Source: Phycisphaerales bacterium
GTDB taxonomy: Bacteria; Planctomycetota; Phycisphaerae; Sedimentisphaerales; Anaerobacaceae
Assembly: GCA_003141315.1 (NCBI GenBank)
Contig: PLLP01000002.1
Location: 274,338 to 338,337 of the forward strand
Length of the DNA stretch: 64,000 nt
Direction: 5' to 3'
Shown: positions 1 to 64,000 of the stretch, piece after piece
How the letters are laid out: the number at the start of each line of letters is the position of its first letter
Position numbering within the stretch: the stretch's first letter is position 1
Program-made: the position numbers and the translations under genes
Notes under the pieces: generated by a model
Database searches by the model: none
What the model was told of the DNA's origin: nothing
What the model saw: only the letters and a program-made list of their open reading frames with translations

Positions 1-228
1 TTTACGCTGCCGGCATCGGCGCCGGCGGGGACGAATTTTATTTTTGCGGTGCAGGAGGCACAGCAGCTTAGAGTTTCGCCGGGCAGTGCGACAATAAGGG
101 ACAGCAGTGGGCAGACGGCAGGCAGATATAAGAAGGCGAGCAGCATAGGAGAGAGCATAATTTTGACAGCGGATTCAAACGGGGACTGGATAACGACTGC
201 AAAGAACGGAAACTGGACGGAGGAATAA
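1..228 (+). CDS. C-terminal part of a phage-like structural protein (5' end outside window)
   Basis: Reading frame 1 is open from the first base to a TAA at 226-228, giving 75 residues that end in NGNWTEE. The start lies to the left of the window. No domain can be recognised in this fragment. Because the following five genes look like phage tail genes transcribed in the same direction, it is probably another virion or tail protein; that assignment rests on context only. The A/G-biased wobble usage matches the genes that follow. Confidence 0.5.
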   Translation, partial: FTLPASAPAGTNFIFAVQEAQQLRVSPGSATIRDSSGQTAGRYKKASSIGESIILTADSNGDWITTAKNGNWTEE

Positions 229-334
229 ATAGCGTATAGCGTAGAGCGTGGAGAGGGATAAGGGCACAAAGGGGCAGAGGCACAAAGGCACATAGAGAAG
301 AGTTAAGGGCGAGTGGATTTGGGGAGAAAGCGAT

Positions 335-2101
335 ATGTTAATGTTGGCGAGCGGACAATATGTATGGCATGTTTCAAAGCTGGGTAATGATTCGAATGAC
401 GGAAGGGCGAATGCCTACCCTGTGGACCTGGCAGCGAGGTCGAAGCTTACAATAGGAGCTGCGATAGCGGTGGCTTCAGCGGGGGATACGATTCTTGTGT
501 GGCCCGGCACTTATGCCGAAGGTATCACTATTAACAAAGCCCTTCATATAATTGGGCAGGGCAATCCCGGCTCTGTTGTGATATATAATTCTGCGGGCAA
601 AACGATTACATTATCGACGAACAGTTCAGGCACTACGATTGAGAATATCGAGGCGAGAACTGATTACGATTCTGCTCAGGCGTTGTATTGCTCGACCAAC
701 GATATCACAGATATAACTCTTATTAATTGCCGGCTTATCAGCACCGGCCAGACGGGCGGCACAGACTTTATTTTGTGGGGGGGCAATGGGGCAAAGAGAA
801 TAAAGCTCATAAACTGCTACGGGTCGAGTTATTATGACGGATTTACTTTTTCAGGCTCAGGTCTTTCGGATTTTCTTATAGAGAATTGCGTCTTTGAGCA
901 AACGGCGGTTTTGGCGGGCGGCACTTCGATTCGGGTGACGCAGGGCATGACAAACCTTCTCGTAAAAAATACGAGATTCTATCTGACGAGACCGGCATTG
1001 ATGACACTGTCGCCCAAAACGCTCGACCTTACTGGAACGATAGCGAGATTCGAGAATTGCCAATTTACTCTCGAAGGCAGCAAACCCACAACGGACGCAT
1101 CAGGTTCCGCTCTTCTTACTCCAGCTTATCTTGCTACAAGCAGAGTTGTTTTTGAAAAATGTGTCTTTACTAATTCTCTTGGCACAACAAACGTATATGG
1201 TCTCTACGCATCCGGTTCCGTGGTTAATTTATCAGATTGCAGTTTTAACAGAGCGGCGAGTCCAGCAACCAAAAATAGTGCGGCTTCTTCACAATCGTCA
1301 GGCCACGAAAAGAACAGATTTGTAGATTCAGGGGGTTCAACTGGTAACGATACTTATAACGGATGGAAACTCACGTGGCTTACTGGAGCAAACGCAGGGC
1401 AGTCAAAATATGTCTACGATTACATCGGAAGCACAACGAAGGAATTTCAATTCGGCACAGACTTTACTAACGACATACAGGTTGGAGATACCTATACCTG
1501 CGTGGCTTATACAGGAGGTGTTGTTTATGCCGTATCGAGTTCAAAACTCATAATCAATGACACAGGATTGTATCAGGGTTCTACTGATACAATAAATCAT
1601 ATTTATGCCGATGCGACCAGCAAGGTAAGGGTAGCCAACAGTGAATATACCGCAACACTCGTATCGGGTAACGCTGTTGATTATTTGCAACCGGCGACTT
1701 TTGGCAGAAGTGTTGCAGTTTCAGATGCCGGTGCGGTCGATTCGAATATTATCAAATGCAACGGGTCGGTTGTGTCGGCTGGCGCCATACCGAACGCAGC
1801 AGCGGGGTCAGCAGGAGGACTGCCTACGGGGGACGGCAATAACAGAATTGCGGGGATACAGGGTTCTGTAAATAATCTGAATAATCTCGATGCAGCGGTC
1901 ACGAGCAGACTGGCGGCGGCAAATTATGAGCCTGGCGAGACAAATCCCTCGGTTGTGCTGGCGGCCAAGATGCTGGTGAACAAAGCGGTTCAGGATAAAC
2001 AGACGGGCGAGATAAGGTATTACGATAATGACGGCGAGACGGTTTTATTGACGCATACGCCGCAGGAGAGCGAAGGCCAGATTACGAGGATGCCGGGATG
2101 A
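335..2101 (+). CDS. Phage-type parallel beta-helix structural protein
   Basis: 588 residues, start ATG preceded by a GGAGAAAG ribosome site. Residues about 10-75 (SKLGNDSNDGRANAYPVD, then DTILVWPGTYAEGITINKA) are the typical opening of a right-handed parallel beta-helix of the pectate-lyase/NosD type, followed by repeated strands rich in N, S and T (around ITLINCRLIS, IKLINCYGSS, FLIENCVFEQ). The last ~60 residues (AKMLVNKAVQDKQTGEIRYY then DGETVLLTHT) resemble the conserved tail seen at the end of phage tail or fibre-type proteins. Likely role: tail fibre or tailspike-like surface protein binding glycans; enzyme activity cannot be judged. No signal peptide, which fits a virion protein rather than a secreted one. 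First complete gene of a co-directional tail-like block. Confidence 0.6.
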   Translation: MLMLASGQYVWHVSKLGNDSNDGRANAYPVDLAARSKLTIGAAIAVASAGDTILVWPGTYAEGITINKALHIIGQGNPGSVVIYNSAGKTITLSTNSSGTTIENIEARTDYDSAQALYCSTNDITDITLINCRLISTGQTGGTDFILWGGNGAKRIKLINCYGSSYYDGFTFSGSGLSDFLIENCVFEQTAVLAGGTSIRVTQGMTNLLVKNTRFYLTRPALMTLSPKTLDLTGTIARFENCQFTLEGSKPTTDASGSALLTPAYLATSRVVFEKCVFTNSLGTTNVYGLYASGSVVNLSDCSFNRAASPATKNSAASSQSSGHEKNRFVDSGGSTGNDTYNGWKLTWLTGANAGQSKYVYDYIGSTTKEFQFGTDFTNDIQVGDTYTCVAYTGGVVYAVSSSKLIINDTGLYQGSTDTINHIYADATSKVRVANSEYTATLVSGNAVDYLQPATFGRSVAVSDAGAVDSNIIKCNGSVVSAGAIPNAAAGSAGGLPTGDGNNRIAGIQGSVNNLNNLDAAVTSRLAAANYEPGETNPSVVLAAKMLVNKAVQDKQTGEIRYYDNDGETVLLTHTPQESEGQITRMPG

Positions 2102-2102
2102 T

Positions 2103-2143
2103 GAAAATTAAAAGTTAAAAGTTAAAAATTAAGAGTTAAAAAA
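2103..2143. repeat. A/T-rich GTTAAAA direct repeats between two tail-type genes
   Basis: Four imperfect copies of an AAAAGTTAA-type unit fill the space between the beta-helix gene and the 229-residue gene. Similar TTAAC-rich runs lie upstream of the thioesterase gene (20320-20350) and before the GH51 gene (about 30430). They look like dispersed intergenic repeat material rather than a regulatory site, although they include no obvious ribosome site of their own. Confidence 0.5.
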
Positions 2144-2144
2144 G

Positions 2145-2834
2145 ATGGATTTGAAATTTTATAAAGAGGCTTTATTCGGCGGGATGACGGGCAACGCCTT
2201 CAAGCTGGGGATGGTTTTGACAGGCGGTTGGTTCTGGGTGCGTGTGAGCGGCTGCGCGGTATTATACCGGGGGGAGAGTTTATCGACGATTGATTTTGAT
2301 AATATCCTTGCGGTTGGAGACAGCGTTGCCGGACAGATAAGCGCGCCGGGCTGGCTGGAACATCGGGCGGAAGGCCGTTATTTATATGCGGTTCGGCGGG
2401 CGAATGGCTGCGGGATGATTGAGTATGGTTTGCGGGGTGTGGCGGTTATCGTGTTTGATAATGAGGGCTTACTTTGCAGACCTGCGCCGAATGGAGTTTT
2501 CGGTTTGGCGGCGAGGCGGGCTGCTTCTGGGAGGGCGGAGCTTGGCTGGTATTATTGTCCGCTCGGCCAGGAGGCGGAGCCGGCGAGTTTTAAGATTTAC
2601 AGCGATAACGGCAGCGGGCAGGTGGATTTTGAAAACCAGGTCGGGGTTGTAGAATACAAAGGAAAAGGATTTTACAGTTTTGCGGCTGATTTCGTTATCG
2701 GCGGAGCTTGTGCGAAATTTGCAGTAAGAGCGGAAGACGAGAAGGGTATCGCGAGTTTTCCGGCAGTGGTGAATTTAGAACCTGGTTATGCGGATATTCC
2801 GAAGGTTCGGATTACAGGCGCAGAGGCTTTGTGA
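2145..2834 (+). CDS. Phage-like tail protein of unknown function
   Basis: 229 residues. No family was recognised. The N-terminal ~110 residues are rich in aromatic and glycine residues (GMVLTGGWFWVRVSGCAVLY). Residues ~125-215 (ELGWYYCPLGQ then ASFKIYSDNGSG) look like a fibronectin III-type beta-sandwich, with the motif RAEDEKGIASFPA near the end, as in many tail or baseplate proteins. It is separated by 14 bases from the next gene and lies in the same orientation, so co-transcription with the 610-residue and 109-residue genes is likely. No signal peptide or membrane segment. Confidence 0.5.
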   Translation: MDLKFYKEALFGGMTGNAFKLGMVLTGGWFWVRVSGCAVLYRGESLSTIDFDNILAVGDSVAGQISAPGWLEHRAEGRYLYAVRRANGCGMIEYGLRGVAVIVFDNEGLLCRPAPNGVFGLAARRAASGRAELGWYYCPLGQEAEPASFKIYSDNGSGQVDFENQVGVVEYKGKGFYSFAADFVIGGACAKFAVRAEDEKGIASFPAVVNLEPGYADIPKVRITGAEAL

Positions 2835-2848
2835 GAAGGCGGACTTAG

Positions 2849-4681
2849 ATGACAAATCTTTTGACGACAAATCGTGGAGATTTTTACCGGTCGGAGCAAA
2901 TCGAGCCCGCGGTATCGGCAAGCAGCGTTTGTGTTTTTGTCGATGGGAAGCCGGCGGCGGGACTGGCGGTAAAAAAAATCGTGAGGGCGGGCTATCCTGA
3001 ATTTGGATTTGCGAAGCTTGCTTTGATTAAGACCCAAGACTTAGGAATCAAGACTGAGGACGGCGGCAAAGCAATTGGAAAGAGGATAAAAATTGTCCGG
3101 TATTTGAAGCGGAAGGATAAGCCGGAGGCGGTTGGAAGTTATTGTATTTTTTCCGGTCAGATTGAGAGTGTGGATAGGCAGATTGACAAGAATGGCGAGA
3201 TTCTCGAATTTTTTGCACGGGATTACAGCTGTGTGCTGGAGAGAATTACGGTTTATGGCAGGCGTGCGGCTGATTCTGACGGGTCTGTGATTTTTTTGCC
3301 GGGGCTGGATACGGTATTTAATGAGGATTCGAAAGGGAATGCGTCGGCAGAAAAGCTGATGCGGGACGGCAAATTAAGCCGGCTGTTCGCTGCGGATAGC
3401 AGGCAGAGTGCAGCGTGGAGTTATGCGGAGGTAATTGAGTATTTATTGAATTTGTATTTACCGGCTGGTCTGCTGCAATCGCCGAATGCAGAGAGGCTCT
3501 CTATTCTTACCGATAATCAGAGGGTTTATGACCTTGACCTGACTGGATTGAGTTTGGCGGAGGCGCTGCAGCGATGCTGCAAGAAGACGGGTTTGGGGTA
3601 TAAATTTGTGCCGGTGCAAACGGAGACGGGACCTGAGCAGGCGATTTGTTTTTTCAGGCTGGGCAGGGGCAGGGGAGTCGAGATAAATCTGCAGGATGCC
3701 GGCGGCAAATTAAATCTTTCGAGGACGGATGTGTTTTCGCTTGTCAGCAGGAAGGAAAATTTTTCGGCCAATAAATATATTGTGCAGGGCGACTTCAAGA
3801 CTTTCGAGGCGACGTTCGAGCTTGTAAAGGCGTGGGATGGTTTACTGGAGGGGACGAATTATTATACGTTTTCGCCTTCGAGCAATCCGGATTTTTACAA
3901 GGTGAAGGATGTGTATCGCAAATGGGTTTTGAATGAGGCGGGCGATTATTCGGGGCCGCCATACAATCAGGGGGAGGCTTTTGATTTTTCGCACATTTTC
4001 GGTTCGGGAAATTTCGTAAGGAAGCGGCGGCGGTTCTGGCCTTCGATTACCGGCGATAAAAACGGCAAAAGCCTCGGGTATTTTCTGGAGGTTTCATACG
4101 ACGACGGGGCGCACTGGTGGCAGTATTCCGGGTCCTTTGAGAATCGCACGGATGAGTGTGCGGTGTGGCTGTCGGGCAACAAGCTGGACGTCGATACGTG
4201 GGTGGCGGCGCTGAAGGGTGTATTGCGTGTTCGCATAACGGCTTCTGTGATTAGCGATGAGCGAATAAGCCGCAGTATCAGCGACGGGGCATGCCAGCGG
4301 GGAATTGCGACGGTGCGGGAACATATCACAGCGATGCCGAGCAGGTTTAAATATCGCAAGGTGACGCCGGAAAGCATTTTTGCGGGCAGGGGAGACGTGA
4401 GTTTTGACGAGGCGGACGACGGGGCTGCTTTGTATGAATATGTTCGCGGCGTTGCGAAGGCGTCAGCGGCAGATTTTGCCGGGGCTGGAAATTTTAAGGT
4501 TCAGACGATGTGCCTGATGCCGGATTACGACGTCGGAGATTTAACAATGAATAGTCCTGAGAGTAAAAATATTTTCGGTCAGGATAATCAGGTCGTGAGT
4601 GTGATAGAAAGAGCAGAGATGGATTTCGATAATCAAAGTACACAATTAAAAATAGCCGGGTACAGGAAGGTCTATGTATGA
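2849..4681 (+). CDS. Large phage-like tail/baseplate protein
   Basis: 610 residues, start ATG after GGCGGACTTAG. No catalytic motif was found. It is a soluble mixed alpha/beta protein without signal peptide; its size and place (after fibre-type proteins, before a 109-residue partner with a 4-base ATGA overlap) suggest a tail hub, baseplate or late-control-like component. Residues ~62-75 (IKTQDLGIKTEDGG) are encoded by an AAGACCCAAGACTTAGGAAT-like stretch resembling the dispersed CAAGACTCAAGAC repeat that is also seen between purF and purM, so this segment may be repeat-derived. The overlap with the next start implies translational coupling. Confidence 0.55.
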   Translation: MTNLLTTNRGDFYRSEQIEPAVSASSVCVFVDGKPAAGLAVKKIVRAGYPEFGFAKLALIKTQDLGIKTEDGGKAIGKRIKIVRYLKRKDKPEAVGSYCIFSGQIESVDRQIDKNGEILEFFARDYSCVLERITVYGRRAADSDGSVIFLPGLDTVFNEDSKGNASAEKLMRDGKLSRLFAADSRQSAAWSYAEVIEYLLNLYLPAGLLQSPNAERLSILTDNQRVYDLDLTGLSLAEALQRCCKKTGLGYKFVPVQTETGPEQAICFFRLGRGRGVEINLQDAGGKLNLSRTDVFSLVSRKENFSANKYIVQGDFKTFEATFELVKAWDGLLEGTNYYTFSPSSNPDFYKVKDVYRKWVLNEAGDYSGPPYNQGEAFDFSHIFGSGNFVRKRRRFWPSITGDKNGKSLGYFLEVSYDDGAHWWQYSGSFENRTDECAVWLSGNKLDVDTWVAALKGVLRVRITASVISDERISRSISDGACQRGIATVREHITAMPSRFKYRKVTPESIFAGRGDVSFDEADDGAALYEYVRGVAKASAADFAGAGNFKVQTMCLMPDYDVGDLTMNSPESKNIFGQDNQVVSVIERAEMDFDNQSTQLKIAGYRKVYV

Positions 4682-5007
4682 GCGGAATAGAGCAAACAGA
4701 AAGCAGGGGTCTTGTTGAGAGGCTCGCGGCGAGGGCATGCCAGGCGGAAGAGGGTTCGTTTTTGGCATCTGCCGGCGGCGCAGGTTTTATGATTGCAGCG
4801 AAGGTAAAGGGGTTGTCGTCATACAATAATTATTTGGTAAAGGCTGTTGAGCTTGGCGAACCCGGAACGCTGCCTGTGGAAATCGGCGGAGAATTTGAGG
4901 CTGTGAACCTGGCGGAATCGTTTTTACAGGCGGGCGTGCTTACGGCTGGGACGATTGTGCTGGTCTGCGGCGCAGGCAGCAGGCAATTTTTTTATGCGAA
5001 GACGTAA
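4678..5007 (+). CDS. Small phage-like protein, translationally coupled to the tail gene
   Basis: 109 residues, starting inside the stop region of the previous gene (ATGA overlap). N-terminal half is helical (GLVERLAARACQAEEGSFLA), the C-terminal half is rich in small beta segments (FLQAGVLTAGTIVLVCGAGS). No family recognised; phage small head-tail or tail accessory proteins have this size, but nothing in the sequence proves it. It closes the tight part of the tail-type operon; the next gene is separated by about 80 bases containing a dispersed repeat. Confidence 0.5.
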   Translation: MSGIEQTESRGLVERLAARACQAEEGSFLASAGGAGFMIAAKVKGLSSYNNYLVKAVELGEPGTLPVEIGGEFEAVNLAESFLQAGVLTAGTIVLVCGAGSRQFFYAKT

Positions 5008-5033
5008 GTTCAAAATACAGAATGTAGCGTAGA

Positions 5034-5070
5034 GCCCGCCACACGAATGGCGGATCTTCGACGTGGAGCG
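5034..5070. repeat. Dispersed repeat with CGCCACACGAATGGCG core
   Basis: The 31 bases 5034-5064 recur exactly, inverted, at 52736-52766, and a 25-base diverged version lies at 30203-30227. The core pairs as GCC..ACGAAT..GGC. The flanks (GTAGCGTAGAGC before, GTGGAGCGTAGAG after) belong to a second repeat that is also seen at about 228-252, 52722-52735 and 56629-56648. The copy fills the gap between two phage-like genes, so the repeat has invaded or been carried by this element. Confidence 0.8.
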
Positions 5071-5089
5071 TAGAGTCTGGAGTTTAAAA

Positions 5090-5368
5090 ATGGCGGAAGA
5101 GAAAACGAACGGCTGGAAATTGAACCGGCAGATTGATTTGTCGTTTGTGGTTCAGTTGATGTTCCTGGCGTCGCTGATTATTGGCAGCTGGGTGAACCTG
5201 CAAAGGCAATTAGATTCGCTGCAGAAGGATGTTAATTTGCTCATTGATGGGCAGAAGAAGTTTGAACAAAGGATTGAAGACCTTTCAGCTAAAAGTATTG
5301 CGTACGAATATCGGATGAAGGCGGTAGAAAAACAGGTTAATGGTGCGAACGTTAAAAGGCCGGAATAA
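5090..5368 (+). CDS. Small membrane protein with one TM helix and a coiled coil
   Basis: 92 residues from ATG 5090; an in-frame GTG at 5063 lies inside the dispersed repeat and is less likely. Layout: charged N-terminus, one membrane segment (~residues 17-36, LSFVVQLMFLASLIIGSWV), then a coiled coil (LDSLQKDVNLLIDGQKKFEQ onward). This is the architecture of phage XhlA-type haemolysin/holin accessory or spanin-like proteins. It is followed 19 bases later by a lipoprotein gene, an arrangement reminiscent of lysis cassettes. The lysis role is an inference from position and topology only. Confidence 0.5.
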   Translation: MAEEKTNGWKLNRQIDLSFVVQLMFLASLIIGSWVNLQRQLDSLQKDVNLLIDGQKKFEQRIEDLSAKSIAYEYRMKAVEKQVNGANVKRPE

Positions 5369-5387
5369 GGTAATTGAGGGGTTGGAT

Positions 5388-5966
5388 ATGAAAAAGATTT
5401 TAATTGGTGCGGTTGTGCTGTTTGTATTTGTTGCGGGCTGCAATAGTTTTCGGTTTGCGCCGACGGAAGAGCAAAAGCAGAATGCTTACCTTCATAACAG
5501 GACTGCGGCGATTGCGGCTGATACCGCGAAGGCGGAAAATTGTTCGCAAGAATTGCAGGCGCTGACAAATCTGTCGGAAGTTCAGAGCAGGGCGTTTATG
5601 GCGTATAACGGGCTTCCTGCACAGTATCCGAAAGCTGAAACGGCTGAAGATGTATTGAGCGAGACGAGTGCCGCGATTACGGAGACGGCGACTCTGCAAT
5701 CGGCGGACCGGCCTGATGTGTGGAAGCTTACGGATTCCGCATTCGAGCTTGCGATAGCGGTCTGCGGATTGGCGGGCGGAATTTACGGGACAAAGGCGAC
5801 CAGCTTTTTGAAGCAGGCGCAGGCGAAATCGCAGGCGCTGAAGGAAATCGTTCAGGGCAATGAATTGTTTAAGAAGACCAATGCTGCGAGCGTTGAGGCG
5901 TTCAAGGCGGCACAGCAGAATCAGAGCAGCGAGACAAGGCAGATAGTGACAGCGATGAAGAGTTAG
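5388..5966 (+). CDS. Putative lipoprotein of the phage-like block
   Basis: 192 residues from ATG 5388 (ribosome site GAGGGG). The N-terminus MKKILIGAVVLFVFVAGC is a lipoprotein signal with lipobox VAGC. The rest is alanine- and glutamine-rich and helical, with a weakly hydrophobic segment (~residues 126-142, FELAIAVCGLAGGIYGTKA) near the C-terminal third. It follows a TM/coiled-coil protein, so the pair could act together in the envelope, for example as a lysis pair, but the family is not recognised. Last gene of the block; a hairpin lies downstream at 6044-6075. Confidence 0.5.
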   Translation: MKKILIGAVVLFVFVAGCNSFRFAPTEEQKQNAYLHNRTAAIAADTAKAENCSQELQALTNLSEVQSRAFMAYNGLPAQYPKAETAEDVLSETSAAITETATLQSADRPDVWKLTDSAFELAIAVCGLAGGIYGTKATSFLKQAQAKSQALKEIVQGNELFKKTNAASVEAFKAAQQNQSSETRQIVTAMKS

Positions 5967-6043
5967 GTTTCCAGAAGACGGAATACGGGTAACGGTTGAA
6001 AGGGATGACTGTGCTACTAATGGCCGTAACCTTGTTATCGGAA

Positions 6044-6075
6044 CTGCTTGTGGCTCATAGATTCACGACAAGCAG
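6044..6075. terminator. Possible hairpin after the phage-like block
   Basis: CTGCTTGT (6044-6051) and ACAAGCAG (6068-6075) can pair over a 16-base loop, 80 bases after the lipoprotein stop. There is no T-tract, so termination is uncertain. The near-repeat GTGGCTCATA occurs twice around it (6051, 6081). Confidence 0.3.
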
Positions 6076-6098
6076 CTTTGTGGCTCATAAAACCCTGA

Positions 6099-6130
6099 AA
6101 ATGAGTCGCAAAGTTTTTTGCGACTCATTT
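6099..6130 (-). terminator. Perfect 14-bp hairpin just past the fic stop codon
   Basis: Arms 6099-6112 and 6117-6130 are perfectly complementary over 14 bases (core ATGAGTCGCAAA) with a 4-base loop. The stem begins 8 bases after the minus-strand stop of the Fic gene. The stem is strong but is followed by TCAGGGTTTT rather than a clean T-run, so it may terminate transcription or protect the 3' end of the mRNA. Confidence 0.55.
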
Positions 6131-6137
6131 ATGATTC

Positions 6138-7256
6138 TCAAAATGCGTCCTTGCCTTCGCAAATATTCAACAAGTCGCGAAAGGCATATATTGCCGCACG
6201 CCTTCCTCCGCCCTCTTTGAGCGTTTTTAATATCCCATTATCACGCAAAACAGCAAGTATTCGTGTTGCCGTCGGCTTTGGAATATTACCACAACCGACA
6301 AAGGCGCTGGATTGAAATATCGGGCGTTCAAAAATAAAATCGAGAGAATGGATTGCGTATAATGAACGTGTCAGTTCAATAATCTGTTTCTTTTTTGCTT
6401 CATAAAGATTTAAAATGCTTTGAGCTTTTTGCTGATTATTATCTGCTTGTATTTTTATTGTTTTCAGAAAAAAGGCACACCAGTCGGTCCAATTATTGTC
6501 CCTTGAGACAGAAAGCAATCGAGCATAATACTCATCGCGATTCTCTTCAAGGTAAGCACTGATGTAAAACATGGGGCTTTGAATCAAGCCGATTTTATAC
6601 AAAAATAACGGCACAAACATACGTCCAAGTCGTCCATTGCCATCTAAAAATGGATGCAGGGCTTCAAATTCAGCGTGAAGTATTGATAGCTGTACTAGCC
6701 GATCAAGTGTTTCACTGTGGATATACTTTTCCCAGTCATCCATTCCTTTGGCAAGTTTATCAGCAGAAATAGGAATAAATCGAGCGTTCTCGATTAATTT
6801 ATCCGGGCCAATCCAGTTTGGAATTCTCCGATATTCCCCTGGAGACTTATTGTATCCTCTTACTCCTTCAAGAAGTTTGTTGTGTGCTTCTTTTATAACA
6901 CGTTGGCAAAGCGGTAAGTTTTTCAATAATTCGACTGCTTTACGAATGGCCTTCCGGTAATTCAGAACTTCATTGATATCAGCCTCTTTTTCGGGACTCA
7001 AATCTGTGGGAGCACCCTTAGCTTCGTATTCAAGAATCTCCCCCATCGTTGCTTGAGTTCCCTCGATACGGGATGACAAAACAGCTTCCTGGGTGGTAAG
7101 CGGTGATAAGAGCACCGCTTGGTTTGGTATAGAAGTAAGCAAGCCATCGTAGCGTGCAAGAGCTGCACTGGCGGGACCGATATGTGGAATTAGTTTTGGC
7201 CAATCAAGGTTTGATGGAGGGAATTTACCGTAATGATATTTTACAGGATTACTCAT
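6138..7256 (-). CDS. Fic family protein (probable AMP-transferase) with Fic_N and winged-helix parts
   Basis: 372 residues. The Fic core motif HPFLDGNGRLGR is at residues 201-212 and is intact (catalytic His201, anion-hole Asn207/Gly208, Arg209), so transfer of AMP from ATP to a target hydroxyl is expected. The N-terminal part carries the inhibitory helix motif SSRIEG (residues 61-66, Ser-x-x-x-Glu-Gly), which marks a class II Fic protein held inactive by its own Glu65. The C-terminal ~80 residues look like a winged helix (ATRILAVLRDNGILKTLKEG), as in the self-contained Fic/HTH proteins that are common in bacterial genomes. No partner antitoxin gene lies beside it. A 21-base tandem repeat sits just upstream, possibly an operator. 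Confidence 0.92.
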   Translation of the reverse strand: MSNPVKYHYGKFPPSNLDWPKLIPHIGPASAALARYDGLLTSIPNQAVLLSPLTTQEAVLSSRIEGTQATMGEILEYEAKGAPTDLSPEKEADINEVLNYRKAIRKAVELLKNLPLCQRVIKEAHNKLLEGVRGYNKSPGEYRRIPNWIGPDKLIENARFIPISADKLAKGMDDWEKYIHSETLDRLVQLSILHAEFEALHPFLDGNGRLGRMFVPLFLYKIGLIQSPMFYISAYLEENRDEYYARLLSVSRDNNWTDWCAFFLKTIKIQADNNQQKAQSILNLYEAKKKQIIELTRSLYAIHSLDFIFERPIFQSSAFVGCGNIPKPTATRILAVLRDNGILKTLKEGGGRRAAIYAFRDLLNICEGKDAF

Positions 7257-7300
7257 TTTGAATATCCATTAACTGGCCTTTCACACTTTAGACTCATTTT

Positions 7301-7341
7301 CAGATATATTGTAAGCGTTTTCAGATATATTGTAAGCGTTT
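7301..7341 (-). promoter_or_regulatory. 21-bp tandem repeat upstream of fic, carrying a -10-like box twice
   Basis: The 21 bases starting CAGATATATTGTAAGCG at 7301 are repeated exactly from 7322, about 45-85 bases upstream of the fic start. On the minus strand each copy contains GCTTACAATATAT, with TACAAT resembling a -10 element. A doubled promoter or an operator for the Fic protein's own winged helix are both possible. Confidence 0.5.
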
Positions 7342-7695
7342 GTCAAACAATAGGCAAATTTCATTTTTTCCTATCTTCCCCTAAAAGGTTTCTGTGATTT
7401 TGCTGGCAGATGTGATTATGCACGTCATTGAGAGCAGGGGTTTTTCCGGCCCTAAAAAAACAACCAGCAAACCGGCAGAATCCGCCGCAGGCGAATGAAC
7501 GATATAATTTCGGGGAAATGGCGATTTGGAAAATTTTGCAAAATTTTCGGATGAACCTTGATGAGCAACTGCGTTATCAGTATTGAAAACGGGGGGTTGG
7601 GTGGAGGGGGAAAAATACAGGATTCGATTTTCAGTAAGCCCTAAAGAATTTTTTGCGGACCGGCCGATTTATAGCATAGTTTTAGGGGATTATAT
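7342..7695. other. Non-coding stretch without a recognised gene
   Basis: No convincing coding region or RNA gene was seen. It contains a TCCGCCGCAGGCGAA sequence (about 7480) similar to the TCCGCC..GGCGGA repeat cores found elsewhere, and A/T-rich stretches. Confidence 0.5.
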
Positions 7696-7911
7696 ATGAA
7701 TGCCAGGCTTTTGACCGCCGCTATCGTTTTTTGGCTCTTGAGCATCTCGACAGCAATCTATTTTATCCGATTAATTAACAGAGTTGATATAAAGACAGCG
7801 GTAAAAAAAATCGCAGGTTCGCTGCGTGCGAATTCGACAGCCACGAGCGAAAAAAGAGACAACATTATTTTTCTGTGGCACATCAGGCCTCCTCCTCTGC
7901 CGGCGATTTAA
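7696..7911 (+). CDS. Small hypothetical protein with one membrane segment
   Basis: 71 residues beginning MNARLLTAAIVFWLLSISTA, an N-terminal hydrophobic segment (~residues 5-25) suited to a membrane anchor or signal peptide, followed by a basic, low-complexity tail. AGGGGATTATAT before the ATG could act as a ribosome site. No family recognised. A palindromic repeat element lies 50 bases downstream. It may be a real small gene or chance. Confidence 0.35.
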   Translation: MNARLLTAAIVFWLLSISTAIYFIRLINRVDIKTAVKKIAGSLRANSTATSEKRDNIIFLWHIRPPPLPAI

Positions 7912-7957
7912 ATTTGGCTTCTACTCGTAACACAGAATAAATTATATAAAAGGTTAA

Positions 7958-7994
7958 TTTACCCCGTTAGAAGCCACGTTTCTAATGGGGTTTA
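7958..7994. mobile_element. Short (29-bp) copy of the CCCCGTTAGAA palindrome with TTTA(C) flanks
   Basis: The element CCCCGTTAGAA...TTCTAATGGGG occupies 7962-7990 and forms a hairpin with a short loop. TTTA precedes it (7958-7961) and TTTA follows it (7991-7994), as expected for a 4-5 base target duplication. It matches the termini of the copies at 9268-9344, 30619-30647 and 40725-40810. Confidence 0.7.
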
Positions 7995-8198
7995 CAGTTT
8001 ATTTAAGACGAAGAAAAGGCGGCTGTTTCACCGGTGGCGAAGCAGCCTTTTTTATTTTCAGTTTTGCCGGCAGCGAAAAATACACAGCCGAAATTGAACC
8101 GTGAATTTTTGGGTGGATTAGTTTTTCCGATGAGCTTACAATTATTAAAGCTGAAGTTTTAATATTTGAAAAACAGATTCGGTTGGAAGCGGGCAGTA

Positions 8199-9266
8199 AT
8201 GAAAAAAAGAAAGACGGATAGATTGGAATTCGGCAAAGTGGTTTTTGGCGGGGCCGCCGGTGTTTTGCCTGCGATGATTATCTATATTTTATTTGCGTTT
8301 TATCTTTTTTACTTTTATCTGGGAAAATCGGGGACGGGTTGCCTGCTCTTTGTTTTCAGCGTTTCGGCGGCATCGGTCGGCACATTTTTGCTGAGCAGGC
8401 GATGGACTGCGGATTTTTCAGGTTCATTTTTCGCAGGCTGCCTCTATGGCTTCGGGCCGTTTATGCTTTCCCTTGTCCGGTTTCATCCTTCCGCATCTCT
8501 GCTGGTTTCTTCAGTGCCGTGGCTGTTTTTGCCCGCGGCGTTTGGGCCGGCCTCGACAAACCGGCATTGGCATTTATTCAGGGTTCTGGCCAGCGCGATT
8601 CCTTTTATTGCGGTAATTATTTTTTTTCAGGCTGCTACCCACTATCATTTTTTTCCGGTTCCGATAGGAGCGGGCGTCAAGCCTGTTGACCTTACAAGTT
8701 TTATCTGGCCTCTTGCGGCGGCGGATTCTGCCTTCGGCGAATTAAACCCGATTGGTCTTTATCATTTTGCAAACGCATTGCTTTTTACCGGCTTGATTAT
8801 GATGATAAAGGCAAGGCGTTACAAGGTTATGGCGATTCTGGCTGCCGGCATAATCCTGGCCTTTTGTCCGCCGGTCTGGCAGGTAAGCCCGATTATGTGG
8901 TTTGCGATTCCTTCTGTCGTGATTGCAATCCTCGCAGGCGCAGGTCTCGACGGCCTTGTGCTGGCGGGATTTTCCGACAGGAAATGGGTTCTCGCGGCGG
9001 CGTTTCTGTCTGGTCTTTTTTCGATAGCCGCTTTCTCGATTGCAATGGGTTTTATTCCTGTGAACCAAAATTTGCCGGCAGATATTAAAACCCTTTTTGT
9101 TTTTTCCGCCAAGTTTCATTTATTGACAGTACTTGCTCTGGTTGTAATCTTTTTTATGCTGCAGTCGCGGATTCGTCTTACAGGTGTGCGAAGGCTTCTC
9201 ATTGCCGCCGCCCTTATCCTCGACATTTTCCTCGCGGCTCGTTATATTGTCGGCAGCGCAGTTTGA
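8199..9266 (+). CDS. Polytopic inner-membrane protein of unknown function
   Basis: 355 residues from ATG 8199; a TTG at 8166 is in frame but less likely. The basic start (MKKRKTDRLEF) is followed by roughly nine or ten hydrophobic helices running to the C-terminus (for example AAGVLPAMIIYILFAFYLFY, PSVVIAILAGAGLDGLVLAG). The motif YGFGPFMLSLVRFHPSASLL followed by a VPWLFLP helix resembles multi-spanning glycosyl-transferase or YfhO-like membrane proteins, but the short length and lack of a clear catalytic loop prevent a firm call. The stop codon abuts a 77-base palindromic repeat element (9268-9344). Confidence 0.6.
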   Translation: MKKRKTDRLEFGKVVFGGAAGVLPAMIIYILFAFYLFYFYLGKSGTGCLLFVFSVSAASVGTFLLSRRWTADFSGSFFAGCLYGFGPFMLSLVRFHPSASLLVSSVPWLFLPAAFGPASTNRHWHLFRVLASAIPFIAVIIFFQAATHYHFFPVPIGAGVKPVDLTSFIWPLAAADSAFGELNPIGLYHFANALLFTGLIMMIKARRYKVMAILAAGIILAFCPPVWQVSPIMWFAIPSVVIAILAGAGLDGLVLAGFSDRKWVLAAAFLSGLFSIAAFSIAMGFIPVNQNLPADIKTLFVFSAKFHLLTVLALVVIFFMLQSRIRLTGVRRLLIAAALILDIFLAARYIVGSAV

Positions 9267-9267
9267 A

Positions 9268-9344
9268 CCCCGTTAGAAGCCGGCGTTTCTAATGGCGTCT
9301 GTATATTTACAGGCCTGCCTTAACTGGGGCGGCTTCTAACGGGG
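9268..9344. mobile_element. 77-bp palindromic element with perfect 14-bp terminal inverted repeats
   Basis: The first 14 bases (CCCCGTTAGAAGCC, 9268-9281) and the last 14 (GGCTTCTAACGGGG, 9331-9344) are perfect inverted repeats. Its left part also contains the short element form (to CTAATGGCG at 9297), so it looks composite. It starts one base after the stop codon of the membrane protein and lies 42 bases before terC. No clear target duplication is visible. Confidence 0.8.
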
Positions 9345-9386
9345 CCAATCGCAAAATGTGATTATTTTTTTTAGAGAGAAGTTGTT

Positions 9387-10307
9387 ATGTCGTATTTACT
9401 GTGGGCAGGTTTTATCCTTTTTGTTCTGGCGCTGCTCGCTCTCGATTTGCTTGTTTTTCACCGCAGGGTGCACGAGATAAAACTTAAAGAGGCTCTCATC
9501 TGGAGCGTCGTATGGGTTATCATTGCTCTCGCTTTCAATTTGGGGATATACCTTGTGCAGGGGCGCCAGCAGGCCCTTGAATTTTTAGCAGGCTACCTCG
9601 TCGAGCGGTCTTTGAGCATGGACAACATCTTTGTGTTCTTGCTAATTTTTTCCTACTTCAAGGTCCCGCAAAAATTCCAGCATGAAGTTTTGTTCTGGGG
9701 TATTTTGGGCGCCCTCGTTATGCGGGCGGCGTTTATCGCCTGCGGCATCACCTTAATCAATCAATTTCACTGGATTATTTATGTGTTCGGCGCGTTCCTG
9801 ATTTTTGCCGGCTTCAAAATGGCGTTCGGCAAAGAAAAGGAAATCCATCCGGAGAAAAGTCTTACGCTGCGTCTTTTCCGCAAGGTGATGCCCGTCACAC
9901 AGGATTACCATGAAGGCAAATTTTTTACCAAGACAGCCAAACGGTGGTTTGCCACGCCTTTGTTTGTTGTCCTTTTGATAGTTGAAACCACCGACGTAAT
10001 TTTTGCCTTCGATTCCATTCCTGCTGTAATAGCCATTACCCGGAACTTGTTTATTGTCTATACTTCCAATGTCTTTGCGATTCTGGGACTGCGAGCTCTT
10101 TATTTTGCCCTGGCGGGAATAATGAAATTTTTCCATTACCTCAATTACGGCATCTCTGTCATTTTGGTCTTTGTGGGCGTTAAAATGCTCATAGCTGATG
10201 CGTACAAAATTTCCACGGAAGTTTCTCTTGCGGTAATCGCCATCATTTTGCTGATTTCAATTTTCGCCTCAATCCTCTGGCCTAAGACCAACAGAGCAAG
10301 TGAATAG
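9387..10307 (+). CDS. TerC/Alx family integral membrane protein
   Basis: 306 residues, ribosome site AGAGAGAAG. About seven to nine membrane helices. TerC-family signatures are present: the acidic residue in helix 1 (LALLALDLLVFHRR, ~residues 15-28), RSLSMDNIFVFLLIF (~74-88) and the later VETTDVIFAFDSIPAV (~199-214) with conserved Asp residues inside the membrane. Members (Alx, TerC) are linked to manganese export and tellurite resistance; the substrate here is unknown. No ter operon partners are nearby and no yybP-ykoY-type manganese riboswitch could be recognised in the short upstream region, which is occupied by a palindromic repeat. Confidence 0.9.
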   Translation: MSYLLWAGFILFVLALLALDLLVFHRRVHEIKLKEALIWSVVWVIIALAFNLGIYLVQGRQQALEFLAGYLVERSLSMDNIFVFLLIFSYFKVPQKFQHEVLFWGILGALVMRAAFIACGITLINQFHWIIYVFGAFLIFAGFKMAFGKEKEIHPEKSLTLRLFRKVMPVTQDYHEGKFFTKTAKRWFATPLFVVLLIVETTDVIFAFDSIPAVIAITRNLFIVYTSNVFAILGLRALYFALAGIMKFFHYLNYGISVILVFVGVKMLIADAYKISTEVSLAVIAIILLISIFASILWPKTNRASE

Positions 10308-10507
10308 CGGAACAGGTGAACAGTAAATAAGTGAATTGCATTTTTTTGTTGAATTTAAGCGTGTAATTTTTGTATAATTAGAAATGCGGAGAAATTTAGT
10401 GACAGGTTAACGAGAAGAGAGCCGAAAAATTTATTAAATACGTGCTGAATAGCCGAAAACCGCAGGTATAGAGTTGTAATTTTTTGTTCACTTTTTGGGT
10501 ATGAGCT

Positions 10508-10948
10508 ATGCCAAAAGAATTGTTCACGGTTGGTTATGAAGGATTGGACATAGATTCTTTTATTGCGGTTTTGAAAAATAACTTCATAAATTGCGTTCTT
10601 GATGTTAGGCAGGTTCCGCTTTCACATAAGCCTTACTTTTCAAAATCACGTCTGGAAGAAAAACTTGCACAGAAAGATATTATGTATGTGCACCTTAAGG
10701 AGTTGGGCAGCCCCAAATCGTTGCGAGAGAGTTTGAAATCTACAGGTGATTATTCAACCTTTTTTGAAAAGATGGATGAATATCTCGAAACTCAAAACCA
10801 GGCGATAGAACAGGCTTACACGTATATTAAAGACAAGACCTGCTGCCTCCTGTGTTTTGAACATTTGTCAGATGACTGCCACAGAAAAATCGTTGCCCGC
10901 AAAATCAAAGAGCGTGACGGTAACGGCCTGCAGATAAGCCACATATAA
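10508..10948 (+). CDS. DUF488 domain protein
   Basis: 146 residues. The start KELFTVGYEGLDIDSFIAVL and the segment VLDVRQVPLSHKPYFSKSRL are typical of DUF488 proteins, as is the C-terminal CCLLCFEHLSDDCHRKIVA with paired cysteines and a Cys-His. The biochemical role of the family is not established. It is followed after 19 bases by an unknown gene with a strong ribosome site, so the two are probably expressed together. Such pairs occur as accessory genes, sometimes near defence genes, but no known defence partner is next to this one. Confidence 0.85.
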   Translation: MPKELFTVGYEGLDIDSFIAVLKNNFINCVLDVRQVPLSHKPYFSKSRLEEKLAQKDIMYVHLKELGSPKSLRESLKSTGDYSTFFEKMDEYLETQNQAIEQAYTYIKDKTCCLLCFEHLSDDCHRKIVARKIKERDGNGLQISHI

Positions 10949-10967
10949 TTATCGCGGAGGTTTTTTA

Positions 10968-11738
10968 TTGAGTCTTGAGACAAAGACTATTCTGATTACC
11001 GTAAAGGCATATCCAAATCCGAGTAATAAGTACGGCGAAACTGTTTGCTGTGCCGGAATCGATATTGACACACTGAAATGGATTCGCCTTTATCCTGTGA
11101 CATACAGGGATCTTGATGAGTCAAAGAGGTTTAAAAAATATAATGTTATAACTGTGAACTGTGGAAAGGCGAATGAAAGCAGAATTGAAAGCTGCAAAAT
11201 CGATTGTGATTCTATACAAATCATAGACCATTATGATACAAAGAGCAAATGGAAATGGGATAAGAGAAAAAAAATCGTACTGCCTACGGTTAAATCCTCT
11301 CTTTGTCAGATTATAAGAGATATTGAAAAAAATGAATCATTAGGCGTTTTCCAGCCTTGCGATATAGATTTCCATTGGGAAGAAGCAACATTAAAGAATG
11401 AAGGCAAGAGGCAAAAATGTTATTTACAGCTTTCCTTCTTCGACCGAAAGAAAAAAGAAGTTGAACAAATACCTTTTAACTTTTACTACACATTTAAATG
11501 CAAAAATGAACAATCTTGTCCGGGCCATAAGCTGCTGATAATCGACTGGGAACTTGGGCAGGCATATAGAGACTGGCGTTATCGATATGGGAAAGGTGAC
11601 TTGCTTCTTGAGAAAATTAAGGAAAGATGGCTTGCCAGAATATGTTCGGAGAGAAATGATGTGTATTTTTTTGTCGGGAATATGAAGCGTTTCCACGACC
11701 ATTTTATGGTTCTCGGCATTTTTTATCCACCTAAATAA
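10968..11738 (+). CDS. Conserved hypothetical partner of the DUF488 gene
   Basis: 256 residues starting with TTG, supported by a perfect GGAGG at 10956-10960. Begins LETKTILITVKAYPNPSNKY, then ETVCCAGIDIDTLKWIRLYP and VTYRDLDES; this N-terminus (strand, then a WIRLYP motif) recurs in unnamed proteins found beside DUF488 genes. C-terminal segment contains CPGHKLLIIDWELGQAYRDW and YFFVGNMKRFHDHFMVLGIF, suggesting a compact alpha/beta fold. No catalytic residues could be assigned. Function unknown; pairing with DUF488 is the only clue. Confidence 0.75.
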   Translation: MSLETKTILITVKAYPNPSNKYGETVCCAGIDIDTLKWIRLYPVTYRDLDESKRFKKYNVITVNCGKANESRIESCKIDCDSIQIIDHYDTKSKWKWDKRKKIVLPTVKSSLCQIIRDIEKNESLGVFQPCDIDFHWEEATLKNEGKRQKCYLQLSFFDRKKKEVEQIPFNFYYTFKCKNEQSCPGHKLLIIDWELGQAYRDWRYRYGKGDLLLEKIKERWLARICSERNDVYFFVGNMKRFHDHFMVLGIFYPPK

Positions 11739-11997
11739 CTTTTCCCGATTCACTGGGATTGAATTTTCCGGTGCACCCGCACTCCCTTTTCCATTATTAC
11801 CGACGACTTTTGGCTGCCGGAATTTGTTGTTGTCTTTTTCATCTCTTTTGGCGCATAATAACGCTGTTTGCGGATTTTGCATCTCAATTAGCTGTCCACA
11901 GATTATCTGCGCGGAAAATTATCGATAAACGCCGATGTTCTGTTGAAAAGGGGTATAGGCTGAATTTTTAAAAAAATTCCGGGAAAATAGCAAAACG
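11739..11997. other. Non-coding stretch upstream of the GH127 gene
   Basis: A short open frame exists here (11759-11971) but lacks a ribosome site and family features, so no gene is called. No RNA gene was seen. The regulatory-looking direct repeats follow at 11998. Confidence 0.5.
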
Positions 11998-12032
11998 GTA
12001 ACAAATCCGTAACAAACCTCTTTTAAGATAAT
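11998..12032 (+). promoter_or_regulatory. Two GTAACAA repeats 11 bases apart followed by a -10-like box (PHO-box-like)
   Basis: GTAACAA at 11998-12004 and again at 12009-12015 are separated by ATCC, giving an 11-base period. GATAAT at 12027-12032 lies 11 bases after the second repeat. This is the layout of a PhoB-type operator: 7-base half sites with 4-base spacers, replacing the -35 element. A similar array is at 46735-46763. Which regulator binds is unknown. Confidence 0.5.
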
Positions 12033-12144
12033 GCTGACTTTGGACTGTTAGGGAATTTCCAGTTGTTTTATGTGTGCTTTTTTATATAATACACTGCTTT
12101 CGGGTGGCAGGTATTGTGCCTTCAAACAATTTAGGAGTAAAAGA

Positions 12145-14922
12145 ATGAAGACAAAACTTACAGTTCGTTTAATTCCGGCATTATTAATCCTTATAACCGC
12201 TGTGCTTTTCTGCACGGCCTGTGCAGTTCAATCCGCTGATACCAGCGGCGCCGCTTTGGGTGCGAATCTCGCGGTCGTGGCGAACCCGACCAGCTCTTAT
12301 GTTTCCGGCGATACCACGCTCGCTGCACTTAATGATGGCTTCGACCCGAAGGACTCGCAGGATGACAGCCACCGCTCTTACGGCAACTGGAACAGGACAG
12401 GCAAACAGTGGGTTCAGTACGAATGGAGCCAGCCAATCAGCACCAGCAAAATAGATGTCTATTGGTGGGCTGACGGGCAGGGCGTGCATGCGCCGAAGGC
12501 AAGCCGGCTGTTTTACTGGGATGACGGCGAATTTGTCCCTGTGAAAAATGCGACAGGTCTCGGCGTTGCCGAAGATAAATATAACACAACGACCTTTGAT
12601 GAAATCACAACCAAAAAAATCAGGCTCGAAATGGATGCCGATGGCACGTTCTCTACGGGCATTCTCGAATGGAAGGTTTATGATTCAGGCAAGTCGCCTG
12701 ATTTTCCGCCCACGGCAGAGGCAGGCGGTGACCGCGTAGTTATGCTGAACGGCAAGACTTACTTGAGTGGAAAATATAAGACATTCGAGGGCAAAGGCGG
12801 CGCATCGACAAAGGTCGAGTGGAGCAAGGAATCCGGCCCCGGCACAGTCACCTTCGCAAATGCAAACGCGGCGGTGACAACGGCGACGTTCTCCGCCGTC
12901 GGCGATTATGTCCTGAAGCTCACGGCCAGCAAGGCCCCGCTAAGCGCATCATCTACCTTAAATGTCAAAGTGGAAGCACCACCGGCTGAGAAACACTTAG
13001 AAATGGTTTATACCAAAAAATTCAAGGTCAATAGTCCCCTCTGGAACAGCAGGGTTAAGGCGTTAATTGTGAACTGGATTCCTCATTGCATCGACAAGAA
13101 TAACGACCCGAATCTGCGTGAAGGCGGAATGAATAATTTCGATGATGCCGCCAAAAAATTACAAGGTAAACCCGCCGGCAGACACAGAGGCTATCCATTC
13201 TCGAATGCGTGGGTGCACCAGACGGTTGAGGCGATGAGTATTGCGCTTATGGTTGACCCGCAGGGCGACCCTGACATTATAAAAGCGCAGGCGAAAATGC
13301 GGGCGACTCTCGATGACTGGATTCCGAGAATTCTTGCCGCCCAGGAGCCTGACGGCTATCTCCAGACACGTTTCACTCTCGATACCCGTGGCGCAAAACA
13401 CTGGGACCCTGAAACCAGGAGCGAGCATGAAGGTTATGTCGCCGGCTATTTTATCGAATCCGCTATTGTTCACTACCTGATGACGGAAAAGAAAGATGCC
13501 CGTTTGTATAATGCCGCCAAAAAATTAGCCGACTGCTGGTATAACAACATCGGCCCAGCCCCGAAGAAGGAATGGTTCGACGGCCACCAGGAGATGGAGC
13601 AGGCCCTCGTGCGGTTCGGGCGGTTTGTAAATGATATGGATGGCCCGGGTAAAGGCGACAAGTATATCGAGCTTGCGAAGTTCCTGCTCGATTGCCGAAA
13701 GGACGGCGCAGAATACGACCAGAGCCATCTGCCGGTAATTCAGCAGTATGAAGCGGTCGGCCACGCCGTTCGCGCAATCTATACCTATTCGGGTATGTCC
13801 GATGTAGCGATGGAGACAGGCAATATCGATTACCAGAGCGCCGTTATGTCGCTGTGGGATAATATCGTAAATAAAAAATATTACATCACCGGCGGCGTCG
13901 GCAGCGGTGAATCTTCCGAAGGTTTCGGCCCCAACTACTCGCTCGGCAATGGCGCCTATTGCGAGGCCTGTTCGAGCTGCGGCGAGATGTTCTTCCAGCA
14001 AAAACTGAATATGGCTTACCGCGATGCCAGGTATGCCGACCTTTACGAAGAAGCGTTTTATAATGCCCTGCTCGGCTCAGTTGACCTCGAAGGCAAAAAC
14101 TTCTATTATCAGAATCCTCTCGATGAGAGGGGTGTGCGTTATAACTGGCACGTCTGCCCGTGCTGCGTCGGCAACATTCCGCGAACGCTGCTGATGCTGC
14201 CAACCTGGACATACGTCAAAAGCGATGACGGCATTTACGTCAACCTCTTCATCGGCTTCACTACTACAATCGAAGGAATCGCAGGCACAGATGTCGAAAT
14301 GGTGCAGCAGACCGATTACCCCTGGAACGGCAAGGTTGCCATCACAGTCAATCCGAAAGCCGAGAAAAAATTCAGTATTAATATCAGGGTGCCGCATCGC
14401 GACGTTAGCAGCCTTTACAAGGCTGATACGAATGCCGACGGCATCACCTCGATTTCAGTTAACGGTTCGGTGATACAGCCGAAGATTGAAAAAGGCTACG
14501 CCATAATCACCCGCGACTGGAAGGCAGGCGACAAGATAGAGCTGGTTTTGCCGCTGAAGGTTCAGCGCGTCAAGGCGAGCGAAAATATCAAAGCCGATAT
14601 CGGCAAAGTTGCGCTGCGGTATGGCCCGCTTGTTTATAACGTCGAGCGGGTTGATAATAATAATGTCGGCAAGGTTCTGAATCCGAATTCTGCCTTGACT
14701 ACCGAGTGGGCCCCCGGCGTATTGGATGGCGTTATGTTAATAAAAGGCACCTGGGCTGACGGCACACCATTGATGGCGATTCCGAATTACGCCAGGTGCA
14801 ATCGCGAACCAGAGCGGTCCGGCGCGGGCGGATTCGGCGGGCCCGGCGCAATGGGCGGCGGCATGGGTGGACGAAGAGGCTCTCGCCTGCCAAGTTCTAT
14901 CGTTTGGATTAAAGACAAGTAA
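12145..14922 (+). CDS. GH127 family beta-L-arabinofuranosidase-type lipoprotein
   Basis: 925 residues from ATG 12145 (AGGAG 8-9 bases before); upstream in-frame starts lack a ribosome site. The N-terminal signal ends near FCTACAV, a likely lipoprotein signal. Residues ~30-190 look like an F5/8-type C (discoidin) carbohydrate-binding domain, ~195-285 like a PKD-type domain. The GH127 (DUF1680) barrel follows from ~290. Cys606-Glu607 and Cys609 (YCEACSSCG) and Cys671-Cys674 (CPCCVGNIPR) match the zinc-binding Glu/Cys set and nucleophilic cysteine of GH127. The last ~40 residues are glycine/methionine-rich. Expected role: release of beta-linked L-arabinofuranose from plant or glycoprotein glycans outside the cytoplasm. 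The GH51 gene at 30494 fits the same pathway. Confidence 0.9.
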   Translation: MKTKLTVRLIPALLILITAVLFCTACAVQSADTSGAALGANLAVVANPTSSYVSGDTTLAALNDGFDPKDSQDDSHRSYGNWNRTGKQWVQYEWSQPISTSKIDVYWWADGQGVHAPKASRLFYWDDGEFVPVKNATGLGVAEDKYNTTTFDEITTKKIRLEMDADGTFSTGILEWKVYDSGKSPDFPPTAEAGGDRVVMLNGKTYLSGKYKTFEGKGGASTKVEWSKESGPGTVTFANANAAVTTATFSAVGDYVLKLTASKAPLSASSTLNVKVEAPPAEKHLEMVYTKKFKVNSPLWNSRVKALIVNWIPHCIDKNNDPNLREGGMNNFDDAAKKLQGKPAGRHRGYPFSNAWVHQTVEAMSIALMVDPQGDPDIIKAQAKMRATLDDWIPRILAAQEPDGYLQTRFTLDTRGAKHWDPETRSEHEGYVAGYFIESAIVHYLMTEKKDARLYNAAKKLADCWYNNIGPAPKKEWFDGHQEMEQALVRFGRFVNDMDGPGKGDKYIELAKFLLDCRKDGAEYDQSHLPVIQQYEAVGHAVRAIYTYSGMSDVAMETGNIDYQSAVMSLWDNIVNKKYYITGGVGSGESSEGFGPNYSLGNGAYCEACSSCGEMFFQQKLNMAYRDARYADLYEEAFYNALLGSVDLEGKNFYYQNPLDERGVRYNWHVCPCCVGNIPRTLLMLPTWTYVKSDDGIYVNLFIGFTTTIEGIAGTDVEMVQQTDYPWNGKVAITVNPKAEKKFSINIRVPHRDVSSLYKADTNADGITSISVNGSVIQPKIEKGYAIITRDWKAGDKIELVLPLKVQRVKASENIKADIGKVALRYGPLVYNVERVDNNNVGKVLNPNSALTTEWAPGVLDGVMLIKGTWADGTPLMAIPNYARCNREPERSGAGGFGGPGAMGGGMGGRRGSRLPSSIVWIKDK

Positions 14923-14943
14923 ATACAGAATACAGACTTAAAG

Positions 14944-15013
14944 TCCGCCGAGGCGGAATACAGAACACAGTAGACAGAATACGGTAGCCAGTCTGCTCAG
15001 GCGGACTGGCTAC
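14944..15013. repeat. Intergenic palindromes before rlmN
   Basis: TCCGCCGAGGCGGA at 14944-14957 is one of several TCCGCC..GGCGGA cores in the window. A second hairpin has 10-base arms GTAGCCAGTC (14984-14993) and GACTGGCTAC (15004-15013), ending 10 bases before the rlmN start. It may act as a terminator for the GH127 gene or as an RNA structure in the rlmN leader. Confidence 0.6.
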
Positions 15014-15023
15014 TTGTTATAAT

Positions 15024-16058
15024 ATGGATAAAGACCTTAAAAATAAAACGTTGTCCGAGCTTGAAGAATTTATCGAGCAAACCGGCCAGAAGAAATATCT
15101 GGCAGGCTATATCTTCAGCTTCATTCATACAAAAAATGCCGCGGATGTTGATTCGATAACGACGCTTAGCAAGGCCTTTCGCCAGCAGCTCAAGGACGAC
15201 GGCTTTTACGTTTCGCAGATAAAAATTATCCGCAAATTGACAGACCCCGACGGCACAATCAAATATCTCTTCGAATTGCCGGATGGTCTTGCAGTCGAAT
15301 CTGTCCTGCTCTTCGATGACGAGCGTGCGACGCTTTGCGCCTCGACGCAAGTCGGCTGTGCTATGGATTGCGGCTTTTGCGCAACGGGCAAAATCAAGTT
15401 CAAAAGGAATCTTACCGCTGCCGAAATCGCCGACCAGGTAAATGTAATCGAAAAAGATAACGGTAAAAGAATCTCGAATGTCGTCTTTATGGGAATGGGC
15501 GAGCCTCTGGCCAATTACGAAAATACGCTGCGGGCGGTGCGGATTCTAAACGACCCTGCCGGCAAAGAAATCGGCATCCGCCATCTGACAATCAGCACCT
15601 GCGGTCTTGCCGACAAAATAAAAAAGCTTGCCGATGAAGACATTAAGCCGCGACTGGCAATCTCTCTTAATGCCTCCGATAATGCCATCCGCGGCAAAAT
15701 AATGCCGGTAAATAAAAGGTATCCTTTGCCGGTTCTCCTAAATGCCGTCGGGGCTTATCATCTGAAAACGCATCAGCGTGTCACCTTTGAATATGTCCTT
15801 ATAAAAGGCGTCAACGACAGCGACGCCGATGCGAAAAATCTGGTGAAACTTATCAGTAAATTTTTGTGCAACGTCAATCTTATAGAATTCAATCCGCATC
15901 CCGGCTGCAATTTCAGCCCAAGCTCGAAGCAGCGGATAAACCGTTTTGCGCAAATTTTATCCACATTCGGTGGAACAGGCGTTGAGACTGTTATACGATT
16001 TAAGCGAGGCACACACATCAAAGCCGCCTGCGGCCAGCTTGGAAGCGAGTTGATTTAG
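15024..16058 (+). CDS. rlmN: 23S rRNA (adenine-2503-C2) / tRNA methyltransferase RlmN
   Basis: 344 residues. Radical SAM cluster motif CAMDCGFC (~residues 111-118, C-x3-C-x2-C), preceded by ATLCASTQVG and followed by VVFMGMGEPLANYEN, both RlmN/Cfr hallmarks. The C-terminal Cys of the CG motif (IKAACGQL) that receives the methyl group is present near residue 337. The enzyme methylates C2 of A2503 in 23S rRNA and A37 in some tRNAs, using two SAM molecules and a [4Fe-4S] cluster. Length is normal for the family. Stands alone between repeats; neighbours on the right are on the opposite strand. Confidence 0.97.
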   Translation: MDKDLKNKTLSELEEFIEQTGQKKYLAGYIFSFIHTKNAADVDSITTLSKAFRQQLKDDGFYVSQIKIIRKLTDPDGTIKYLFELPDGLAVESVLLFDDERATLCASTQVGCAMDCGFCATGKIKFKRNLTAAEIADQVNVIEKDNGKRISNVVFMGMGEPLANYENTLRAVRILNDPAGKEIGIRHLTISTCGLADKIKKLADEDIKPRLAISLNASDNAIRGKIMPVNKRYPLPVLLNAVGAYHLKTHQRVTFEYVLIKGVNDSDADAKNLVKLISKFLCNVNLIEFNPHPGCNFSPSSKQRINRFAQILSTFGGTGVETVIRFKRGTHIKAACGQLGSELI

Positions 16059-16158
16059 ACCCCGGACTCAAGACCCCGGACGTAAAATTTGCCGAAGTCT
16101 TGTATTCTGGTTCTGTTGTACGCATTCGGCATACCGGCGACGAGACCCGAGCGACGAA

Positions 16159-17106
16159 TTAGTCCTGTTTTTGCAGAAGCTCGATGATTTCGGCTTTGGT
16201 GGGCATAGCCTCGATTGCGCCGAACTTCGTGCAGGCAAGAGCGCCGGCTGCTGAAGCGAATCTGGCCGCCTCCCGCAAATCCGTTTTAGCCCCGACCGAT
16301 GCCGCAAGTGCCCCTGCGAAGGCGTCGCCTGTTCCCGTGTGGTCAACAAGCTCAACATCGAAAGCAGGTATGTGGTCGGCGCCGTTCCTGTCAACGACAA
16401 CGCAGCCGCGCCTGCCCATCGTTATTACCGCCGCACCAGCGCCGCGCGCGACGAGGTCGGAACCAATCATCTTTGCGGTGTGTATGTTGGCGGCGGCCTG
16501 GTCGGTAATATCAGCAGCCTCATAAAGATTCGGTATCAAAATATCCGCCATAAAAAATTCCAGCGGAAGGTCTTTTGTCGTCTGCATATCCAGCGGCCTG
16601 GCGGGATTGAGAATCACTTTTGCGCCGTGCAGCTTGGCGGTGTTGATTGCCTCCACGATTGCTTCCTGCGAAAGCCCGCCGTTGATGAGGAATACATCCA
16701 CGCGTTCCGTTGCACTCGTTGCCGTTTCGATGTCTTTCGCCTGCAGCGCGCTGTTTGCGCCGGCGTAGACAATCGATGCGTTCTCTCCGCTCGAATTTAC
16801 CAGAGTTATCACCGCTCCTGTATTTTTTGCCTCGGCTGTGTAGACGAAATCGGTAATCACCCTGTATTCTGAAAGGACTTCCCTGATTCTTTGTGCGAAT
16901 GGGTCGCTGCCGACCTTTGTGATTAGGCAGACCTGGCAGCCGCAAATCGCCGCCTGCGCCGCCTGGCTCGGGCCCGGCCCGCTCACCCTGTAAGAAAGCG
17001 ATGTTCCCACGACCGGCTGAATAGACGATGGAAACTGGCTGCAGCGAATTGCCATGTCGATATAGCTCGCCCCGATTACGACTATGTCAGGACCTCTGGC
17101 TTCCAT
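16159..17106 (-). CDS. PfkB/ribokinase family sugar kinase
   Basis: 315 residues. The N-terminus PDIVVIGASYIDMAIRCSQF and the PfkB signature 2 LVDHTGTGDAFAGALAASVG (~residues 257-276, catalytic Asp in GTGDAF) identify a ribokinase-type kinase. The segment SYRVSGPGPSQAAQAAICG has GPGPSQAA where ribokinases usually have GGKGANQA, so the substrate may not be ribose. Located downstream of purM and purF in the same direction, which could suggest a role in nucleoside or ribose phosphate supply; this is inference. Start is supported by a GGGAGGAATTTG ribosome site. Confidence 0.88.
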   Translation of the reverse strand: MEARGPDIVVIGASYIDMAIRCSQFPSSIQPVVGTSLSYRVSGPGPSQAAQAAICGCQVCLITKVGSDPFAQRIREVLSEYRVITDFVYTAEAKNTGAVITLVNSSGENASIVYAGANSALQAKDIETATSATERVDVFLINGGLSQEAIVEAINTAKLHGAKVILNPARPLDMQTTKDLPLEFFMADILIPNLYEAADITDQAAANIHTAKMIGSDLVARGAGAAVITMGRRGCVVVDRNGADHIPAFDVELVDHTGTGDAFAGALAASVGAKTDLREAARFASAAGALACTKFGAIEAMPTKAEIIELLQKQD

Positions 17107-17172
17107 ACCAAATTCCTCCCTTATGTATGTTCCTGTCGTCCCTGCGTTTTGCGCCGCCTCTTATTTTGGGAT

Positions 17173-18240
17173 TTATTTAAAGACCACTTCGCCTTTGCCG
17201 GCGGTAATCTTTCCGATTTTATAAACCTTTTCGCCGAAACTTTCAAGCTTTTCCGCTATCGAATCCGCAAAATCCTCCGCGACTATAAGTGTGTATCCGA
17301 TTCCCATATTAAAGACCCGGTACATCTCGTCTTCCTCGACGGGGCCTTTTTCCTGCAGGAATTTAAAAATCTTCGGCACGGGCCAGCTTCCCTTTTCGAG
17401 CGCCGCGTCCCGGTTCGCCGGTATTACCCTCGGCACATTACCGGGCAGCCCCGCGCCTGTGATGTGGGCCATGCCGTGAATAACTTTTTTGACTTTGTAG
17501 CAGTTCAGCAGCCTGATAATTGAGCGGACGTAAATCCGCGTAGGCGTAAGCAGCACGTCGCCCAGCACTTGGCCGTCAAGCTCGTCAATTTTGTCGGTCA
17601 TTTTCAATCCGAGACGTTTAAAGCAGATATTGCGGACAAGTGCGTAGCCGTTGCTGTGTATGCCGCTGGAAGCAAGGCCGAGAATGACGTCGCCCTTGCG
17701 GACATTTTTGCCCGTGATAATTTTATTTCGCTCGACGATTCCGACGGCAAAACCCGCCATATCGAAATCGCCCTTTTTATAGGTGTCGGGCATCTCTGCG
17801 GTCTCGCCGCCCAATAGTGCGCAATCGGACAAGCGGCAGCCCGCCGCAACGCCTTTAACCATTTCAGCGATTACATTTGGTTCGAGATTATGAATGCCTA
17901 AATAGTCCAGAAAGAACAGCGGCTCCGCCCCCAGCACGAGCATATCATTAACGCTCATCGCCACCAGGTCGATTCCGACGCTGTCGTATTTTTTTGCCTC
18001 CGCCGCAAGCTGAACTTTGCTGCCCACGCCATCGGTGCAGGCAACGAGTACCGGGTTTTTGAAATTTTTCTTGAAAAGCCTCTCGTCGTAATCCAGCCGG
18101 AACAATCCCGCAAAACCTCCCGGCAGGTTGATTACTCGCGGCCCGTAAGTGCTCGAAAGCGCAGACTGAATTTTATCGACCATCACATCGTTGGCATCGA
18201 TATCTACGCCGCTCTGCCCGTAACTTACGAATTTAGCCAT
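17173..18240 (-). CDS. purM: Phosphoribosylformylglycinamidine cyclo-ligase (AIR synthetase)
   Basis: 355 residues from ATG 18240 (MAKFVSYGQSGVDIDAND); a start 5 codons upstream lies in repeat DNA and is less likely. Conserved PurM segments are present: VLVACTDGVGSKVQLA (~residues 63-78), DLVAMSVNDMLVLGAEPLFF (~90-109) and LLGGETAEMPDTY (~138-150). The enzyme converts FGAM to AIR with ATP in step 5 of purine synthesis. It lies downstream of purF in the same direction (gap 103 bases filled by a perfect palindrome) and upstream of a sugar kinase gene, so the three are likely a transcription unit. Confidence 0.97.
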   Translation of the reverse strand: MAKFVSYGQSGVDIDANDVMVDKIQSALSSTYGPRVINLPGGFAGLFRLDYDERLFKKNFKNPVLVACTDGVGSKVQLAAEAKKYDSVGIDLVAMSVNDMLVLGAEPLFFLDYLGIHNLEPNVIAEMVKGVAAGCRLSDCALLGGETAEMPDTYKKGDFDMAGFAVGIVERNKIITGKNVRKGDVILGLASSGIHSNGYALVRNICFKRLGLKMTDKIDELDGQVLGDVLLTPTRIYVRSIIRLLNCYKVKKVIHGMAHITGAGLPGNVPRVIPANRDAALEKGSWPVPKIFKFLQEKGPVEEDEMYRVFNMGIGYTLIVAEDFADSIAEKLESFGEKVYKIGKITAGKGEVVFK

Positions 18241-18294
18241 CGTTTCAAGACCCAAGACTTAAGACTCAAGACCCGGTATTCTGTGTCCTGCCTG

Positions 18295-18328
18295 CCCTGC
18301 GTAGCCCGCCGCGGCGGGCTACGCAGGG
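18295..18328. repeat. Perfect 34-bp palindrome between purF and purM
   Basis: Arms 18295-18311 (CCCTGCGTAGCCCGCCG) and 18312-18328 are exactly complementary with no spacer. Next to it, 18248-18272 is a run of AAGACTC-type units that is a second dispersed repeat. The palindrome can form a very stable RNA stem in the pur transcript and could attenuate transcription into purM or stabilise purF mRNA. Confidence 0.85.
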
Positions 18329-18343
18329 GATTCTGTTTTTTTA

Positions 18344-19789
18344 TTACTGGTCGTCGTCGAACATCATCCGCATCTGGTAATGTTCCATCGAAAATTTGCT
18401 TAAAACCACGTCAACCGGAATCTTGTATTTGCCGCTCCAGCAGGCGGTGCAGTAGCTGTCGCTCTTTTTATCTGCGCAGCTGAGCAGTCCTTCGAGCGAC
18501 ATATATCCGAGGCTGTCAACATCGAGAAATTTGCGAATCTCTTCGATTGTTTTATTGTTGGCAATCAGCTCTTCCTTGGTCGGAAAATCTATGCCGTAAA
18601 AGCAGGGGAATCTTATCGGCGGGCAGCTCACCATCATATGAACTTCCTTTGCGCCTGCCTGCCTTACCGCGATGATTTTCCCTTTTGTTGTTGTGCCGCG
18701 GACAATCGAATCGTCCACGATAACAACCCGTTTTCCATCGACGACCTGCTTAACGACCGCCATTTTCAATTTCACCTGCAGTTCCCGCAGTTTCTGGTCG
18801 GGCGAAATAAAAGTCCTGCCGATGTAGTGGCTTCTTACGAAACCCATATCGAACGGTATGCCGCTCTGCTCGGAATAACCGACGGCTGCGGACGTCCCCG
18901 AATCCGGCACAGGTATAACGACGTCGGCCTCGACCGGATGCTCTGCCGCAAGGCGTTTGCCGAGCCGCTTTCGGAAATCGTGAACGTTCTGGCCGAAAAT
19001 AACGCTGTTCTGTTTTGCGAAATATATATGCTCGAATAAACAGTGGGCCGTTTGAATCGAGTTTTTCTTGACGAAGAATCGGCCGCTCAAACCGCTTTTA
19101 TCGACGGTGACAATCTCACCCGGCTCGACCTCGCGAATAAATTTCGCGCCGATGGCATCTAATGCGCAGGTCTCGCTCGCAAAGATATAAGCTCCATTTT
19201 CGGTTTGGCCGATGGAGAGCGGGCGAATCCCGTACGGGTCGCGGGCAGCCTCAATCCGGTCCGTCCACAAAAACAGCAGGCTGTATGCGCCCTGCAGATG
19301 ATTGAGGACGTGGGCAAGCGGGTCGGGCTTACTTACATGACTCGGCTTTGCCATCAGGTGTGCAATCACCTCGGTATCCGATGTTGTCTTGAATATGCTG
19401 CCGTAAGCCTCGTATTCGTCCCGCAGAATCGGGGCGTTTATAAGATTGCCGTTGTGGGCGATAGCGACCTGCCCGCGGGAATACTCCATCATAATTGGCT
19501 GGCTGTTAATCGGGTTCGACGAGCCGCTCGTTGAGTATCGCACGTGCCCTATCGCAACGGGATTGGCAAGTTTTTTGAGCATCATCGAGCTGTCGCGAAA
19601 TACCCTTGCTACCGTTCCCATTCCCGTATAACACGATATTGTCTGGCCGTCGGTGGAGGCGATGCCTGCCGATTCCTGCCCGCGATGCTGCAGGCTGTAC
19701 AGGCCGTAATACGTCTTCTGCACCGCATCAGAGTCGCCGAACACACCGAAAAGACCGCAATTTTCCTTTTTGTCGCTCATATTCGCCAT
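18344..19789 (-). CDS. purF: Amidophosphoribosyltransferase (glutamine PRPP amidotransferase)
   Basis: 481 residues. The glutaminase nucleophile is Cys11 in ENCGLFGVFG, preceded by a short propeptide, as in precursor-type PurF enzymes. Conserved glutaminase segments ALYSLQHRGQES-like (YSLQHRGQESAGI) and IGHVRYSTSGSSNPINSQP are present. The PRPP-binding motif is VVIVDDSIVRGTTT (~residues 354-367). Catalyses the first committed step of purine synthesis. The start may be ATG 19789 or ATG 19780: AGGTGA abuts the first and sits 9 bases from the second, so the second is plausible. Lies upstream of purM with a palindrome between. Confidence 0.97.
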   Translation of the reverse strand: MANMSDKKENCGLFGVFGDSDAVQKTYYGLYSLQHRGQESAGIASTDGQTISCYTGMGTVARVFRDSSMMLKKLANPVAIGHVRYSTSGSSNPINSQPIMMEYSRGQVAIAHNGNLINAPILRDEYEAYGSIFKTTSDTEVIAHLMAKPSHVSKPDPLAHVLNHLQGAYSLLFLWTDRIEAARDPYGIRPLSIGQTENGAYIFASETCALDAIGAKFIREVEPGEIVTVDKSGLSGRFFVKKNSIQTAHCLFEHIYFAKQNSVIFGQNVHDFRKRLGKRLAAEHPVEADVVIPVPDSGTSAAVGYSEQSGIPFDMGFVRSHYIGRTFISPDQKLRELQVKLKMAVVKQVVDGKRVVIVDDSIVRGTTTKGKIIAVRQAGAKEVHMMVSCPPIRFPCFYGIDFPTKEELIANNKTIEEIRKFLDVDSLGYMSLEGLLSCADKKSDSYCTACWSGKYKIPVDVVLSKFSMEHYQMRMMFDDDQ

Positions 19790-19885
19790 TCACCTGTCGT
19801 TTTGCATATTACACTTTGATTTTTTTTCTTCCCTCGCACTAATCTAACCAATTCTTAACTGAAAGTCAATTCAAACTGCCGCCAA

Positions 19886-20299
19886 TCATGCCGGGTACAT
19901 AAATTCTGGTATCCTGCGGACGTTTCCGTCACGGCTTACGCAGGCAAGCGTGCTGATGCCTTCCGCTAAAAGCATACCGTCTTCCTTGCGTATCAGTTTG
20001 TAGGCATGCTCAATCCTGCCGGCGGTGACGAGCGTGCAATCAGTCTCCAAAAGCAGCTGCTCGTCATATTTGGCGGGCCTGCGGTATTTGATATGCAGCT
20101 CGGCTACTACGAAAAAAAAGCCCGCAGCCTCAAGGTCTTTGTAAGCTACCTTATTTACCCGCAGAAGCTCCGTTCTTCCCATCTCGAACCAGGTTGGATA
20201 TACGCTATGGTGCACCATCCCCCCCTGGTCGGTCTCCGAATACCGCGGCACGACAGTTATCGTATAGCTCTTTATTGTTATACGTTCAGGAAATTCCAT
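19886..20299 (-). CDS. Acyl-CoA thioesterase, hotdog fold (YbgC/4-hydroxybenzoyl-CoA type)
   Basis: 137 residues from ATG 20299; the frame extends 12 codons further into TTAAC-rich repeat DNA. The segment RYSETDQGGMVHHSVYPTWF followed by EMGRTELLR (~residues 17-45) is the hotdog thioesterase active-site region with catalytic Asp (YSETDQ) and the conserved His-x-x-x-Y-x-x-W/F-x-E pattern. It hydrolyses short acyl-CoA or aryl-CoA thioesters in the cytoplasm; YbgC proteins often accompany Tol-Pal genes, which are absent here. It is the most upstream gene of this minus-strand group but is separated from purF by about 100 bases. Confidence 0.9.
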   Translation of the reverse strand: MEFPERITIKSYTITVVPRYSETDQGGMVHHSVYPTWFEMGRTELLRVNKVAYKDLEAAGFFFVVAELHIKYRRPAKYDEQLLLETDCTLVTAGRIEHAYKLIRKEDGMLLAEGISTLACVSRDGNVRRIPEFMYPA

Positions 20300-20582
20300 A
20301 TGTTCTCTCTGCCCTTCACCCTTAACCCTTAACACTTAACACTTAACTATTAAAGGGGGATAACCTTATTCCTGTATAAATAACAAAACTTTACCTAAAT
20401 GCAACAATTATTCGCTCCCCGCCGGTCTTCCGGAACCTGCCATACGGACGATAGGCAGCCCGGCCGGCTGATAAATGATTTGACATTAAATTTTTTTATG
20501 AGATAATCAAAAAATCTTTTAAAAAATTGAGTGGCCGCATCGATTATTTCGAGCTTGCTGCCATAAATTGAAAGGAAAAAAT

Positions 20583-21800
20583 ATGAAAAAGTGTCTCCTG
20601 ATTTGTGTAGTGTCTTTGTTTGTTGTTATTGCCTTCAATCAAACCCGCGATTGCCATGCCGCCGATGCCGTCCAGGCAAAAGCATCCGAGCTGAATGTCG
20701 CGGCGAAGCCGGTTGTCCCCTTTGACCCGAATGCGGTGCTGGTAACCGTCAACGGCGAAAAAATAACCGCAGGTCAGCTGCAGCCCCTCATTAAGCAGGT
20801 TACCGATGCCAAAAATGCCGGGCAGAGCGTAAGCCAGACCCTTATTGACCAGATGAGCAGCCAGTCGCTTGATAACCTGATGACTGAGGTTCTTGTTAAC
20901 CAGCAGCTTAAGGCAAATAATATCGTTATTACCGACAAGGATATCGAGGATTATATAAAGAAAATGATTTCTACCGTAGAGCCGCCTATGACGCTCGATG
21001 ACCTGAAAACCAAAATAAAGGATTCGGGCAAGACTTACGAGCAGTGGAAAGAAATGGCAGGTTTCGAAAAAAGGATGCAGATTGAAAAGCTACTCGAAAT
21101 CAGCAATCCTGAACAAATGAAGGTGTCAGACGAAGAGGCACAGAAGTATTATGATGGCAACCCGCAATTCTTCAATAAACCTGAACAGGTAAGGGCGAGT
21201 CATATTCTTATCAGGATAGAAAAATCGGAACCAAACAAGGCAGAGCAGAAAAAGGCAGATGCGAAGAAAAAGGCACTCGATATTCTCGATAAGATTAAAA
21301 AAGGTGCGGATTTTGCCGCGATAGCAAAGGAATTTTCAGATGACAAGGCCAGCGCAGTAAAGGGCGGCGATCTGAATTACTTCGTAAAGGCCAAGATGGT
21401 CCCCCCGTTTGCCGATGCAGCGTTCAGCCTGAAGGCCGGCCAGATAAGCGACCCCGTCGAGACAACTTATGGCTATCATATTATCAAGGTAGTTGACCAC
21501 AGAGACGCTTCAACCGTGCTGTTTGAAAAAGCAAAACCCGGCATAGTCGATTTTCTCAAAAGCGAAAAGTTAGGGAAACTCGTTGAGCCATACATAGAAA
21601 AAATCAAAGAAGAGGCAAAACTTGTCTATCCCGCCGGTTCAACCCTGCGAGCCTATCAGCCGTCAAAGACGCAGATTCAGCAGCCTGAACCAATTACTAC
21701 CCCAACCGGAACTGGAAGACCGGCTGGTGCTGCCGGCGCAGGTACTACGCAAATGGCTCCTAAACAGCAGCCAAAGCCGCCAGCAAATCAGCCTAAGTAA
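20583..21800 (+). CDS. Periplasmic parvulin-type peptidyl-prolyl cis-trans isomerase (SurA/PrsA-like)
   Basis: 405 residues from ATG 20583 with AAAGGA 7 bases ahead. Signal peptide MKKCLLICVVSLFVVIAFNQ, cleaved near CHAADA. Residues ~50-195 form a SurA_N-type chaperone domain (VLVTVNGEKITAGQL at its start). The parvulin domain spans ~202-312: PEQVRASHILIRIEK, FAAIAKEFSDDKASAVKGGD and GYHIIKVVDHR are the standard rotamase blocks. The C-terminal ~50 residues are Pro/Gln/Ala-rich and disordered. Likely folding helper for exported or outer-membrane proteins. Ends with a clear intrinsic terminator. Confidence 0.93.
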   Translation: MKKCLLICVVSLFVVIAFNQTRDCHAADAVQAKASELNVAAKPVVPFDPNAVLVTVNGEKITAGQLQPLIKQVTDAKNAGQSVSQTLIDQMSSQSLDNLMTEVLVNQQLKANNIVITDKDIEDYIKKMISTVEPPMTLDDLKTKIKDSGKTYEQWKEMAGFEKRMQIEKLLEISNPEQMKVSDEEAQKYYDGNPQFFNKPEQVRASHILIRIEKSEPNKAEQKKADAKKKALDILDKIKKGADFAAIAKEFSDDKASAVKGGDLNYFVKAKMVPPFADAAFSLKAGQISDPVETTYGYHIIKVVDHRDASTVLFEKAKPGIVDFLKSEKLGKLVEPYIEKIKEEAKLVYPAGSTLRAYQPSKTQIQQPEPITTPTGTGRPAGAAGAGTTQMAPKQQPKPPANQPK

Positions 21801-21831
21801 ATACCAGTTGTTTTTGAAAATTGAATTATAC

Positions 21832-21865
21832 AAAGGAAACCGGCTTATGCCGGTTTCCTTTTTTT
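21832..21865 (+). terminator. Intrinsic terminator of the prolyl isomerase gene
   Basis: AAAGGAAACCGGC (21832-21844), loop TTAT, then the exact complement GCCGGTTTCCTTT (21849-21861) and a T-run to 21865. Sits between convergent genes and may work in both directions, since the minus-strand DUF6498 gene ends at 21864. Confidence 0.92.
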
Positions 21866-22535
21866 ATTGCTGGTTCAATGCCGGCGCGCCAAATTTTTTA
21901 CGCTCGCGGAGGTGAAGTTTTAAATCTACTATCGTCTTCAGTATCACAAGGACAATCAAAACAGCAACGGATGAGCCGACTGCCTTCGACAGAAAAGCCC
22001 CGCCGATAATCGCTATGTGCATAACTACAATCCTGCTGTATGGGCTGGCCATAAGCTGATCAGAGTTTGTATGAAGATATTCGCCCTTAATGATAAAATT
22101 ATGCACGAAAGAAATCCCATGGCTGACAAATAACGCAAGGAATGTCCACAGAAACGCCTGCGGGATATCGGCAAATATTTGTCTTGCTGTGTTAAATGAA
22201 GGTTCAAAAGGTACGGAGAAATGATGACTGCCTTCTGAAGACAATTTCAGCATTCCTTTGCCGAACAGGGCGAACACAAAAATGCCGTGAGCGGCGCAAA
22301 ACCCCCCATAGTGTAGAATAAAAAAAGGTATTGCAAATAATTTCGCCAGAATTTCCGCTTTGGATATGGCTATCTTTAGAATGCTGTAAAAGCCGATAAT
22401 CAGGTTCTCTGCCCAGTATAAAAGCACAATCGAGAATGTGTCCCAGCCGAAAAAAGCGACGCCGCACAGCGGAATCATATTTGCCGCAATAAGGCAAACA
22501 ACCGGAATATTTTTGAGGTTTTCCTGAATTTTCAT
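21864..22535 (-). CDS. DUF6498 family membrane protein
   Basis: 223 residues, AGGA ribosome site. Roughly five or six membrane helices; the N-terminal segment GVAFFGWDTFSIVLLYWAEN followed by LIIGFYSILK is characteristic of the DUF6498 family of unannotated integral membrane proteins. Charged loop and C-terminal basic tail (LHLRERKKFG) in the cytoplasm. Function unknown. Convergent with the prolyl isomerase gene, sharing its terminator. Confidence 0.8.
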   Translation of the reverse strand: MKIQENLKNIPVVCLIAANMIPLCGVAFFGWDTFSIVLLYWAENLIIGFYSILKIAISKAEILAKLFAIPFFILHYGGFCAAHGIFVFALFGKGMLKLSSEGSHHFSVPFEPSFNTARQIFADIPQAFLWTFLALFVSHGISFVHNFIIKGEYLHTNSDQLMASPYSRIVVMHIAIIGGAFLSKAVGSSVAVLIVLVILKTIVDLKLHLRERKKFGAPALNQQ

Positions 22536-22651
22536 TTTGATTTTTTCCTGCGACAGAGCAGGAGTATAAATGTTGATGGCCGGAATGCAAAGATTTTTTT
22601 AAACTGGGATGTTTCGATTGATTTTTGCGGTTTAATTTCTAATATATTTTT

Positions 22652-22933
22652 ATGATTGTCGGCACACTAACAATTCAGCTGCACCTGTTCGGCATCAACA
22701 GCCTCAAGGATAAACGCCACATCGTCAAAAGCGTAATCGAGAGGCTGAAGAATCGTTTCAATGTTTCTGTCGCCGAGGTCGATTGCAACGACAGCAAGAC
22801 GACCGCCCTTGTCGGCGTTGCTGTTGTGTCAAATGACAGACGCTTTCTTGAAGAGCAGCTCGATAAAGTCGTCAGCTTTATGAGAAATGACGGCCGATTC
22901 CACCTCGGCCAAATCGAAAGAGAAATCTTCTGA
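22652..22933 (+). CDS. DUF503 family protein (YlxP-like)
   Basis: 93 residues. LTIQLHLFGINSLKDKRHIV then KSVIERLKNRFNVSVAEVDC match the DUF503/YlxP family, small ferredoxin-like fold proteins often found near rbfA and ribosome maturation genes in other bacteria. Here it is convergent with mtaB (gap of 10 bases) and has no ribosomal neighbours. No strong ribosome site is visible. Possible role in RNA or ribosome biology by family association only. Confidence 0.85.
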   Translation: MIVGTLTIQLHLFGINSLKDKRHIVKSVIERLKNRFNVSVAEVDCNDSKTTALVGVAVVSNDRRFLEEQLDKVVSFMRNDGRFHLGQIEREIF

Positions 22934-22943
22934 CAGTTTGTTC

Positions 22944-24356
22944 TCAAACTTCCTGTGCTTCTGACAGAACCTCTGCGGTCATAAATTTGTTTGTGTTTTT
23001 CAGAAGTCTTACTTTGACTAACTGGTTTCTTGTTATTGACTTATCCGGGTTTTCAATCTGCACGTAAAAATATCTTCTGCATCGGCCTGAAACTGAACCA
23101 TCTTGTGGTGAGCTTGTCGAACCATTGACGGTTTCTGTTAAAATAATCTCCTCGCATCCTTCAAACTGCTGACGGAATTGGAAGCCGAGTTCGGCGTCGA
23201 GCTTTTGCAGAATCTGCGACCTTTTTTTTGCGACCGCCGGCTTGACCGCAGGTCTTATATTGGCTGCTGCCGTATCTAACCGCGGTGAAAAATTAAATAT
23301 ATGCATCTTCGCAAACCCCGCCTGCCTTGCCAGCATTACCGTTTGCTCAAAATCCTCATCCGTCTCGCCCGGGAAACCCACGATTAAATCGCAGGTAATG
23401 GCAGGCCTGTCCAACCGTCTCTTTATCAGCCCTATCTTCTCCAATATATCCGCCCGCCTGTATTGTCTGCACATTTTTTTTAGGACGTTGTCCGAGCCGG
23501 ATTGTATCGACAAATGCAGGTGCGGCATAATGTTGGTATTATTGCAGAAGCAATCCAAAAGCCTTTCGGTCACATCAGCAGGTTCAAGAGAACTTAACCT
23601 GATTCGCGCCAGGTTCGGTATTTTGGCCAGTTTTTCGAGCAATTCCGGCAGTTTATCATTTTGCTGACCGGGCCATTTCTTTCGCAGGACGGTATCCTGG
23701 CCGAAAGCGCCCAAAAAAATTCCGGTTATGACAATCTCTTTATGTCCAGCATTTACAAGGGCTTGTGCCTCTTTAAGCACATCTGAGGCCTCTTTACTGC
23801 CCACTTTTGGCCTCGTTTTTGGTATAATGCAGTAGCTGCAGCAGCCGTCGCAGCCGTCCTGAACCTTTAAAAATGCCCTTGTTTGACCATCAAAAGATGT
23901 TAATAAGGAAAGAAAGGGCAAATTGGGGTAATTGTTCTTGATTTGGCAGCCGTTTCCTGCTTTAATCTCTATATCCGGCTGCTCTTGTGCAGGATTATTT
24001 CCGGCTGATGGGATGTTGCCGGTTATTTGGTTTAAAGTCGGGACAAGATTATTTCGATTTGTTATTAGGTGGATGTTCTGCGTCCCTAAGTTGTTTAGTT
24101 CTCCGGTGTTAACGGCAGTGAGGCAGCCGCAGACGACCACTTGGGCATCAGGGTTTGCTTTTATCGCCCGGCGAATGGATTGCCGGCTTTTGACGGTTGC
24201 CGTGTGGGTGACGCAGCAGGTATTTATTACTATCAGTCGGCTTTGTTCCGCCGGCCGGGCCTGCGACCAACCGAGGCCTTCGAGATGCTGGCGTATCTGC
24301 TGGCTTTCGTACTGGTTGACCTTGCAGCCGACAGTTTTGATGGAAAAAGTTTTCAT
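22944..24356 (-). CDS. mtaB: tRNA t6A37 methylthiotransferase MtaB
   Basis: 470 residues, slightly long for the family (about 430-450). The N-terminal UPF0004 domain opens MKTFSIKTVGCKVNQYESQQ with its cluster cysteines; the radical SAM motif is CDGCCSYC (around residue 170), followed by IIPKTRPKVGS. The C-terminal ~70 residues are a TRAM-type RNA-binding domain. It adds a methylthio group to t6A37 in tRNAs that read ANN codons. Within the TRAM region the segment VNGSTSSPQDGSVSG is encoded partly by the dispersed TGGTGAGCTTGTCGAACCA repeat (23106-23124), which looks like an in-frame insertion. The TVGCKVNQYES start favours MtaB over MiaB or RimO. Confidence 0.9.
   Translation of the reverse strand: MKTFSIKTVGCKVNQYESQQIRQHLEGLGWSQARPAEQSRLIVINTCCVTHTATVKSRQSIRRAIKANPDAQVVVCGCLTAVNTGELNNLGTQNIHLITNRNNLVPTLNQITGNIPSAGNNPAQEQPDIEIKAGNGCQIKNNYPNLPFLSLLTSFDGQTRAFLKVQDGCDGCCSYCIIPKTRPKVGSKEASDVLKEAQALVNAGHKEIVITGIFLGAFGQDTVLRKKWPGQQNDKLPELLEKLAKIPNLARIRLSSLEPADVTERLLDCFCNNTNIMPHLHLSIQSGSDNVLKKMCRQYRRADILEKIGLIKRRLDRPAITCDLIVGFPGETDEDFEQTVMLARQAGFAKMHIFNFSPRLDTAAANIRPAVKPAVAKKRSQILQKLDAELGFQFRQQFEGCEEIILTETVNGSTSSPQDGSVSGRCRRYFYVQIENPDKSITRNQLVKVRLLKNTNKFMTAEVLSEAQEV
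23106..23124. repeat. TGGTGAGCTTGTCGAACCA palindromic repeat inside mtaB
   Basis: The 19-base sequence ends in the inverted pair TGGT/ACCA and matches a repeat core also seen, as GGTGAGCTTAGTCG, at 59953-59966 and within the attC at 35461-35474. It lies in the coding part of the TRAM domain without breaking the frame. Confidence 0.65.
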
Positions 24357-24547
24357 AATATGGTATAATTTATAACTTAGATAAGATTTTTACAAGACCA
24401 GACAGGCAAATTGTCCGTTTCACCCCGATAATTCGGGGGCGGATAAAAAAGTGAGGATGCCAGGTGAGATTGAGAGTGAACAGCTTAATTGTCGGGGCAA
24501 GATATTTCGGTTCTTAACCTGTTTTGTGATTTAAGAAGGAAAATAAA

Positions 24548-26821
24548 ATGGCCACAGAAATCAGTTCTGTCTGGGCAGTTGACCTCGGAAGCAATTCGCT
24601 CAAGGCCTTAAGGCTTTCAAACACCGCGGGCGTCGTCGAAGTTATCGATTTCGATGTGATAGAGCACGGCAAGATACTTTCAGGCAAGGGCGTCGAGCAG
24701 CTCGAAAAGCAGGAGTTGATAGCCCTTACGCTTCGCCAGTTCCTTCAGAACCACAGCCTCGATAAAGACGCTGTAATCATATCATTACCCAGCCAGAACA
24801 GTTTTGCCCGTTTTGTTAACCTGCCGCCCGTTGAACCCAAAAAGATTCCGGAAATCATCAGGTTCGAGGCCGTTCAGCAGATACCGTTCGATATAAACGA
24901 TGTCCAGTGGGATTGGCAGATTATGGAAAAAGATGCCGGCGGCGAAAACCGCGTCGGAATCTTTGCCATCAAAAATGATGTAATAAATTCCACAATAGAG
25001 CATTTCCAGCGGGAAGACATCCAGATTCGCTACATACAGATGTCGCCGATGGCGCTTTACAATTATGCCATTTACGACCGCGCCGACCTCGCACAGGCAG
25101 CCGATGACGAGGCAATAGTTGTGCTGAATATCGGGGCAGAATACACAGACCTGGTTGTCTGCACAAAGTCGAGCGTTTGGCAAAGGTGCATCCCGATGGG
25201 CGGCAACACCTTTACAAAGGCTGTTGCGGATGCGTTTAAGCTGCCCTTCGAAAAGGCGGAAAAGCTCAAACGCAACGCCACGACCAGCAAATACGCACGC
25301 CAGATTCTGCAGGCGATGAAGCCGGTGTTTTCAAACTTTGCTTCTGAAATCCAGAGGTCAACGGGTTTCTACGGCAGCTCCAATCCGAAAACAAGGATTG
25401 TCAAAATGATAGCCCTGGGAGGCTGCACGCGGATGAGAGGCCTTTTAAAATATCTCCAGCAGAGCATACAGATTCCGATTGAAAGGCCAGATTCCTTCGA
25501 GAAGCTTCCATTATCGCCCGATGTGTCGGCGGTAAAATTCCACGATTGTGTCTGCGACCTCGGAATCGTTTATGGTCTCGGGCTGCAGGCCCTCGGGGCA
25601 GCTAAAATCGAAAGCAACCTGCTGCCTCGCAGTATTGCAAGGTCTGCGATGTGGAAGAGCAAAGCGAAATATTTCTATGCCGCTGCCTTTGTCCTTATTC
25701 TTGTTTCTGCTCTGGCGTTTCTGCGGGTCGTCGTTGACAAGGCCAGCTATGCAGGCAAAAAATCAATAAGAACAGAGATTGACTCCGTCATTTCTGAAGC
25801 AGGACGGGCAAAACAACTGTTGGACCAGGAGCAGGCAAAGGAGCCGCTTGCAATGGCTGATATTAATAAGGAGTTTGACATATTCCAATACAGGGATGTG
25901 ATACCTTATTTGATGCAGGCTATACTGTCTGCCCTGCCTAACGAAAAAAATAATCCTGACCAGGCGGGATTATACCAGGCTTTTGAGGCCGGCAATGTTG
26001 ACGAATTAACAAAGACCGAACGGGGACAGCGAAAGCAGATATTTGTGACGAGTATGTCTATTCATTTTGTCGAAGATTTGTCCGCAGCCTCTTTTGATGA
26101 CCAGGCGATAGGTGTCAGAATAACCGCTCGAACCGTTAGTGCGGGCTCCCGTGCAAGCGCTGCCAACACCAGGCGAAGGGGGCTTGAGGAACTTATGAAC
26201 AAGAGGACCGGCGGCGCACAACAGCAGGCAAAGGAGGAGGCCGAAACAACGACCGAAGAATCTCAGGTTCAGCCTGAAACCGCTGCCAGCAACGCCGGTT
26301 TTATCGTCACCATTGTCGGGTACAGTCCTTATAAGAATATTGGCAGACTCTTTGATCCTCTCGGCGTAGGCCAGGACACCAGCCAGTGGGGTTTTATTAC
26401 CCGCCTTAAAAATCTTAATAAAATTTCGGATATAAATTCGTTTGTCCTCTTTGATGCCAACAGCATTAGGAATTTTACATATAAAATCGATAACGAGGTG
26501 ACCTTTGATGATACACCTGCCGGCGTTGGTATTGTGAGCCAGAGGGTTATTGATGTCAAAAAAGATACTGCCGCTGAGGGAAGACAGAATGTCGGAGGTT
26601 TGTCGCTGATGCAGGGAAATAAAATTACCGAGGATATACTCATCGACCCTATGACCCGGGAAATAATTAACAAGGTCATCAAGTATAATGAGGATGGAAG
26701 CAAAAAAATAGAAAATGGAAAAGTCGTCTACGAAGTCAACGACCACTGGTTTGAAATAAAGGCCAAATTCCTCTGGAAAAATGTGCCGAAGCAAATAGCT
26801 GCTCTGGCTCAGAAAATGTAA
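24548..26821 (+). CDS. PilM-PilN fusion protein, type IV pilus/secretion platform
   Basis: 757 residues. Residues 1-~350 are a PilM-type actin-like ATPase domain: SVWAVDLGSNSLKALRLS (phosphate 1), IVVLNIGAEYTDLVVCTKSS (phosphate 2) and MIALGGCTRMRGLLKYLQQS (adenosine). At residues 357-361 the sequence NLLPR appears, followed by a basic stretch and one membrane helix (~375-395). This is the hallmark of the N-terminus of PilN, which in other bacteria is a separate protein whose INLLP tail binds PilM; here the two are fused. The remaining ~360 residues would be periplasmic, with a coiled stretch and a Q/E-rich linker (547-575). Heads a three-gene operon whose other two proteins also have a single N-terminal helix. 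Confidence 0.8.
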   Translation: MATEISSVWAVDLGSNSLKALRLSNTAGVVEVIDFDVIEHGKILSGKGVEQLEKQELIALTLRQFLQNHSLDKDAVIISLPSQNSFARFVNLPPVEPKKIPEIIRFEAVQQIPFDINDVQWDWQIMEKDAGGENRVGIFAIKNDVINSTIEHFQREDIQIRYIQMSPMALYNYAIYDRADLAQAADDEAIVVLNIGAEYTDLVVCTKSSVWQRCIPMGGNTFTKAVADAFKLPFEKAEKLKRNATTSKYARQILQAMKPVFSNFASEIQRSTGFYGSSNPKTRIVKMIALGGCTRMRGLLKYLQQSIQIPIERPDSFEKLPLSPDVSAVKFHDCVCDLGIVYGLGLQALGAAKIESNLLPRSIARSAMWKSKAKYFYAAAFVLILVSALAFLRVVVDKASYAGKKSIRTEIDSVISEAGRAKQLLDQEQAKEPLAMADINKEFDIFQYRDVIPYLMQAILSALPNEKNNPDQAGLYQAFEAGNVDELTKTERGQRKQIFVTSMSIHFVEDLSAASFDDQAIGVRITARTVSAGSRASAANTRRRGLEELMNKRTGGAQQQAKEEAETTTEESQVQPETAASNAGFIVTIVGYSPYKNIGRLFDPLGVGQDTSQWGFITRLKNLNKISDINSFVLFDANSIRNFTYKIDNEVTFDDTPAGVGIVSQRVIDVKKDTAAEGRQNVGGLSLMQGNKITEDILIDPMTREIINKVIKYNEDGSKKIENGKVVYEVNDHWFEIKAKFLWKNVPKQIAALAQKM

Positions 26822-26853
26822 TTGTTCGTATTGTTTCTGACAGGTAATTATTT

Positions 26854-28104
26854 ATGGATTTATCGCCTATCAAAAAAATATTTCAGAAATTCGCGAGCCT
26901 CAGGGATTATTCGTCGCTGATTATTCCTGGAGTCCTGGCAATCCTGGCAGCGCTGCTTTTTATCCCGACCACTCTTATGCAGCACAGTCTCGATTCGAAG
27001 ATGGACAAGGAAAGCCTGTCGAAAGCAAAAACATTGGATTCTCTCGGCAGGGATACTCCATCCGGCAGGCAATGGCAGGTGCTGTTAGACCGTCAGAATT
27101 CCATTCAGAATGATGCAAATAAAATTGTGCAACTGGCTGAACAGAGCAGCCGGCGGGAATTAATCAGCTATGACGTATTCCCGGCACCAAAGGAAACTTC
27201 ACCCCGGCTTTTCGGGCAGTTTGGCCAGAAGTATCGTGCCGCAATCGACGCCTGGGCTTTGAATCTGAAGGCCCGCAGCTGTCCTACGCAGGCGGAATTG
27301 AGCAAAAGCCTTAACAGGTCGTTTACTACTGTAGGCTCCAATTCAGATTCAGGCCTGCAGGAAACCGACAAGATTATCATCGACCACGTATGCAGAGAAG
27401 TGGCACAATCCGTAAAGGTCTATTTTGACCCTGCTAATATCCCCGGATACAAGACCTGGGAAAATTATGAATACAGCGACCAGGTGAAGGCCGTCGAGGA
27501 TTGCTGGTACTGGCAGATTGCCTACTGGGTTATCGAAGACTGTTTCCAAACCGTAAAAACCCTCGATGCCGGTTCAGCCAACGTCCTTGATGCTCCCGTA
27601 AAAAGGATAGTGGATATTGGCTTTGCCGCCGCTCCCTCTTCCGCTCAAGGCTCGACAGCGATGACGCAGTCCGCTTCTGCAAAGGCGGAAAAACCGGGTT
27701 ATATTACTTCGCTTCGGGCAGGCCTGACGCTGCCTCTTACGGCCAGGGTTTCCAATGACAGGTTGGATATTGTGCATTTCAGGCTCTCCGTTATCGTGAG
27801 TGCAAAAGCCGTTCCTCTCTTCCTGCAGCAGCTTTGCACAGGAAAGGAACACAAATTCAGGGGCTTTAACAATGATTTGCCGGAAAAAACGTTTTACCAT
27901 AACCAGATAACAATTCTGAAATGCGACTTCGACGCGATTAATCCCGAAGATAATGATAATAAATTGTATAGATTCGGCTCTGACGGCGTTGTTAAGCTCG
28001 ATTTATTTTGTGGGTATATTTTCGATAAAAATGGATATGATGATGTAAAGCCTCCCTCTGTGAAGAACGACCTTGAAAGCAGACTTGCCAAGGCTAACCA
28101 ATAA
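26854..28104 (+). CDS. Single-pass periplasmic protein, PilO/GspM-like position
   Basis: 416 residues, 32 bases after the PilM-PilN gene. Short cytoplasmic start (MDLSPIKKIFQKFASLRDYS), one membrane helix (~21-41, LIIPGVLAILAALLFIPTTL), a coiled-coil stretch (~45-100), then a large periplasmic part. No family match is certain, but topology and gene order correspond to PilO/GspM-type proteins that assemble with PilN at the inner membrane. The last third (VSNDRLDIVHFRLSVIVSAK then FLQQLCTG) may be the ferredoxin-like fold typical of PilO. Function inferred from context. Confidence 0.6.
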   Translation: MDLSPIKKIFQKFASLRDYSSLIIPGVLAILAALLFIPTTLMQHSLDSKMDKESLSKAKTLDSLGRDTPSGRQWQVLLDRQNSIQNDANKIVQLAEQSSRRELISYDVFPAPKETSPRLFGQFGQKYRAAIDAWALNLKARSCPTQAELSKSLNRSFTTVGSNSDSGLQETDKIIIDHVCREVAQSVKVYFDPANIPGYKTWENYEYSDQVKAVEDCWYWQIAYWVIEDCFQTVKTLDAGSANVLDAPVKRIVDIGFAAAPSSAQGSTAMTQSASAKAEKPGYITSLRAGLTLPLTARVSNDRLDIVHFRLSVIVSAKAVPLFLQQLCTGKEHKFRGFNNDLPEKTFYHNQITILKCDFDAINPEDNDNKLYRFGSDGVVKLDLFCGYIFDKNGYDDVKPPSVKNDLESRLAKANQ

Positions 28105-28158
28105 TTGATTTTAAGGGTTTATTATTCTTATTGTCTGAAAATTTTTGTGAGCGTATAT

Positions 28159-30087
28159 ATGGCCAGTAGAGAAGAAAGCTTTTTCGAGAAACATATAGAG
28201 AAAATAGTTTTGTTGGTTGTCTGTGTTATTTCCGCTGCTCTGCTCGTCTATTATGTCTTTCTCGGGCCGTGCAATGTTGCTTACCAGGGGAAAAAACTCG
28301 GTCCGTCAGCGGTTGACCAGGTCGTTTTGAAAAAGGCTCAAACTGTAAGAGAAGCCCTCGACAAAAAACCTGTTCCGGTTGCCCCGTATCAGGCCAAATT
28401 AGGCGATTTTGCCAAAGAATTGAAGAGTTCTTCGGTTGTTCTCGATAAAAGTTTGTATCCGCAGATTCCACCTTATATTCAATCGACCGGGCCTTCGCCC
28501 AAATACAGCCTGCCGGAAATACCGGCTATTGAAAATGCACAGGTCGATTATTTCAGAACCGTTGCCTATGTCCCGATGAGGGAAATTAATCAGCAAAATG
28601 CCTATAACCAGGCCGGCTCGGAACCTAATGATATTGACATCGTCACCGTTGAATTCCGGTTTGATGTGGCGGCTCTGTATAAAGCGTTTAGCGATTGTTT
28701 CGCCGGAACAAGAATTAAAGAGCAGTGGCGGGATAAAACACTCGCCGAACCTGTATTTGCCGCTGTTCAGCTCCAGAGACAAGAGATCGCTCCTGACGGG
28801 AGTTGGCAAGCGAACTGGGAAGATGTCCCCAGGTGCAAAATTGATCCATACAGACAGATTCTCGATGTAACTGAAGATGTCGGAAACCTTCCGACCGGCG
28901 GCCTCCAGGTAAGGCTGCTGCAGTACAGGGAAAAGGCTGTCCAGATGGACCTCATTCAGCCCGAATGTTATCGAATTGCATCCGCAAGGGAAGAGTGGTT
29001 TCCGCCCTCTCTGCACCCGAGATATAAAACAATTCTTGACGATGAGACGCGAAAGAAAAAACGTGAATCGACCGCTTCCACCAAACAAGCGGGAACTGTT
29101 ACTAGGCCAGGACCTGACAACCCGGACGGAACGCCTGGGCGGCCCATCGGTGTAGTGCCGGCAAAGACAACCCCGACGGTCCCTATGTCGGAAATTGAGC
29201 AGACGCCCGCATTCATACAGTTTTATAAGGATTACGATAAAATTCTGATTTCCGATAAAACCGACCTTTCAAAAACTACAGACCCTGTGACGTTCTGGGC
29301 GTTCGATGATACTGCACAGCCCGCCAAGCAATACAGATACAGGGTCCGGCTCGGCATTTTCAATCCAATAGCCGGCACAGACCAGTTCGCCGACGGTAAA
29401 ACGCCTTTGAAAGATAAGGTTATAATGTGGACTAACTTTGCGGAACCGCAGTCTGCCGCCGGCGGGGTGCAGATACCTGCCAGGCAGTATTTCTTCGCAC
29501 AGGCTATCGAAGAACTCAAAAAGAGGGTGACGGTTCTGGTTGCCTGCTACAAACTCGGCAGCTGGTACACCAAAGATTTTAAGGTTACTCCAGGCGATTC
29601 CATAGGCCAGAGAATCGAAAAAACCAGCGATGAAAATGGAAGTGAAGACGATAATCTTGCCGCTTTATTATCGCCGGGAAGCGTTAGAAAGCCGGCGGAG
29701 GTTGATTACTCAACGGGAGAGGTTCTGCTCGACGCCGTTCAGATGACCGAGTGGTCGGGAGGCTCCACTCTTTATCCTCGCCCGTACTTCCAGATACTTT
29801 ACAGCCGCGACGGTTCCGAAATTTTCAGGATGCCTGTCGGCGACAAATATTGGCCGGATAACCTGCACGAGGCCTATTACGCGGCCAAAGCCGGTGAAAA
29901 TACTCCGAATACGCTCAAAGAAGCCTTCAAGGTTTTTGGCGAGGGAAGGCAGGGTATAAAACAAAAAATCATCGACCAAAAACAGCAGCAAACCCCAGCG
30001 ACTTCTCCGGCTTTGAAGGGAGTGGACCCTGCGTTGCTTGAACTGATGAGAAAGAGAATGGGTGGCGCTCAGCAGCAGCAAAATTAG
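28159..30087 (+). CDS. Large single-pass periplasmic protein of the PilM operon
   Basis: 642 residues from ATG 28159; the frame extends 18 codons upstream but without a better ribosome site. One membrane helix at ~15-35 (IVLLVVCVISAALLVYYVFL), then a long periplasmic region with a proline-rich linker (~310-350) and mixed beta segments. The C-terminus ELMRKRMGGAQQQ (from residue 628) closely matches ELMNKRTGGAQQQ in the PilM-PilN protein of the same operon (residues 548-560), hinting at a shared binding motif or common ancestry. No PilP/PilQ domain was recognised. Likely part of the same envelope machine. Confidence 0.6.
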   Translation: MASREESFFEKHIEKIVLLVVCVISAALLVYYVFLGPCNVAYQGKKLGPSAVDQVVLKKAQTVREALDKKPVPVAPYQAKLGDFAKELKSSSVVLDKSLYPQIPPYIQSTGPSPKYSLPEIPAIENAQVDYFRTVAYVPMREINQQNAYNQAGSEPNDIDIVTVEFRFDVAALYKAFSDCFAGTRIKEQWRDKTLAEPVFAAVQLQRQEIAPDGSWQANWEDVPRCKIDPYRQILDVTEDVGNLPTGGLQVRLLQYREKAVQMDLIQPECYRIASAREEWFPPSLHPRYKTILDDETRKKKRESTASTKQAGTVTRPGPDNPDGTPGRPIGVVPAKTTPTVPMSEIEQTPAFIQFYKDYDKILISDKTDLSKTTDPVTFWAFDDTAQPAKQYRYRVRLGIFNPIAGTDQFADGKTPLKDKVIMWTNFAEPQSAAGGVQIPARQYFFAQAIEELKKRVTVLVACYKLGSWYTKDFKVTPGDSIGQRIEKTSDENGSEDDNLAALLSPGSVRKPAEVDYSTGEVLLDAVQMTEWSGGSTLYPRPYFQILYSRDGSEIFRMPVGDKYWPDNLHEAYYAAKAGENTPNTLKEAFKVFGEGRQGIKQKIIDQKQQQTPATSPALKGVDPALLELMRKRMGGAQQQQN

Positions 30088-30493
30088 TCGTTAGTTTTTG
30101 GTATTTAGTCGTAAAGAATCTGTGTTAATCTGTGAAATCTGTGGCTTATTTTATTCCATTTTTTCTTTTTGTGCCTTTTTGTGGCCAAATTAGTCGTTAG
30201 TTCGCCACACGAATGGCGAATCTTCGATATTTAGTCCGCTTCAGGTTCGTCTGTGGCGAATCTTCTGCCTTCTGTCCTCCGTCATCTGCTTCTCCCACCC
30301 TTCTCGCTTTTCACACCTTTCTAACTCTTCGCACCTTTCTCACCATTTCCTAATTACCAATTACCGGGTGGACAAGCACCTGACGTTCAGCTATTATATC
30401 CATCTCAAAAGGGACCCTTCGCACTTCACTCTTAACTGTTAAGGGTGAAGCGTTAAGGGGTAAGTGTGATTGTTTGGAAAGGGGTATGATAAT
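30088..30493. repeat. Repeat-filled intergenic region before the GH51 gene
   Basis: No gene seen. It is packed with dispersed repeats: a TTAGTCGTTAGT-type unit (about 30090 and 30190), an ATCTGTGTTAATCTGTG unit (30117-30145, also at 54699-54725), a diverged CGCCACACGAATGGCG copy (30203-30227), pyrimidine-rich TCTCACC/TTTCTAAC runs and TTAAC units just before the gene. The GH51 promoter must lie here but no clear -35/-10 pair stands out. Confidence 0.7.
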
Positions 30494-32986
30494 ATGAAAT
30501 CCAGATTTTTCACTTTGGCAATTATGTTTCTGGCGGCTTGTTTCCTGTTCAGTTGTCAAAAACCGCTCGATGCGAGCAGCGCAGCGAGTCCGCCGGAAAA
30601 GGCGGTTAATCCCGTGAACCCCGTTAAAAACTCCGTTTCTAACGGGGCACCAAATCCTTCTTTCGAGCAGGCGGGCAGAAACAATCGGCCCGCACAGTGG
30701 CGGACAAACAACTTCGGCGGTAAGGCCGCCTTCGAATACGCCAACATCGGTCATACGGGCCAGAAGTCTGTTCTCGTCAGCTCAGAAGAGGGCGCCGATG
30801 CGGGCTGGTCGGCCAATGTGCCGCTGGAACCTTTCGCTCATTACAAATTTACCGGCTGGATTAAAACCGAGAACCTCACTGTAAAAGACGGCGCATTCGG
30901 CGCACTTTTCAATTTTCAAAACATAGAATCTCACACAAAGCCTCTTACCGGCACTAACGACTGGACGAAAGTCGAATGCGAATTCGATACCGGCTCTATG
31001 GACGGCGTACAGGTGAATTGTCTTTTTGGCGGCTGGGGTCTGGCGACAGGAAAGGCCTGGTATGATGATGTGAATTTCGAGCTGCTCTCGAAAATCAAAA
31101 TAGACCCTGATGCCGTTATAGACGTCTCCAAAAAACGGCAGCCAATTTCCAAATATATTTACGGCCAGTTCATCGAACATCTTGGCAGGTGCATTTACGG
31201 CGGTATCTGGGCGGAGATGCTCGAAGATAGAAAATTCTGGTATCCTGTTAACGAATCTTTCGACCCGAACGCAGGGGCGGGAAATCCCTACAGGCCGATA
31301 AGCAAATCACCCTGGAAAATAATCGGGGATAAAGAAAATGTCACGATGACCAAAGAAAACGCTTATGTCGGCGAGCATACGCCTGAAATTAAAATCAATG
31401 AAGGCGCTCCCGCCGGGATTGCACAGGGAGAACTGGCGGTTATAGAGGGCAAAAAATATGTCGGAAGGGTCGTGCTTTCCGGCGATGAAACCGCCGGGCC
31501 TGTGAAGGTCAGCCTTGTCTGGGGACAGGGGCCGGCAGACAGAGCCTCGATGGAAATCGAAAAAATAAGTGCAGAATACAAAAAGTTCCCGTTCGAGTTG
31601 ACGGCAAAGGCCGCGACCGACAATGCAAAACTGGAAATCACCGCTTATGGCAAGGGAAAGCTGCGGGTTGGAACCGCTTCGATAATGCCCGCGGATAACA
31701 TCAAAGGTATGCGGGCAGATACGATAAAACTGCTCAAGGAGCTTAATTCACCTGTTTACCGCTGGCCGGGCGGCAATTTCGTCAGCGGCTATAACTGGCG
31801 AGACGGCATCGACCCCGACCGCGACAAGAGACCGCCCCGTAAGAACCCCGCCTGGACGGGCGTCGAGCATAACGACTTCGGAATGCACGAGTATTTTATT
31901 TTCCTCGCGGAGGTTAACTCAGAGCCGTTCATCGCGCTTAATGCCGGCACGGGCTCTTCGGAATCTGCTGTAGAGGAGTTGGAATACGTCAACGGAAACG
32001 CGGATACCCCGATGGGCAAACTCCGCATCGCAAACGGCGGGCCTGCCGAACCGTGGAAATGTAAATACTGGGCAGTCGGAAACGAGATGTCCGGCAATTG
32101 GCAGCTTGGAAGTGTGCCGCTCGACCAGTTTATTAAAAGGCATAATGAATTTTCCGCAAGGCTGCTCAAGGTTGACCCGACAATCAAGCTCGTCGCTTCC
32201 GGCGAAGCAACCAATGGAAGTGTGAATGACTGGGATAAAAAATTGCTGGCAGGCGCCGCCGACTATATCAACCTGATTAGCAAGCACTTTTACTGCCAGG
32301 ACTATCGCGCCAGCGGGCTAATGTCGCATGTAATGCTGGTGCCGGAATCGATTCGCCGAATCGCGCAATCGCACCGCACTTATCTTGAGACGATACCTGA
32401 AATCAAGGATAAGGATATCAAGGTCTCGCTCGATGAATGGAACTATTGGTACGGCCCGCACGTTTTCGGCGAGCTCGGCACGCGATATTTCCTCAAAGAC
32501 GGACTCGGCATCGCCGCTGGAATAAACGAATACTCACGCAACACGGATGTAATCTTTATGGCCAATTATGCGCAGACGGTCAACGTCATCGGCTGTATAA
32601 AGACAAGCAAGACGGCGGCTGAATTCGAGACAACGGGGCTGGTGCTGAAATTGTATCGCAATGAATATGGCACGATACCTGTCGAGGTGGGCGGCAAACC
32701 ATTGCCGCTGGATGTCGCCGCTGCATTAACGGCGGATGCAAAGAAACTTACCATAAGCATCATCAACCCGACCGACAAGGAAGTGAAGCTGCCGCTTGAG
32801 ATTAAAAATATTAAACTGTCAGGTAGTGGCAGGATGTGGGTAATGACCGGCAGCGACCCGCTCGCCTATAATGAGCCGGGCAAACCCCGTAGGGTCGATT
32901 TCGTTGAAAAGCCGGTTAGCGAAATTTCAAAAACGCTTACCGTCCCGCCGATGAGCGACTCCTTGTATGTTCTGGAGATTAAATAA
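30494..32986 (+). CDS. GH51 family alpha-L-arabinofuranosidase-type lipoprotein with CBM-like domain
   Basis: 830 residues from ATG 30494 (GAAAGGGG ribosome site). Lipoprotein signal MKSRFFTLAIMFLAACFLFSC. Residues ~60-195 resemble a CBM4/9-type sandwich (NPSFEQAGRNNRPAQWRTNN opening). The catalytic barrel follows: FIEHLGRCIYGGIWAEMLED, PVYRWPGGNFVSGYNWRDG, then WAVGNEMSGNW with the general acid/base Glu531 and KVSLDEWNYWYG with nucleophile Glu648. Length and motifs fit GH51 exo-arabinofuranosidases that cut alpha-linked arabinose from arabinan or arabinoxylan. Residues ~42-52 (NPVKNSVSNGA) are encoded by a short palindromic element. A strong terminator follows. Confidence 0.92.
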   Translation: MKSRFFTLAIMFLAACFLFSCQKPLDASSAASPPEKAVNPVNPVKNSVSNGAPNPSFEQAGRNNRPAQWRTNNFGGKAAFEYANIGHTGQKSVLVSSEEGADAGWSANVPLEPFAHYKFTGWIKTENLTVKDGAFGALFNFQNIESHTKPLTGTNDWTKVECEFDTGSMDGVQVNCLFGGWGLATGKAWYDDVNFELLSKIKIDPDAVIDVSKKRQPISKYIYGQFIEHLGRCIYGGIWAEMLEDRKFWYPVNESFDPNAGAGNPYRPISKSPWKIIGDKENVTMTKENAYVGEHTPEIKINEGAPAGIAQGELAVIEGKKYVGRVVLSGDETAGPVKVSLVWGQGPADRASMEIEKISAEYKKFPFELTAKAATDNAKLEITAYGKGKLRVGTASIMPADNIKGMRADTIKLLKELNSPVYRWPGGNFVSGYNWRDGIDPDRDKRPPRKNPAWTGVEHNDFGMHEYFIFLAEVNSEPFIALNAGTGSSESAVEELEYVNGNADTPMGKLRIANGGPAEPWKCKYWAVGNEMSGNWQLGSVPLDQFIKRHNEFSARLLKVDPTIKLVASGEATNGSVNDWDKKLLAGAADYINLISKHFYCQDYRASGLMSHVMLVPESIRRIAQSHRTYLETIPEIKDKDIKVSLDEWNYWYGPHVFGELGTRYFLKDGLGIAAGINEYSRNTDVIFMANYAQTVNVIGCIKTSKTAAEFETTGLVLKLYRNEYGTIPVEVGGKPLPLDVAAALTADAKKLTISIINPTDKEVKLPLEIKNIKLSGSGRMWVMTGSDPLAYNEPGKPRRVDFVEKPVSEISKTLTVPPMSDSLYVLEIK
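30619..30647. mobile_element. 29-bp CCCCGTTA...TAACGGGG element inside the GH51 gene
   Basis: Arms CCCCGTTA (30619-30626) and TAACGGGG (30640-30647) enclose AAAACTCCGTTTC. It has the same length as the copy at 7962-7990 and reads N-P-V-K...S-N-G, the same frame as the larger copy in the endonuclease III-like gene. It falls in the linker between the lipobox and the CBM-like domain, where extra residues would be harmless. The flanks are not clearly duplicated. Confidence 0.65.
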
Positions 32987-33020
32987 CCGGATATTTAATT
33001 TGAAAAATTAGCGATAGTTT

Positions 33021-33088
33021 AGCCCCCGCGTTTTGCCCCTGCCGCTTTGCTTCGCAAAGCGAAGCAGCTGGGGCAGCGGGGGGCTTTT
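33021..33088 (+). terminator. Terminator of the GH51 gene (nested stem)
   Basis: AGCCCCC at 33021 pairs with GGGGGCT ending at 33085, followed by a T-run. Inside it, GCTTTGCTTCGC / GCGAAGC and CTGCC / GGCAG-type pairings make a branched, very G+C-rich stem. 34 bases downstream of the stop. Confidence 0.8.
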
Positions 33089-33140
33089 TCTAAATGGGTT
33101 AATCGGAGGCGCCGGGTGCAACGCGCGAATCTGACGATTT

Positions 33141-34097
33141 ATGCTAAAAATAGGCAATATAATTCTTGATATTCCATTTTTTCAGGCGTCGCTCAGCGGA
33201 TACAGCGATTACGCCATGCGGGTAATTGCGCGCGACTTCGGAGCGCCTTTAACTTTTGCCGGCGTAATGCTCGCAAAAAGCGTAGTCCATCCGCGGGTCT
33301 TCAATGGTTCGTCTTTCAAACCCGGCGATGATGAGCATCCGATAGGCGCCCAGCTCTTGGGCGAAGACCCCGAAATAATGGCAAAGGCCGCTAAGGTAGT
33401 ATGGAAGGCGGGCTACGATTTAATAGACCTGAATTTTGCCTGCCCTGCGCCAAAAGTTCTTCGCCGCAAACGGGGCGGCTTTCTTCTCAATCACCCTGAT
33501 AAAGTAATGGAAATCTATAACGCCGTAAGAGAATCCGTCGATTGTCCGGTGACGATGAAATTGCGGACGGGTTTCGAAAATAAGTCCTATGATAATTTCT
33601 GGGACATCGCCTCCAGGGCTGCCGCGGGAAAAGTCGATGCGTTAATTGTGCATCCCCGCTCCGTTTGGCAGAGATTTACCGGCTCTGCCGACTGGCAGTT
33701 TTTATCAGAGGTTAAAAAACGATTTCCACACACGATAATTTTTGGCAGCGGCGATTTATTTTCTGTCGATGTAATTAAAACTAATATAAAAAATACCGGC
33801 GTAGATGGCGCTGTAATCGCCCGCGGTGCGATTGGCAATCCATGGATTTTCAGTCAGCTTCGTAAAGGAAATGATTTTCTCCCGCCGGCTCTCGATGAGC
33901 AGGGCCGGGTAATTTTGAAACACTTTAATTTACTTTGCAAGCTCTATGGAGATGAAAAGGCCGTCACGCATTTTCGAAAATTCGCTATTTGCTATTGCAA
34001 GCTTCATCCCTTGCGCAGGAAAGCCCAAAAAGCCATCTTTGCAGCCAAAACTGCCGACGAATTCCTCGCCGTCGTAAAGCAATGGTATAGTCTGTAA
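33141..34097 (+). CDS. tRNA-dihydrouridine synthase family protein
   Basis: 318 residues. Conserved Dus features: LSGYSDYAMRVIARDFGAPL near the start (FMN site), IGAQLLGEDPEIMAKAAKVV, LIDLNFACPAPKVLRRKRGG (~residues 97-115), CPVTMKLRTGF, ALIVHPRSVWQRFTGSADWQ and DGAVIARGAIGNPWIFSQLR. These FMN enzymes reduce uridine in tRNA D-loops using NADPH. Subfamily (A, B or C) cannot be assigned with confidence; DusB-like order is closest. The start ATG follows repeat-like sequence with no strong ribosome site. An A/T-rich hairpin begins at the stop codon. Confidence 0.93.
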   Translation: MLKIGNIILDIPFFQASLSGYSDYAMRVIARDFGAPLTFAGVMLAKSVVHPRVFNGSSFKPGDDEHPIGAQLLGEDPEIMAKAAKVVWKAGYDLIDLNFACPAPKVLRRKRGGFLLNHPDKVMEIYNAVRESVDCPVTMKLRTGFENKSYDNFWDIASRAAAGKVDALIVHPRSVWQRFTGSADWQFLSEVKKRFPHTIIFGSGDLFSVDVIKTNIKNTGVDGAVIARGAIGNPWIFSQLRKGNDFLPPALDEQGRVILKHFNLLCKLYGDEKAVTHFRKFAICYCKLHPLRRKAQKAIFAAKTADEFLAVVKQWYSL

Positions 34098-34122
34098 CAA
34101 CAATATTTTTTAGTTGTTGTTA
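34095..34122 (+). terminator. A/T-rich hairpin overlapping the dus stop codon
   Basis: TAACAACAA (34095-34103) and TTGTTGTTA (34114-34122) pair perfectly over a T-rich 10-base loop. It includes the stop codon's last bases. Weak stem; possible terminator. Confidence 0.4.
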
Positions 34123-34271
34123 TGTCCGACACAGGTTATTATTTTAATTACGGTATTATTGTTGGCTTACATTGAGGCGTTGTAAACGGGCAAAAAGCGG
34201 GTAAGTCGTTATTTTAAGGCAGTTAGGTGAAAAATAGCAAAAAACCCCAACAAAGATTTCACCACGAAGAC

Positions 34272-34358
34272 AAGAAGGACGTGAAGACCACCATGATCTA
34301 CACTCATGTCCTCAATCGGGGCGGAAAAGGGGTGAGAAGTCCGGTAGACACCCTGTAG
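34272..34358 (+). pseudogene. 3' remnant of an integron-type tyrosine recombinase (IntI-like)
   Basis: Translation in the frame ending TAG 34356-34358 gives [20 protein letters not shown] then VRSPVDTL. This is the extreme C-terminus of integron integrases (…[29 protein letters not shown]) and includes the nucleophilic Tyr in MIYTHV. Everything upstream of about 34272 is missing: the preceding bases (TTTCACCACGAAGACAAGAAGG) resemble a dispersed CACGAAGACACGAAGG repeat. The gene was therefore cut, probably at a repeat, and cannot make an active enzyme. It points the same way as the cassette that follows. Confidence 0.82.
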
Positions 34359-34516
34359 AGGGTAAGGGTGTTATATAGAAACCATATAAGACCCCCGTGA
34401 CGAAGAAAGAAAGGGCTAACTTGCTGACAATAAAGGTTTTATATCCGAAGGTAATAAGTGTCTTATACCGCAGTTTTGCGGTCCATAGATGTTGTGAAGA
34501 AACTATATATCCATAG
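34359..34516 (+). other. Presumed attI region of the integron remnant
   Basis: Between the integrase remnant and the cassette lie about 158 bases with no coding potential, ending at the core site GTTAGGC (34516-34522). Inverted pairs TTATAT/ATATAA (around 34371-34389) and CCGCA/TGCGG (around 34470) are present. By position this should be attI plus any cassette promoter. No validated attI sequence was available for comparison. Confidence 0.6.
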
Positions 34517-35474
34517 TTAGGCCGTGAATATGTGAGGAGATCATCTATGAAAAAGCGTTTGGTAAGACTTATCCCCAATTTCTTAAAACCAACATTGAAA
34601 AAGTTCTACTACTTTCCAATTGATGTTATTGATAGATTGAAGGGTGTGGATAGTATGATTCCACCAAGGTCGGCGATTTTCGTCGGTGCTGGTGACTTTG
34701 TAAAAATTGGGCAAGAATTCAAAAACTATTTCATCGAATTAGCAAATCTACAACCAAGTTATCGGGTTTTGGACGTTGGTTGTGGAATTGGACGCATGGC
34801 AATTCCTTTAACAAATTATTTATCTAAAGAAGGAGAATATTGGGGCTTTGATATAGTCAAGAAAGGGATTGAGTGGTGTCAAAGTCGCATTTCTCCAAAA
34901 TTCAGCAATTTTCACTTTCAGCATAGTGATGTTTACAATAAGCACTACAACCCAAACGGCAAAGTTCAAGCTCAGAATTTCCAATTTCCTTTTGACGACG
35001 AATCCTTTGATTTTGTTTTTCTAACATCAGTATTCACACACATGCTTCCATCAGACTTGGAGAACTACCTGAGCGAGATTTCACGTGTGCTCAAAACTGA
35101 AGGTAAGTGCCTAATTACCTTTTTTATCCTAAATGAAGAGTCAGAAAACCTTGTCTGCTCAGGCCGTAGTACTCTTGATTTTCTGTACAAGATACAGGAC
35201 TGTCTAACGATTAGTGAAAACGATCCAGAAGCCGCTATTGCTTACAGGGAAGAGTTCGTTTTAAGACTGTTCAAAAAATATGGGTTGAAAATTGTTCAGC
35301 CAATTCACTATGGATATTGGTGTAAAAGGGATACTTTTTTGACCTATCAGGATATGATAATCGCAACAAAAATTCCATTGTAGTTTAACATTTTTTCTAT
35401 AAAACAAGGCCTAACCAGGCGCTGCACCTGACCGCTATTCCGCTGCGATCCATAGCGGCAGGTGAGCTTAGTCG
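34517..35474 (+). mobile_element. Single integron gene cassette (methyltransferase plus attC)
   Basis: The cassette runs from the TT of the core site GTTAGGC (cut between G34516 and T34517) to G35474 of the attC. It carries one gene in the usual orientation with little flanking DNA, as cassettes do. If circularised, G35474 joins TTAGGC, giving GTTAGGC, the exact complement of the R'' site GCCTAAC. The sequence after the cassette at 35475 is TTCGGC, so the present right junction has one mismatch. Confidence 0.82.
34547..35383 (+). CDS. SAM-dependent class I methyltransferase, integron cassette gene
   Basis: 278 residues from ATG 34547 with GAGGAG 6-7 bases upstream. Motif I is VLDVGCGIGRMAIPLTNYLS (~residues 76-95), followed by GEYWGFDIVKKGIEWCQSRI (motif II region) and FDFVFLTSVFTHMLPSDLEN (motif IV/V), which make this a Rossmann-fold methyltransferase of the Methyltransf_11/25 type with a substrate that cannot be told from sequence. 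N-terminal ~60 residues are basic (KKRLVRLIPNFLKPTLKKFY). The A/T-rich codon use differs from neighbouring genes, consistent with recent transfer as a cassette. Confidence 0.85.
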   Translation: MKKRLVRLIPNFLKPTLKKFYYFPIDVIDRLKGVDSMIPPRSAIFVGAGDFVKIGQEFKNYFIELANLQPSYRVLDVGCGIGRMAIPLTNYLSKEGEYWGFDIVKKGIEWCQSRISPKFSNFHFQHSDVYNKHYNPNGKVQAQNFQFPFDDESFDFVFLTSVFTHMLPSDLENYLSEISRVLKTEGKCLITFFILNEESENLVCSGRSTLDFLYKIQDCLTISENDPEAAIAYREEFVLRLFKKYGLKIVQPIHYGYWCKRDTFLTYQDMIIATKIPL

Positions 35475-35480
35475 TTCGGC
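35409..35480 (+). other. attC recombination site of the integron cassette
   Basis: 72 bases. R'' GCCTAAC at 35409-35415 and R' GTTCGGC at 35474-35480 bound a large imperfect palindrome: GCT/AGC, CACCTG/CAGGTG and CCGCTAT/ATAGCGG pair, leaving G35424 and A35431 as unpaired bases on one arm and a 13-base loop (35439-35451). Unpaired bases on one side are how attC sites set strand choice. The R' differs by one base from the consensus because the next sequence is not a normal cassette start. Confidence 0.88.
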
Positions 35481-35531
35481 GGTAGAGGTGGCGATAGAGA
35501 AATATGAAAAGGCCGCTATGCAATCAACGCG

Positions 35532-35647
35532 GTCGCAAAATTGCAAATATAGACTCCCTTCCCATCCCAAATTTCGCTGGGACGGCATAAAATCTCCCCA
35601 AAGCTGAAATTTCGCTAATAACTCGGATTTTTGGTCAATTTTGCGAC
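35532..35647. repeat. 116-bp segment with perfect 12-bp terminal inverted repeats
   Basis: GTCGCAAAATTG (35532-35543) and CAATTTTGCGAC (35636-35647) are exact inverted repeats. The interior holds TCCCA/TGGGA and two AAATTTCGCT copies. No open frame. It could be a small non-autonomous element or a long-range RNA structure. The surrounding stretch 35481-35819 carries no gene. Confidence 0.55.
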
Positions 35648-35819
35648 AAAAAATTTAGTAAAAAAACTCTTGGATTATTGTAATGCGAGGAAGATATTGA
35701 TACTATTATGGAATCAGGAGGCTTGTTTATATAGACAAGCGTTTAATCTGCCCGGCCTATGGCGGGTAAACTCCGGTAGATAAATATAGGAGATGTCGAT
35801 TTCACAAGGAGGACAGGGA

Positions 35820-38800
35820 ATGAAAAAAATGACCGCTTTCTCGCTTTCGACTATTTTTCTTTATAAAACACTTACGTCGAAAGCGCTGCACAGAATCGCC
35901 GGTATTATTTTGTTTTTAATTATTTTCAGCAGTTTCAGTCCTTATAGCATAGCAGGCCTGCAGGAAAAACAGGACATTTCAAAAATGGTGCAGGGAGCGG
36001 ACCTCATCATAAGAGGCAAAGTCGTTTCCGCCGAATCCCAATGGAAAGAAGACTCTCGTGGAAGACATATCTATACCAGCGTGAATGTAAAAGTTCTTGA
36101 TAAAATCAAAGGCAGCATCAAAGACAATGCTCTTGCTTTTGAGGTTATCGGAGGCGCCGTCGATGGCATTGGAGAACTTGTGAGCGACACTCCCGCCTTT
36201 GCGACGGATGAAGATGCGATTATGTTTCTCGCTGGAAATCCTTTGACCATTCGGCAGGGAATTGACAGCAAGATTCCGGTTTATAACGGCAGAGTCTACC
36301 GGAATAATTCGGCAATGACAGCCGACAGTTTCGTACTGGGCTTAAAAAATCTTGAACAGGACCCGAACGCCCAGGTCTTTGGCGGGGAGTCATACCAGAC
36401 TCCAATTGAGGGAACTGCCAATATAGCAGAATGTTATAAATACAACAATCTAAGATGGCCCGACACATGGCCTGTAGTTTCATATTATATAAATGAAAAC
36501 ACTTCGGATTGCACCGGAGAAGGTGCGGCTGTCCAGGCGGCGGCAAACACGTGGAACGGCACAGGCAGCGGTTTTACATTTCATTATGCCGGCAGCCATC
36601 ACAACACATCATCAAGCCAGAACAATGTTAATGAAATTATGTGGGGGACCACGTCCGGCTCCGTTGCCACAACCTACTTTTGGTATTATCTGCCGGGGGA
36701 TATGATTGAATGCGATATTGTGTTCAATGACGCTTACAACTGGAGCAGCACAACCCCGACTTCGTCGCAGATGGACGTTCAATCGGTCGCACTGCATGAG
36801 TTAGGACACTGGCTGAATTTAGACGACCTTTACAACAGTGAGGACAGCGGCAATGTAATGTATGGGTATATAAGTAATGGACAAGTAAAAAGGGTGCTTC
36901 AGCCGTGTGACATTTCTGGTATTTGTTTAATCTATGGCGGTTGTCCGCTAAGTTATACGCTGACGGTGAACTCTTCCGGGGCTTCGGGTGTTAGCATCAG
37001 CAGCAGTACCGGACACGGCGGGACTACAAATTATACGAAAACTGTAACAAGCGGGGCGACCGTGGCGCTGACGGCGCCTTCGACTGCCGGCGGGAAGACT
37101 TTCACTGGCTGGACAGGCGACATTACGAGCAGCGGTCAGACAATCTCATTTACGATGAATGGATACAAGAGTGTTACGGCTAACTACGTCACAGTAGTAC
37201 CCAATGATATGTTTGCCAACGCAATTACGATTTCAGGCGCCAGCGGGCAGACTACGGGCAGTAATGTTGGAGCGACAAAAGAAACAGGAGAACCGAGTCA
37301 TGCGGGTAATTCCGGCGGAGCTTCTGTTTGGTGGAAATGGACAGCGACGTCTAACGGCCAAATAACTATCGATACGTTTGGCAGCAGTTTTGATACGCTG
37401 CTGGCAGTCTACACGGGCAATTCCGTGGGAAGCCTGACGCTGAAGGCATCCAATGATGATGCGGGAGGAGGCGCGCAAAGCCAGGTCACGTTTGCAGTTA
37501 TTTCCGGCACCACTTATCGGATTGCCGTAGATGGATATAGCGGGGCAACAGGAAGTATTATATTAAATTGGTTCTTTGTTTCGACTGATTATACGCTTAC
37601 CGTAAATTCATCCGGCGCATCTTCAGTGAGTATTTCCAGCAGTACCGGGCACAGCGGTACCACGAATTACACGAGGACGGTTTCATTAGGGACGACTGTA
37701 ACCCTGACAGCGCCTTTATCGCCAGGCGGACATACATTCATCAATTGGACGGGCGACGTTGCGAGCAGCAATCGGACAATCTCGTTTGCGATGAATGGAA
37801 ACAAGACTGTGACGGCCAACTTTATCTCTATAACGCCGCCGGTTCTTCACGGAGAACCCAATATGACGCCGGGATTGTGCAATATAATTTCGTGGGATGC
37901 GGCTCCTGAAGTCAAAGAGTATTATGCTGAATGTTCCAGCGACCCGTGTTTCCTTGTCGTCGATTACACCAGCGGCTGGATAACAAGAACATCTTATCAA
38001 TTTTGTGGTCTTACCAGCTCTCAGGAATATTGGTACAGGGTAAAATCAGGTTTATCAGCCTGGTCCCAAACCAGTCAGGCGGAATTCCAAAGCGATACTT
38101 TAATAGATACCACTGCAGCTATCAGCGGAGATGTGGTCTTGATTGGTGGTAGTGTAGATACAGTAGGAAGCACAACCGATCCTTTCGATATGTACACTGA
38201 CAGTTTTTTTAATGGATTCCTCGTTACAACCGAGACAACCCTTACGCAGATTGAGATTTACCTCGGCATTTCAACGTCTATACCGATTGAGTTTGTGGTC
38301 TACGAAGGCGGCCCATTATTCACCGATACATACAATCGGATTCACTCATCGACTTTGGCCAGTTCCGGTACAGGCACAAAATTCTACAGTTCCGGTTCCG
38401 TTTCTATTCATCTCAAGGCGGGAACACATTATATGATTGGGGCTGTATTGAATGGTTCGGCAACAGAATACTGCGATGAAATCGATAGTTCGCCTACCTT
38501 CGCTGACCACACCGGCTGGGGATATTATTACGGCTTTCCGTCGCCCAGCATCCTGTCTGATATTTCTGAGGACCCCTCAATTACATTTTACCACAGGTAC
38601 ACTACCACACAGACCCCCGGCCACATTAGCCCCGGCAGTGTTGTTTCCGCACCAATCAATTTGCCTGCCGGCGGCAATTGGGGAATAGTGGACTTCAATA
38701 AAACAACGCCAGTTGATACTGCACTTACCGTCGATATTCTGCCCGCGGCTGGCTCGATACCAATCCCGGGTTATGAGGATGTTTCGGCCGGGTTTGACAT

Positions 38801-39134
38801 CAGCGGAATCAGCGCGCCAACCATCCGGCTGCGTGCGAATTTGTCCACGAACGATTCGAATAGCACGCCTGCCCTTCACGATTGGTCGGTCACTTATACC
38901 GACCCGGCAGGAATTGAAAGCGGATGGTCTAATGTTGAATCCTCGCTACAGTGCGGCACGCCAGGCGATTTGAACGGCGACTGCAAGGTGGATTTTGCGG
39001 ACCTGAAAGTTTTGTGCGAACAATGGCTGCAGCCGCCGGGGATTCCGTCTGCTGATATTGCCCCGCAGCCTAATGGCGATGGCATAGTGAACTTCCTTGA
39101 CTTTGCCCTTCTGGCGGAGAACTGGATGAAATAA
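35820..39134 (+). CDS. Secreted matrixin-like zinc metalloprotease with InlB-type repeats and C-terminal dockerin
   Basis: 1104 residues from ATG 35820 (AAGGAGGA ribosome site). Long signal peptide with the hydrophobic part IIFLFLIIFSS-like (~30-45). The zinc motif is HELGHWLNLDD (His326, Glu327, His330), in a matrixin/metzincin-like setting (~200-380), although the third His is replaced by Asp. Then a divergent InlB B-repeat-type domain (~384-466), a beta-sandwich resembling pre-peptidase C-terminal domains (~470-590), a second InlB-like copy (~593-675), fibronectin-like and beta-rich parts, and a dockerin type I pair (from residue 1049, GDLNGDCKVDFADL and NGDGIVNFLDFALL). Likely exported or surface-attached protease acting on extracellular polymers. 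Zinc ligation needs checking. Confidence 0.8.
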   Translation: MKKMTAFSLSTIFLYKTLTSKALHRIAGIILFLIIFSSFSPYSIAGLQEKQDISKMVQGADLIIRGKVVSAESQWKEDSRGRHIYTSVNVKVLDKIKGSIKDNALAFEVIGGAVDGIGELVSDTPAFATDEDAIMFLAGNPLTIRQGIDSKIPVYNGRVYRNNSAMTADSFVLGLKNLEQDPNAQVFGGESYQTPIEGTANIAECYKYNNLRWPDTWPVVSYYINENTSDCTGEGAAVQAAANTWNGTGSGFTFHYAGSHHNTSSSQNNVNEIMWGTTSGSVATTYFWYYLPGDMIECDIVFNDAYNWSSTTPTSSQMDVQSVALHELGHWLNLDDLYNSEDSGNVMYGYISNGQVKRVLQPCDISGICLIYGGCPLSYTLTVNSSGASGVSISSSTGHGGTTNYTKTVTSGATVALTAPSTAGGKTFTGWTGDITSSGQTISFTMNGYKSVTANYVTVVPNDMFANAITISGASGQTTGSNVGATKETGEPSHAGNSGGASVWWKWTATSNGQITIDTFGSSFDTLLAVYTGNSVGSLTLKASNDDAGGGAQSQVTFAVISGTTYRIAVDGYSGATGSIILNWFFVSTDYTLTVNSSGASSVSISSSTGHSGTTNYTRTVSLGTTVTLTAPLSPGGHTFINWTGDVASSNRTISFAMNGNKTVTANFISITPPVLHGEPNMTPGLCNIISWDAAPEVKEYYAECSSDPCFLVVDYTSGWITRTSYQFCGLTSSQEYWYRVKSGLSAWSQTSQAEFQSDTLIDTTAAISGDVVLIGGSVDTVGSTTDPFDMYTDSFFNGFLVTTETTLTQIEIYLGISTSIPIEFVVYEGGPLFTDTYNRIHSSTLASSGTGTKFYSSGSVSIHLKAGTHYMIGAVLNGSATEYCDEIDSSPTFADHTGWGYYYGFPSPSILSDISEDPSITFYHRYTTTQTPGHISPGSVVSAPINLPAGGNWGIVDFNKTTPVDTALTVDILPAAGSIPIPGYEDVSAGFDISGISAPTIRLRANLSTNDSNSTPALHDWSVTYTDPAGIESGWSNVESSLQCGTPGDLNGDCKVDFADLKVLCEQWLQPPGIPSADIAPQPNGDGIVNFLDFALLAENWMK

Positions 39135-39240
39135 CAAAAAGTGTTCTTTCAGCTGTCTAAATCCGATGACGCTATACCGGGGCAAAAGGTTCGATTACGC
39201 CCACCAAAAGAAGGAATGCAACTTTTTATTGACCTGCTGC

Positions 39241-39289
39241 AAAACTAAACTACAAAAGGCTGATGCAAAAAAAGTAAGTTAATAGTTTT
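39241..39289. repeat. Copy 1 of a duplicated 3' flank (uninterrupted)
   Basis: The 49 bases from AAAACTAAACTACAAAAGG match the sequence around the stop codon of the next dockerin gene and the end of the endonuclease III-like gene (40465-40489 joined to 40583-40603). Copy 2 is interrupted by about 93 bases. The remainder of 39135-39421 shows no gene. Confidence 0.75.
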
Positions 39290-39421
39290 ACGACAATTTC
39301 CTCAAAAAAAGGCCAAAAACGCATTTCGTATGGGAAAATCTTAAAAATTTTCAATAAAACCCAAATTTTGGCATTTATTACTTGACATTACCGGACGATG
39401 GGGGTAGATGTATCTGCATTA

Positions 39422-39554
39422 CGGTGAGGACTGTCCGTAATTCACTTTCGGAGAAAGTGAAATTGATGAGGAAAATGAAAGGAAGCGTTTAGTTTTACCC
39501 CTGTAGGCAAAGCAAGTATTCCCCTTCTAATTACCTCAACATAGGCGCTCACCG
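39422..39554 (+). promoter_or_regulatory. Possible structured leader upstream of the second dockerin gene
   Basis: CGGTGAG (39422-39428) can pair with CTCACCG (39548-39554), enclosing a perfect 9-base hairpin TTCACTTTC/GAAAGTGAA (39441-39461). The enclosed region ends 39 bases before the ATG. It resembles a structured 5' leader but matches no riboswitch class I can recall. No promoter boxes are clear. Confidence 0.3.
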
Positions 39555-39593
39555 CTTAAAATCTATTTATTAACATTTTTCAAGGAGACGCGG

Positions 39594-40472
39594 ATGAAAA
39601 AGTTAATTACAATTTGTGCAATTTTATTGATTGTTATTGCAGCCAGTGCAAATGCCAATTCGTACGTGGAGACGTTCAGCAGTGATAACGCCGGCTGGTT
39701 GTCGGTAAAGAATAACAGCGCCGTCACAGATGCCAACTACAATAGCGACGGCGGAAATCCCGGAGGGTATATAAGCTGTGTGCTTACCGCCAATGCGCCG
39801 CTTGTTTTCGGATTTGAGCCTACTCAGGTATGGGGCGGCGGCGGAAACCCGGAAACGATTTGGGTTAGTTTGATGACCAGCGACATACTTACCGTCGATT
39901 TCAAAACTGACGGCGGCACCCTCGCAGCCCAGGATGGAAATACGCCGATGGTAAGGTTCTACATCGGCGCAGGTGCAGACTACAGCAACACCTACTTTGT
40001 GGCGAAGGATGCCTACAGTTGGAATCCGAACGATGACACTGTCTGGCATACACACCAGATAGCGCTATTGGCGGAAAACTTTGAATGTATGCAGGGAAGC
40101 GCAGCCTTTGAAGATGTCCTCGCCCACCTCGTCGATATAGGCCTGCAGTTCGGTCCCAGTGTTGGGCAGCATTACACGGGCGTTGGCACCCTCGGCTTTG
40201 TCGGCAATGCGACGCTGGAGATGGATAACTTTGGCACGATTTGTCAGTTTGCTCTGGCTGGCGATTTGAACGGCGACTGCAAGGTTGATTTTGCTGACCT
40301 GAAAGTTTTGTGCGAACAATGGCTCCAGTCGCCCGGGCTGCCTTCTGCCGATATCTGGCCTGCCGGCGGAGATAATACGGTTAATTTCCACGACTTGGCC
40401 GTTATGGCTAATAACTGGCTGATAGATTGCCAGGCGAATCCTTCCGACCCAGCCTGTGTGCCTAAAAACTAA
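39594..40472 (+). CDS. Secreted dockerin-tailed protein with laminin-like beta-sandwich
   Basis: 292 residues; AAGGAGA ribosome site. Signal peptide MKKLITICAILLIVIAASAN cut near ANA-NS. Residues ~22-215 form a single beta-rich domain (YVETFSSDNAGWLSVKNNSA then NPGGYISCVL, DILTVDFKTDGG) similar to laminin IV/CBM-type sandwiches; a carbohydrate-binding or adhesive role is possible. A dockerin type I pair follows (~223-277), nearly identical at the DNA level to that of the metalloprotease upstream. The short tail ends DCQANPSDPACVPKN. Shares the same extracellular fate as the upstream gene but is probably a separate unit, given the 459-base gap. Confidence 0.75.
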   Translation: MKKLITICAILLIVIAASANANSYVETFSSDNAGWLSVKNNSAVTDANYNSDGGNPGGYISCVLTANAPLVFGFEPTQVWGGGGNPETIWVSLMTSDILTVDFKTDGGTLAAQDGNTPMVRFYIGAGADYSNTYFVAKDAYSWNPNDDTVWHTHQIALLAENFECMQGSAAFEDVLAHLVDIGLQFGPSVGQHYTGVGTLGFVGNATLEMDNFGTICQFALAGDLNGDCKVDFADLKVLCEQWLQSPGLPSADIWPAGGDNTVNFHDLAVMANNWLIDCQANPSDPACVPKN

Positions 40473-40603
40473 ACTGCAAAAGGCTGATGTGAAGCTTCAC
40501 GACTTTAAGCCGTGGCCTCTTCACCTGCTTCAGCGAAACCCGCCGAAGTCCGCCTCGGTCCGCCGCAGGCGGAAAGGCGGCTGCAAAAAAAGTAAGTTAA
40601 TAG
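40465..40603. repeat. Copy 2 of the duplicated 3' flank, interrupted by about 93 bp
   Basis: 40465-40489 and 40583-40603 match the continuous copy 1 at 39241-39289. The inserted middle contains GAAGC/GCTTC ends and a TCCGCCGCAGGCGGA core (40559-40573), one of the window's common palindromic cores. Copy 2 spans the stop codon of the dockerin gene and the end of the minus-strand glycosylase gene. Confidence 0.7.
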
Positions 40604-41355
40604 CTTTCGGTTTTAAGCGAGTGAGGAAGCTTTTCCAGCGGGCAGCCGGGGCAGCGAGCCTTCGGCCTGCAAAAATCCTTGCCGCAGCGGACAAGCAACG
40701 CGTGATATTCGTTAAATAATTTGACCCCGTTAGAAGCTGCACTCATTCGATTATTTCCGATTAAATCAGGATATTGATTTTTTCCGTTAGATGCAACGCT
40801 TCTAACGGGGTTGACGTCCTCATCGAGATTCTCCGCAAAAAGACGCTGCAACTGTTCATACTCGAAGGGCGGCTCAATCAGGTTATGCCGGGCGGCAATG
40901 CGGGCGGTGTAGGCATCGACGACAAAGACAGATCTATCGAACGCGTAAAGCAGAATCGAATCAGCCGTCTCCGGCCCGATGCCGCTCACCGACAAAAGCT
41001 CCTCTCTCAATCGGCCTGTTGCAATGGCCTCGACATTTTCGAGTTTGCCGTCATAATTATCGAAGAGCCAGTTGAGCAGGTTTTTCAGCCTCTTTGCCTT
41101 TACGTTGAAGTAGCCTGCCGGCCTGATGAGTTCGGCGAGCCTTGCAATTTCTATTGTGTAAAGCTTTTCCGGTTCGAGCAGCCCGGCACCTTTCAGATTC
41201 GCAATCGCCTTTTCGACGTTCGTCCAGTTTGTGTTCTGCGTAAGCACGGCGCCCGTGATTATTTCGAACCGGGTTTCGCCCGGCCACCAGTGCTGAGGCC
41301 CGAACCTCGCCAAAAGGCAATCGTAAATTTCAGTTAAGCTTTCTCTACAAGCCAT
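40597..41355 (-). CDS. Endonuclease III-like HhH-GPD DNA glycosylase with inserted palindromic element
   Basis: 252 residues from ATG 41355 (GGAAAGG 8 bases ahead). Opening EIYDCLLARFGPQHWWPGET and FEIITGAVLTQNTNWTNVEK is typical of the endonuclease III-related branch; the helix-hairpin-helix is LLSVSGIGPETADSILLYAF with the catalytic Asp in VFVVDAYTARIAAR (around residue 137-150). Four cysteines near the end (RCGKDFCRPKARCPGCPL) would hold a [4Fe-4S] cluster. Excises damaged pyrimidines in base excision repair. A 30-residue stretch (NPVRSVASNGKN to AASNGV) sits between DEDV and KLFNEYHALL and is encoded by the mobile palindrome at 40725-40810, so the protein is longer than relatives in a surface loop before the cluster. 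Confidence 0.9.
   Translation of the reverse strand: MACRESLTEIYDCLLARFGPQHWWPGETRFEIITGAVLTQNTNWTNVEKAIANLKGAGLLEPEKLYTIEIARLAELIRPAGYFNVKAKRLKNLLNWLFDNYDGKLENVEAIATGRLREELLSVSGIGPETADSILLYAFDRSVFVVDAYTARIAARHNLIEPPFEYEQLQRLFAENLDEDVNPVRSVASNGKNQYPDLIGNNRMSAASNGVKLFNEYHALLVRCGKDFCRPKARCPGCPLEKLPHSLKTESY
40725..40810. mobile_element. 86-bp palindromic element inserted in frame in the endonuclease III-like gene, with target duplication
   Basis: CCCCGTTAGAAGC (40725-40737) and GCTTCTAACGGGG (40798-40810) are perfect inverted repeats. TTGA(C) lies directly before (40721) and after (40811). Deleting the element and one target copy removes 90 bases (30 codons) and restores GAC GTC AAA TTA TTT AAC, i.e. 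DVKLFN. Nothing inside encodes a transposase; mobility would have to be supplied in trans. Confidence 0.85.
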
Positions 41356-41381
41356 TTCATAACCTTTCCATGCAAACCCTG

Positions 41382-41465
41382 GTGGCACGGGCTTCTATGT
41401 GGCATGGGCTTCCAGCCCATGCTATATATAGTTTACGGCAAGCACGGGCAAGATGCCCGTGCCAC
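41382..41465. repeat. GTGGCACGGGC...GCCCGTGCCAC dispersed palindromic repeat
   Basis: Outer arms GTGGCACGGGC (41382-41392) and GCCCGTGCCAC (41455-41465) enclose two inner hairpins: GCATGGGCT/AGCCCATGC (41402-41421) and CGGGC/GCCCG (41445-41459). Lies between the divergent glycosylase and CPBP genes. Repeats of this make-up are familiar from planctomycete and other environmental genomes. Confidence 0.8.
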
Positions 41466-41571
41466 AACGGCGGATTACTTCTATTCCTTTTTCCGCATTC
41501 TTTCCGATAATACTTATTGAATTTTAATTGAAACGCCGCAAAGAAAACAATATTTTTTTCCGGTATCGGTG

Positions 41572-42516
41572 ATGGCAAAAAACAACAGCGTCAAAAAGGA
41601 ACGCAAAAGCCGCATAGACCGGCTGCTGAATTTCTCAAAAAATTCGTATTTCGAGCGAACCAGCAGGCCTCTTTGCGCAGCGGCGTTTCTGCTGCCATTT
41701 ATCATTTTCTACGAGATAGGCACAATCCTCATCAATACCGATGTGCTGCGGCAATCGCAGATTCGGGTTGTGGCCTTTGTCTGGCTTCAGGATTTTTTGG
41801 AATATCTCGGCTTTGCGAGCAAGTTTGCCTGGATTGCGCCGCCGCTGGCGGTTCTGATTATCCTGCTCTCCCTGCAGGTTGTCTCGCGCAAACCCTGGAA
41901 AGTTCTTCCCAAAGACCTGTGGAAAATGGCTCTCGAATCTATCGCACTTGCCCTGCCTCTGCTTTTATTCAATATGGTTCTGGTAAGCACCCCCCGCAAT
42001 CCGCAGCCCGCACCGGCCAATCCGCCTTCCGTCAGCAGCGCCGGACACCTGCAATCCGAAGGATGGCCGATTACCTGCTCTTCGCAAAATACGAACCAGT
42101 GGAATCCGCCTGGGCGGACCTCCGCGGGATATAATCAACCAGCGTCCCGGCCGGGACTGCTCGCCGATATTGTCACCGGAATCGGCGCGGGCATTTATGA
42201 GGAGCTGATTTTCCGGCTGATTCTAATTAGCCTGCTGATGATTTTCCTCTACGACGTTTGCGGCTTTCCTCACGGCAACGCCATTATCATTTCCGTTATT
42301 CTTTCCGCCGCTCTTTTTTCCGTGTATCATCACATCGACTTTCTGACGGGCAGGCAAACGGAACCTTTCGAGCTGATGCGGTTTCTATTCCGGACAATTG
42401 CAGGCGTTTATTTTGCCGTTCTTTTCGCCGTTCGCGGCTTCGGAATTACCGCCGGCACACACGCATTTTATGACATCATCGCCGTTTTCATAAACGCATA
42501 CCTCGGCTTCTGTTAA
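41572..42516 (+). CDS. CPBP family intramembrane glutamic protease (CAAX-like)
   Basis: 314 residues from ATG 41572. Several membrane helices. Motif 1 is EELIFR (in GAGIYEELIFRLILISLLMI, ~residues 203-222), motif 2 SVYHHIDF (F-x-x-x-H) and motif 3 THAFYDII (H-x-x-x-D), the CPBP catalytic set. Between helix 4 and motif 1 is an unusual hydrophilic Pro/Ser/Asn-rich stretch of ~55 residues (around 143-195) whose DNA holds a TCCGCCTGGGCGGA palindrome (42105-42118), so part of this loop may be repeat-derived. Substrates of bacterial CPBP proteases are mostly unknown. Confidence 0.88.
   Translation: MAKNNSVKKERKSRIDRLLNFSKNSYFERTSRPLCAAAFLLPFIIFYEIGTILINTDVLRQSQIRVVAFVWLQDFLEYLGFASKFAWIAPPLAVLIILLSLQVVSRKPWKVLPKDLWKMALESIALALPLLLFNMVLVSTPRNPQPAPANPPSVSSAGHLQSEGWPITCSSQNTNQWNPPGRTSAGYNQPASRPGLLADIVTGIGAGIYEELIFRLILISLLMIFLYDVCGFPHGNAIIISVILSAALFSVYHHIDFLTGRQTEPFELMRFLFRTIAGVYFAVLFAVRGFGITAGTHAFYDIIAVFINAYLGFC
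42105..42118. repeat. TCCGCCTGGGCGGA palindrome inside the CPBP gene
   Basis: Same TCCGCC..GGCGGA core as 14944-14957, 40559-40573 and 57333-57347. It codes for part of the hydrophilic loop (NPPGRT) and keeps the reading frame. Confidence 0.6.
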
Positions 42517-42732
42517 AAAAATTGCGATTTAACGCGGAATTGAAAAAATATTTTCATCAAATTGCCCCTTCATTACTCTATTTGCTTTCGTGTTTTGTGA
42601 GATTTGCGTCCTATAAGCCGCATAAACCGCATTATCAATACTGGTATTTGGCTTGATTTAACTTGAACGAAACGGGCTTTTTCTATATAATGATTTTGAA
42701 GTCGATGGTTTGATTTTCTTTGAGGGCTGTTT

Positions 42733-43278
42733 ATGGAATCACCACAAGTTAATGTTGCTATCGAAGGCCTGACTTTCAGTCTTTTTCAGAGGCCGCTGCA
42801 TCCGGAGCTGTTCAACATCTATGCAAACCGCAATCTGAAAACCGACAAGTATGAAGCCGTTATATGGGTCACCGGCTGCACGCACGTCGCAAGCGTTTTT
42901 GCCGGCGGCGCATGCCTCAGCGAAGTTGTGAGCATCCCGAACCAGCTTCTGCCCGCACGAGGACTGATTGAACGTTTCCAGTTCAGGGGCCCGAAGACTC
43001 ACAAATGCACGCTGAGTCGCGGCGTAAGTTATATGACAGATTTCCAGGTCGAAAAAATGTCGCAGAGCCTTTATACCCAGAGCCAGACAGACCTCGAACG
43101 TTTCGCCAGGACAAGAGGCGTACTCGTCAAATTCCCGGAGCTTGAAAACGGCGGGCTGGTCCCGTTCTGCTATGTCGATTTCGAAGCCAAGCCCACCGAG
43201 TTGCATGTCCATACCTTCGCAGCTTACCCAGAGCAGGTGACAATCGTAAAGACTCAGTCGCTCTTCGACTTCCACTAA
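42733..43278 (+). CDS. DUF2617 family protein
   Basis: 181 residues. SLFQRPLHPELFNIYANRNL then YEAVIWVTGCTHVASVFAGG are the recognisable DUF2617 start. The rest is mixed alpha/beta; ERFQFRGPKTHKCTLSRGVS and the C-terminal HTFAAYPEQVTIVKTQS are typical too. The family is common in planctomycetes and has no assigned role. No ribosome site is obvious (TTTGAGGGCTGTTT before the ATG). Monocistronic by spacing. Confidence 0.8.
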   Translation: MESPQVNVAIEGLTFSLFQRPLHPELFNIYANRNLKTDKYEAVIWVTGCTHVASVFAGGACLSEVVSIPNQLLPARGLIERFQFRGPKTHKCTLSRGVSYMTDFQVEKMSQSLYTQSQTDLERFARTRGVLVKFPELENGGLVPFCYVDFEAKPTELHVHTFAAYPEQVTIVKTQSLFDFH

Positions 43279-43452
43279 TCTGCGTCGTTAGTCTGCCGTG
43301 TTGTTGCATCACATATTCAGCTTTTCTCAAACCTTTACTCAATTGTCTGTTCGCAGCTGCCTTTTTCCCGCAAAACTATTTGCTTCGTGAAGGATTAGGC
43401 GGTAAAATTTAGCTGCGGTTTTCCTATTGTAGAGGTATAGAGAAATAAACGA

Positions 43453-46443
43453 ATGACAGCACCGAAAGAAATTCTGCGGCTTGTAGAAATCTTTGAAAGT
43501 AATATCGAAACCTACAAAACAAGCCAGCTTTATAATGAGGCACAGCTTCGTCGGGAATTCATAGACCCTTTCTTTGATGCCCTCGGCTGGGACATAACAA
43601 ATAAACAGGGATTTGCCCCCGCATACAGAGAAGTCATAAATGAAGATGCTATCAAGGTTGGTTCTGCCACAAAAGCGCCCGACTATTGTTTCCGCATCGG
43701 CAGCACCCGCAAATTCTTTGTCGAGGCCAAAAAGCCCGCTGCTGACATAAAAAATGACTCTGAACCCGCTTACCAGCTTCGCCGATATGCCTGGTCTGCA
43801 AAACTGCCTCTCTCAATCCTTACCAACTTCGAGGAATTTGCCGTCTACGATTGCCAGGTTCGGCCAAATGTAAACGATAAGCCATCGACAGCAAGGATTT
43901 TTTTCTGCGGCTATAAGGAATACGGCGATAAGTGGGAACAAATCGCGAATATATTCAGCAAAGAATCGGTACTTAAAGGATTATTCGATAAATACGCATC
44001 AGAAAAGACAACAAAAAGAGGCACAACTACAGTAGATAAAGAGTTTCTGGCCGAGATAGAAGAATGGCGGAACGAACTGGCAAAAAATATTGCGATTCGC
44101 AACAGTAAACTATCCGTTTATGACCTTAATTTCGCGGTTCAAAAGACCATCGACAGGATTTTGTTTTTGAGGATATGCGAAGACAGAGGCATAGAACGCA
44201 GCAAACAGCTTTTAGGGCTTATTAACGGCAACCGGATATATCCGCGGCTTTTTGAGCTTTTTGAAAAGGCCGATGAAAAATATAATTCCGGTATTTTTCA
44301 TTTTCGCAGGGAAAAAGACAGGCCGGAATCACCTGACGAGATGTCGGCAAATCTAAAAGTCGATGATGACGTCCTAAAAAAAATCATCAAAGATTTATAC
44401 TATCCGTGCCCTTATGAATTTTCCATTATGCCGGCGGAAATTCTGGGCAATGTTTATGAGCAGTTTTTGGGCAAGGTGATTCGGCTTACCGCTTCTCATC
44501 AGGCAAAGGTTGAGGAAAAGCCGGAGGTTAAAAAGGCGGGCGGGGTTTATTATACGCCTTCGTATATTGTCGATTACATTGTAAAAAATACAGTCGGCAA
44601 ACTTTGCGAAGACAAAACGCCGAAACAGATTGAAAAGATTAAAATTCTTGACCCGGCGTGCGGAAGCGGTTCGTTTTTAATCGGGGCATATCAGTATCTT
44701 TTGGATTATCACAGGGATTATTACGTTAAAGAGTCCGCGAAACATCGTAAGCAGGTTTATCAGGGTAAGGGTGGGTTGTGGTTTTTAACGATTGATGAGA
44801 AAAAACGGATTTTGTTAAATAATATTTACGGCGTCGATATAGATTCGCAGGCGGCAGAGGTAACGAAATTAAGCCTTTTGTTAAAGGTTCTTGAAAATGA
44901 GACGCAGGAGAGTTTAAGACTGTTTCATGAACGTGCGCTGCCGGATTTAGGAAATAATATCAAGTGCGGCAATTCTCTGATTGGGCCGGATTTTTACCAG
45001 AATCAGCAATTAAACCTTTTTGGCGATGAGCAGCAGAGAAAGATAAACGCATTCGACTGGCAGGCGGAATTTGCGGAAATCTTTTCGGGCAAAAATCCGG
45101 GCTTCGATGCCGTCATAGGTAACCCGCCTTGGCTAATGGCTGGATATTATGTATCGGACGAATTGGATTATCTTCGACATACATTTGGATCGGCTTATGG
45201 GAAATTTGATTTGTATTACCTTTTTATTGAAAAAGGATGTCAGCTATTCTCAGAAAAAGGTTTGTTTGGAATGATTGTTCCTAATAAATTTTTTCATACT
45301 AAAGCCGCAGTAAACCTTCGCAACTTTTTATCTAGTTCAAGATTGATAAATAGTATTGTTGATTTTGGGGATGAGCAAATTTTTTCTGGTGCAACAAATT
45401 ATTCTTGTATGCTTTTTTTACAGAGAGGGACAAAACAAAATCTTACATTTGCAAAAGCTAAAAAGGAATTGAGAATATACCAAGAACTTAAAATATCCCA
45501 ATCCATTCTCGCATCAGATTCCTGGCATTTTGAAGAACAAACTACCTACGAGCTTTTTGAAAAAATCCATAAACAAGGTTCATTTCTTCAGGATGTAACC
45601 TCGCGTTTTGGTACGGGAGTCCAAACTGGGGCAGATAGCATATTTACTATTGATTATAGCCTTGTAAAAACTAGCAAATTGGAAACTGAAATTCTTCGGC
45701 CTTTATTGAGGGGACGCGATGTTCGTCGTTATAAAACTAGCGATAACCCAAAATTCTTGATTTTTCCTTATAAAATCCAAAATACTGAATTTGTTATATT
45801 GGAAGAATCCGAACTTAAAAAATATCGAAAAGTGTATAACCTGCTATGCGAAAATAAGTCTAAACTTGCGGAGCGAATTTGGTTCGGTAAAAAAGCGATA
45901 GACTTGTCTGGTGAATGGTATGGCGTGATGTATTTAGACTCATGTACTTCTTTTGCTTTACCACACATTCTAACGCCTTCTCTAAGTAATCGTTCTAATT
46001 TTTCGTTAGGTACAGATGAACTATTCTCTACCGGTACTGCGGGAGTAACGTCTATTATTCCAAAGAAAGATATTGGTGAAAATATCCTGTATCTTCTGGG
46101 TCTATTGAATTCAAAACTTATCAGTTTTTATATAACAAGTCATAGCCCCATTTTCTCTGGAGGTTATTACAAGTTTAGCGCACCTTATCTTAAAAAAATT
46201 CCTATTAAACGCATCAATTTCACTGATAAATCTGACACGTCCAATCATGACAAAATGATTTCGTTTGTCGAGCAGATGTTGGAGTTGCATAAAAAGATTT
46301 CGAAGATAAAGAATCCTGATGAAAAGACGCGGATTCAGCGGCAGATTGATTCCACCGACCGGCAAATCGACCAGCTTGTTTATAAGCTTTACGATTTAAC
46401 GCCGGAGGAAATCGCAATAGTGGAGGCGGGGAATAGTTGCTAA
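43453..46443 (+). CDS. Eco57I-type single-chain restriction-modification enzyme (type IIG-like)
   Basis: 996 residues. The N-terminal nuclease-like domain has Asp77 and Glu91-x-Lys93 (PDYCFRI … FFVEAKK), a PD-(D/E)xK arrangement. The N6-adenine methylase core has motif I DPACGSGSF (Asp400-Phe408) and motif IV NPPW (Asn557-Trp560). Residues ~700-950 form a TaqI-C-like target recognition domain, lower in G+C than the rest. The C-terminal helical end (RQIDSTDRQIDQLVYKLYDL) is usual for the family. One polypeptide would both cut and methylate a short asymmetric DNA site, protecting against phage. No separate methylase or specificity gene lies beside it. A degraded coding remnant follows. Confidence 0.9.
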   Translation: MTAPKEILRLVEIFESNIETYKTSQLYNEAQLRREFIDPFFDALGWDITNKQGFAPAYREVINEDAIKVGSATKAPDYCFRIGSTRKFFVEAKKPAADIKNDSEPAYQLRRYAWSAKLPLSILTNFEEFAVYDCQVRPNVNDKPSTARIFFCGYKEYGDKWEQIANIFSKESVLKGLFDKYASEKTTKRGTTTVDKEFLAEIEEWRNELAKNIAIRNSKLSVYDLNFAVQKTIDRILFLRICEDRGIERSKQLLGLINGNRIYPRLFELFEKADEKYNSGIFHFRREKDRPESPDEMSANLKVDDDVLKKIIKDLYYPCPYEFSIMPAEILGNVYEQFLGKVIRLTASHQAKVEEKPEVKKAGGVYYTPSYIVDYIVKNTVGKLCEDKTPKQIEKIKILDPACGSGSFLIGAYQYLLDYHRDYYVKESAKHRKQVYQGKGGLWFLTIDEKKRILLNNIYGVDIDSQAAEVTKLSLLLKVLENETQESLRLFHERALPDLGNNIKCGNSLIGPDFYQNQQLNLFGDEQQRKINAFDWQAEFAEIFSGKNPGFDAVIGNPPWLMAGYYVSDELDYLRHTFGSAYGKFDLYYLFIEKGCQLFSEKGLFGMIVPNKFFHTKAAVNLRNFLSSSRLINSIVDFGDEQIFSGATNYSCMLFLQRGTKQNLTFAKAKKELRIYQELKISQSILASDSWHFEEQTTYELFEKIHKQGSFLQDVTSRFGTGVQTGADSIFTIDYSLVKTSKLETEILRPLLRGRDVRRYKTSDNPKFLIFPYKIQNTEFVILEESELKKYRKVYNLLCENKSKLAERIWFGKKAIDLSGEWYGVMYLDSCTSFALPHILTPSLSNRSNFSLGTDELFSTGTAGVTSIIPKKDIGENILYLLGLLNSKLISFYITSHSPIFSGGYYKFSAPYLKKIPIKRINFTDKSDTSNHDKMISFVEQMLELHKKISKIKNPDEKTRIQRQIDSTDRQIDQLVYKLYDLTPEEIAIVEAGNSC

Positions 46444-46529
46444 TGCGAATCGGGCGAGTTGAAAATAAGCAACGCCGGCACTAAAAGCGGGCGAAAAAGC
46501 AAGCATTTCACCAGAGCAATCCTTAACGC

Positions 46530-46619
46530 AGAAAATTCAAGCTTTTATTGAAACAATTTTTAGCCGCAGGGCGTCCTTATACGTATAAAGAGGTTAAAGA
46601 ACAGTTTTTTGCCCGGTAA
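46530..46619 (+). pseudogene. Possible degraded gene tail after the restriction-modification gene
   Basis: A frame closed at TAA 46617-46619 reads KFKLLLKQFLAAGRPYTYKE then VKEQFFAR, which looks like the end of a DNA-binding or Eco57I-associated protein, but an in-frame stop lies just upstream (46526-46528) and no start is available. It could equally be chance. The rest of 46444-46734 shows no gene. Confidence 0.3.
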
Positions 46620-46734
46620 TAGGGCTATTTTTGCACTTTTTATGGGAATTTGGTTAAAAAGTGCGAGGTAGGTATATTTTTTTCAATAGGAGAGTCTGAT
46701 AAATTTTCAAGGAATCTTAAGAAAAAGGCAGGCG

Positions 46735-46766
46735 GTAATAAATCCGTAACAAATCCGTATTATAAT
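46735..46766 (+). promoter_or_regulatory. GTAAyAA direct repeats at 11-base spacing upstream of the efflux operon
   Basis: GTAATAA (46735-46741), GTAACAA (46746-46752) and GTATTAT (46757-46763) are each separated by ATCC, giving three 11-base steps. TATAAT overlaps the third unit (46761-46766). Same half site and spacer as at 11998-12018, so both promoters may share a PhoB/OmpR-type regulator. Confidence 0.5.
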
Positions 46767-46902
46767 TGTGATGTAGAATGCTGTTATAACGATAAAAAAC
46801 GGTTTTTAACTTGATTCGTAGGTGAGTTTTCTATATAATGGAGAAGATAAGGCAATTTGGAAGGTGGGTTTTTGGGCAAGTGGGGTTGTCTGGGAAGGAT
46901 TT

Positions 46903-48543
46903 ATGTCGCGAAATTTTCGTAAGTTTTTGACGTTGGCTGTCTTCTTATTCGCAGCTTTGATGGCAGGTCTTTTGTCATCCTGCAGGTCCCCGCAGAAATT
47001 TAAGGATGAGGCGGATAAGGAAGTCTACAGGGTTATTGACCAGAAATGGCAGGCCAAATTCGGCCAGAAGTCCAATTACAAAGTAAGGGATGCCGAGTCG
47101 AATGTCCCGGATATTAACGCGATGGTGCCCCCAAACAGAATCCTTACGCTTCGACAAGCCGTTGCCATTGCCACAAAATACAATCGCGATTATCAAACTC
47201 AAAAGGAATTTCTTTATCAATCCGCCCTGAATCTTACCCTTACCAGGCATACTTATGAAGTGCAATGGCTTGGAACTTTTGATGCTGGTTATGCAAAAAG
47301 CTATAATAATTTGACAGAAACAAAACAGGAAAAAACCACTGCTGACGCTTCAGCAGGCCCAAGCAAATCGTACCTTATAGGTGATGGGATTCAGGTGGCA
47401 ACAAGTCTTGCCCTCGACTGGTCGCGTTTTCTTACCGGCAACCCGAGAGATTCGCTCGCTTCTGTCTTAAATGGCTCCATTGCGGTTCCATTGCTGGGCG
47501 CAGGCGCAGGCAAACAGGCCAAAGAGACTCTCACCGAAGCAGAGCGGAGCGTTCTATATCAGATACGGTCATTCAACCGTTACCGTCAGACGTTCGTGAC
47601 AAATATTATAGCCGCCTACTATGGCGTTGTGCAGCAAAAGGAGCGGGTTGCTATTTCCGAGGCGAGCTATCGCAGGCTCATAGATTCGACCAACCAGCTC
47701 AAAATGGAGGCCGACGTAGGTCAAAGGCCGCCTTATGACGCCGATGAAGCGCAGCAGAGTTTGCTTACCGCAGAAAACGGCCTCATCGCGGACAAGCAAA
47801 ATTACGAACAGGCTCTCGACAGGTTTAAAATTCAGCTGGGGCTGCCTACAGATGCCAATATAGCTTTGGACCAGACAGAACTCAAAGCGCTGGAAAAAAC
47901 GGGCATAAGCCCTCCAGAATATACTGAAAATGATGCACTAAATACCGCGTTGGTACAGCGTCTCGACCTTGCCAACACAAAGGATAATCTCGAAGATGCG
48001 GTGCGTCAGCTTAAATTGGCTGCTGACGGACTCGGCGTGCAGCTCAATTTGACGGCTTCTGCAAACGCCTCTTCGCCGTCGCCGGGTTCACAGCCGGGCA
48101 AAATAGAATTAAATAAGGGAAATTATGCTCTCGGCCTGCAGGGCGACCTGCCTCTGGACCGAAAGAGCGAGCGGAATAATTATAGAAAAGCAATGATAAC
48201 TGTCCAGCAGCAGCAAAGAGGCCTCGATGATGCCGTAGCGCAATTACAATTAGCCGTCAGGCAGGCTTATCGAGACCTTAAGGAAACCGCCGAGAGCTAC
48301 AGAATTCAAAAAGTTGGGCTACAGCTTGCCGAAAGAAGACTTGACAGAGAGAAGTTAATGCTGGAGTATGGTCAGGGAACAGTAAGGCTGCTTCTTGAAT
48401 CTGAAGATGCACTCGTTGCAGCCCAAAACGCAGTCACATCAGCGCTGGTTGACCACACTATTACTAAAATGAACTTTTTCCGTGATATCGGTGTATTAAC
48501 TGTTAAGCCGGACGGAATGTGGGAAGAAGGAGCAAAACAATGA
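46903..48543 (+). CDS. TolC-family outer-membrane efflux lipoprotein
   Basis: 546 residues from ATG 46903 (GGGAAGGA ribosome site); the open frame begins earlier without one. Lipoprotein signal with lipobox LLSSC (~residue 28). The body consists of long helices with two outer-membrane efflux repeats (RILTLRQAVAIATKYNRDYQ and VQRLDLANTKDNLEDAVRQL), as in TolC and OprM. Acts as the outer-membrane duct of a tripartite exporter. Its stop overlaps the start of the HlyD-type gene by 4 bases, so translation is coupled. Preceded by the GTAACAA repeat array. Confidence 0.9.
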   Translation: MSRNFRKFLTLAVFLFAALMAGLLSSCRSPQKFKDEADKEVYRVIDQKWQAKFGQKSNYKVRDAESNVPDINAMVPPNRILTLRQAVAIATKYNRDYQTQKEFLYQSALNLTLTRHTYEVQWLGTFDAGYAKSYNNLTETKQEKTTADASAGPSKSYLIGDGIQVATSLALDWSRFLTGNPRDSLASVLNGSIAVPLLGAGAGKQAKETLTEAERSVLYQIRSFNRYRQTFVTNIIAAYYGVVQQKERVAISEASYRRLIDSTNQLKMEADVGQRPPYDADEAQQSLLTAENGLIADKQNYEQALDRFKIQLGLPTDANIALDQTELKALEKTGISPPEYTENDALNTALVQRLDLANTKDNLEDAVRQLKLAADGLGVQLNLTASANASSPSPGSQPGKIELNKGNYALGLQGDLPLDRKSERNNYRKAMITVQQQQRGLDDAVAQLQLAVRQAYRDLKETAESYRIQKVGLQLAERRLDREKLMLEYGQGTVRLLLESEDALVAAQNAVTSALVDHTITKMNFFRDIGVLTVKPDGMWEEGAKQ

Positions 48544-50633
48544 ATAGTAATCGAACACGCAATTATTCCAGGGTATTTAAATCAGGCAGACTGCTCTATG
48601 GATTTGCCGTGAACAAAAAGCGCTTTTGGGCAATCCTGCTTTTCGTAGGGGCTGCTGCGATTGTGCTCGGGCTGATAGTTGCGACGGGGAAAGCACGGTC
48701 GACAGTTTCCAATACCGGTGAAACTTTTGCAGCAAAGCGCGCCGATTTAACCGTCACCGTCACCGAAGGCGGAAGCATCAAGGCGAGAAACTCGATAGAG
48801 TATAAGTGCCAGGTACAAAGAAGGTCGCAGACGATGATTCTCAACGTTATCCCCGCAGGCACTTACGTGACGGCTGAAGACGTAAATAAAGGCATCGTCC
48901 TCGTGCAGCTCGACTCCTCCACATTGAAAGATTCGCTTAACAGCCAGGAAATTCAGTTGGCAAGCGACCAGGAAGAATTTACCTCGTCTCAGGAGGCGCT
49001 GCAGATTCAGATAAAACAAAATGAAAGCGATGTTGCCGACAGCGAAATGAAGGTTCGATTTGCCCTGATGGACCTCCAGAAATATCTTGGTTCAGAGCTT
49101 GCCAATAAAATGGTAAAAGATATCAATTATGCCTCGAACCTTTCAGAATATCTTACGCCGTTTATTGCAAAAGTAAGAGAAGACCCGAATCTCCTGTTTG
49201 GGTCGGCTGCCTCGCAGGATATGAAGCAGTTTATGGATAACATCGTCCTCGCACAGGGCAACTTAAAAACTGCCGAGGCTACGCTTGTAGGCACCCAGAA
49301 ACTGCACGATGCGAATTATGTTTCGGAGCTCGACCTCGAAAGAGACAAGCTTAATGTCGTAAGCAAGCGGTTTTCTTTCGAGAGTTCTGCAGTCTCCAAA
49401 AACCTGTTCCTTCGCTATGATTTTCCGAAAAATGCAGAGCAGTTTCTCAGCAACTGTATTGAGGCAAGAAGGGCTTTGGACAGAACTTATGCTCAGTGCC
49501 GTTCAAAACTGGCACAGGCGCAGATAAAGCTCACAATGGCTGAATCAAGACTTAAATCTCAGAAAGAACAAGTCGATGAGTCAAAACAGCAGATTGAGTA
49601 TTGCACAATCAAAGCAAAGGCGCCCGGTATGGTTGTGTACGGCACAGGCACCAACCGCGATGATTTCAGGGCTATGAGAGGCTCAGGTATGATTGCCGTC
49701 GGCGAATCCGTCACTGAAGGCCAGACTCTCATATCGATGCCTGATACCGCTGATATGGTTGCCGAAATCAGCGTCCACGAAACAGAAGTTGATAAGGTTC
49801 GCGTCGGTCAGCCCGCTACCATAGTTATGGATGCCTTCCCCGATAAAGTCCTGCAGGGTAAGGTAATTGAAGTTGGTTCGCTGCCCGATGAGCAGCGGGG
49901 CTGGATGAATCCCGACCTCAAGGTTTATAAAACGCTGGTCAGCATCACCGGCGCTCACGATTTTCTCAAGACCCGTATGTCCTGTATGGTCAAGATACTC
50001 TCCGACCAGCTAAAGGACGTTATTGTTGTACCTGTTCAGGTGGTTGCCAACCGCAGTGACAAAAAGGTCTGTTATGTTATGACATCGTCCGGCCCTGAGG
50101 AACGGCAGGTTGAAACGGGATTGTTTAATGATATGTTTGTCGAGGTTTCAAAGGGCTTGAAGGAAGGTGAAGCTGTGATGATGAATCCCCCGCAGTTCAC
50201 CGAGCAGTCATCTGCTACCGCGGTTTTGCAGCAGCCGCCATTGCCACAGGGGCAGGTGCCTCCTAAAGCTGATGCCAACAGCGGCAAAGCCGTTGCTCGC
50301 TCCGGCAGAAGGGCCGGCGGCAGACAGGGCGGCGGCGGTATGGGCGGCGGTATGGGTATGATGGGCATGGGCGGGATGGACCCGAATAAGATGCCCGCGG
50401 ATATGAAGAAGCAAATGGAAGAGTTCCAGAAGCTATCGCCTGAAGAGAAGCAAAAGAAAATGGAAGAATTCACAAGTATGATGCCCGCAGATATGAAGAA
50501 GCAAATGGAAGAGTTCCAGAAACTATCGCCCGAAGAGAAGCAAAAAAAGATGGAGCAGATGAGAAACCAGATGGGGCAGGGAGCGGGCGGTTTCGGCGGG
50601 CAGGCTCCGCAACAAACAGGTGATAACCAGTAA
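48540..50633 (+). CDS. HlyD/MacA-type periplasmic adaptor with Met-rich duplicated tail
   Basis: 697 residues from ATG 48540 inside the previous stop. One membrane helix (~28-48, FWAILLFVGAAAIVLGLIVA), lipoyl-like half (GGSIKARNSIEYKCQVQRRS), a long alpha-helical hairpin (~110-365), beta-barrel and membrane-proximal parts (VQVVANRSDKKVCYVMTSSG). It links the inner-membrane ABC transporter to the outer-membrane duct. The C-terminal ~110 residues are unusual: a Gly/Met run, then a 30-residue helical unit (MPADMKKQMEEFQKLSPEEK onward) repeated in tandem. The tail is not part of normal MacA proteins and may bind metal or a partner. Confidence 0.9.
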   Translation: MNSNRTRNYSRVFKSGRLLYGFAVNKKRFWAILLFVGAAAIVLGLIVATGKARSTVSNTGETFAAKRADLTVTVTEGGSIKARNSIEYKCQVQRRSQTMILNVIPAGTYVTAEDVNKGIVLVQLDSSTLKDSLNSQEIQLASDQEEFTSSQEALQIQIKQNESDVADSEMKVRFALMDLQKYLGSELANKMVKDINYASNLSEYLTPFIAKVREDPNLLFGSAASQDMKQFMDNIVLAQGNLKTAEATLVGTQKLHDANYVSELDLERDKLNVVSKRFSFESSAVSKNLFLRYDFPKNAEQFLSNCIEARRALDRTYAQCRSKLAQAQIKLTMAESRLKSQKEQVDESKQQIEYCTIKAKAPGMVVYGTGTNRDDFRAMRGSGMIAVGESVTEGQTLISMPDTADMVAEISVHETEVDKVRVGQPATIVMDAFPDKVLQGKVIEVGSLPDEQRGWMNPDLKVYKTLVSITGAHDFLKTRMSCMVKILSDQLKDVIVVPVQVVANRSDKKVCYVMTSSGPEERQVETGLFNDMFVEVSKGLKEGEAVMMNPPQFTEQSSATAVLQQPPLPQGQVPPKADANSGKAVARSGRRAGGRQGGGGMGGGMGMMGMGGMDPNKMPADMKKQMEEFQKLSPEEKQKKMEEFTSMMPADMKKQMEEFQKLSPEEKQKKMEQMRNQMGQGAGGFGGQAPQQTGDNQ
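50391..50558 (+). repeat. 90-bp tandem duplication in the adaptor gene
   Basis: The unit starting ATGCCCGCGGATATGAAGAA at 50391 is repeated from 50481, with only a few silent changes over roughly 75 bases. It encodes the helical Met/Glu/Lys-rich unit at residues ~618-675. Low divergence suggests a recent duplication. Confidence 0.85.
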
Positions 50634-50646
50634 GGGCGGGATACGA

Positions 50647-51366
50647 ATGCAGAAGCTTCCAAAGGCAATTGAGTTCAAAGACGGCAGCCCTATCCTGGAT
50701 ATGAAGCAGGTGTGTAAGAGCTATCAGCTTGGCGGTTCAGAGCTGAAAGTGTTGCGGGATATCGACCTTACCATCAAGCATGGGGAATATACCGCGATTA
50801 TGGGGCCCAGCGGCTCCGGCAAATCCACACTTCTGAATATGATTGGCTGCCTCGACAGGCCTACCAACGGAAATTATCTGCTTGGCGGACAGGAAGTTTC
50901 GAGTCTCGATGACGACCAGTTGTCCACGATACGCGGCGCTTATATTGGTTTTATCTTTCAGTCTTTTAATCTTATAGACCAGCTCAACGTGATAGAAAAT
51001 ATCGAAATCCCGATGTATTATCAGGGCGTCAGCGAGCAGGAGAGTTTCAAACGTGCGAGGGAACTGGCAGTTATGGTCGGCCTCGGCGAAAGACTCGAAC
51101 ATAAGCCGAGCGAGCTTTCAGGCGGTCAGCAGCAGCGAGTCGCCATCGCAAGGGCTTTGGTGAATGACCCGCTTATTATTTTGGCGGACGAACCGACGGG
51201 CAATCTCGATTCTGCCAGCGGAAATGAAATTCTCAAAATACTTCTCGATTTACATAAGCAGGGAAAAACACTCATTGTGATTACTCACGATGATGATATA
51301 GCGAAAAGCGCCGAAAGGGTGATACGTCTTTTTGACGGGTATATTCAAAAGCAGGAATATAATTGA
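50647..51366 (+). CDS. MacB/LolD-type ABC transporter ATPase
   Basis: 239 residues from ATG 50647 with AAGGGCGGG ahead; a GTG at 50620 overlaps the adaptor gene. Walker [11 protein letters not shown]-loop [11 protein letters not shown], signature [15 protein letters not shown], Walker [17 protein letters not shown] and the switch His in VITHDDD are intact. Energises the tripartite exporter with the permease encoded 12 bases downstream. LolD/MacB-type ATPases move lipoproteins, peptides or macrolides; the substrate here is unknown. Confidence 0.94.
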
Positions 51367-51378
51367 GTCTGACGATTT

Positions 51379-52686
51379 ATGTTTCTATTTCGTTTAAAAC
51401 GCACAATTAGATTGGGAATAAAAAGTCTTTGGATGCACCGGCTGCGTTCAATGCTTACGGTTCTGGGCATTATTTTCGGCGTCTCATCCGTGATTGCAAT
51501 GCTCGCTATCGGCGAAGGGGCCAGTCAGGATGCGCAGGAAAAAATTGCCAGGCTCGGCAGCAGGAATATTATCATAAAAACCACAAAACCACCCGAAGAC
51601 CAGTCAGCAACAGGCCAGCGACAAATGATGAAGGAATACGGCCTTACTTATGCCGATGCCGAGCGATTCCAGGACGGCATTCCGAATGTAAGGATTATTG
51701 TGCCGAGCCGTCGTTTCTCGCAGGAGGCACAATATAGAAATCGCCGCGCCTCAATCGAAATTGTAGGAACTGTTCCCTGGCACCCGGATATCTCCGCTAT
51801 GAAGGTTAAATTCGGCAGGTTCATCGTATCTAATGATATGCAGTATAAAGAGGGGATATGTGTTGTTGACGAACGGGTGGTCAAAGAACTTTTTCGGTTT
51901 GATGAACCAATCGGGCAGAATATAAAGCTGGCCGGCGATTATTACCGTGTGGTCGGTGTTGTCACTGAGCAGTCGAATACGAACACTTCAGGTAATAATT
52001 TTGGTAATCAGAGCGGCGAGGCACCCAAGGCAGGCGGCGCAAAAACAGGCTGCGTTTATATACCTATTACTACTGTTAAAGGAAGGTTCGGTGAAATGTC
52101 CCTGCAGGTTTCCTCAGGTGCAGGCGCTTCCATTGAAAGGGTCGAACTGCAGGAAATTATTGTCCAGGTCCAGCAGGTTGAGGAGGTTATGCCCACAAGG
52201 CAGAACGTCCAGACAATGATGACAAGGTTCCACAAAAAAAATGATTTCGAAATTATCGTGCCTCTCGAACTTATGAAACAGGCGAAGGAAATCCAGCGCA
52301 TCTTCACAATCGTGCTCGGCTCTATCGCCGCCATTTCGCTCATCGTTGGCGGCATCGGTATTATGAACATTATGCTCGCCACCGTTAGCGAGCGGACAAG
52401 AGAAATCGGCATCAGGCGCGCACTCGGCGCGAAAAAGAGAGATATTGTCGTGCAGTTTCTTTCGGAAACGCTGCTCCTTACTTTTATCGGCGGAATTTGC
52501 GGCATCGCCCTCGGTATGGTCATTCCCTATTTCGTGAGCCAGTTCAGCCAGATGAAGACAGTGATTACTTTAAGCTCACTGATTCTGGCATTCGGGATAA
52601 GCGCTATTGTCGGGATAACATTTGGTCTGTATCCGGCCTACCGCGCCGCCAATATGGACCCCATCGAATCCCTTCGCCACGAATAA
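51379..52686 (+). CDS. MacB/FtsX-type ABC transporter permease
   Basis: 435 residues. First helix at ~20-42 (MHRLRSMLTVLGIIFGVSSV), a large periplasmic MacB_PCD domain, then three C-terminal helices starting around residue 300 (IFTIVLGSIAAISLIVGGIG; then the coupling segment ERTREIGIRRALGAKKRDIV). This is the mechanotransmission-type permease (MacB family). Completes the operon TolC-like, adaptor, ATPase, permease. A repeat copy in inverted orientation lies 50 bases after the stop. Confidence 0.93.
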   Translation: MFLFRLKRTIRLGIKSLWMHRLRSMLTVLGIIFGVSSVIAMLAIGEGASQDAQEKIARLGSRNIIIKTTKPPEDQSATGQRQMMKEYGLTYADAERFQDGIPNVRIIVPSRRFSQEAQYRNRRASIEIVGTVPWHPDISAMKVKFGRFIVSNDMQYKEGICVVDERVVKELFRFDEPIGQNIKLAGDYYRVVGVVTEQSNTNTSGNNFGNQSGEAPKAGGAKTGCVYIPITTVKGRFGEMSLQVSSGAGASIERVELQEIIVQVQQVEEVMPTRQNVQTMMTRFHKKNDFEIIVPLELMKQAKEIQRIFTIVLGSIAAISLIVGGIGIMNIMLATVSERTREIGIRRALGAKKRDIVVQFLSETLLLTFIGGICGIALGMVIPYFVSQFSQMKTVITLSSLILAFGISAIVGITFGLYPAYRAANMDPIESLRHE

Positions 52687-52735
52687 TCTCATCGCTCGTG
52701 CCTCGTGTTTTTACGTCCTGTACGCTCCACGCTGC

Positions 52736-52766
52736 ACGTCGAAGATCCGCCATTCGTGTGGCGGGC
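52736..52766. repeat. Inverted exact copy of the repeat at 5034-5064
   Basis: 31 bases identical to the reverse complement of 5034-5064, flanked on both sides by GCTCCACGCTGCACG-like and GCTGCACGC stretches. Lies between the efflux operon and kdsB. Confidence 0.85.
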
Positions 52767-52856
52767 TGCACGCTATTATTTTTTCCATTGACAAGAATCT
52801 GTCTTTTCTTTACTATACAGTCCCGTTAGTTAACTCTGTTGCAAGGAAGCTAAACC

Positions 52857-53687
52857 GTGAAAATTGTTGTTTGTATCCCTGCTCGTTTCGCTTCGACAAG
52901 ATTTCCCGCAAAGGTTCTCGCTAAAGATACCGGCAAATTTCTCGTTCAGCACGTCTGGGAGCGGGCCTGCCTCGCTAAATTGCCGCAAAAGGTAATTATC
53001 GCTACCGATGATAGCCGGGTCGTTGATGCCGCCAAGTCTTTCGGCGCAGAAGCTATTTTGACCAGTCCGGATTGTGCGAGCGGCACCGACCGCATCGCCG
53101 ACGCGGTAAAAAAACTATCCCCTGTCCCCTATCCCCTAAACCCTGATGATATCGTTATCAATCTTCAGGGCGATGAACCTGAAATTGAGCCGTCGAGCAT
53201 AGATTGCCTGGCGAAACTTATGCTGGATAATCCTGATTACCAGATGGGGACTCTCGCTGCCCCGTTCCAAAACAAAGAGCAAATCGCCGACCCCAGCATT
53301 GTTAAGGTCATAATTGCGTCAGTATCGGAGCAAATCGGAACAACGCAACAGAGCCGCGAGCGTAAGCGAGCGGGTTTCGCACTATACTTTTCCCGTTCGG
53401 TGATTCCTTACGACAGGCATTCCGCCGGCATAGGCCCGGTCGAAAATTATCTGCGGCATCTCGGCATTTACGCTTATCGCAAGGATTTTTTGCTTAAGAT
53501 AACAAAACTATCGCCCTCGATGCTCGAAAAGATGGAATCTCTCGAACAGTTGCGTGTAATTGAAAATGGCTATAAAATACTTGTCGGCGTCGTCGAAAAA
53601 GCATCCAGCGGAATCGACACTCCCGACCAATACGCCGACTTCGTCGAGCGCTACAAGAAAGCCACAGAGAAAAAAGTTAAAAAATAA
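52857..53687 (+). CDS. kdsB: 3-deoxy-manno-octulosonate cytidylyltransferase (CMP-Kdo synthetase)
   Basis: 276 residues with a GTG start, about 25 longer than the usual ~250. KIVVCIPARFASTRFPAKVL is the KdsB start; ILTSPDCASGTDRIADAV and VINLQGDEPEIEP carry the CTP-binding motifs. It activates Kdo for lipopolysaccharide, implying a Kdo-containing outer membrane. Two oddities: between VKVII and FALYFSR (normally a few residues) about 16 extra residues (SVSEQIGTTQQSRERKRAG) are encoded by DNA holding the dispersed palindrome at 53354-53373, and the C-terminal ATEKKVKK is encoded by a CACAGAG-type repeat. The gene may have acquired both in frame. Confidence 0.95.
   Translation: MKIVVCIPARFASTRFPAKVLAKDTGKFLVQHVWERACLAKLPQKVIIATDDSRVVDAAKSFGAEAILTSPDCASGTDRIADAVKKLSPVPYPLNPDDIVINLQGDEPEIEPSSIDCLAKLMLDNPDYQMGTLAAPFQNKEQIADPSIVKVIIASVSEQIGTTQQSRERKRAGFALYFSRSVIPYDRHSAGIGPVENYLRHLGIYAYRKDFLLKITKLSPSMLEKMESLEQLRVIENGYKILVGVVEKASSGIDTPDQYADFVERYKKATEKKVKK
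53354..53373. repeat. CCGCGAGCGTAAGCGAGCGG palindromic repeat inside kdsB
   Basis: CCGC and GCGG ends with GAGC units in between, encoding SRERKRAG in the kdsB frame. The same repeat is familiar from other planctomycete genomes as an intergenic element. It lies in the inserted part of KdsB. Confidence 0.7.
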
Positions 53688-53690
53688 TTA

Positions 53691-53719
53691 AGCCACAGAG
53701 AGCACAGAGGCCACAGAGA
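53691..53719. repeat. CCACAGAG repeat, left copy flanking the FRG gene
   Basis: Two CCACAGAG units around a GCACAGAG unit. A related unit at 53661 lies inside the 3' end of kdsB. The inverted partner is at 54577-54605, with three mismatches in 29 bases. Confidence 0.8.
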
Positions 53720-53723
53720 AAAA

Positions 53724-54551
53724 ATGGATTTTAGTTGTGAAGTGAACAATACGATGGAAGAGCCGATAAAGATCGAATCTTGGGAGAAATTCGAAGAGGA
53801 ATTAGTAAGAATAAATAAGCGGACCAAGGTGCTGAAACAAGAACGTAAGTTGGACTCCCCAGATTATCCCCTTTATAGAGGGATAAGTGATTCCAGACAT
53901 CATCTGGAATCAACCCTCGATAGGATAAGAAAAGGGATGTATCTTTCCGAATACCGTGAGATAATAAAAAGTGTTTACAAACACGTTGCTACCTGTACCG
54001 GCGGGAAATGGAATCTGGAAACTGAGGAACCAAAGGTATTCGCCGGAAGAATTTTTGATTTGCCGATACCGACTTATGAATTTATGGCATACTTAAGACA
54101 CAATGAATTTCCCAGTCCTTTAATTGACTGGACCAAGTCGCCATACATAGCCGCTTATTTCGCTTTTAGAAAAATACGTCCTGAAACAGAATATGTCTCA
54201 ATTTTTGTGCATATGGGGAAGTATTTTTGTGGGCAACAACTGTGTATAGGGCTTATGGGCCCTACTATAGCAACAGATCGTAAACATTATCTACAGCGAA
54301 GTGAATATTCGATTTGTTTTAATCATCAAGGAAAGGAAATATGCTTTGCTAATCACGAAGATGTTGTAAAAGATGGGGAAGGGAAAGACATTCTGATTAA
54401 ATATAAAATTCCTGTGTCAGAGCGACAGAAGTTTCTTGGGAAATTAGATTCAATGAATATTACGGCGTACTCGCTATTCGGTTCGGAACCGAGTCTTATG
54501 GAGACGTTAGCTTTGCGCGAAATTATACTTGAACAGAAAAATGTCTTTTAA
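53724..54551 (+). CDS. FRG domain-containing protein
   Basis: 275 residues. YPLYRGISDSRHHLESTLDR holds the Arg-Gly core; LRHNEFPSPLIDWTKSPYIA then AYFAF is the second conserved FRG block. The start ATG 53724 touches the left repeat; ATG 53754 is an alternative. FRG-domain proteins have no firm biochemical role but occur often in defence-associated and mobile contexts. It stands alone between kdsB and pyrG, with inverted CACAGAG repeats on both sides, as if it had been carried in as a unit. A/T content is higher than in kdsB and pyrG. Confidence 0.82.
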   Translation: MDFSCEVNNTMEEPIKIESWEKFEEELVRINKRTKVLKQERKLDSPDYPLYRGISDSRHHLESTLDRIRKGMYLSEYREIIKSVYKHVATCTGGKWNLETEEPKVFAGRIFDLPIPTYEFMAYLRHNEFPSPLIDWTKSPYIAAYFAFRKIRPETEYVSIFVHMGKYFCGQQLCIGLMGPTIATDRKHYLQRSEYSICFNHQGKEICFANHEDVVKDGEGKDILIKYKIPVSERQKFLGKLDSMNITAYSLFGSEPSLMETLALREIILEQKNVF

Positions 54552-54576
54552 CCAAAAAAATATGAATAGAAAATTA

Positions 54577-54605
54577 TCTCTGTGTGCTCTGTGTTCTCTG
54601 TGGCT
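54577..54605. repeat. CCACAGAG repeat, right inverted copy flanking the FRG gene
   Basis: Inverted relative to 53691-53719 with three mismatches. Further TCTGTGGC units follow at about 54650 and 54752, and an ATCTGTGTTAATC unit at 54699-54725, also seen at 30117-30145. Confidence 0.8.
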
Positions 54606-54615
54606 AAAATAAAAA

Positions 54616-54634
54616 CCCGCCGTGAAACGGCGGG
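54616..54634 (-). terminator. Strong hairpin between the FRG gene and pyrG
   Basis: CCCGCCGT (54616-54623), loop GAA, ACGGCGGG (54627-54634). The A-run before it gives a T-run on the minus strand, so it would end minus-strand transcripts best; on the plus strand it is a stem without a T-run. It may still help end FRG transcription before pyrG. Confidence 0.55.
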
Positions 54635-54777
54635 CTAAATAAATATGAACTCTGTGGCTTAATTAGTTGTTAGTCGTTAGTATTTAGTTATAAAAAAATC
54701 TGTGTTAATCAGTGTAATCTGTGGCTAAAAAAATAAATATGTTTATTCTCTGTGGCATTATAAGATGGGATTAAAAT

Positions 54778-56553
54778 ATGGCAAAAGATAATGAATTGCT
54801 GGCGTCGGTAAGCGATGCGTCGATTGAAAGCGAGTTTTTCTCGCCGTTTCCGCCGGGCTATAAAAAGGGCAAGACCAAATACTGCGTTGTTGTCGGAACT
54901 GTTATGAGCGGCCTGGGCAAGGGCATTTTCTCGTCCTGCCTTGCGAAACTTATGCAGGATAAAGGCCTAAAAGTCGCCCCCATCAAGCTCGAAGGCTATC
55001 TCAATATCGATTCCGGCACACTCAATCCGTTCCGCCACGGCGAGGTCTTCGTTCTCGACGACGGCATGGAATGCGATATGGACCTCGGTACTTACGAGCG
55101 GATGCTCGATTTGGATTTAACGAAAGATAACTTCACCACCAGCGGCCAAATCTTCAGCACCGTTTTGAACAAGGAACGCCACGGCGATTATCTCGGCCGC
55201 GACGTCCAGATGATTCCGCACGTGACCGGCGAAGTGAAACTCAAATTGCGAACTCTCGCCCAGAAAAGCGGCGCAGACATTGTCTTTGTCGAAATCGGCG
55301 GTACGGTCGGCGACCTCGAAAACGCCTACTTCATCGAGGCGATGCGCGAGCTCGCCTACGAGGAAGGCCAGAACAGCTGCTGCTTCGTTGCGCTTACGTA
55401 TATCCTCGAACCAAAAACGCTCGGCGAGCAGAAATCCAAAGCCGCCCAGCTTGGCATAAAGCAGCTCCTCCAGCTCGGCATCCAGCCGGAAATCATCGCC
55501 TGCCGGGCGACAAGCCCCGTAAGCGAAAAGGTTCGGCAGAAAATCAGCCTTTACAGCAACGTGCCTTTCGAGCGGGTCTTTTCCATGAGCGATTCACCCA
55601 GCATTTATACCATACCTGCGGGATTGCGCGATTCCGGCATCGATTTTGGCGTCCTGCGTCTGTTGAAAATTGAAGACCGCATCGACCTTCGCCACGAGCG
55701 CAAGGCCTGGGCTAAATGGTGCGATTTTACTGACAGAATCGGAACCGCAAAGCGGGAAGTCGTCATCGGCGTCACCGGCAAATACACCACCGTACGCGAC
55801 AGCTATGCCTCCATCATCAATGCCCTCGAACACGCCGGCATCGCGCTCGGGTGCAATGTCAAAATCAAATGGATTGAAACGTCATCCGTTAATGACGCCA
55901 ACGTCGCAGGCGAGCTCAGCGATGTTGACGGCATAATTGTGCCGGGCGGTTTCGGCACACGCGGCGCAGAAGGCAAAATCGCCTGCATTAAATTCGCCAG
56001 AGAGCATCGCCTGCCGTATCTTGGCCTGTGCTTCGGTTTCCAGATGGCGGTTATCGAATTTGCACGCAACGTCTGCGGCCTGAAAAATGCCAACAGCACC
56101 GAAGTTGACCCCCGCAGCACACTGCCGGTAATCGACGTCCTGCCTGAGCAGAAAAAAATCGAAGGGCTCGGCGGAAATATGAGGCTCGGCGGAAGAGATG
56201 TGGAAATAAAACCTGATACAATTGCATGGGAACTTTTCGGTAAAGCCTCTTCCGTGCGGCTTCGCTTCAGGCATCGTTATGAAGTGATCCCATCTTATAT
56301 CGAGCAGTTCGAAAAAGCCGGCATGATTTTTTCCGGAAAGGCCCCCAATCACCCGATTATGCAGATTCTCGAACTCCCCTCGCATCCGTTCTTTATCGGC
56401 ACACAGGCACATCCCTGCCTTACTTCGCGGCCGCTCAGGCCTTCGCCTCCATTTGCGGGTCTTGTTGCCGCTGCTTTGCAGAAACGTTTTCCCGCCGACA
56501 ACCTGCCCGACCCGGTAAAAGCCGTCCAGAAAATATATACCTATAATCCGTGA
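54778..56553 (+). CDS. pyrG: CTP synthase with altered glutaminase triad
   Basis: 591 residues, longer than the usual 535-555 through an N-terminal extension (~30 residues before KYCVVVGTVMSGLGKGIF). The synthase domain has the P-loop GTVMSGLGKG and EIGGTVGDLENAYFIEAMRE. In the C-terminal glutaminase domain the nucleophile is Cys418 (LGLCFGFQ) and His545 is present in QAHPCLTSRP, but residue 547 is Cys where HPE normally gives the third catalytic residue, Glu. The enzyme should still make CTP from UTP, perhaps favouring ammonia or using another acid. Adjacency to kdsB, split by the FRG gene, is a common arrangement. Confidence 0.95.
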   Translation: MAKDNELLASVSDASIESEFFSPFPPGYKKGKTKYCVVVGTVMSGLGKGIFSSCLAKLMQDKGLKVAPIKLEGYLNIDSGTLNPFRHGEVFVLDDGMECDMDLGTYERMLDLDLTKDNFTTSGQIFSTVLNKERHGDYLGRDVQMIPHVTGEVKLKLRTLAQKSGADIVFVEIGGTVGDLENAYFIEAMRELAYEEGQNSCCFVALTYILEPKTLGEQKSKAAQLGIKQLLQLGIQPEIIACRATSPVSEKVRQKISLYSNVPFERVFSMSDSPSIYTIPAGLRDSGIDFGVLRLLKIEDRIDLRHERKAWAKWCDFTDRIGTAKREVVIGVTGKYTTVRDSYASIINALEHAGIALGCNVKIKWIETSSVNDANVAGELSDVDGIIVPGGFGTRGAEGKIACIKFAREHRLPYLGLCFGFQMAVIEFARNVCGLKNANSTEVDPRSTLPVIDVLPEQKKIEGLGGNMRLGGRDVEIKPDTIAWELFGKASSVRLRFRHRYEVIPSYIEQFEKAGMIFSGKAPNHPIMQILELPSHPFFIGTQAHPCLTSRPLRPSPPFAGLVAAALQKRFPADNLPDPVKAVQKIYTYNP

Positions 56554-56655
56554 TCCATCGTTTGCGATTCGCGGCTAAATGTTCGTCGAACGATTTTCTT
56601 AAGGCATAATTGATAATTCTAAGATTTCTCTACGCTATACGCTGTCCGCTAATCT

Positions 56656-57090
56656 CTACTGCGGTTTATTGGGTTCCTTCATCTGGTCTATTTGTTTTTG
56701 AAGCTCTTCAATTTTAATCATCATCTCGATATTTTCCTGAAATGCCTTCGATGCCTCATCGCCTATTTCGTCCAGAGTTTTATCCTTGTCAATTATCGCC
56801 AAATCTTTGTCGCTCAGGCATTTGTCGAGCGATGCTTTAAGCTCCTGTATTTGCTTGTCCTTGTCAGCCATCTGTTTTTTCAGTTCGATATTTTCTGTCG
56901 CCAGTATGCCGGCCGGCTTGCTGCCCGTTTTCCCGGCTTCTGATTTAACAAACACCGGCTTGCCGGTCTTGTCTTTTGTAATCGAGCCTTTCTGCTTGAT
57001 GGCCGTCTTCTCCTGACAGCCGGATATAACTAAAAGCACAAGCGCCCCGCTTACAGCCAGAATTAAAATTTTTCCAATTCCCTTTCTCAT
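56656..57090 (-). CDS. Small coiled-coil lipoprotein
   Basis: 144 residues from ATG 57090 (AAAGGA ribosome site). Signal with lipobox VISGC (MRKGIGKILILAVSGALVLL then VISGC). After a charged stretch (KQKGSITKDKTGKPVFVKSE) comes a coiled coil (~residues 65-135, ENIELKKQMADKDKQIQELK onward). Convergent with pyrG. Could act as a periplasmic spacer or binding protein; function unknown. Confidence 0.75.
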   Translation of the reverse strand: MRKGIGKILILAVSGALVLLVISGCQEKTAIKQKGSITKDKTGKPVFVKSEAGKTGSKPAGILATENIELKKQMADKDKQIQELKASLDKCLSDKDLAIIDKDKTLDEIGDEASKAFQENIEMMIKIEELQKQIDQMKEPNKPQ

Positions 57091-57213
57091 ATTTTTTATC
57101 CTTTCAAATCGCCTTGTCTTTTTCTGCGGTAATCGCAACACTTGTTGCAGGTAGAAAATCCAATATCCTTATGTTTAATATATCAATATAAAAATTACAG
57201 TCAAGCCCGAATG

Positions 57214-58095
57214 CTATTCGAACAAAACGCCGAGTCTTTTTTTGACCGCCTTTTTTATCTGCTCTTCTTTTATCCAGACCGCCAGTTGCAGGCTCTTTCT
57301 GCATCCGCATCCGCTATCCGCAATTTCCTCATTCCGCCTGTGGCGGACCAGCACATGGCGTACAAGCTCCATACAATTTTGCGAGGCTGTATTTAGATTG
57401 CCGATAATCTCCCGCAGGAGTGTCTGCTTATCCATCGCTCTCTTTCCTCGCCAGCAGTCGAAATCGCTCACCAGCGCGATAAGCGCATAGCAAATCTGCG
57501 CCTCCCTCGCGAGTTTCGCCTCCGGCATCGCCGTCATCCCGATTAAATCGCCGCCCCAGCCTTTGTGCATTAGCGATTCCGCCCTCGTAGAAAATTGCGG
57601 CCCTTCCATACAAACGTAAGTTCCTTTCGGGTGAACTTTGACGCCGATATTTCTGCCGGCCTTTACGATAAGCCCGCTTAACCGCCCGCATACAGGCTCG
57701 CTCATCTCGCAGTGAACCGCGCCGAAGCCGGCGAAAAAACTATTCTGCCTCTTATAGGTCTTGTCGATAATCTGGTCCACAACCACCAGCTCTGCCGGTT
57801 TAATCTCTTCGCGAAGCGAGCCTACCGCACAGGTGCTGATAATCGTGCGAACCCCGATTTTTTTTAACGCAAAAATGTTGGCGGCAAAAGGCACTTCGCT
57901 CGGCCCGAATTTATGACCCCGCCCGTGCCGGTTGATAAAGGCAATCTTTCTTTTTCCGAATGTGCCTACCATGATATCGTTGCTCGGTTTCCCGAAGGGA
58001 GTTGAAATCTTTTTGATTTGCACGTCCTTTATTTGTTCCGCCAGTGCATCGCCCAGCCCCGAACCCCCGATAATTCCTACCAGTTCTTTTGTCAT
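57214..58095 (-). CDS. mtnP: 5'-methylthioadenosine/purine nucleoside phosphorylase family
   Basis: 293 residues. VGIIGGSGLGDALAEQIKDV, INRHGRGHKFGPSEVPFAAN (~residues 53-72), YVCMEGPQFSTRAES and DLIGMTAMPEAKLAREAQIC are the MTAP blocks, including phosphate-binding Ser and Arg-His. Converts methylthioadenosine (a by-product of polyamine synthesis) plus phosphate to adenine and methylthioribose phosphate; a methylthioinosine or general PNP activity is not excluded. Near the C-terminus RHVLVRHRRNEEI overlaps a TCCGCCTGTGGCGGA palindrome (57333-57347), a possible in-frame repeat, followed by a Cys-rich GCGCRKS stretch unusual for the family. Confidence 0.9.
   Translation of the reverse strand: MTKELVGIIGGSGLGDALAEQIKDVQIKKISTPFGKPSNDIMVGTFGKRKIAFINRHGRGHKFGPSEVPFAANIFALKKIGVRTIISTCAVGSLREEIKPAELVVVDQIIDKTYKRQNSFFAGFGAVHCEMSEPVCGRLSGLIVKAGRNIGVKVHPKGTYVCMEGPQFSTRAESLMHKGWGGDLIGMTAMPEAKLAREAQICYALIALVSDFDCWRGKRAMDKQTLLREIIGNLNTASQNCMELVRHVLVRHRRNEEIADSGCGCRKSLQLAVWIKEEQIKKAVKKRLGVLFE
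57333..57347. repeat. TCCGCCTGTGGCGGA palindrome inside the mtnP-like gene
   Basis: Perfect 6-base arms with a TGT spacer. Encodes VRHRRN on the minus strand without breaking the frame. Same core as several intergenic copies in the window. Confidence 0.65.
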
Positions 58096-58220
58096 ACAAA
58101 ACTCCTTGAATAAACCGATTGTATAATAATCAATCGCGCCCCGTTTTACAACCGCAGGATGACTTTTCCGGATAAAATTGTTATAATTATCTCATTAGCC
58201 GTTTTTACAGGATAACGATA

Positions 58221-59174
58221 TTGAATTTGACTAATCAAATTAAACAAAAGGCGCTCGAAATCGGCTTTGACCTGGTGGGCATCACAACCGCCGGGCCGTT
58301 GAAGCCGCAGGAAGTTTCTTTCTTCAAGCAATGGCTCGACAAAGGCCTCGCTGCGCAAATGAACTTTTTTCATAAAAATTTCGATAAGCGTATTAACCCT
58401 TCTCTTCTGCTCGAGGGCGGAAAATCGATTATCGTTGTCGCAGTAAATTACAAACCGCCGGTCTCACAGAGCATCCCTCCGCAATATCCTGTCGGCCGAA
58501 TTGCTTCTTTCGCCCAATACGAGGATTACCACACATTTATAGAGAGAAACCTGCAGAAACTTGCCGACTTTATTGCATCCATCGCCGGCGAAAACCATAA
58601 ATTCAAAATCTGCGTCGATTCTGCTCCCGTTGCGGAGAAAGCAATCGCCGCCCGTGCCGGTCTCGGCTTCATCGGGAAAAATCACCTGCTCATAAATCCT
58701 CTGCTTGGCCCGCAGCTTCTCCTCGGCGAAATCATCACGACAATCACCCTCGAACCTGATACCCCTATACCTGCCGGCTGCGGCAATTGCGATAAATGTA
58801 TAAAGAGCTGCCCAACCGGCGCATTGCAGCCCGAAGGCCTCTTCGATGCCAATAAATGCATCAGTTATCTTACAATAGAATACAAGTCCGACATTCCAGA
58901 CCAAATTACTCCTAAAATCGGCGACCGCCTTTTCGGCTGCGATGAATGTATCCTCGCCTGCCCGTTTCAGAAAATCGCACCAGTCTGCCGAAACAAAAAT
59001 TTCAAATTTTATCCCGAAAGGGCCTGTTGTGACCTTTCTGAAATCCTGAAAATGAAACAGAGCGATTTTGATGAAAGATTTGCCGGCTCTGCTGTTGAGC
59101 GTATCGGCCTTGAAAGACTCAAAAGAAATGCTAAAATCTGCCTTCAGAATAAAGACAATAAATCTGTGCTTTAG
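58221..59174 (+). CDS. queG: Epoxyqueuosine reductase QueG
   Basis: 317 residues with a TTG start (AGGATAACGATA ahead). IKQKALEIGFDLVGITTAGP is the QueG start; the two [4Fe-4S] sets are CGNCDKCIKSCPTGAL (~residues 192-207) and CDECILACPFQKIAPVC (~237-253), with the B12-binding core between (ICVDSAPVAEKAIAARAGLG). It reduces epoxyqueuosine to queuosine in tRNA using cobalamin. Shorter than many QueG proteins because the C-terminal HEAT extension is absent, which is common outside proteobacteria. Followed by a membrane protein gene 24 bases later. Confidence 0.95.
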   Translation: MNLTNQIKQKALEIGFDLVGITTAGPLKPQEVSFFKQWLDKGLAAQMNFFHKNFDKRINPSLLLEGGKSIIVVAVNYKPPVSQSIPPQYPVGRIASFAQYEDYHTFIERNLQKLADFIASIAGENHKFKICVDSAPVAEKAIAARAGLGFIGKNHLLINPLLGPQLLLGEIITTITLEPDTPIPAGCGNCDKCIKSCPTGALQPEGLFDANKCISYLTIEYKSDIPDQITPKIGDRLFGCDECILACPFQKIAPVCRNKNFKFYPERACCDLSEILKMKQSDFDERFAGSAVERIGLERLKRNAKICLQNKDNKSVL

Positions 59175-59198
59175 CGGATACCTTACAGGCAGCCTGGT

Positions 59199-59756
59199 AT
59201 GAATGACGATAATCTCGAAATTTCAGATTCGCCGCCGCCCGCCTCCAGCAGTCTTGCAAGGGTAGTGCTTGTGGCGTTTCTTTTGACCTTTATTCTCGCA
59301 AGGCTTGTCGTCTTTCTGATTATCCTGCGAAAAATCCCCGACCTCTATCTTTATATCGGCGGCACTCACATCCACCACCTCAATTACGGCATCTTTATTC
59401 TCGCTATCGTTGGCGGCTACCTGCTGCTGGAAAGGCCTGAAGGAAGAAAACTTACAATCGCCGCCTGCCTTTACGGAATTGGTCTGGCCCTTACCTTCGA
59501 TGAATTCGGTATGTGGCTGCATCTCGGCGGCTCGTACTGGCAGCGGGCAAGCTGGGATGCCATTACCGTCCTCGCTGCTGTTCTCGCTCTTGTCGCCTTT
59601 GCCCCCTCGATTAAACGCATCCGCCGTTCCCAATGGCTGCTTATCATTATTCTGTTAATCCTGATTATCCTTTTCTTCCTGCTGCTTAACCGCACCATTC
59701 ATTTTGCCGGAAAACATATCCACCTGTTGCAGCCGCGAATCGGCCCAGTGCCTTAA
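59199..59756 (+). CDS. Small integral membrane protein with conserved His/Asp-Glu motifs
   Basis: 185 residues, about five membrane helices. Conserved-looking motifs are YIGGTHIHHLNYGIFILAIV (~residues 49-70) and ALTFDEFGMWLHLGGSYWQR (~97-116), which recur in uncharacterised membrane proteins of diverse bacteria. The His-rich cytoplasmic or periplasmic edges could bind metal, but no role is known. Gap of 24 bases from queG suggests co-transcription. Confidence 0.65.
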   Translation: MNDDNLEISDSPPPASSSLARVVLVAFLLTFILARLVVFLIILRKIPDLYLYIGGTHIHHLNYGIFILAIVGGYLLLERPEGRKLTIAACLYGIGLALTFDEFGMWLHLGGSYWQRASWDAITVLAAVLALVAFAPSIKRIRRSQWLLIIILLILIILFFLLLNRTIHFAGKHIHLLQPRIGPVP

Positions 59757-59990
59757 TCTTTATTAAAAAGGCAGTTTGCAGTTAAAGAGCGCCTGCCTAT
59801 CTGCCGATAAACCTTATATATGAATCCTTGACAATGGGGCGGAAACGCATTCTCAGGATACCGCGGAGACAATCAGCTTTGCATCGTTTTAAAACCGTAT
59901 AAGCGGCGTACCCCCTGTTCAACTGCGGCGAATCGAATCCGAATCAGCCTGCGGTGAGCTTAGTCGAATCCGCCCGTGGAGGGGTGCTTT
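59757..59990. other. Intergenic stretch with a GGTGAGCTTAGTCGAA repeat
   Basis: No gene was seen. A GGTGAGCTTAGTCGAA sequence at 59953-59968 matches the repeat core in mtaB and in the attC. No RYYYAAC partner lies nearby, so this is not an attC. Confidence 0.5.
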
Positions 59991-60341
59991 ATGAAGATAG
60001 CATTTAGCGAGATTAAAAACGTCTCCGTGCATAACGTGGTGCGGGAGAATAACCGTGACGCCAAAGCGGAACTGCATTTCGATTTTGGAGACAGCATACT
60101 TTCACTGCTGCTTATTTCCCCGGATTTGTTTATGAGCAGGCAGCACGCACAGGTGGAATGGAGCAGGTTTAACGAATATATGAAAAGTGCCGATGTCGAT
60201 TTCGTCAGCATCTCACGGCTGAGCGGAAATTCTCTGTGGTTTATAGAAATTTGGCAATATGATAATGGGGTGGTTAATATCACTTACAAGATTGTTTGCC
60301 AGGATATTGATATTAGCCGCCTGTCCTGGCAGCAGCGATAA
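59991..60341 (+). CDS. Small conserved-looking hypothetical protein
   Basis: 116 residues from ATG 59991 with GGAGGGGTGC ahead; five upstream in-frame codons start at 59976. Mixed alpha/beta (FGDSILSLLLISPDLFMSRQ, SLWFIEIWQYDNGVVNITYK). No signal peptide or membrane helix. Family not recognised. No neighbour in the same unit. Confidence 0.55.
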   Translation: MKIAFSEIKNVSVHNVVRENNRDAKAELHFDFGDSILSLLLISPDLFMSRQHAQVEWSRFNEYMKSADVDFVSISRLSGNSLWFIEIWQYDNGVVNITYKIVCQDIDISRLSWQQR

Positions 60342-60465
60342 ATTCCCACCACAAAAAAATTGCGGACTTCACCACAAAGATTCGAAGTCACGAAGTTAGT
60401 TGTCTTATTCGCTCGATGATTTCACAGAATAAACTCCTCAAACAGGCAGGTGTCCCCGGATTTTC

Positions 60466-62871
60466 TCAATCGATTTTTGCTGCCGCTTTAGTATTACCTT
60501 GAAAGATGTTATTAGGGTCGATACCAGGTTGCGCGCCTCCCCAGATGCGAAGCCCCCACGCGCCGTTGTTGGAAAGGTTATTATTGGCAATGATGGGGTT
60601 TGTGCCGCTGCCGCGGACAGAGATGCCGCTAAAAGGATTATTTTGGCAGATATTGCCGGAAACCTTGCCGACAGCCCCTTTTTCAAAGAAAATGCCTGAT
60701 GGGTAATTGTCCGAGCAGGTATTGGCGGTAAGTATCACATTGGTATTGGGGTCAGAAGCTGCTATCCCGTTTATATGGTTAAAGCGGCAGATATTATTTT
60801 CAGCCGTACCGCTCGCGCTTCTAAATTCGATACCGCAGCAAAGATTGCCGACGCACTGATTACGCATTAATGAAACATCCGTACATTTAATAAAAGCAAG
60901 GATACCCCACTGCATATTCCGGCTGCAAACATTATCTTCTACAGTAAGAGAAGATGATTGGCCAATATAAATGCCATCTCTGTTGTTATTCAAGCATTCG
61001 TTGCGGCTTAATGAAACGGAAGTGGATTTAAAAACTTCAATGCCATCCTTAGTGTTATCATTGCACTTGTTATCGCATCCGCTAATTTGGGATGAGTAGT
61101 CGATATAAAGTCCGTACGATTTATTTGCACGGCACAGATTATTTTCAGCCGTACCGTTTGAGCTTCTCAATTCGATACCACAGTGAAGATTGCCGACGCA
61201 CTGATTACGCATTAATGAAGCATCCGTACACCCGAAAGCAAAAATACCCTGCTGAATATTCTGGCTGCAAACATTATCTTCTGCAGTAAGAGAAGATGAT
61301 TGGTTGATAAAAAGGCCAGTGTTGTTGTTCAAGCATTCGTTGCGATTTAATGAGACAGACTTTGATTTGAAAATACCGATGCCTTCATGAGTGTTATCAT
61401 TGCACCTGTTATCCATTCCGCTAATTTGGGATGAACTGTCGATATAAAGTCCGCACAATTTATTTGCACGACACAAGTTATTCTGGATGAGCATATTTTT
61501 AGAGCATTCTGTTGTGTAAACTCCTTCTGCGGCATTGTCACTGCGCAGGTTGTTTTTAATAACAGCACGGGGTGTATCGTAAATCTGTAGGCCAGCATCG
61601 GCATTTAGTTCGCAGATGTTATTTGAAACATTCGCCCCCGCAGCGCACACTCTGATGGTGATACCTGAATTTTTGTTGCCGCAGGCAGTGTTTCGTTCGA
61701 CAGATACGATTTTCGATCCCGAGAATATCAGACCATCCCCGTTGTTTGACTCACAGGAATTGTCGGTCACCGTTACGTCATTGGGACACTCGGCAACTTG
61801 TATACCGATGGAATTGTTGTCGGTACAGGTGTTTTTAGAAAGGACGCCGCCGTGAGTTTTACAAAGCAGAATTCCTGCACCAGCGTTGGCCGAACACTTG
61901 TTTTCCATAATGTTGACATCGGCAGAACATTCTGTAGCAAGAATGCCTCTGTATCCGTTTTTGTTGCAGATATTCGCAAAGACCTTTCCGCCGGTGGTGT
62001 CCCATAATGCTACACCGTCCCAACCATTCGAGATGCATTGATTCTCCGTGACAGTGAGATTAGGGCCGCAACCCGTTATGCCAATACCATACATTTTATT
62101 TTGATTACAAATATTTCCGGAAATAATACCATTATGACATTTGCTCAGAGAAATGCCATGGTGAGCATTTTGTGAGCAGATATTTTGGAAAAGCTGACAT
62201 TCCCCATTTACATCTTGGATTTGGATGCCGTCGCCGTTATTGGAGATACAGCGGTTATGTCCGGCCTTGCAGCTTGCGCCGTTGAAAACGTAAATACCGT
62301 GGCTATTATTGTCGGTGATGATATTAGCAGTCAGAGTCGCTGATGTTTGTGGGCCATAAACGCGAATCCCGTCCGAGAGACTGTTTGTGATGGTGCAGTT
62401 GTGAACAGCAGGCCGGGAGGCAGACGTGGCAAGGATACCATAACCTTTCGCATTGCTGATGTTGCAGTCGGAAACTTCTATGTTGCTTTTTGTCAGGCAT
62501 ATAACAGAAGACGGTTTGTTGGAATTCGGACCAGGAAGGTAACGTAATGAGAGATTTGAAATCTTGCCGAAACGGCAGTTATTAACCTCAATTACCGGCG
62601 ACATAAAACTGCCCTGAATGGTTACCGTGTTCGTATCTGTGCTTTGCCCGCAAAGATTTATACCATCCTTGAATTTGATGGTTTCGTTGTAGACTCCCGG
62701 TTTAATCAGGACGGTATCTCTGGGGCGGGCGGCATTAATGGCAGCTTGGATGTTTTTAAAATCGTCAGGAACGGTAAGCGTAGCGGGAAGAGAGCGAACA
62801 AAAAGTACAAAGAGAACAAATATGGTCAGGCAAAATGCAAGCAGCAGTATGAAAGTTTTTTTTGTAAGCAT
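60466..62871 (-). CDS. Large membrane-anchored parallel beta-helix (NosD/pectate-lyase type) protein
   Basis: 801 residues. N-terminal anchor or signal (LLLAFCLTIFVLFVLFVRSL). TVPDDFKNIQAAINAARPRD then TVLIKPGVYNETI is the classic NosD-type opening, followed by about 25 turns with GI(x)(V/I) and C-N-N-type rungs (DGIEVFKS, NLCRANK). A region of ~115 residues is repeated (DNA copies at about 60791-61137 and 61138-61480). Many Cys at rung corners. Probably extracellular; could bind or process polysaccharide. Followed after 3 bases by the DUF1266 gene upstream on the same strand. Confidence 0.8.
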   Translation of the reverse strand: MLTKKTFILLLAFCLTIFVLFVLFVRSLPATLTVPDDFKNIQAAINAARPRDTVLIKPGVYNETIKFKDGINLCGQSTDTNTVTIQGSFMSPVIEVNNCRFGKISNLSLRYLPGPNSNKPSSVICLTKSNIEVSDCNISNAKGYGILATSASRPAVHNCTITNSLSDGIRVYGPQTSATLTANIITDNNSHGIYVFNGASCKAGHNRCISNNGDGIQIQDVNGECQLFQNICSQNAHHGISLSKCHNGIISGNICNQNKMYGIGITGCGPNLTVTENQCISNGWDGVALWDTTGGKVFANICNKNGYRGILATECSADVNIMENKCSANAGAGILLCKTHGGVLSKNTCTDNNSIGIQVAECPNDVTVTDNSCESNNGDGLIFSGSKIVSVERNTACGNKNSGITIRVCAAGANVSNNICELNADAGLQIYDTPRAVIKNNLRSDNAAEGVYTTECSKNMLIQNNLCRANKLCGLYIDSSSQISGMDNRCNDNTHEGIGIFKSKSVSLNRNECLNNNTGLFINQSSSLTAEDNVCSQNIQQGIFAFGCTDASLMRNQCVGNLHCGIELRSSNGTAENNLCRANKSYGLYIDYSSQISGCDNKCNDNTKDGIEVFKSTSVSLSRNECLNNNRDGIYIGQSSSLTVEDNVCSRNMQWGILAFIKCTDVSLMRNQCVGNLCCGIEFRSASGTAENNICRFNHINGIAASDPNTNVILTANTCSDNYPSGIFFEKGAVGKVSGNICQNNPFSGISVRGSGTNPIIANNNLSNNGAWGLRIWGGAQPGIDPNNIFQGNTKAAAKID
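60791..61480. repeat. Tandem ~345-bp duplication inside the beta-helix gene
   Basis: The segment starting ATTATTTTCAGCCGTACCG at 60791 recurs at 61138, and the match continues with scattered differences through CCGCTAATTTGGGATGA. The two copies encode about 115 residues each, roughly five helix turns. The level of change suggests an older event than that in the adaptor gene. Confidence 0.75.
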
Positions 62872-62874
62872 AAG

Positions 62875-63729
62875 TTATTTCTCTAAAACCGCATTTGCAA
62901 CAAAAGGCTTTGGCAAAAAGTTTTTGTGATTTTTATTGTCCTGCCCCAGGTTCATATTCCACGGCAGGGTATTCCACGGGCTTGAAGGCATTTCAGTAAG
63001 TATTATAAAGGCATCGTCGATGCCCTCACCGCTTTCGAGGGTCTCCTGCTCCGACCAGAACCGTCTGCCGAGGATGTGGTTGCTTCCCAAATCTTCCCAC
63101 GAGTCAAAGGTCTGCTGCAGGTATCTGGCATAACCCATAATGAGGTCCCACGCTTCGTCCTCTGAAATGTAGCCGCATTCATAGCCTGCTCTACACAGAT
63201 AAATCGCTCGCTCAAAATCCCAGCCGATAAGGCTTTTCTTGCCGACCACATCATAATATTGATAAGCTATTAGAAGTTTATTTCGTGTTTCCTTGTCGGT
63301 TGTTGTCAGGTATATCAGGATAAAACTCAGAGAATTTTTATTGTGAATCTGCCGGCCGATCCTTTCGAAAAGCTCTCTGTGTCCGCCTGATTCGAGCCAG
63401 TCGAGGTTTTCCAGTAAATCAGCCTTACTCTCGATTCCCCACCATTTTTTTAGTAAGTCTTTCTGGTTCTGAACCAACGATTGCGCAGGAAATTCAGTGA
63501 CAAGCGTGTCGTGCCAGCCGTGGTTGTATTCTACCAGCAATGCGCAGCACGCCACAGCCCACGCCTTTGGACCGGTAACAATCTTGCGAGGGAAGAAATC
63601 CTTCTCACTTATGTTGTTTGGTTCGGCAGCCGGAACGTTTGAATCGACTGCAACAGCGGATTGACCAGCAAAAATTGGAGATATCACCAACAGTGATAGC
63701 GCTATAATAGTCAGAAATGTAAGTTTCAT
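62875..63729 (-). CDS. DUF1266 domain-containing exported protein
   Basis: 284 residues from ATG 63729 (AGGAGAACC ribosome site); in-frame codons further upstream lack one. Signal peptide MKLTFLTIIALSLLVISPIF cleaved near FAGQ. Residues ~95-130 (LLKKWWGIESKADLLENLDW then LESGGHRELFERIG) and YVVGKKSLIGWDFERAIYLC with the later WDLIMGYARYLQQTFDSWED are the DUF1266 blocks. Family function unknown. It lies 3 bases upstream of the beta-helix gene on the same strand, so the two probably form an operon. Confidence 0.8.
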   Translation of the reverse strand: MKLTFLTIIALSLLVISPIFAGQSAVAVDSNVPAAEPNNISEKDFFPRKIVTGPKAWAVACCALLVEYNHGWHDTLVTEFPAQSLVQNQKDLLKKWWGIESKADLLENLDWLESGGHRELFERIGRQIHNKNSLSFILIYLTTTDKETRNKLLIAYQYYDVVGKKSLIGWDFERAIYLCRAGYECGYISEDEAWDLIMGYARYLQQTFDSWEDLGSNHILGRRFWSEQETLESGEGIDDAFIILTEMPSSPWNTLPWNMNLGQDNKNHKNFLPKPFVANAVLEK

Positions 63730-64000
63730 AATGGTTCTCCTAACACAGGTGAGGATTGTATAACCAGCAAGAGAAAGAAGCAACCATTTTCAGACCTGAT
63801 CCGAAATCTGGGGATACCATAACGAATGCCATTTCCTTGACGAAATAGACAAGGGCGGAATCCGTGTCTATTTTCTTCGTGTATTGGTGGTTTAGTGGTT
63901 TAGAATCTCTGCGGCCTTCTCGCCGTGCTGTGCCCGTCGCAGCAGGTGCGGCGAATTTGTCGTTAGTCTGTTGTCTTGAGTCTTGTGTCTGCTGTTCCGA
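63730..64000. other. Right edge of window, no gene seen
   Basis: The promoter of the DUF1266/beta-helix operon should lie here. The region also contains a CACGAAGA-type repeat (around 63870), and TTAGTCTG/CTTGAGTCTTGTGTC repeat units at 63960-63990. No convincing open frame or RNA gene. Confidence 0.5.

Follow-up and report, generated by a model that had tools for sequence, protein, structure and literature searches.

Organisation of the locus

The window (the whole stretch of DNA that was analysed, 64,000 nucleotides from the genome of a Phycisphaerales bacterium) contains three consecutive genes, all co-directional on the forward strand (Table 1). The sequence AAGAAGG is located upstream of the ATG codon of gene 1. 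The open reading frame of gene 3 can be read from TTG; its true start is probably the ATG at 28159, which coincides with the beginning of the N-terminus conserved in its relatives. This start leaves a gap of 54 bp behind gene 2, in agreement with the median of 55 bp among the relatives. Promoter-like sites in the sequence were no commoner than in shuffled controls, and terminator-like sites were fewer than in the shuffles. The operon is flanked on one side by a gene of the radical-SAM/UPF0004 (methylthiotransferase) type, which lies on the opposite strand, and on the other by an arabinofuranosidase-type gene.

Table 1. Genes of the operon and features of their products, with positions in the window.
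Feature	Position	Strand	Description
Gene 1	24548..26821	+	757 aa, ATG; PilM domain, PilN-type peptide, membrane helix and periplasmic part in one chain
PilM domain (residues 11-347)	24578..25588	+	Actin-like fold; PF11104, 121 bits
NLLP motif (residues 357-360)	25616..25627	+	PilN-type PilM-binding peptide; conservation >90%
Hydrophobic membrane helix (~residues 373-392)	25664..25723	+	Hydropathy in relatives; model helix 361-398
Periplasmic alpha/beta part (residues 470-757)	25955..26818	+	AF2 model; candidate PilN core
Gene 2	26854..28104	+	416 aa; single-pass, Amuc_1100/PilO-type periplasmic fold (AF2 model)
Gene 3, open reading frame	28105..30087	+	660 aa from TTG
Gene 3, conserved start	28159..30087	+	642 aa from ATG; single-pass, split fn3-like domain

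A first-pass annotation, made from the letters of the sequence, had reported that pilin, PilQ and motor genes were lacking from the window. A search covering the whole genome confirmed this, as neither a secretin nor an ATPase of the GspE/PilB type nor an N-methyl pilin was detected in the window, but the absence does not extend to the rest of the genome. The search for GspD/PilQ and PilB/PilT genes that the annotation had proposed yielded 6 secretins, 8 full-length ATPases of the PilB/GspE type and, over the cut-off, 23 matches to N-methyl pilins, all outside the window.

Gene 1 joins a PilM domain to the N-terminal half of PilN

Gene 1 had been described as having NLLPR and a membrane helix directly behind its PilM domain, and this layout was confirmed by the positions of PF11104, the NLLP motif and the hydrophobic helix (Table 1). 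N357-L-L-P360 was conserved at >90% among 49 relatives. In the AF2 model of the protein (pLDDT 83.8), the PilM domain aligned to the 2ych structure of PilM with a Z of 34.0 over 326 residues (2.9 A). Behind the NLLP motif, the model continued with a long helix carrying a hydrophobic stretch, then with further helices and finally with the alpha/beta part, inside which residues 522-578 formed a low-confidence insert. The family profile built from 35 relatives matched PilM of 3jc8 with an E of 8.6e-57, and positions 347-461 of the same profile matched PilN residues 3-115 with an E of 2.5e-5. Judged by these profile matches, the junction unites PilM and the N-terminal half of PilN, i.e., its binding peptide, transmembrane helix and coiled coil, in a single chain. 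Ordinary PilM binds PilN non-covalently; the earlier proposal that this contact is covalent here was thus upheld.

The PilN-like fold expected after the helix was recovered only in part, as the N-terminal half of PilN was recognised by profile but the periplasmic core had no Pfam or profile counterpart. The Pfam model of the PilN core (PF05137) gave no match to gene 1 at E <= 1. Profile-profile comparison of the periplasmic part with canonical PilN and PilO produced no usable signal, and with gene 2 nothing above column-shuffled controls. The fold search with the full-length model returned rows dominated by PilM, FtsA, MreB and Hsp70; the absence of PilN and GspL periplasmic domains among the rows shown is not counter-evidence in so PilM-dominated a search. 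The order of helices and strands in the periplasmic part of the model appears to resemble that of gene 2.

The strongest NCBIfam match of gene 1 was Amuc_1101_fam (NF045709; 206.7 bits, E 7.5e-61, residues 36-495), whereas the pilM model scored 121 bits. Since the curated equivalog cut-off of Amuc_1101_fam is 650 bits, gene 1 is a distant relative and not an equivalog member of the family. In the shorter relative at locus L105, the same model extended over residues 30-595 of 603.

Genes 2 and 3 encode predicted single-pass partners

Two single-pass partners downstream of the fusion had been predicted, and genes 2 and 3 agreed with this prediction. Neither of them had any Pfam or NCBIfam match, and PDB sequence-profile searches with both returned nothing meaningful. 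The AF2 model of gene 2 (pLDDT 87.6) was more informative, with all ten best Foldseek matches being Amuc_1100 chains, followed by PilO. In our in-house aligner, Amuc_1100 was the best of the PDB chains ranked (Z 12.5, 172 residues, 3.7 A). PilO of 2rjz aligned over 92 residues at 2.5 A with a Z of 7.4, which is slightly too low for Z to be trusted by itself, yet above all rows of unrelated folds (Z <= 4.7). The model thus supports an Amuc_1100/PilO-type fold for gene 2. At the sequence level, the Amuc_1100 family model NF038287 did not match gene 2 and gave weak matches to 3 of 29 gene 2 relatives (best E 0.0035). Matches of the gene 2 profile to PilO-type proteins of the genome (E 5.8e-4) were dropped because profile-profile comparison did not reproduce them.

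The gene 3 product has one N-terminal membrane helix followed by a large periplasmic part, and both the helix and the start are conserved in relatives. An fn3 domain was detected in the short gene 3 relative of L105 (E 1.9e-7), and its two halves aligned to residues 149-406 of gene 3 around a long insert. Gene 3 occupies the position of Amuc_1099 and PilP. The Amuc_1099 model gave one weak match among gene 3 relatives (E 0.036), and this sequence link was rejected as too weak for use. Genome-wide searches with Amuc_1100_fam and Amuc_1099_fam returned matches that were all under the cut-off and, where the position of the operon was known, lay elsewhere; those of Amuc_1099_fam were to one short region and, where a comparison was made, not to the operon.

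The fused architecture is conserved across Planctomycetota

The identical fused architecture was present in all 35 divergent homologues compared, each of which was also matched by Amuc_1101_fam, so gene 1 is not a product of chance or of assembly. The annotation had treated gene 1 as an isolated natural fusion; as judged from the homologous sequences, the fusion is instead the standard architecture of a PVC-wide family of Amuc_1101_fam relatives. Homologues at E <= 1e-15 were found in 326 of the 392 sampled Planctomycetota genomes. Of 20 genomes without such a homologue, 19 had matches in a search by profile; several of these were canonical PilM or GspL-like proteins, and many lay in frames of 550-670 aa that extend beyond the PilM domain. 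The suggested check of synteny in Planctomycetota supported the three-gene arrangement, as gene 2 followed the fused gene in 65 and gene 3 in 58 of 69 loci, with median intergenic gaps of 42 bp and 55 bp, respectively. The apparatus is of a known kind, and the locus encodes a divergent version of it with a phylum-wide distribution.

There is an older precedent for the cytoplasmic-helix-periplasmic design of gene 1, namely GspL of type II secretion systems, whose single chain likewise consists of an actin-like cytoplasmic portion, one helix and a periplasmic portion; unlike GspL, gene 1 has a complete PilM-type domain. PilM has also been joined to the N-terminal peptide of PilN in the crystal construct PilM:PilN(1-12) (5eou), with which the gene 1 model aligned through residue 361 (Z 33.7). 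That join was engineered in the laboratory, whereas the one in gene 1 is natural and includes the helix and the periplasmic part.

A TPR-secretin is linked to the operon in distant relatives

At five loci (L097, L100, L101, L102 and L105), which represent four families distant from the order of the window's genome, a secretin of 850-950 aa was encoded directly downstream of the operon on the same strand. At L100 and L105, a TPR protein was encoded downstream of the linked secretin. The best NCBIfam match of the L102 secretin was Amuc_1098_fam (128 bits), and in the L105 secretin TPR repeats precede the secretin domain, the arrangement known from Amuc_1098 (PMC4960237). The gene order of the Akkermansia cluster is 1101-1100-1099-1098 (PMC5332112, PMC10688800), and the five distant loci share it: fused PilM/PilN, PilO-like protein, gene 3, TPR-secretin.

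No secretin adjoins the operon of the window. Among the secretins of this genome, the one most similar to the operon-linked proteins is a 1071-aa protein with TPR repeats and a secretin domain, encoded on another contig (C10:192956-196168). In the secretin tree, of which the main split alone was used as the five other secretins of the genome sit on long branches, the C10 protein grouped with the operon-linked secretins (100/99), apart from these five. Of 78 genomes from the order, 77 had a TPR-secretin of the C10 type. The TPR-secretin and the operon lie on different contigs here and megabases apart in the closed genomes G127 and G311, and the putative pore gene has moved away from the operon in this order. 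Secretins are a family that passes cargo or filaments, and we infer from these sequence relationships that the C10 TPR-secretin would serve as the outer-membrane pore of the apparatus encoded by genes 1-3.

Proposed apparatus and alternative explanations

In our view, genes 1-3 quite probably encode the inner-membrane part of an envelope apparatus that descends from type IV pili and has the Amuc_1098-1101 (MUL2) system as a relative, with a TPR-secretin as its pore and a role in glycan handling. In common with Akkermansia muciniphila Amuc_1098-1102 (MUL2; Amuc_1101 is MUL2B), the locus has a fused PilM-type protein and an adjoining Amuc_1100-type fold, and the gene order of MUL2 recurs in distant Planctomycetota, with a TPR-secretin at the end. 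In contrast to MUL2, the genes of the window score far under the Amuc family cut-offs, gene 3 is roughly twice as long as the Amuc_1099 model of 321 positions and the secretin is unlinked in this genome. The type IVa pilus system PilM-PilN-PilO-PilP-PilQ likewise shares the PilM fold, the PilN peptide and helix and the PilO-type fold with genes 1 and 2, as well as the order of parts, secretin last, with the distant relatives. It differs in that PilM and PilN of the window share one chain, gene 3 is not recognisable as PilP, the partner is a TPR-secretin, and neither motor nor pilin is present nearby.

In the proposed apparatus, the actin-like PilM domain of gene 1, which probably binds and may use ATP, would be tethered permanently to the membrane by its own PilN-type peptide and helix, and the one-chain arrangement would fix the ratio of PilM to PilN at one to one. 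As the partner of the PilO/Amuc_1100 type, gene 2 would be expected to pair with gene 1 through the periplasmic part of the latter. The fn3-containing gene 3 product, predicted to be largely periplasmic, would extend toward the outer membrane and bridge to the secretin. On the model of type IV pili, the actin-like domains would form a ring beneath the cytoplasmic membrane that is anchored to a periplasmic cage of gene 1 and gene 2 products, and the complex would connect the cytoplasm to the secretin; owing to the fusion, the cytoplasmic ring would be a permanent part of the cage. Such an apparatus would most likely serve the binding or uptake of surface polymers, e.g., glycans, as suggested by the related Akkermansia locus: MUL2 of Akkermansiaceae has been tied to mucin transport and glycan attachment (PMC13174399).

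Alternatively, the operon could encode a second alignment complex for the ordinary type IV pili of the genome, using a PilB/PilT motor of the standard kind and N-methyl pilins, both encoded elsewhere, to build a retractable attachment pilus. We consider this unlikely. The genome does contain PilB/GspE and PilT-type ATPases and many pilins, and the PilM and PilO folds match pilus proteins; however, two other PilM loci, with PilM beside PilN- and PilO-sized genes, already exist in this genome, and the secretin that matches the operon is of another, TPR-bearing type. Moreover, at the loci inspected, where neighbours were judged by gene size and family, neither a motor nor a pilin adjoined the operon.

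A type II secretion platform in divergent form, exporting proteins via the TPR-secretin with gene 1 in the part of GspL, gene 2 in that of GspM and gene 3 in that of GspC, is a very improbable reading of the locus. The T2SSL model scored 19.7 bits against gene 1, under its cut-off of 25.5 and far below the 121 bits of PilM_2, the GspL model TIGR01709 did not match gene 1, and a separate GspL-like gene lies beside GspD and GspE on C10. These results outweigh the shared GspL design, the kinship of the GspM and PilO folds, which are related, and the weak T2SSM match of a distant gene 2 relative (E 0.016). We find it scarcely likely, too, that the complex is mainly a structural clamp holding the outer and cytoplasmic membranes together, without transport or filament; near-universal presence and the lack of linked motor or cargo genes would suit a clamp, but the paired pore is a secretin, from a family that passes cargo or filaments. 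Planctomycete crateriform complexes do look like press-stud connections between the two membranes (PMC5394234), but Akkermansia MUL2 is linked to mucin transport (PMC13174399).

The preferred reading, a polymer-handling apparatus related to MUL2, has wider implications. The effects of Akkermansia Amuc_1100 on host metabolism have received wide attention, and MUL2 was described from Verrucomicrobiota. The presence of a related module across nearly all Planctomycetota suggests an old PVC envelope machine with a general role that is independent of a gut host, and the three genes together with the secretin are a concrete candidate for the passage of large polymers across the planctomycete outer membrane. 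They are likewise a concrete candidate for components of the planctomycete crateriform structures. Among the papers searched, none connects a bacterial secretin with these structures, and none connects Planctomycetota with Amuc_1100. Dextran enters the periplasm of Planctomycetota by CCCP-sensitive uptake, and crateriform structures join the outer and cytoplasmic membranes, can bear fibres and are suspected of a part in macromolecule uptake (PMC5394234). Taken with these features, a near-universal secretin-based complex is a natural candidate, and we tentatively raise the possibility, although the odds are against it, that the operon and its unlinked TPR-secretin form the core of the crateriform structures. 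If so, the mucin apparatus of Akkermansia would represent one lineage's version of a polymer-acquisition machine found across the PVC group.

Additional PilM-PilN or GspL-type fusions in Planctomycetota

The 590-aa frames containing Pfam PilN matches at three loci from other Planctomycetota (L202, L212 and L223) carried an NLLP motif near residue 390-400. These frames are additional PilM-PilN or GspL-type fusions, belonging to another lineage.

Secretin neighbours and other pilus or secretion loci in the genome

The TPR-secretin, the putative pore partner of the three-gene operon, was adjoined on contig C10 by a 2324-aa protein (L059:8527-15501) with subtilase, fn3, VWA and InlB-type repeat domains, which is possibly a cargo or surface protein of the same system. 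Immediately upstream of the secretin, an open frame of approximately 419 aa (C10:191431-192366) resembled the secretin's N-terminal region, at 31% across residues 45-360; this frame may be a duplicated TPR segment.

PilM, a PilN match and PilB-type and PilT-type ATPases were found together in one locus of the same genome (L053), with no secretin match inside the 19 kb read (C20:10000-29000). A GspD-type secretin of 1199 aa (L057:6270-9869) was encoded on the small contig C22, on which no GspE-type ATPase match was detected.

Genomic surroundings of the operon

A divergent ORF of approximately 460-530 aa was often located directly 5' of the fusion gene (gene 1) in the Sedimentisphaerales, in the window as well as at loci such as L050 and L071-L075; it was identified as radical-SAM/UPF0004 type in the window and is known by position and size at the latter loci. 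This gene and other genes of interest in the window are listed below.

Other genes noted in the window
Feature	Window position	Remark
Arabinofuranosidase-type enzymes (two): GH127; alpha-L-arabinofuranosidase	12070-14922 and 30470-32986	near operon
Radical-SAM/UPF0004 methylthiotransferase-type gene	22944-24356	divergent, directly upstream of gene 1
Eco57I/TaqI-type restriction-modification protein	43453-46443	996 aa, with HSDR_N part
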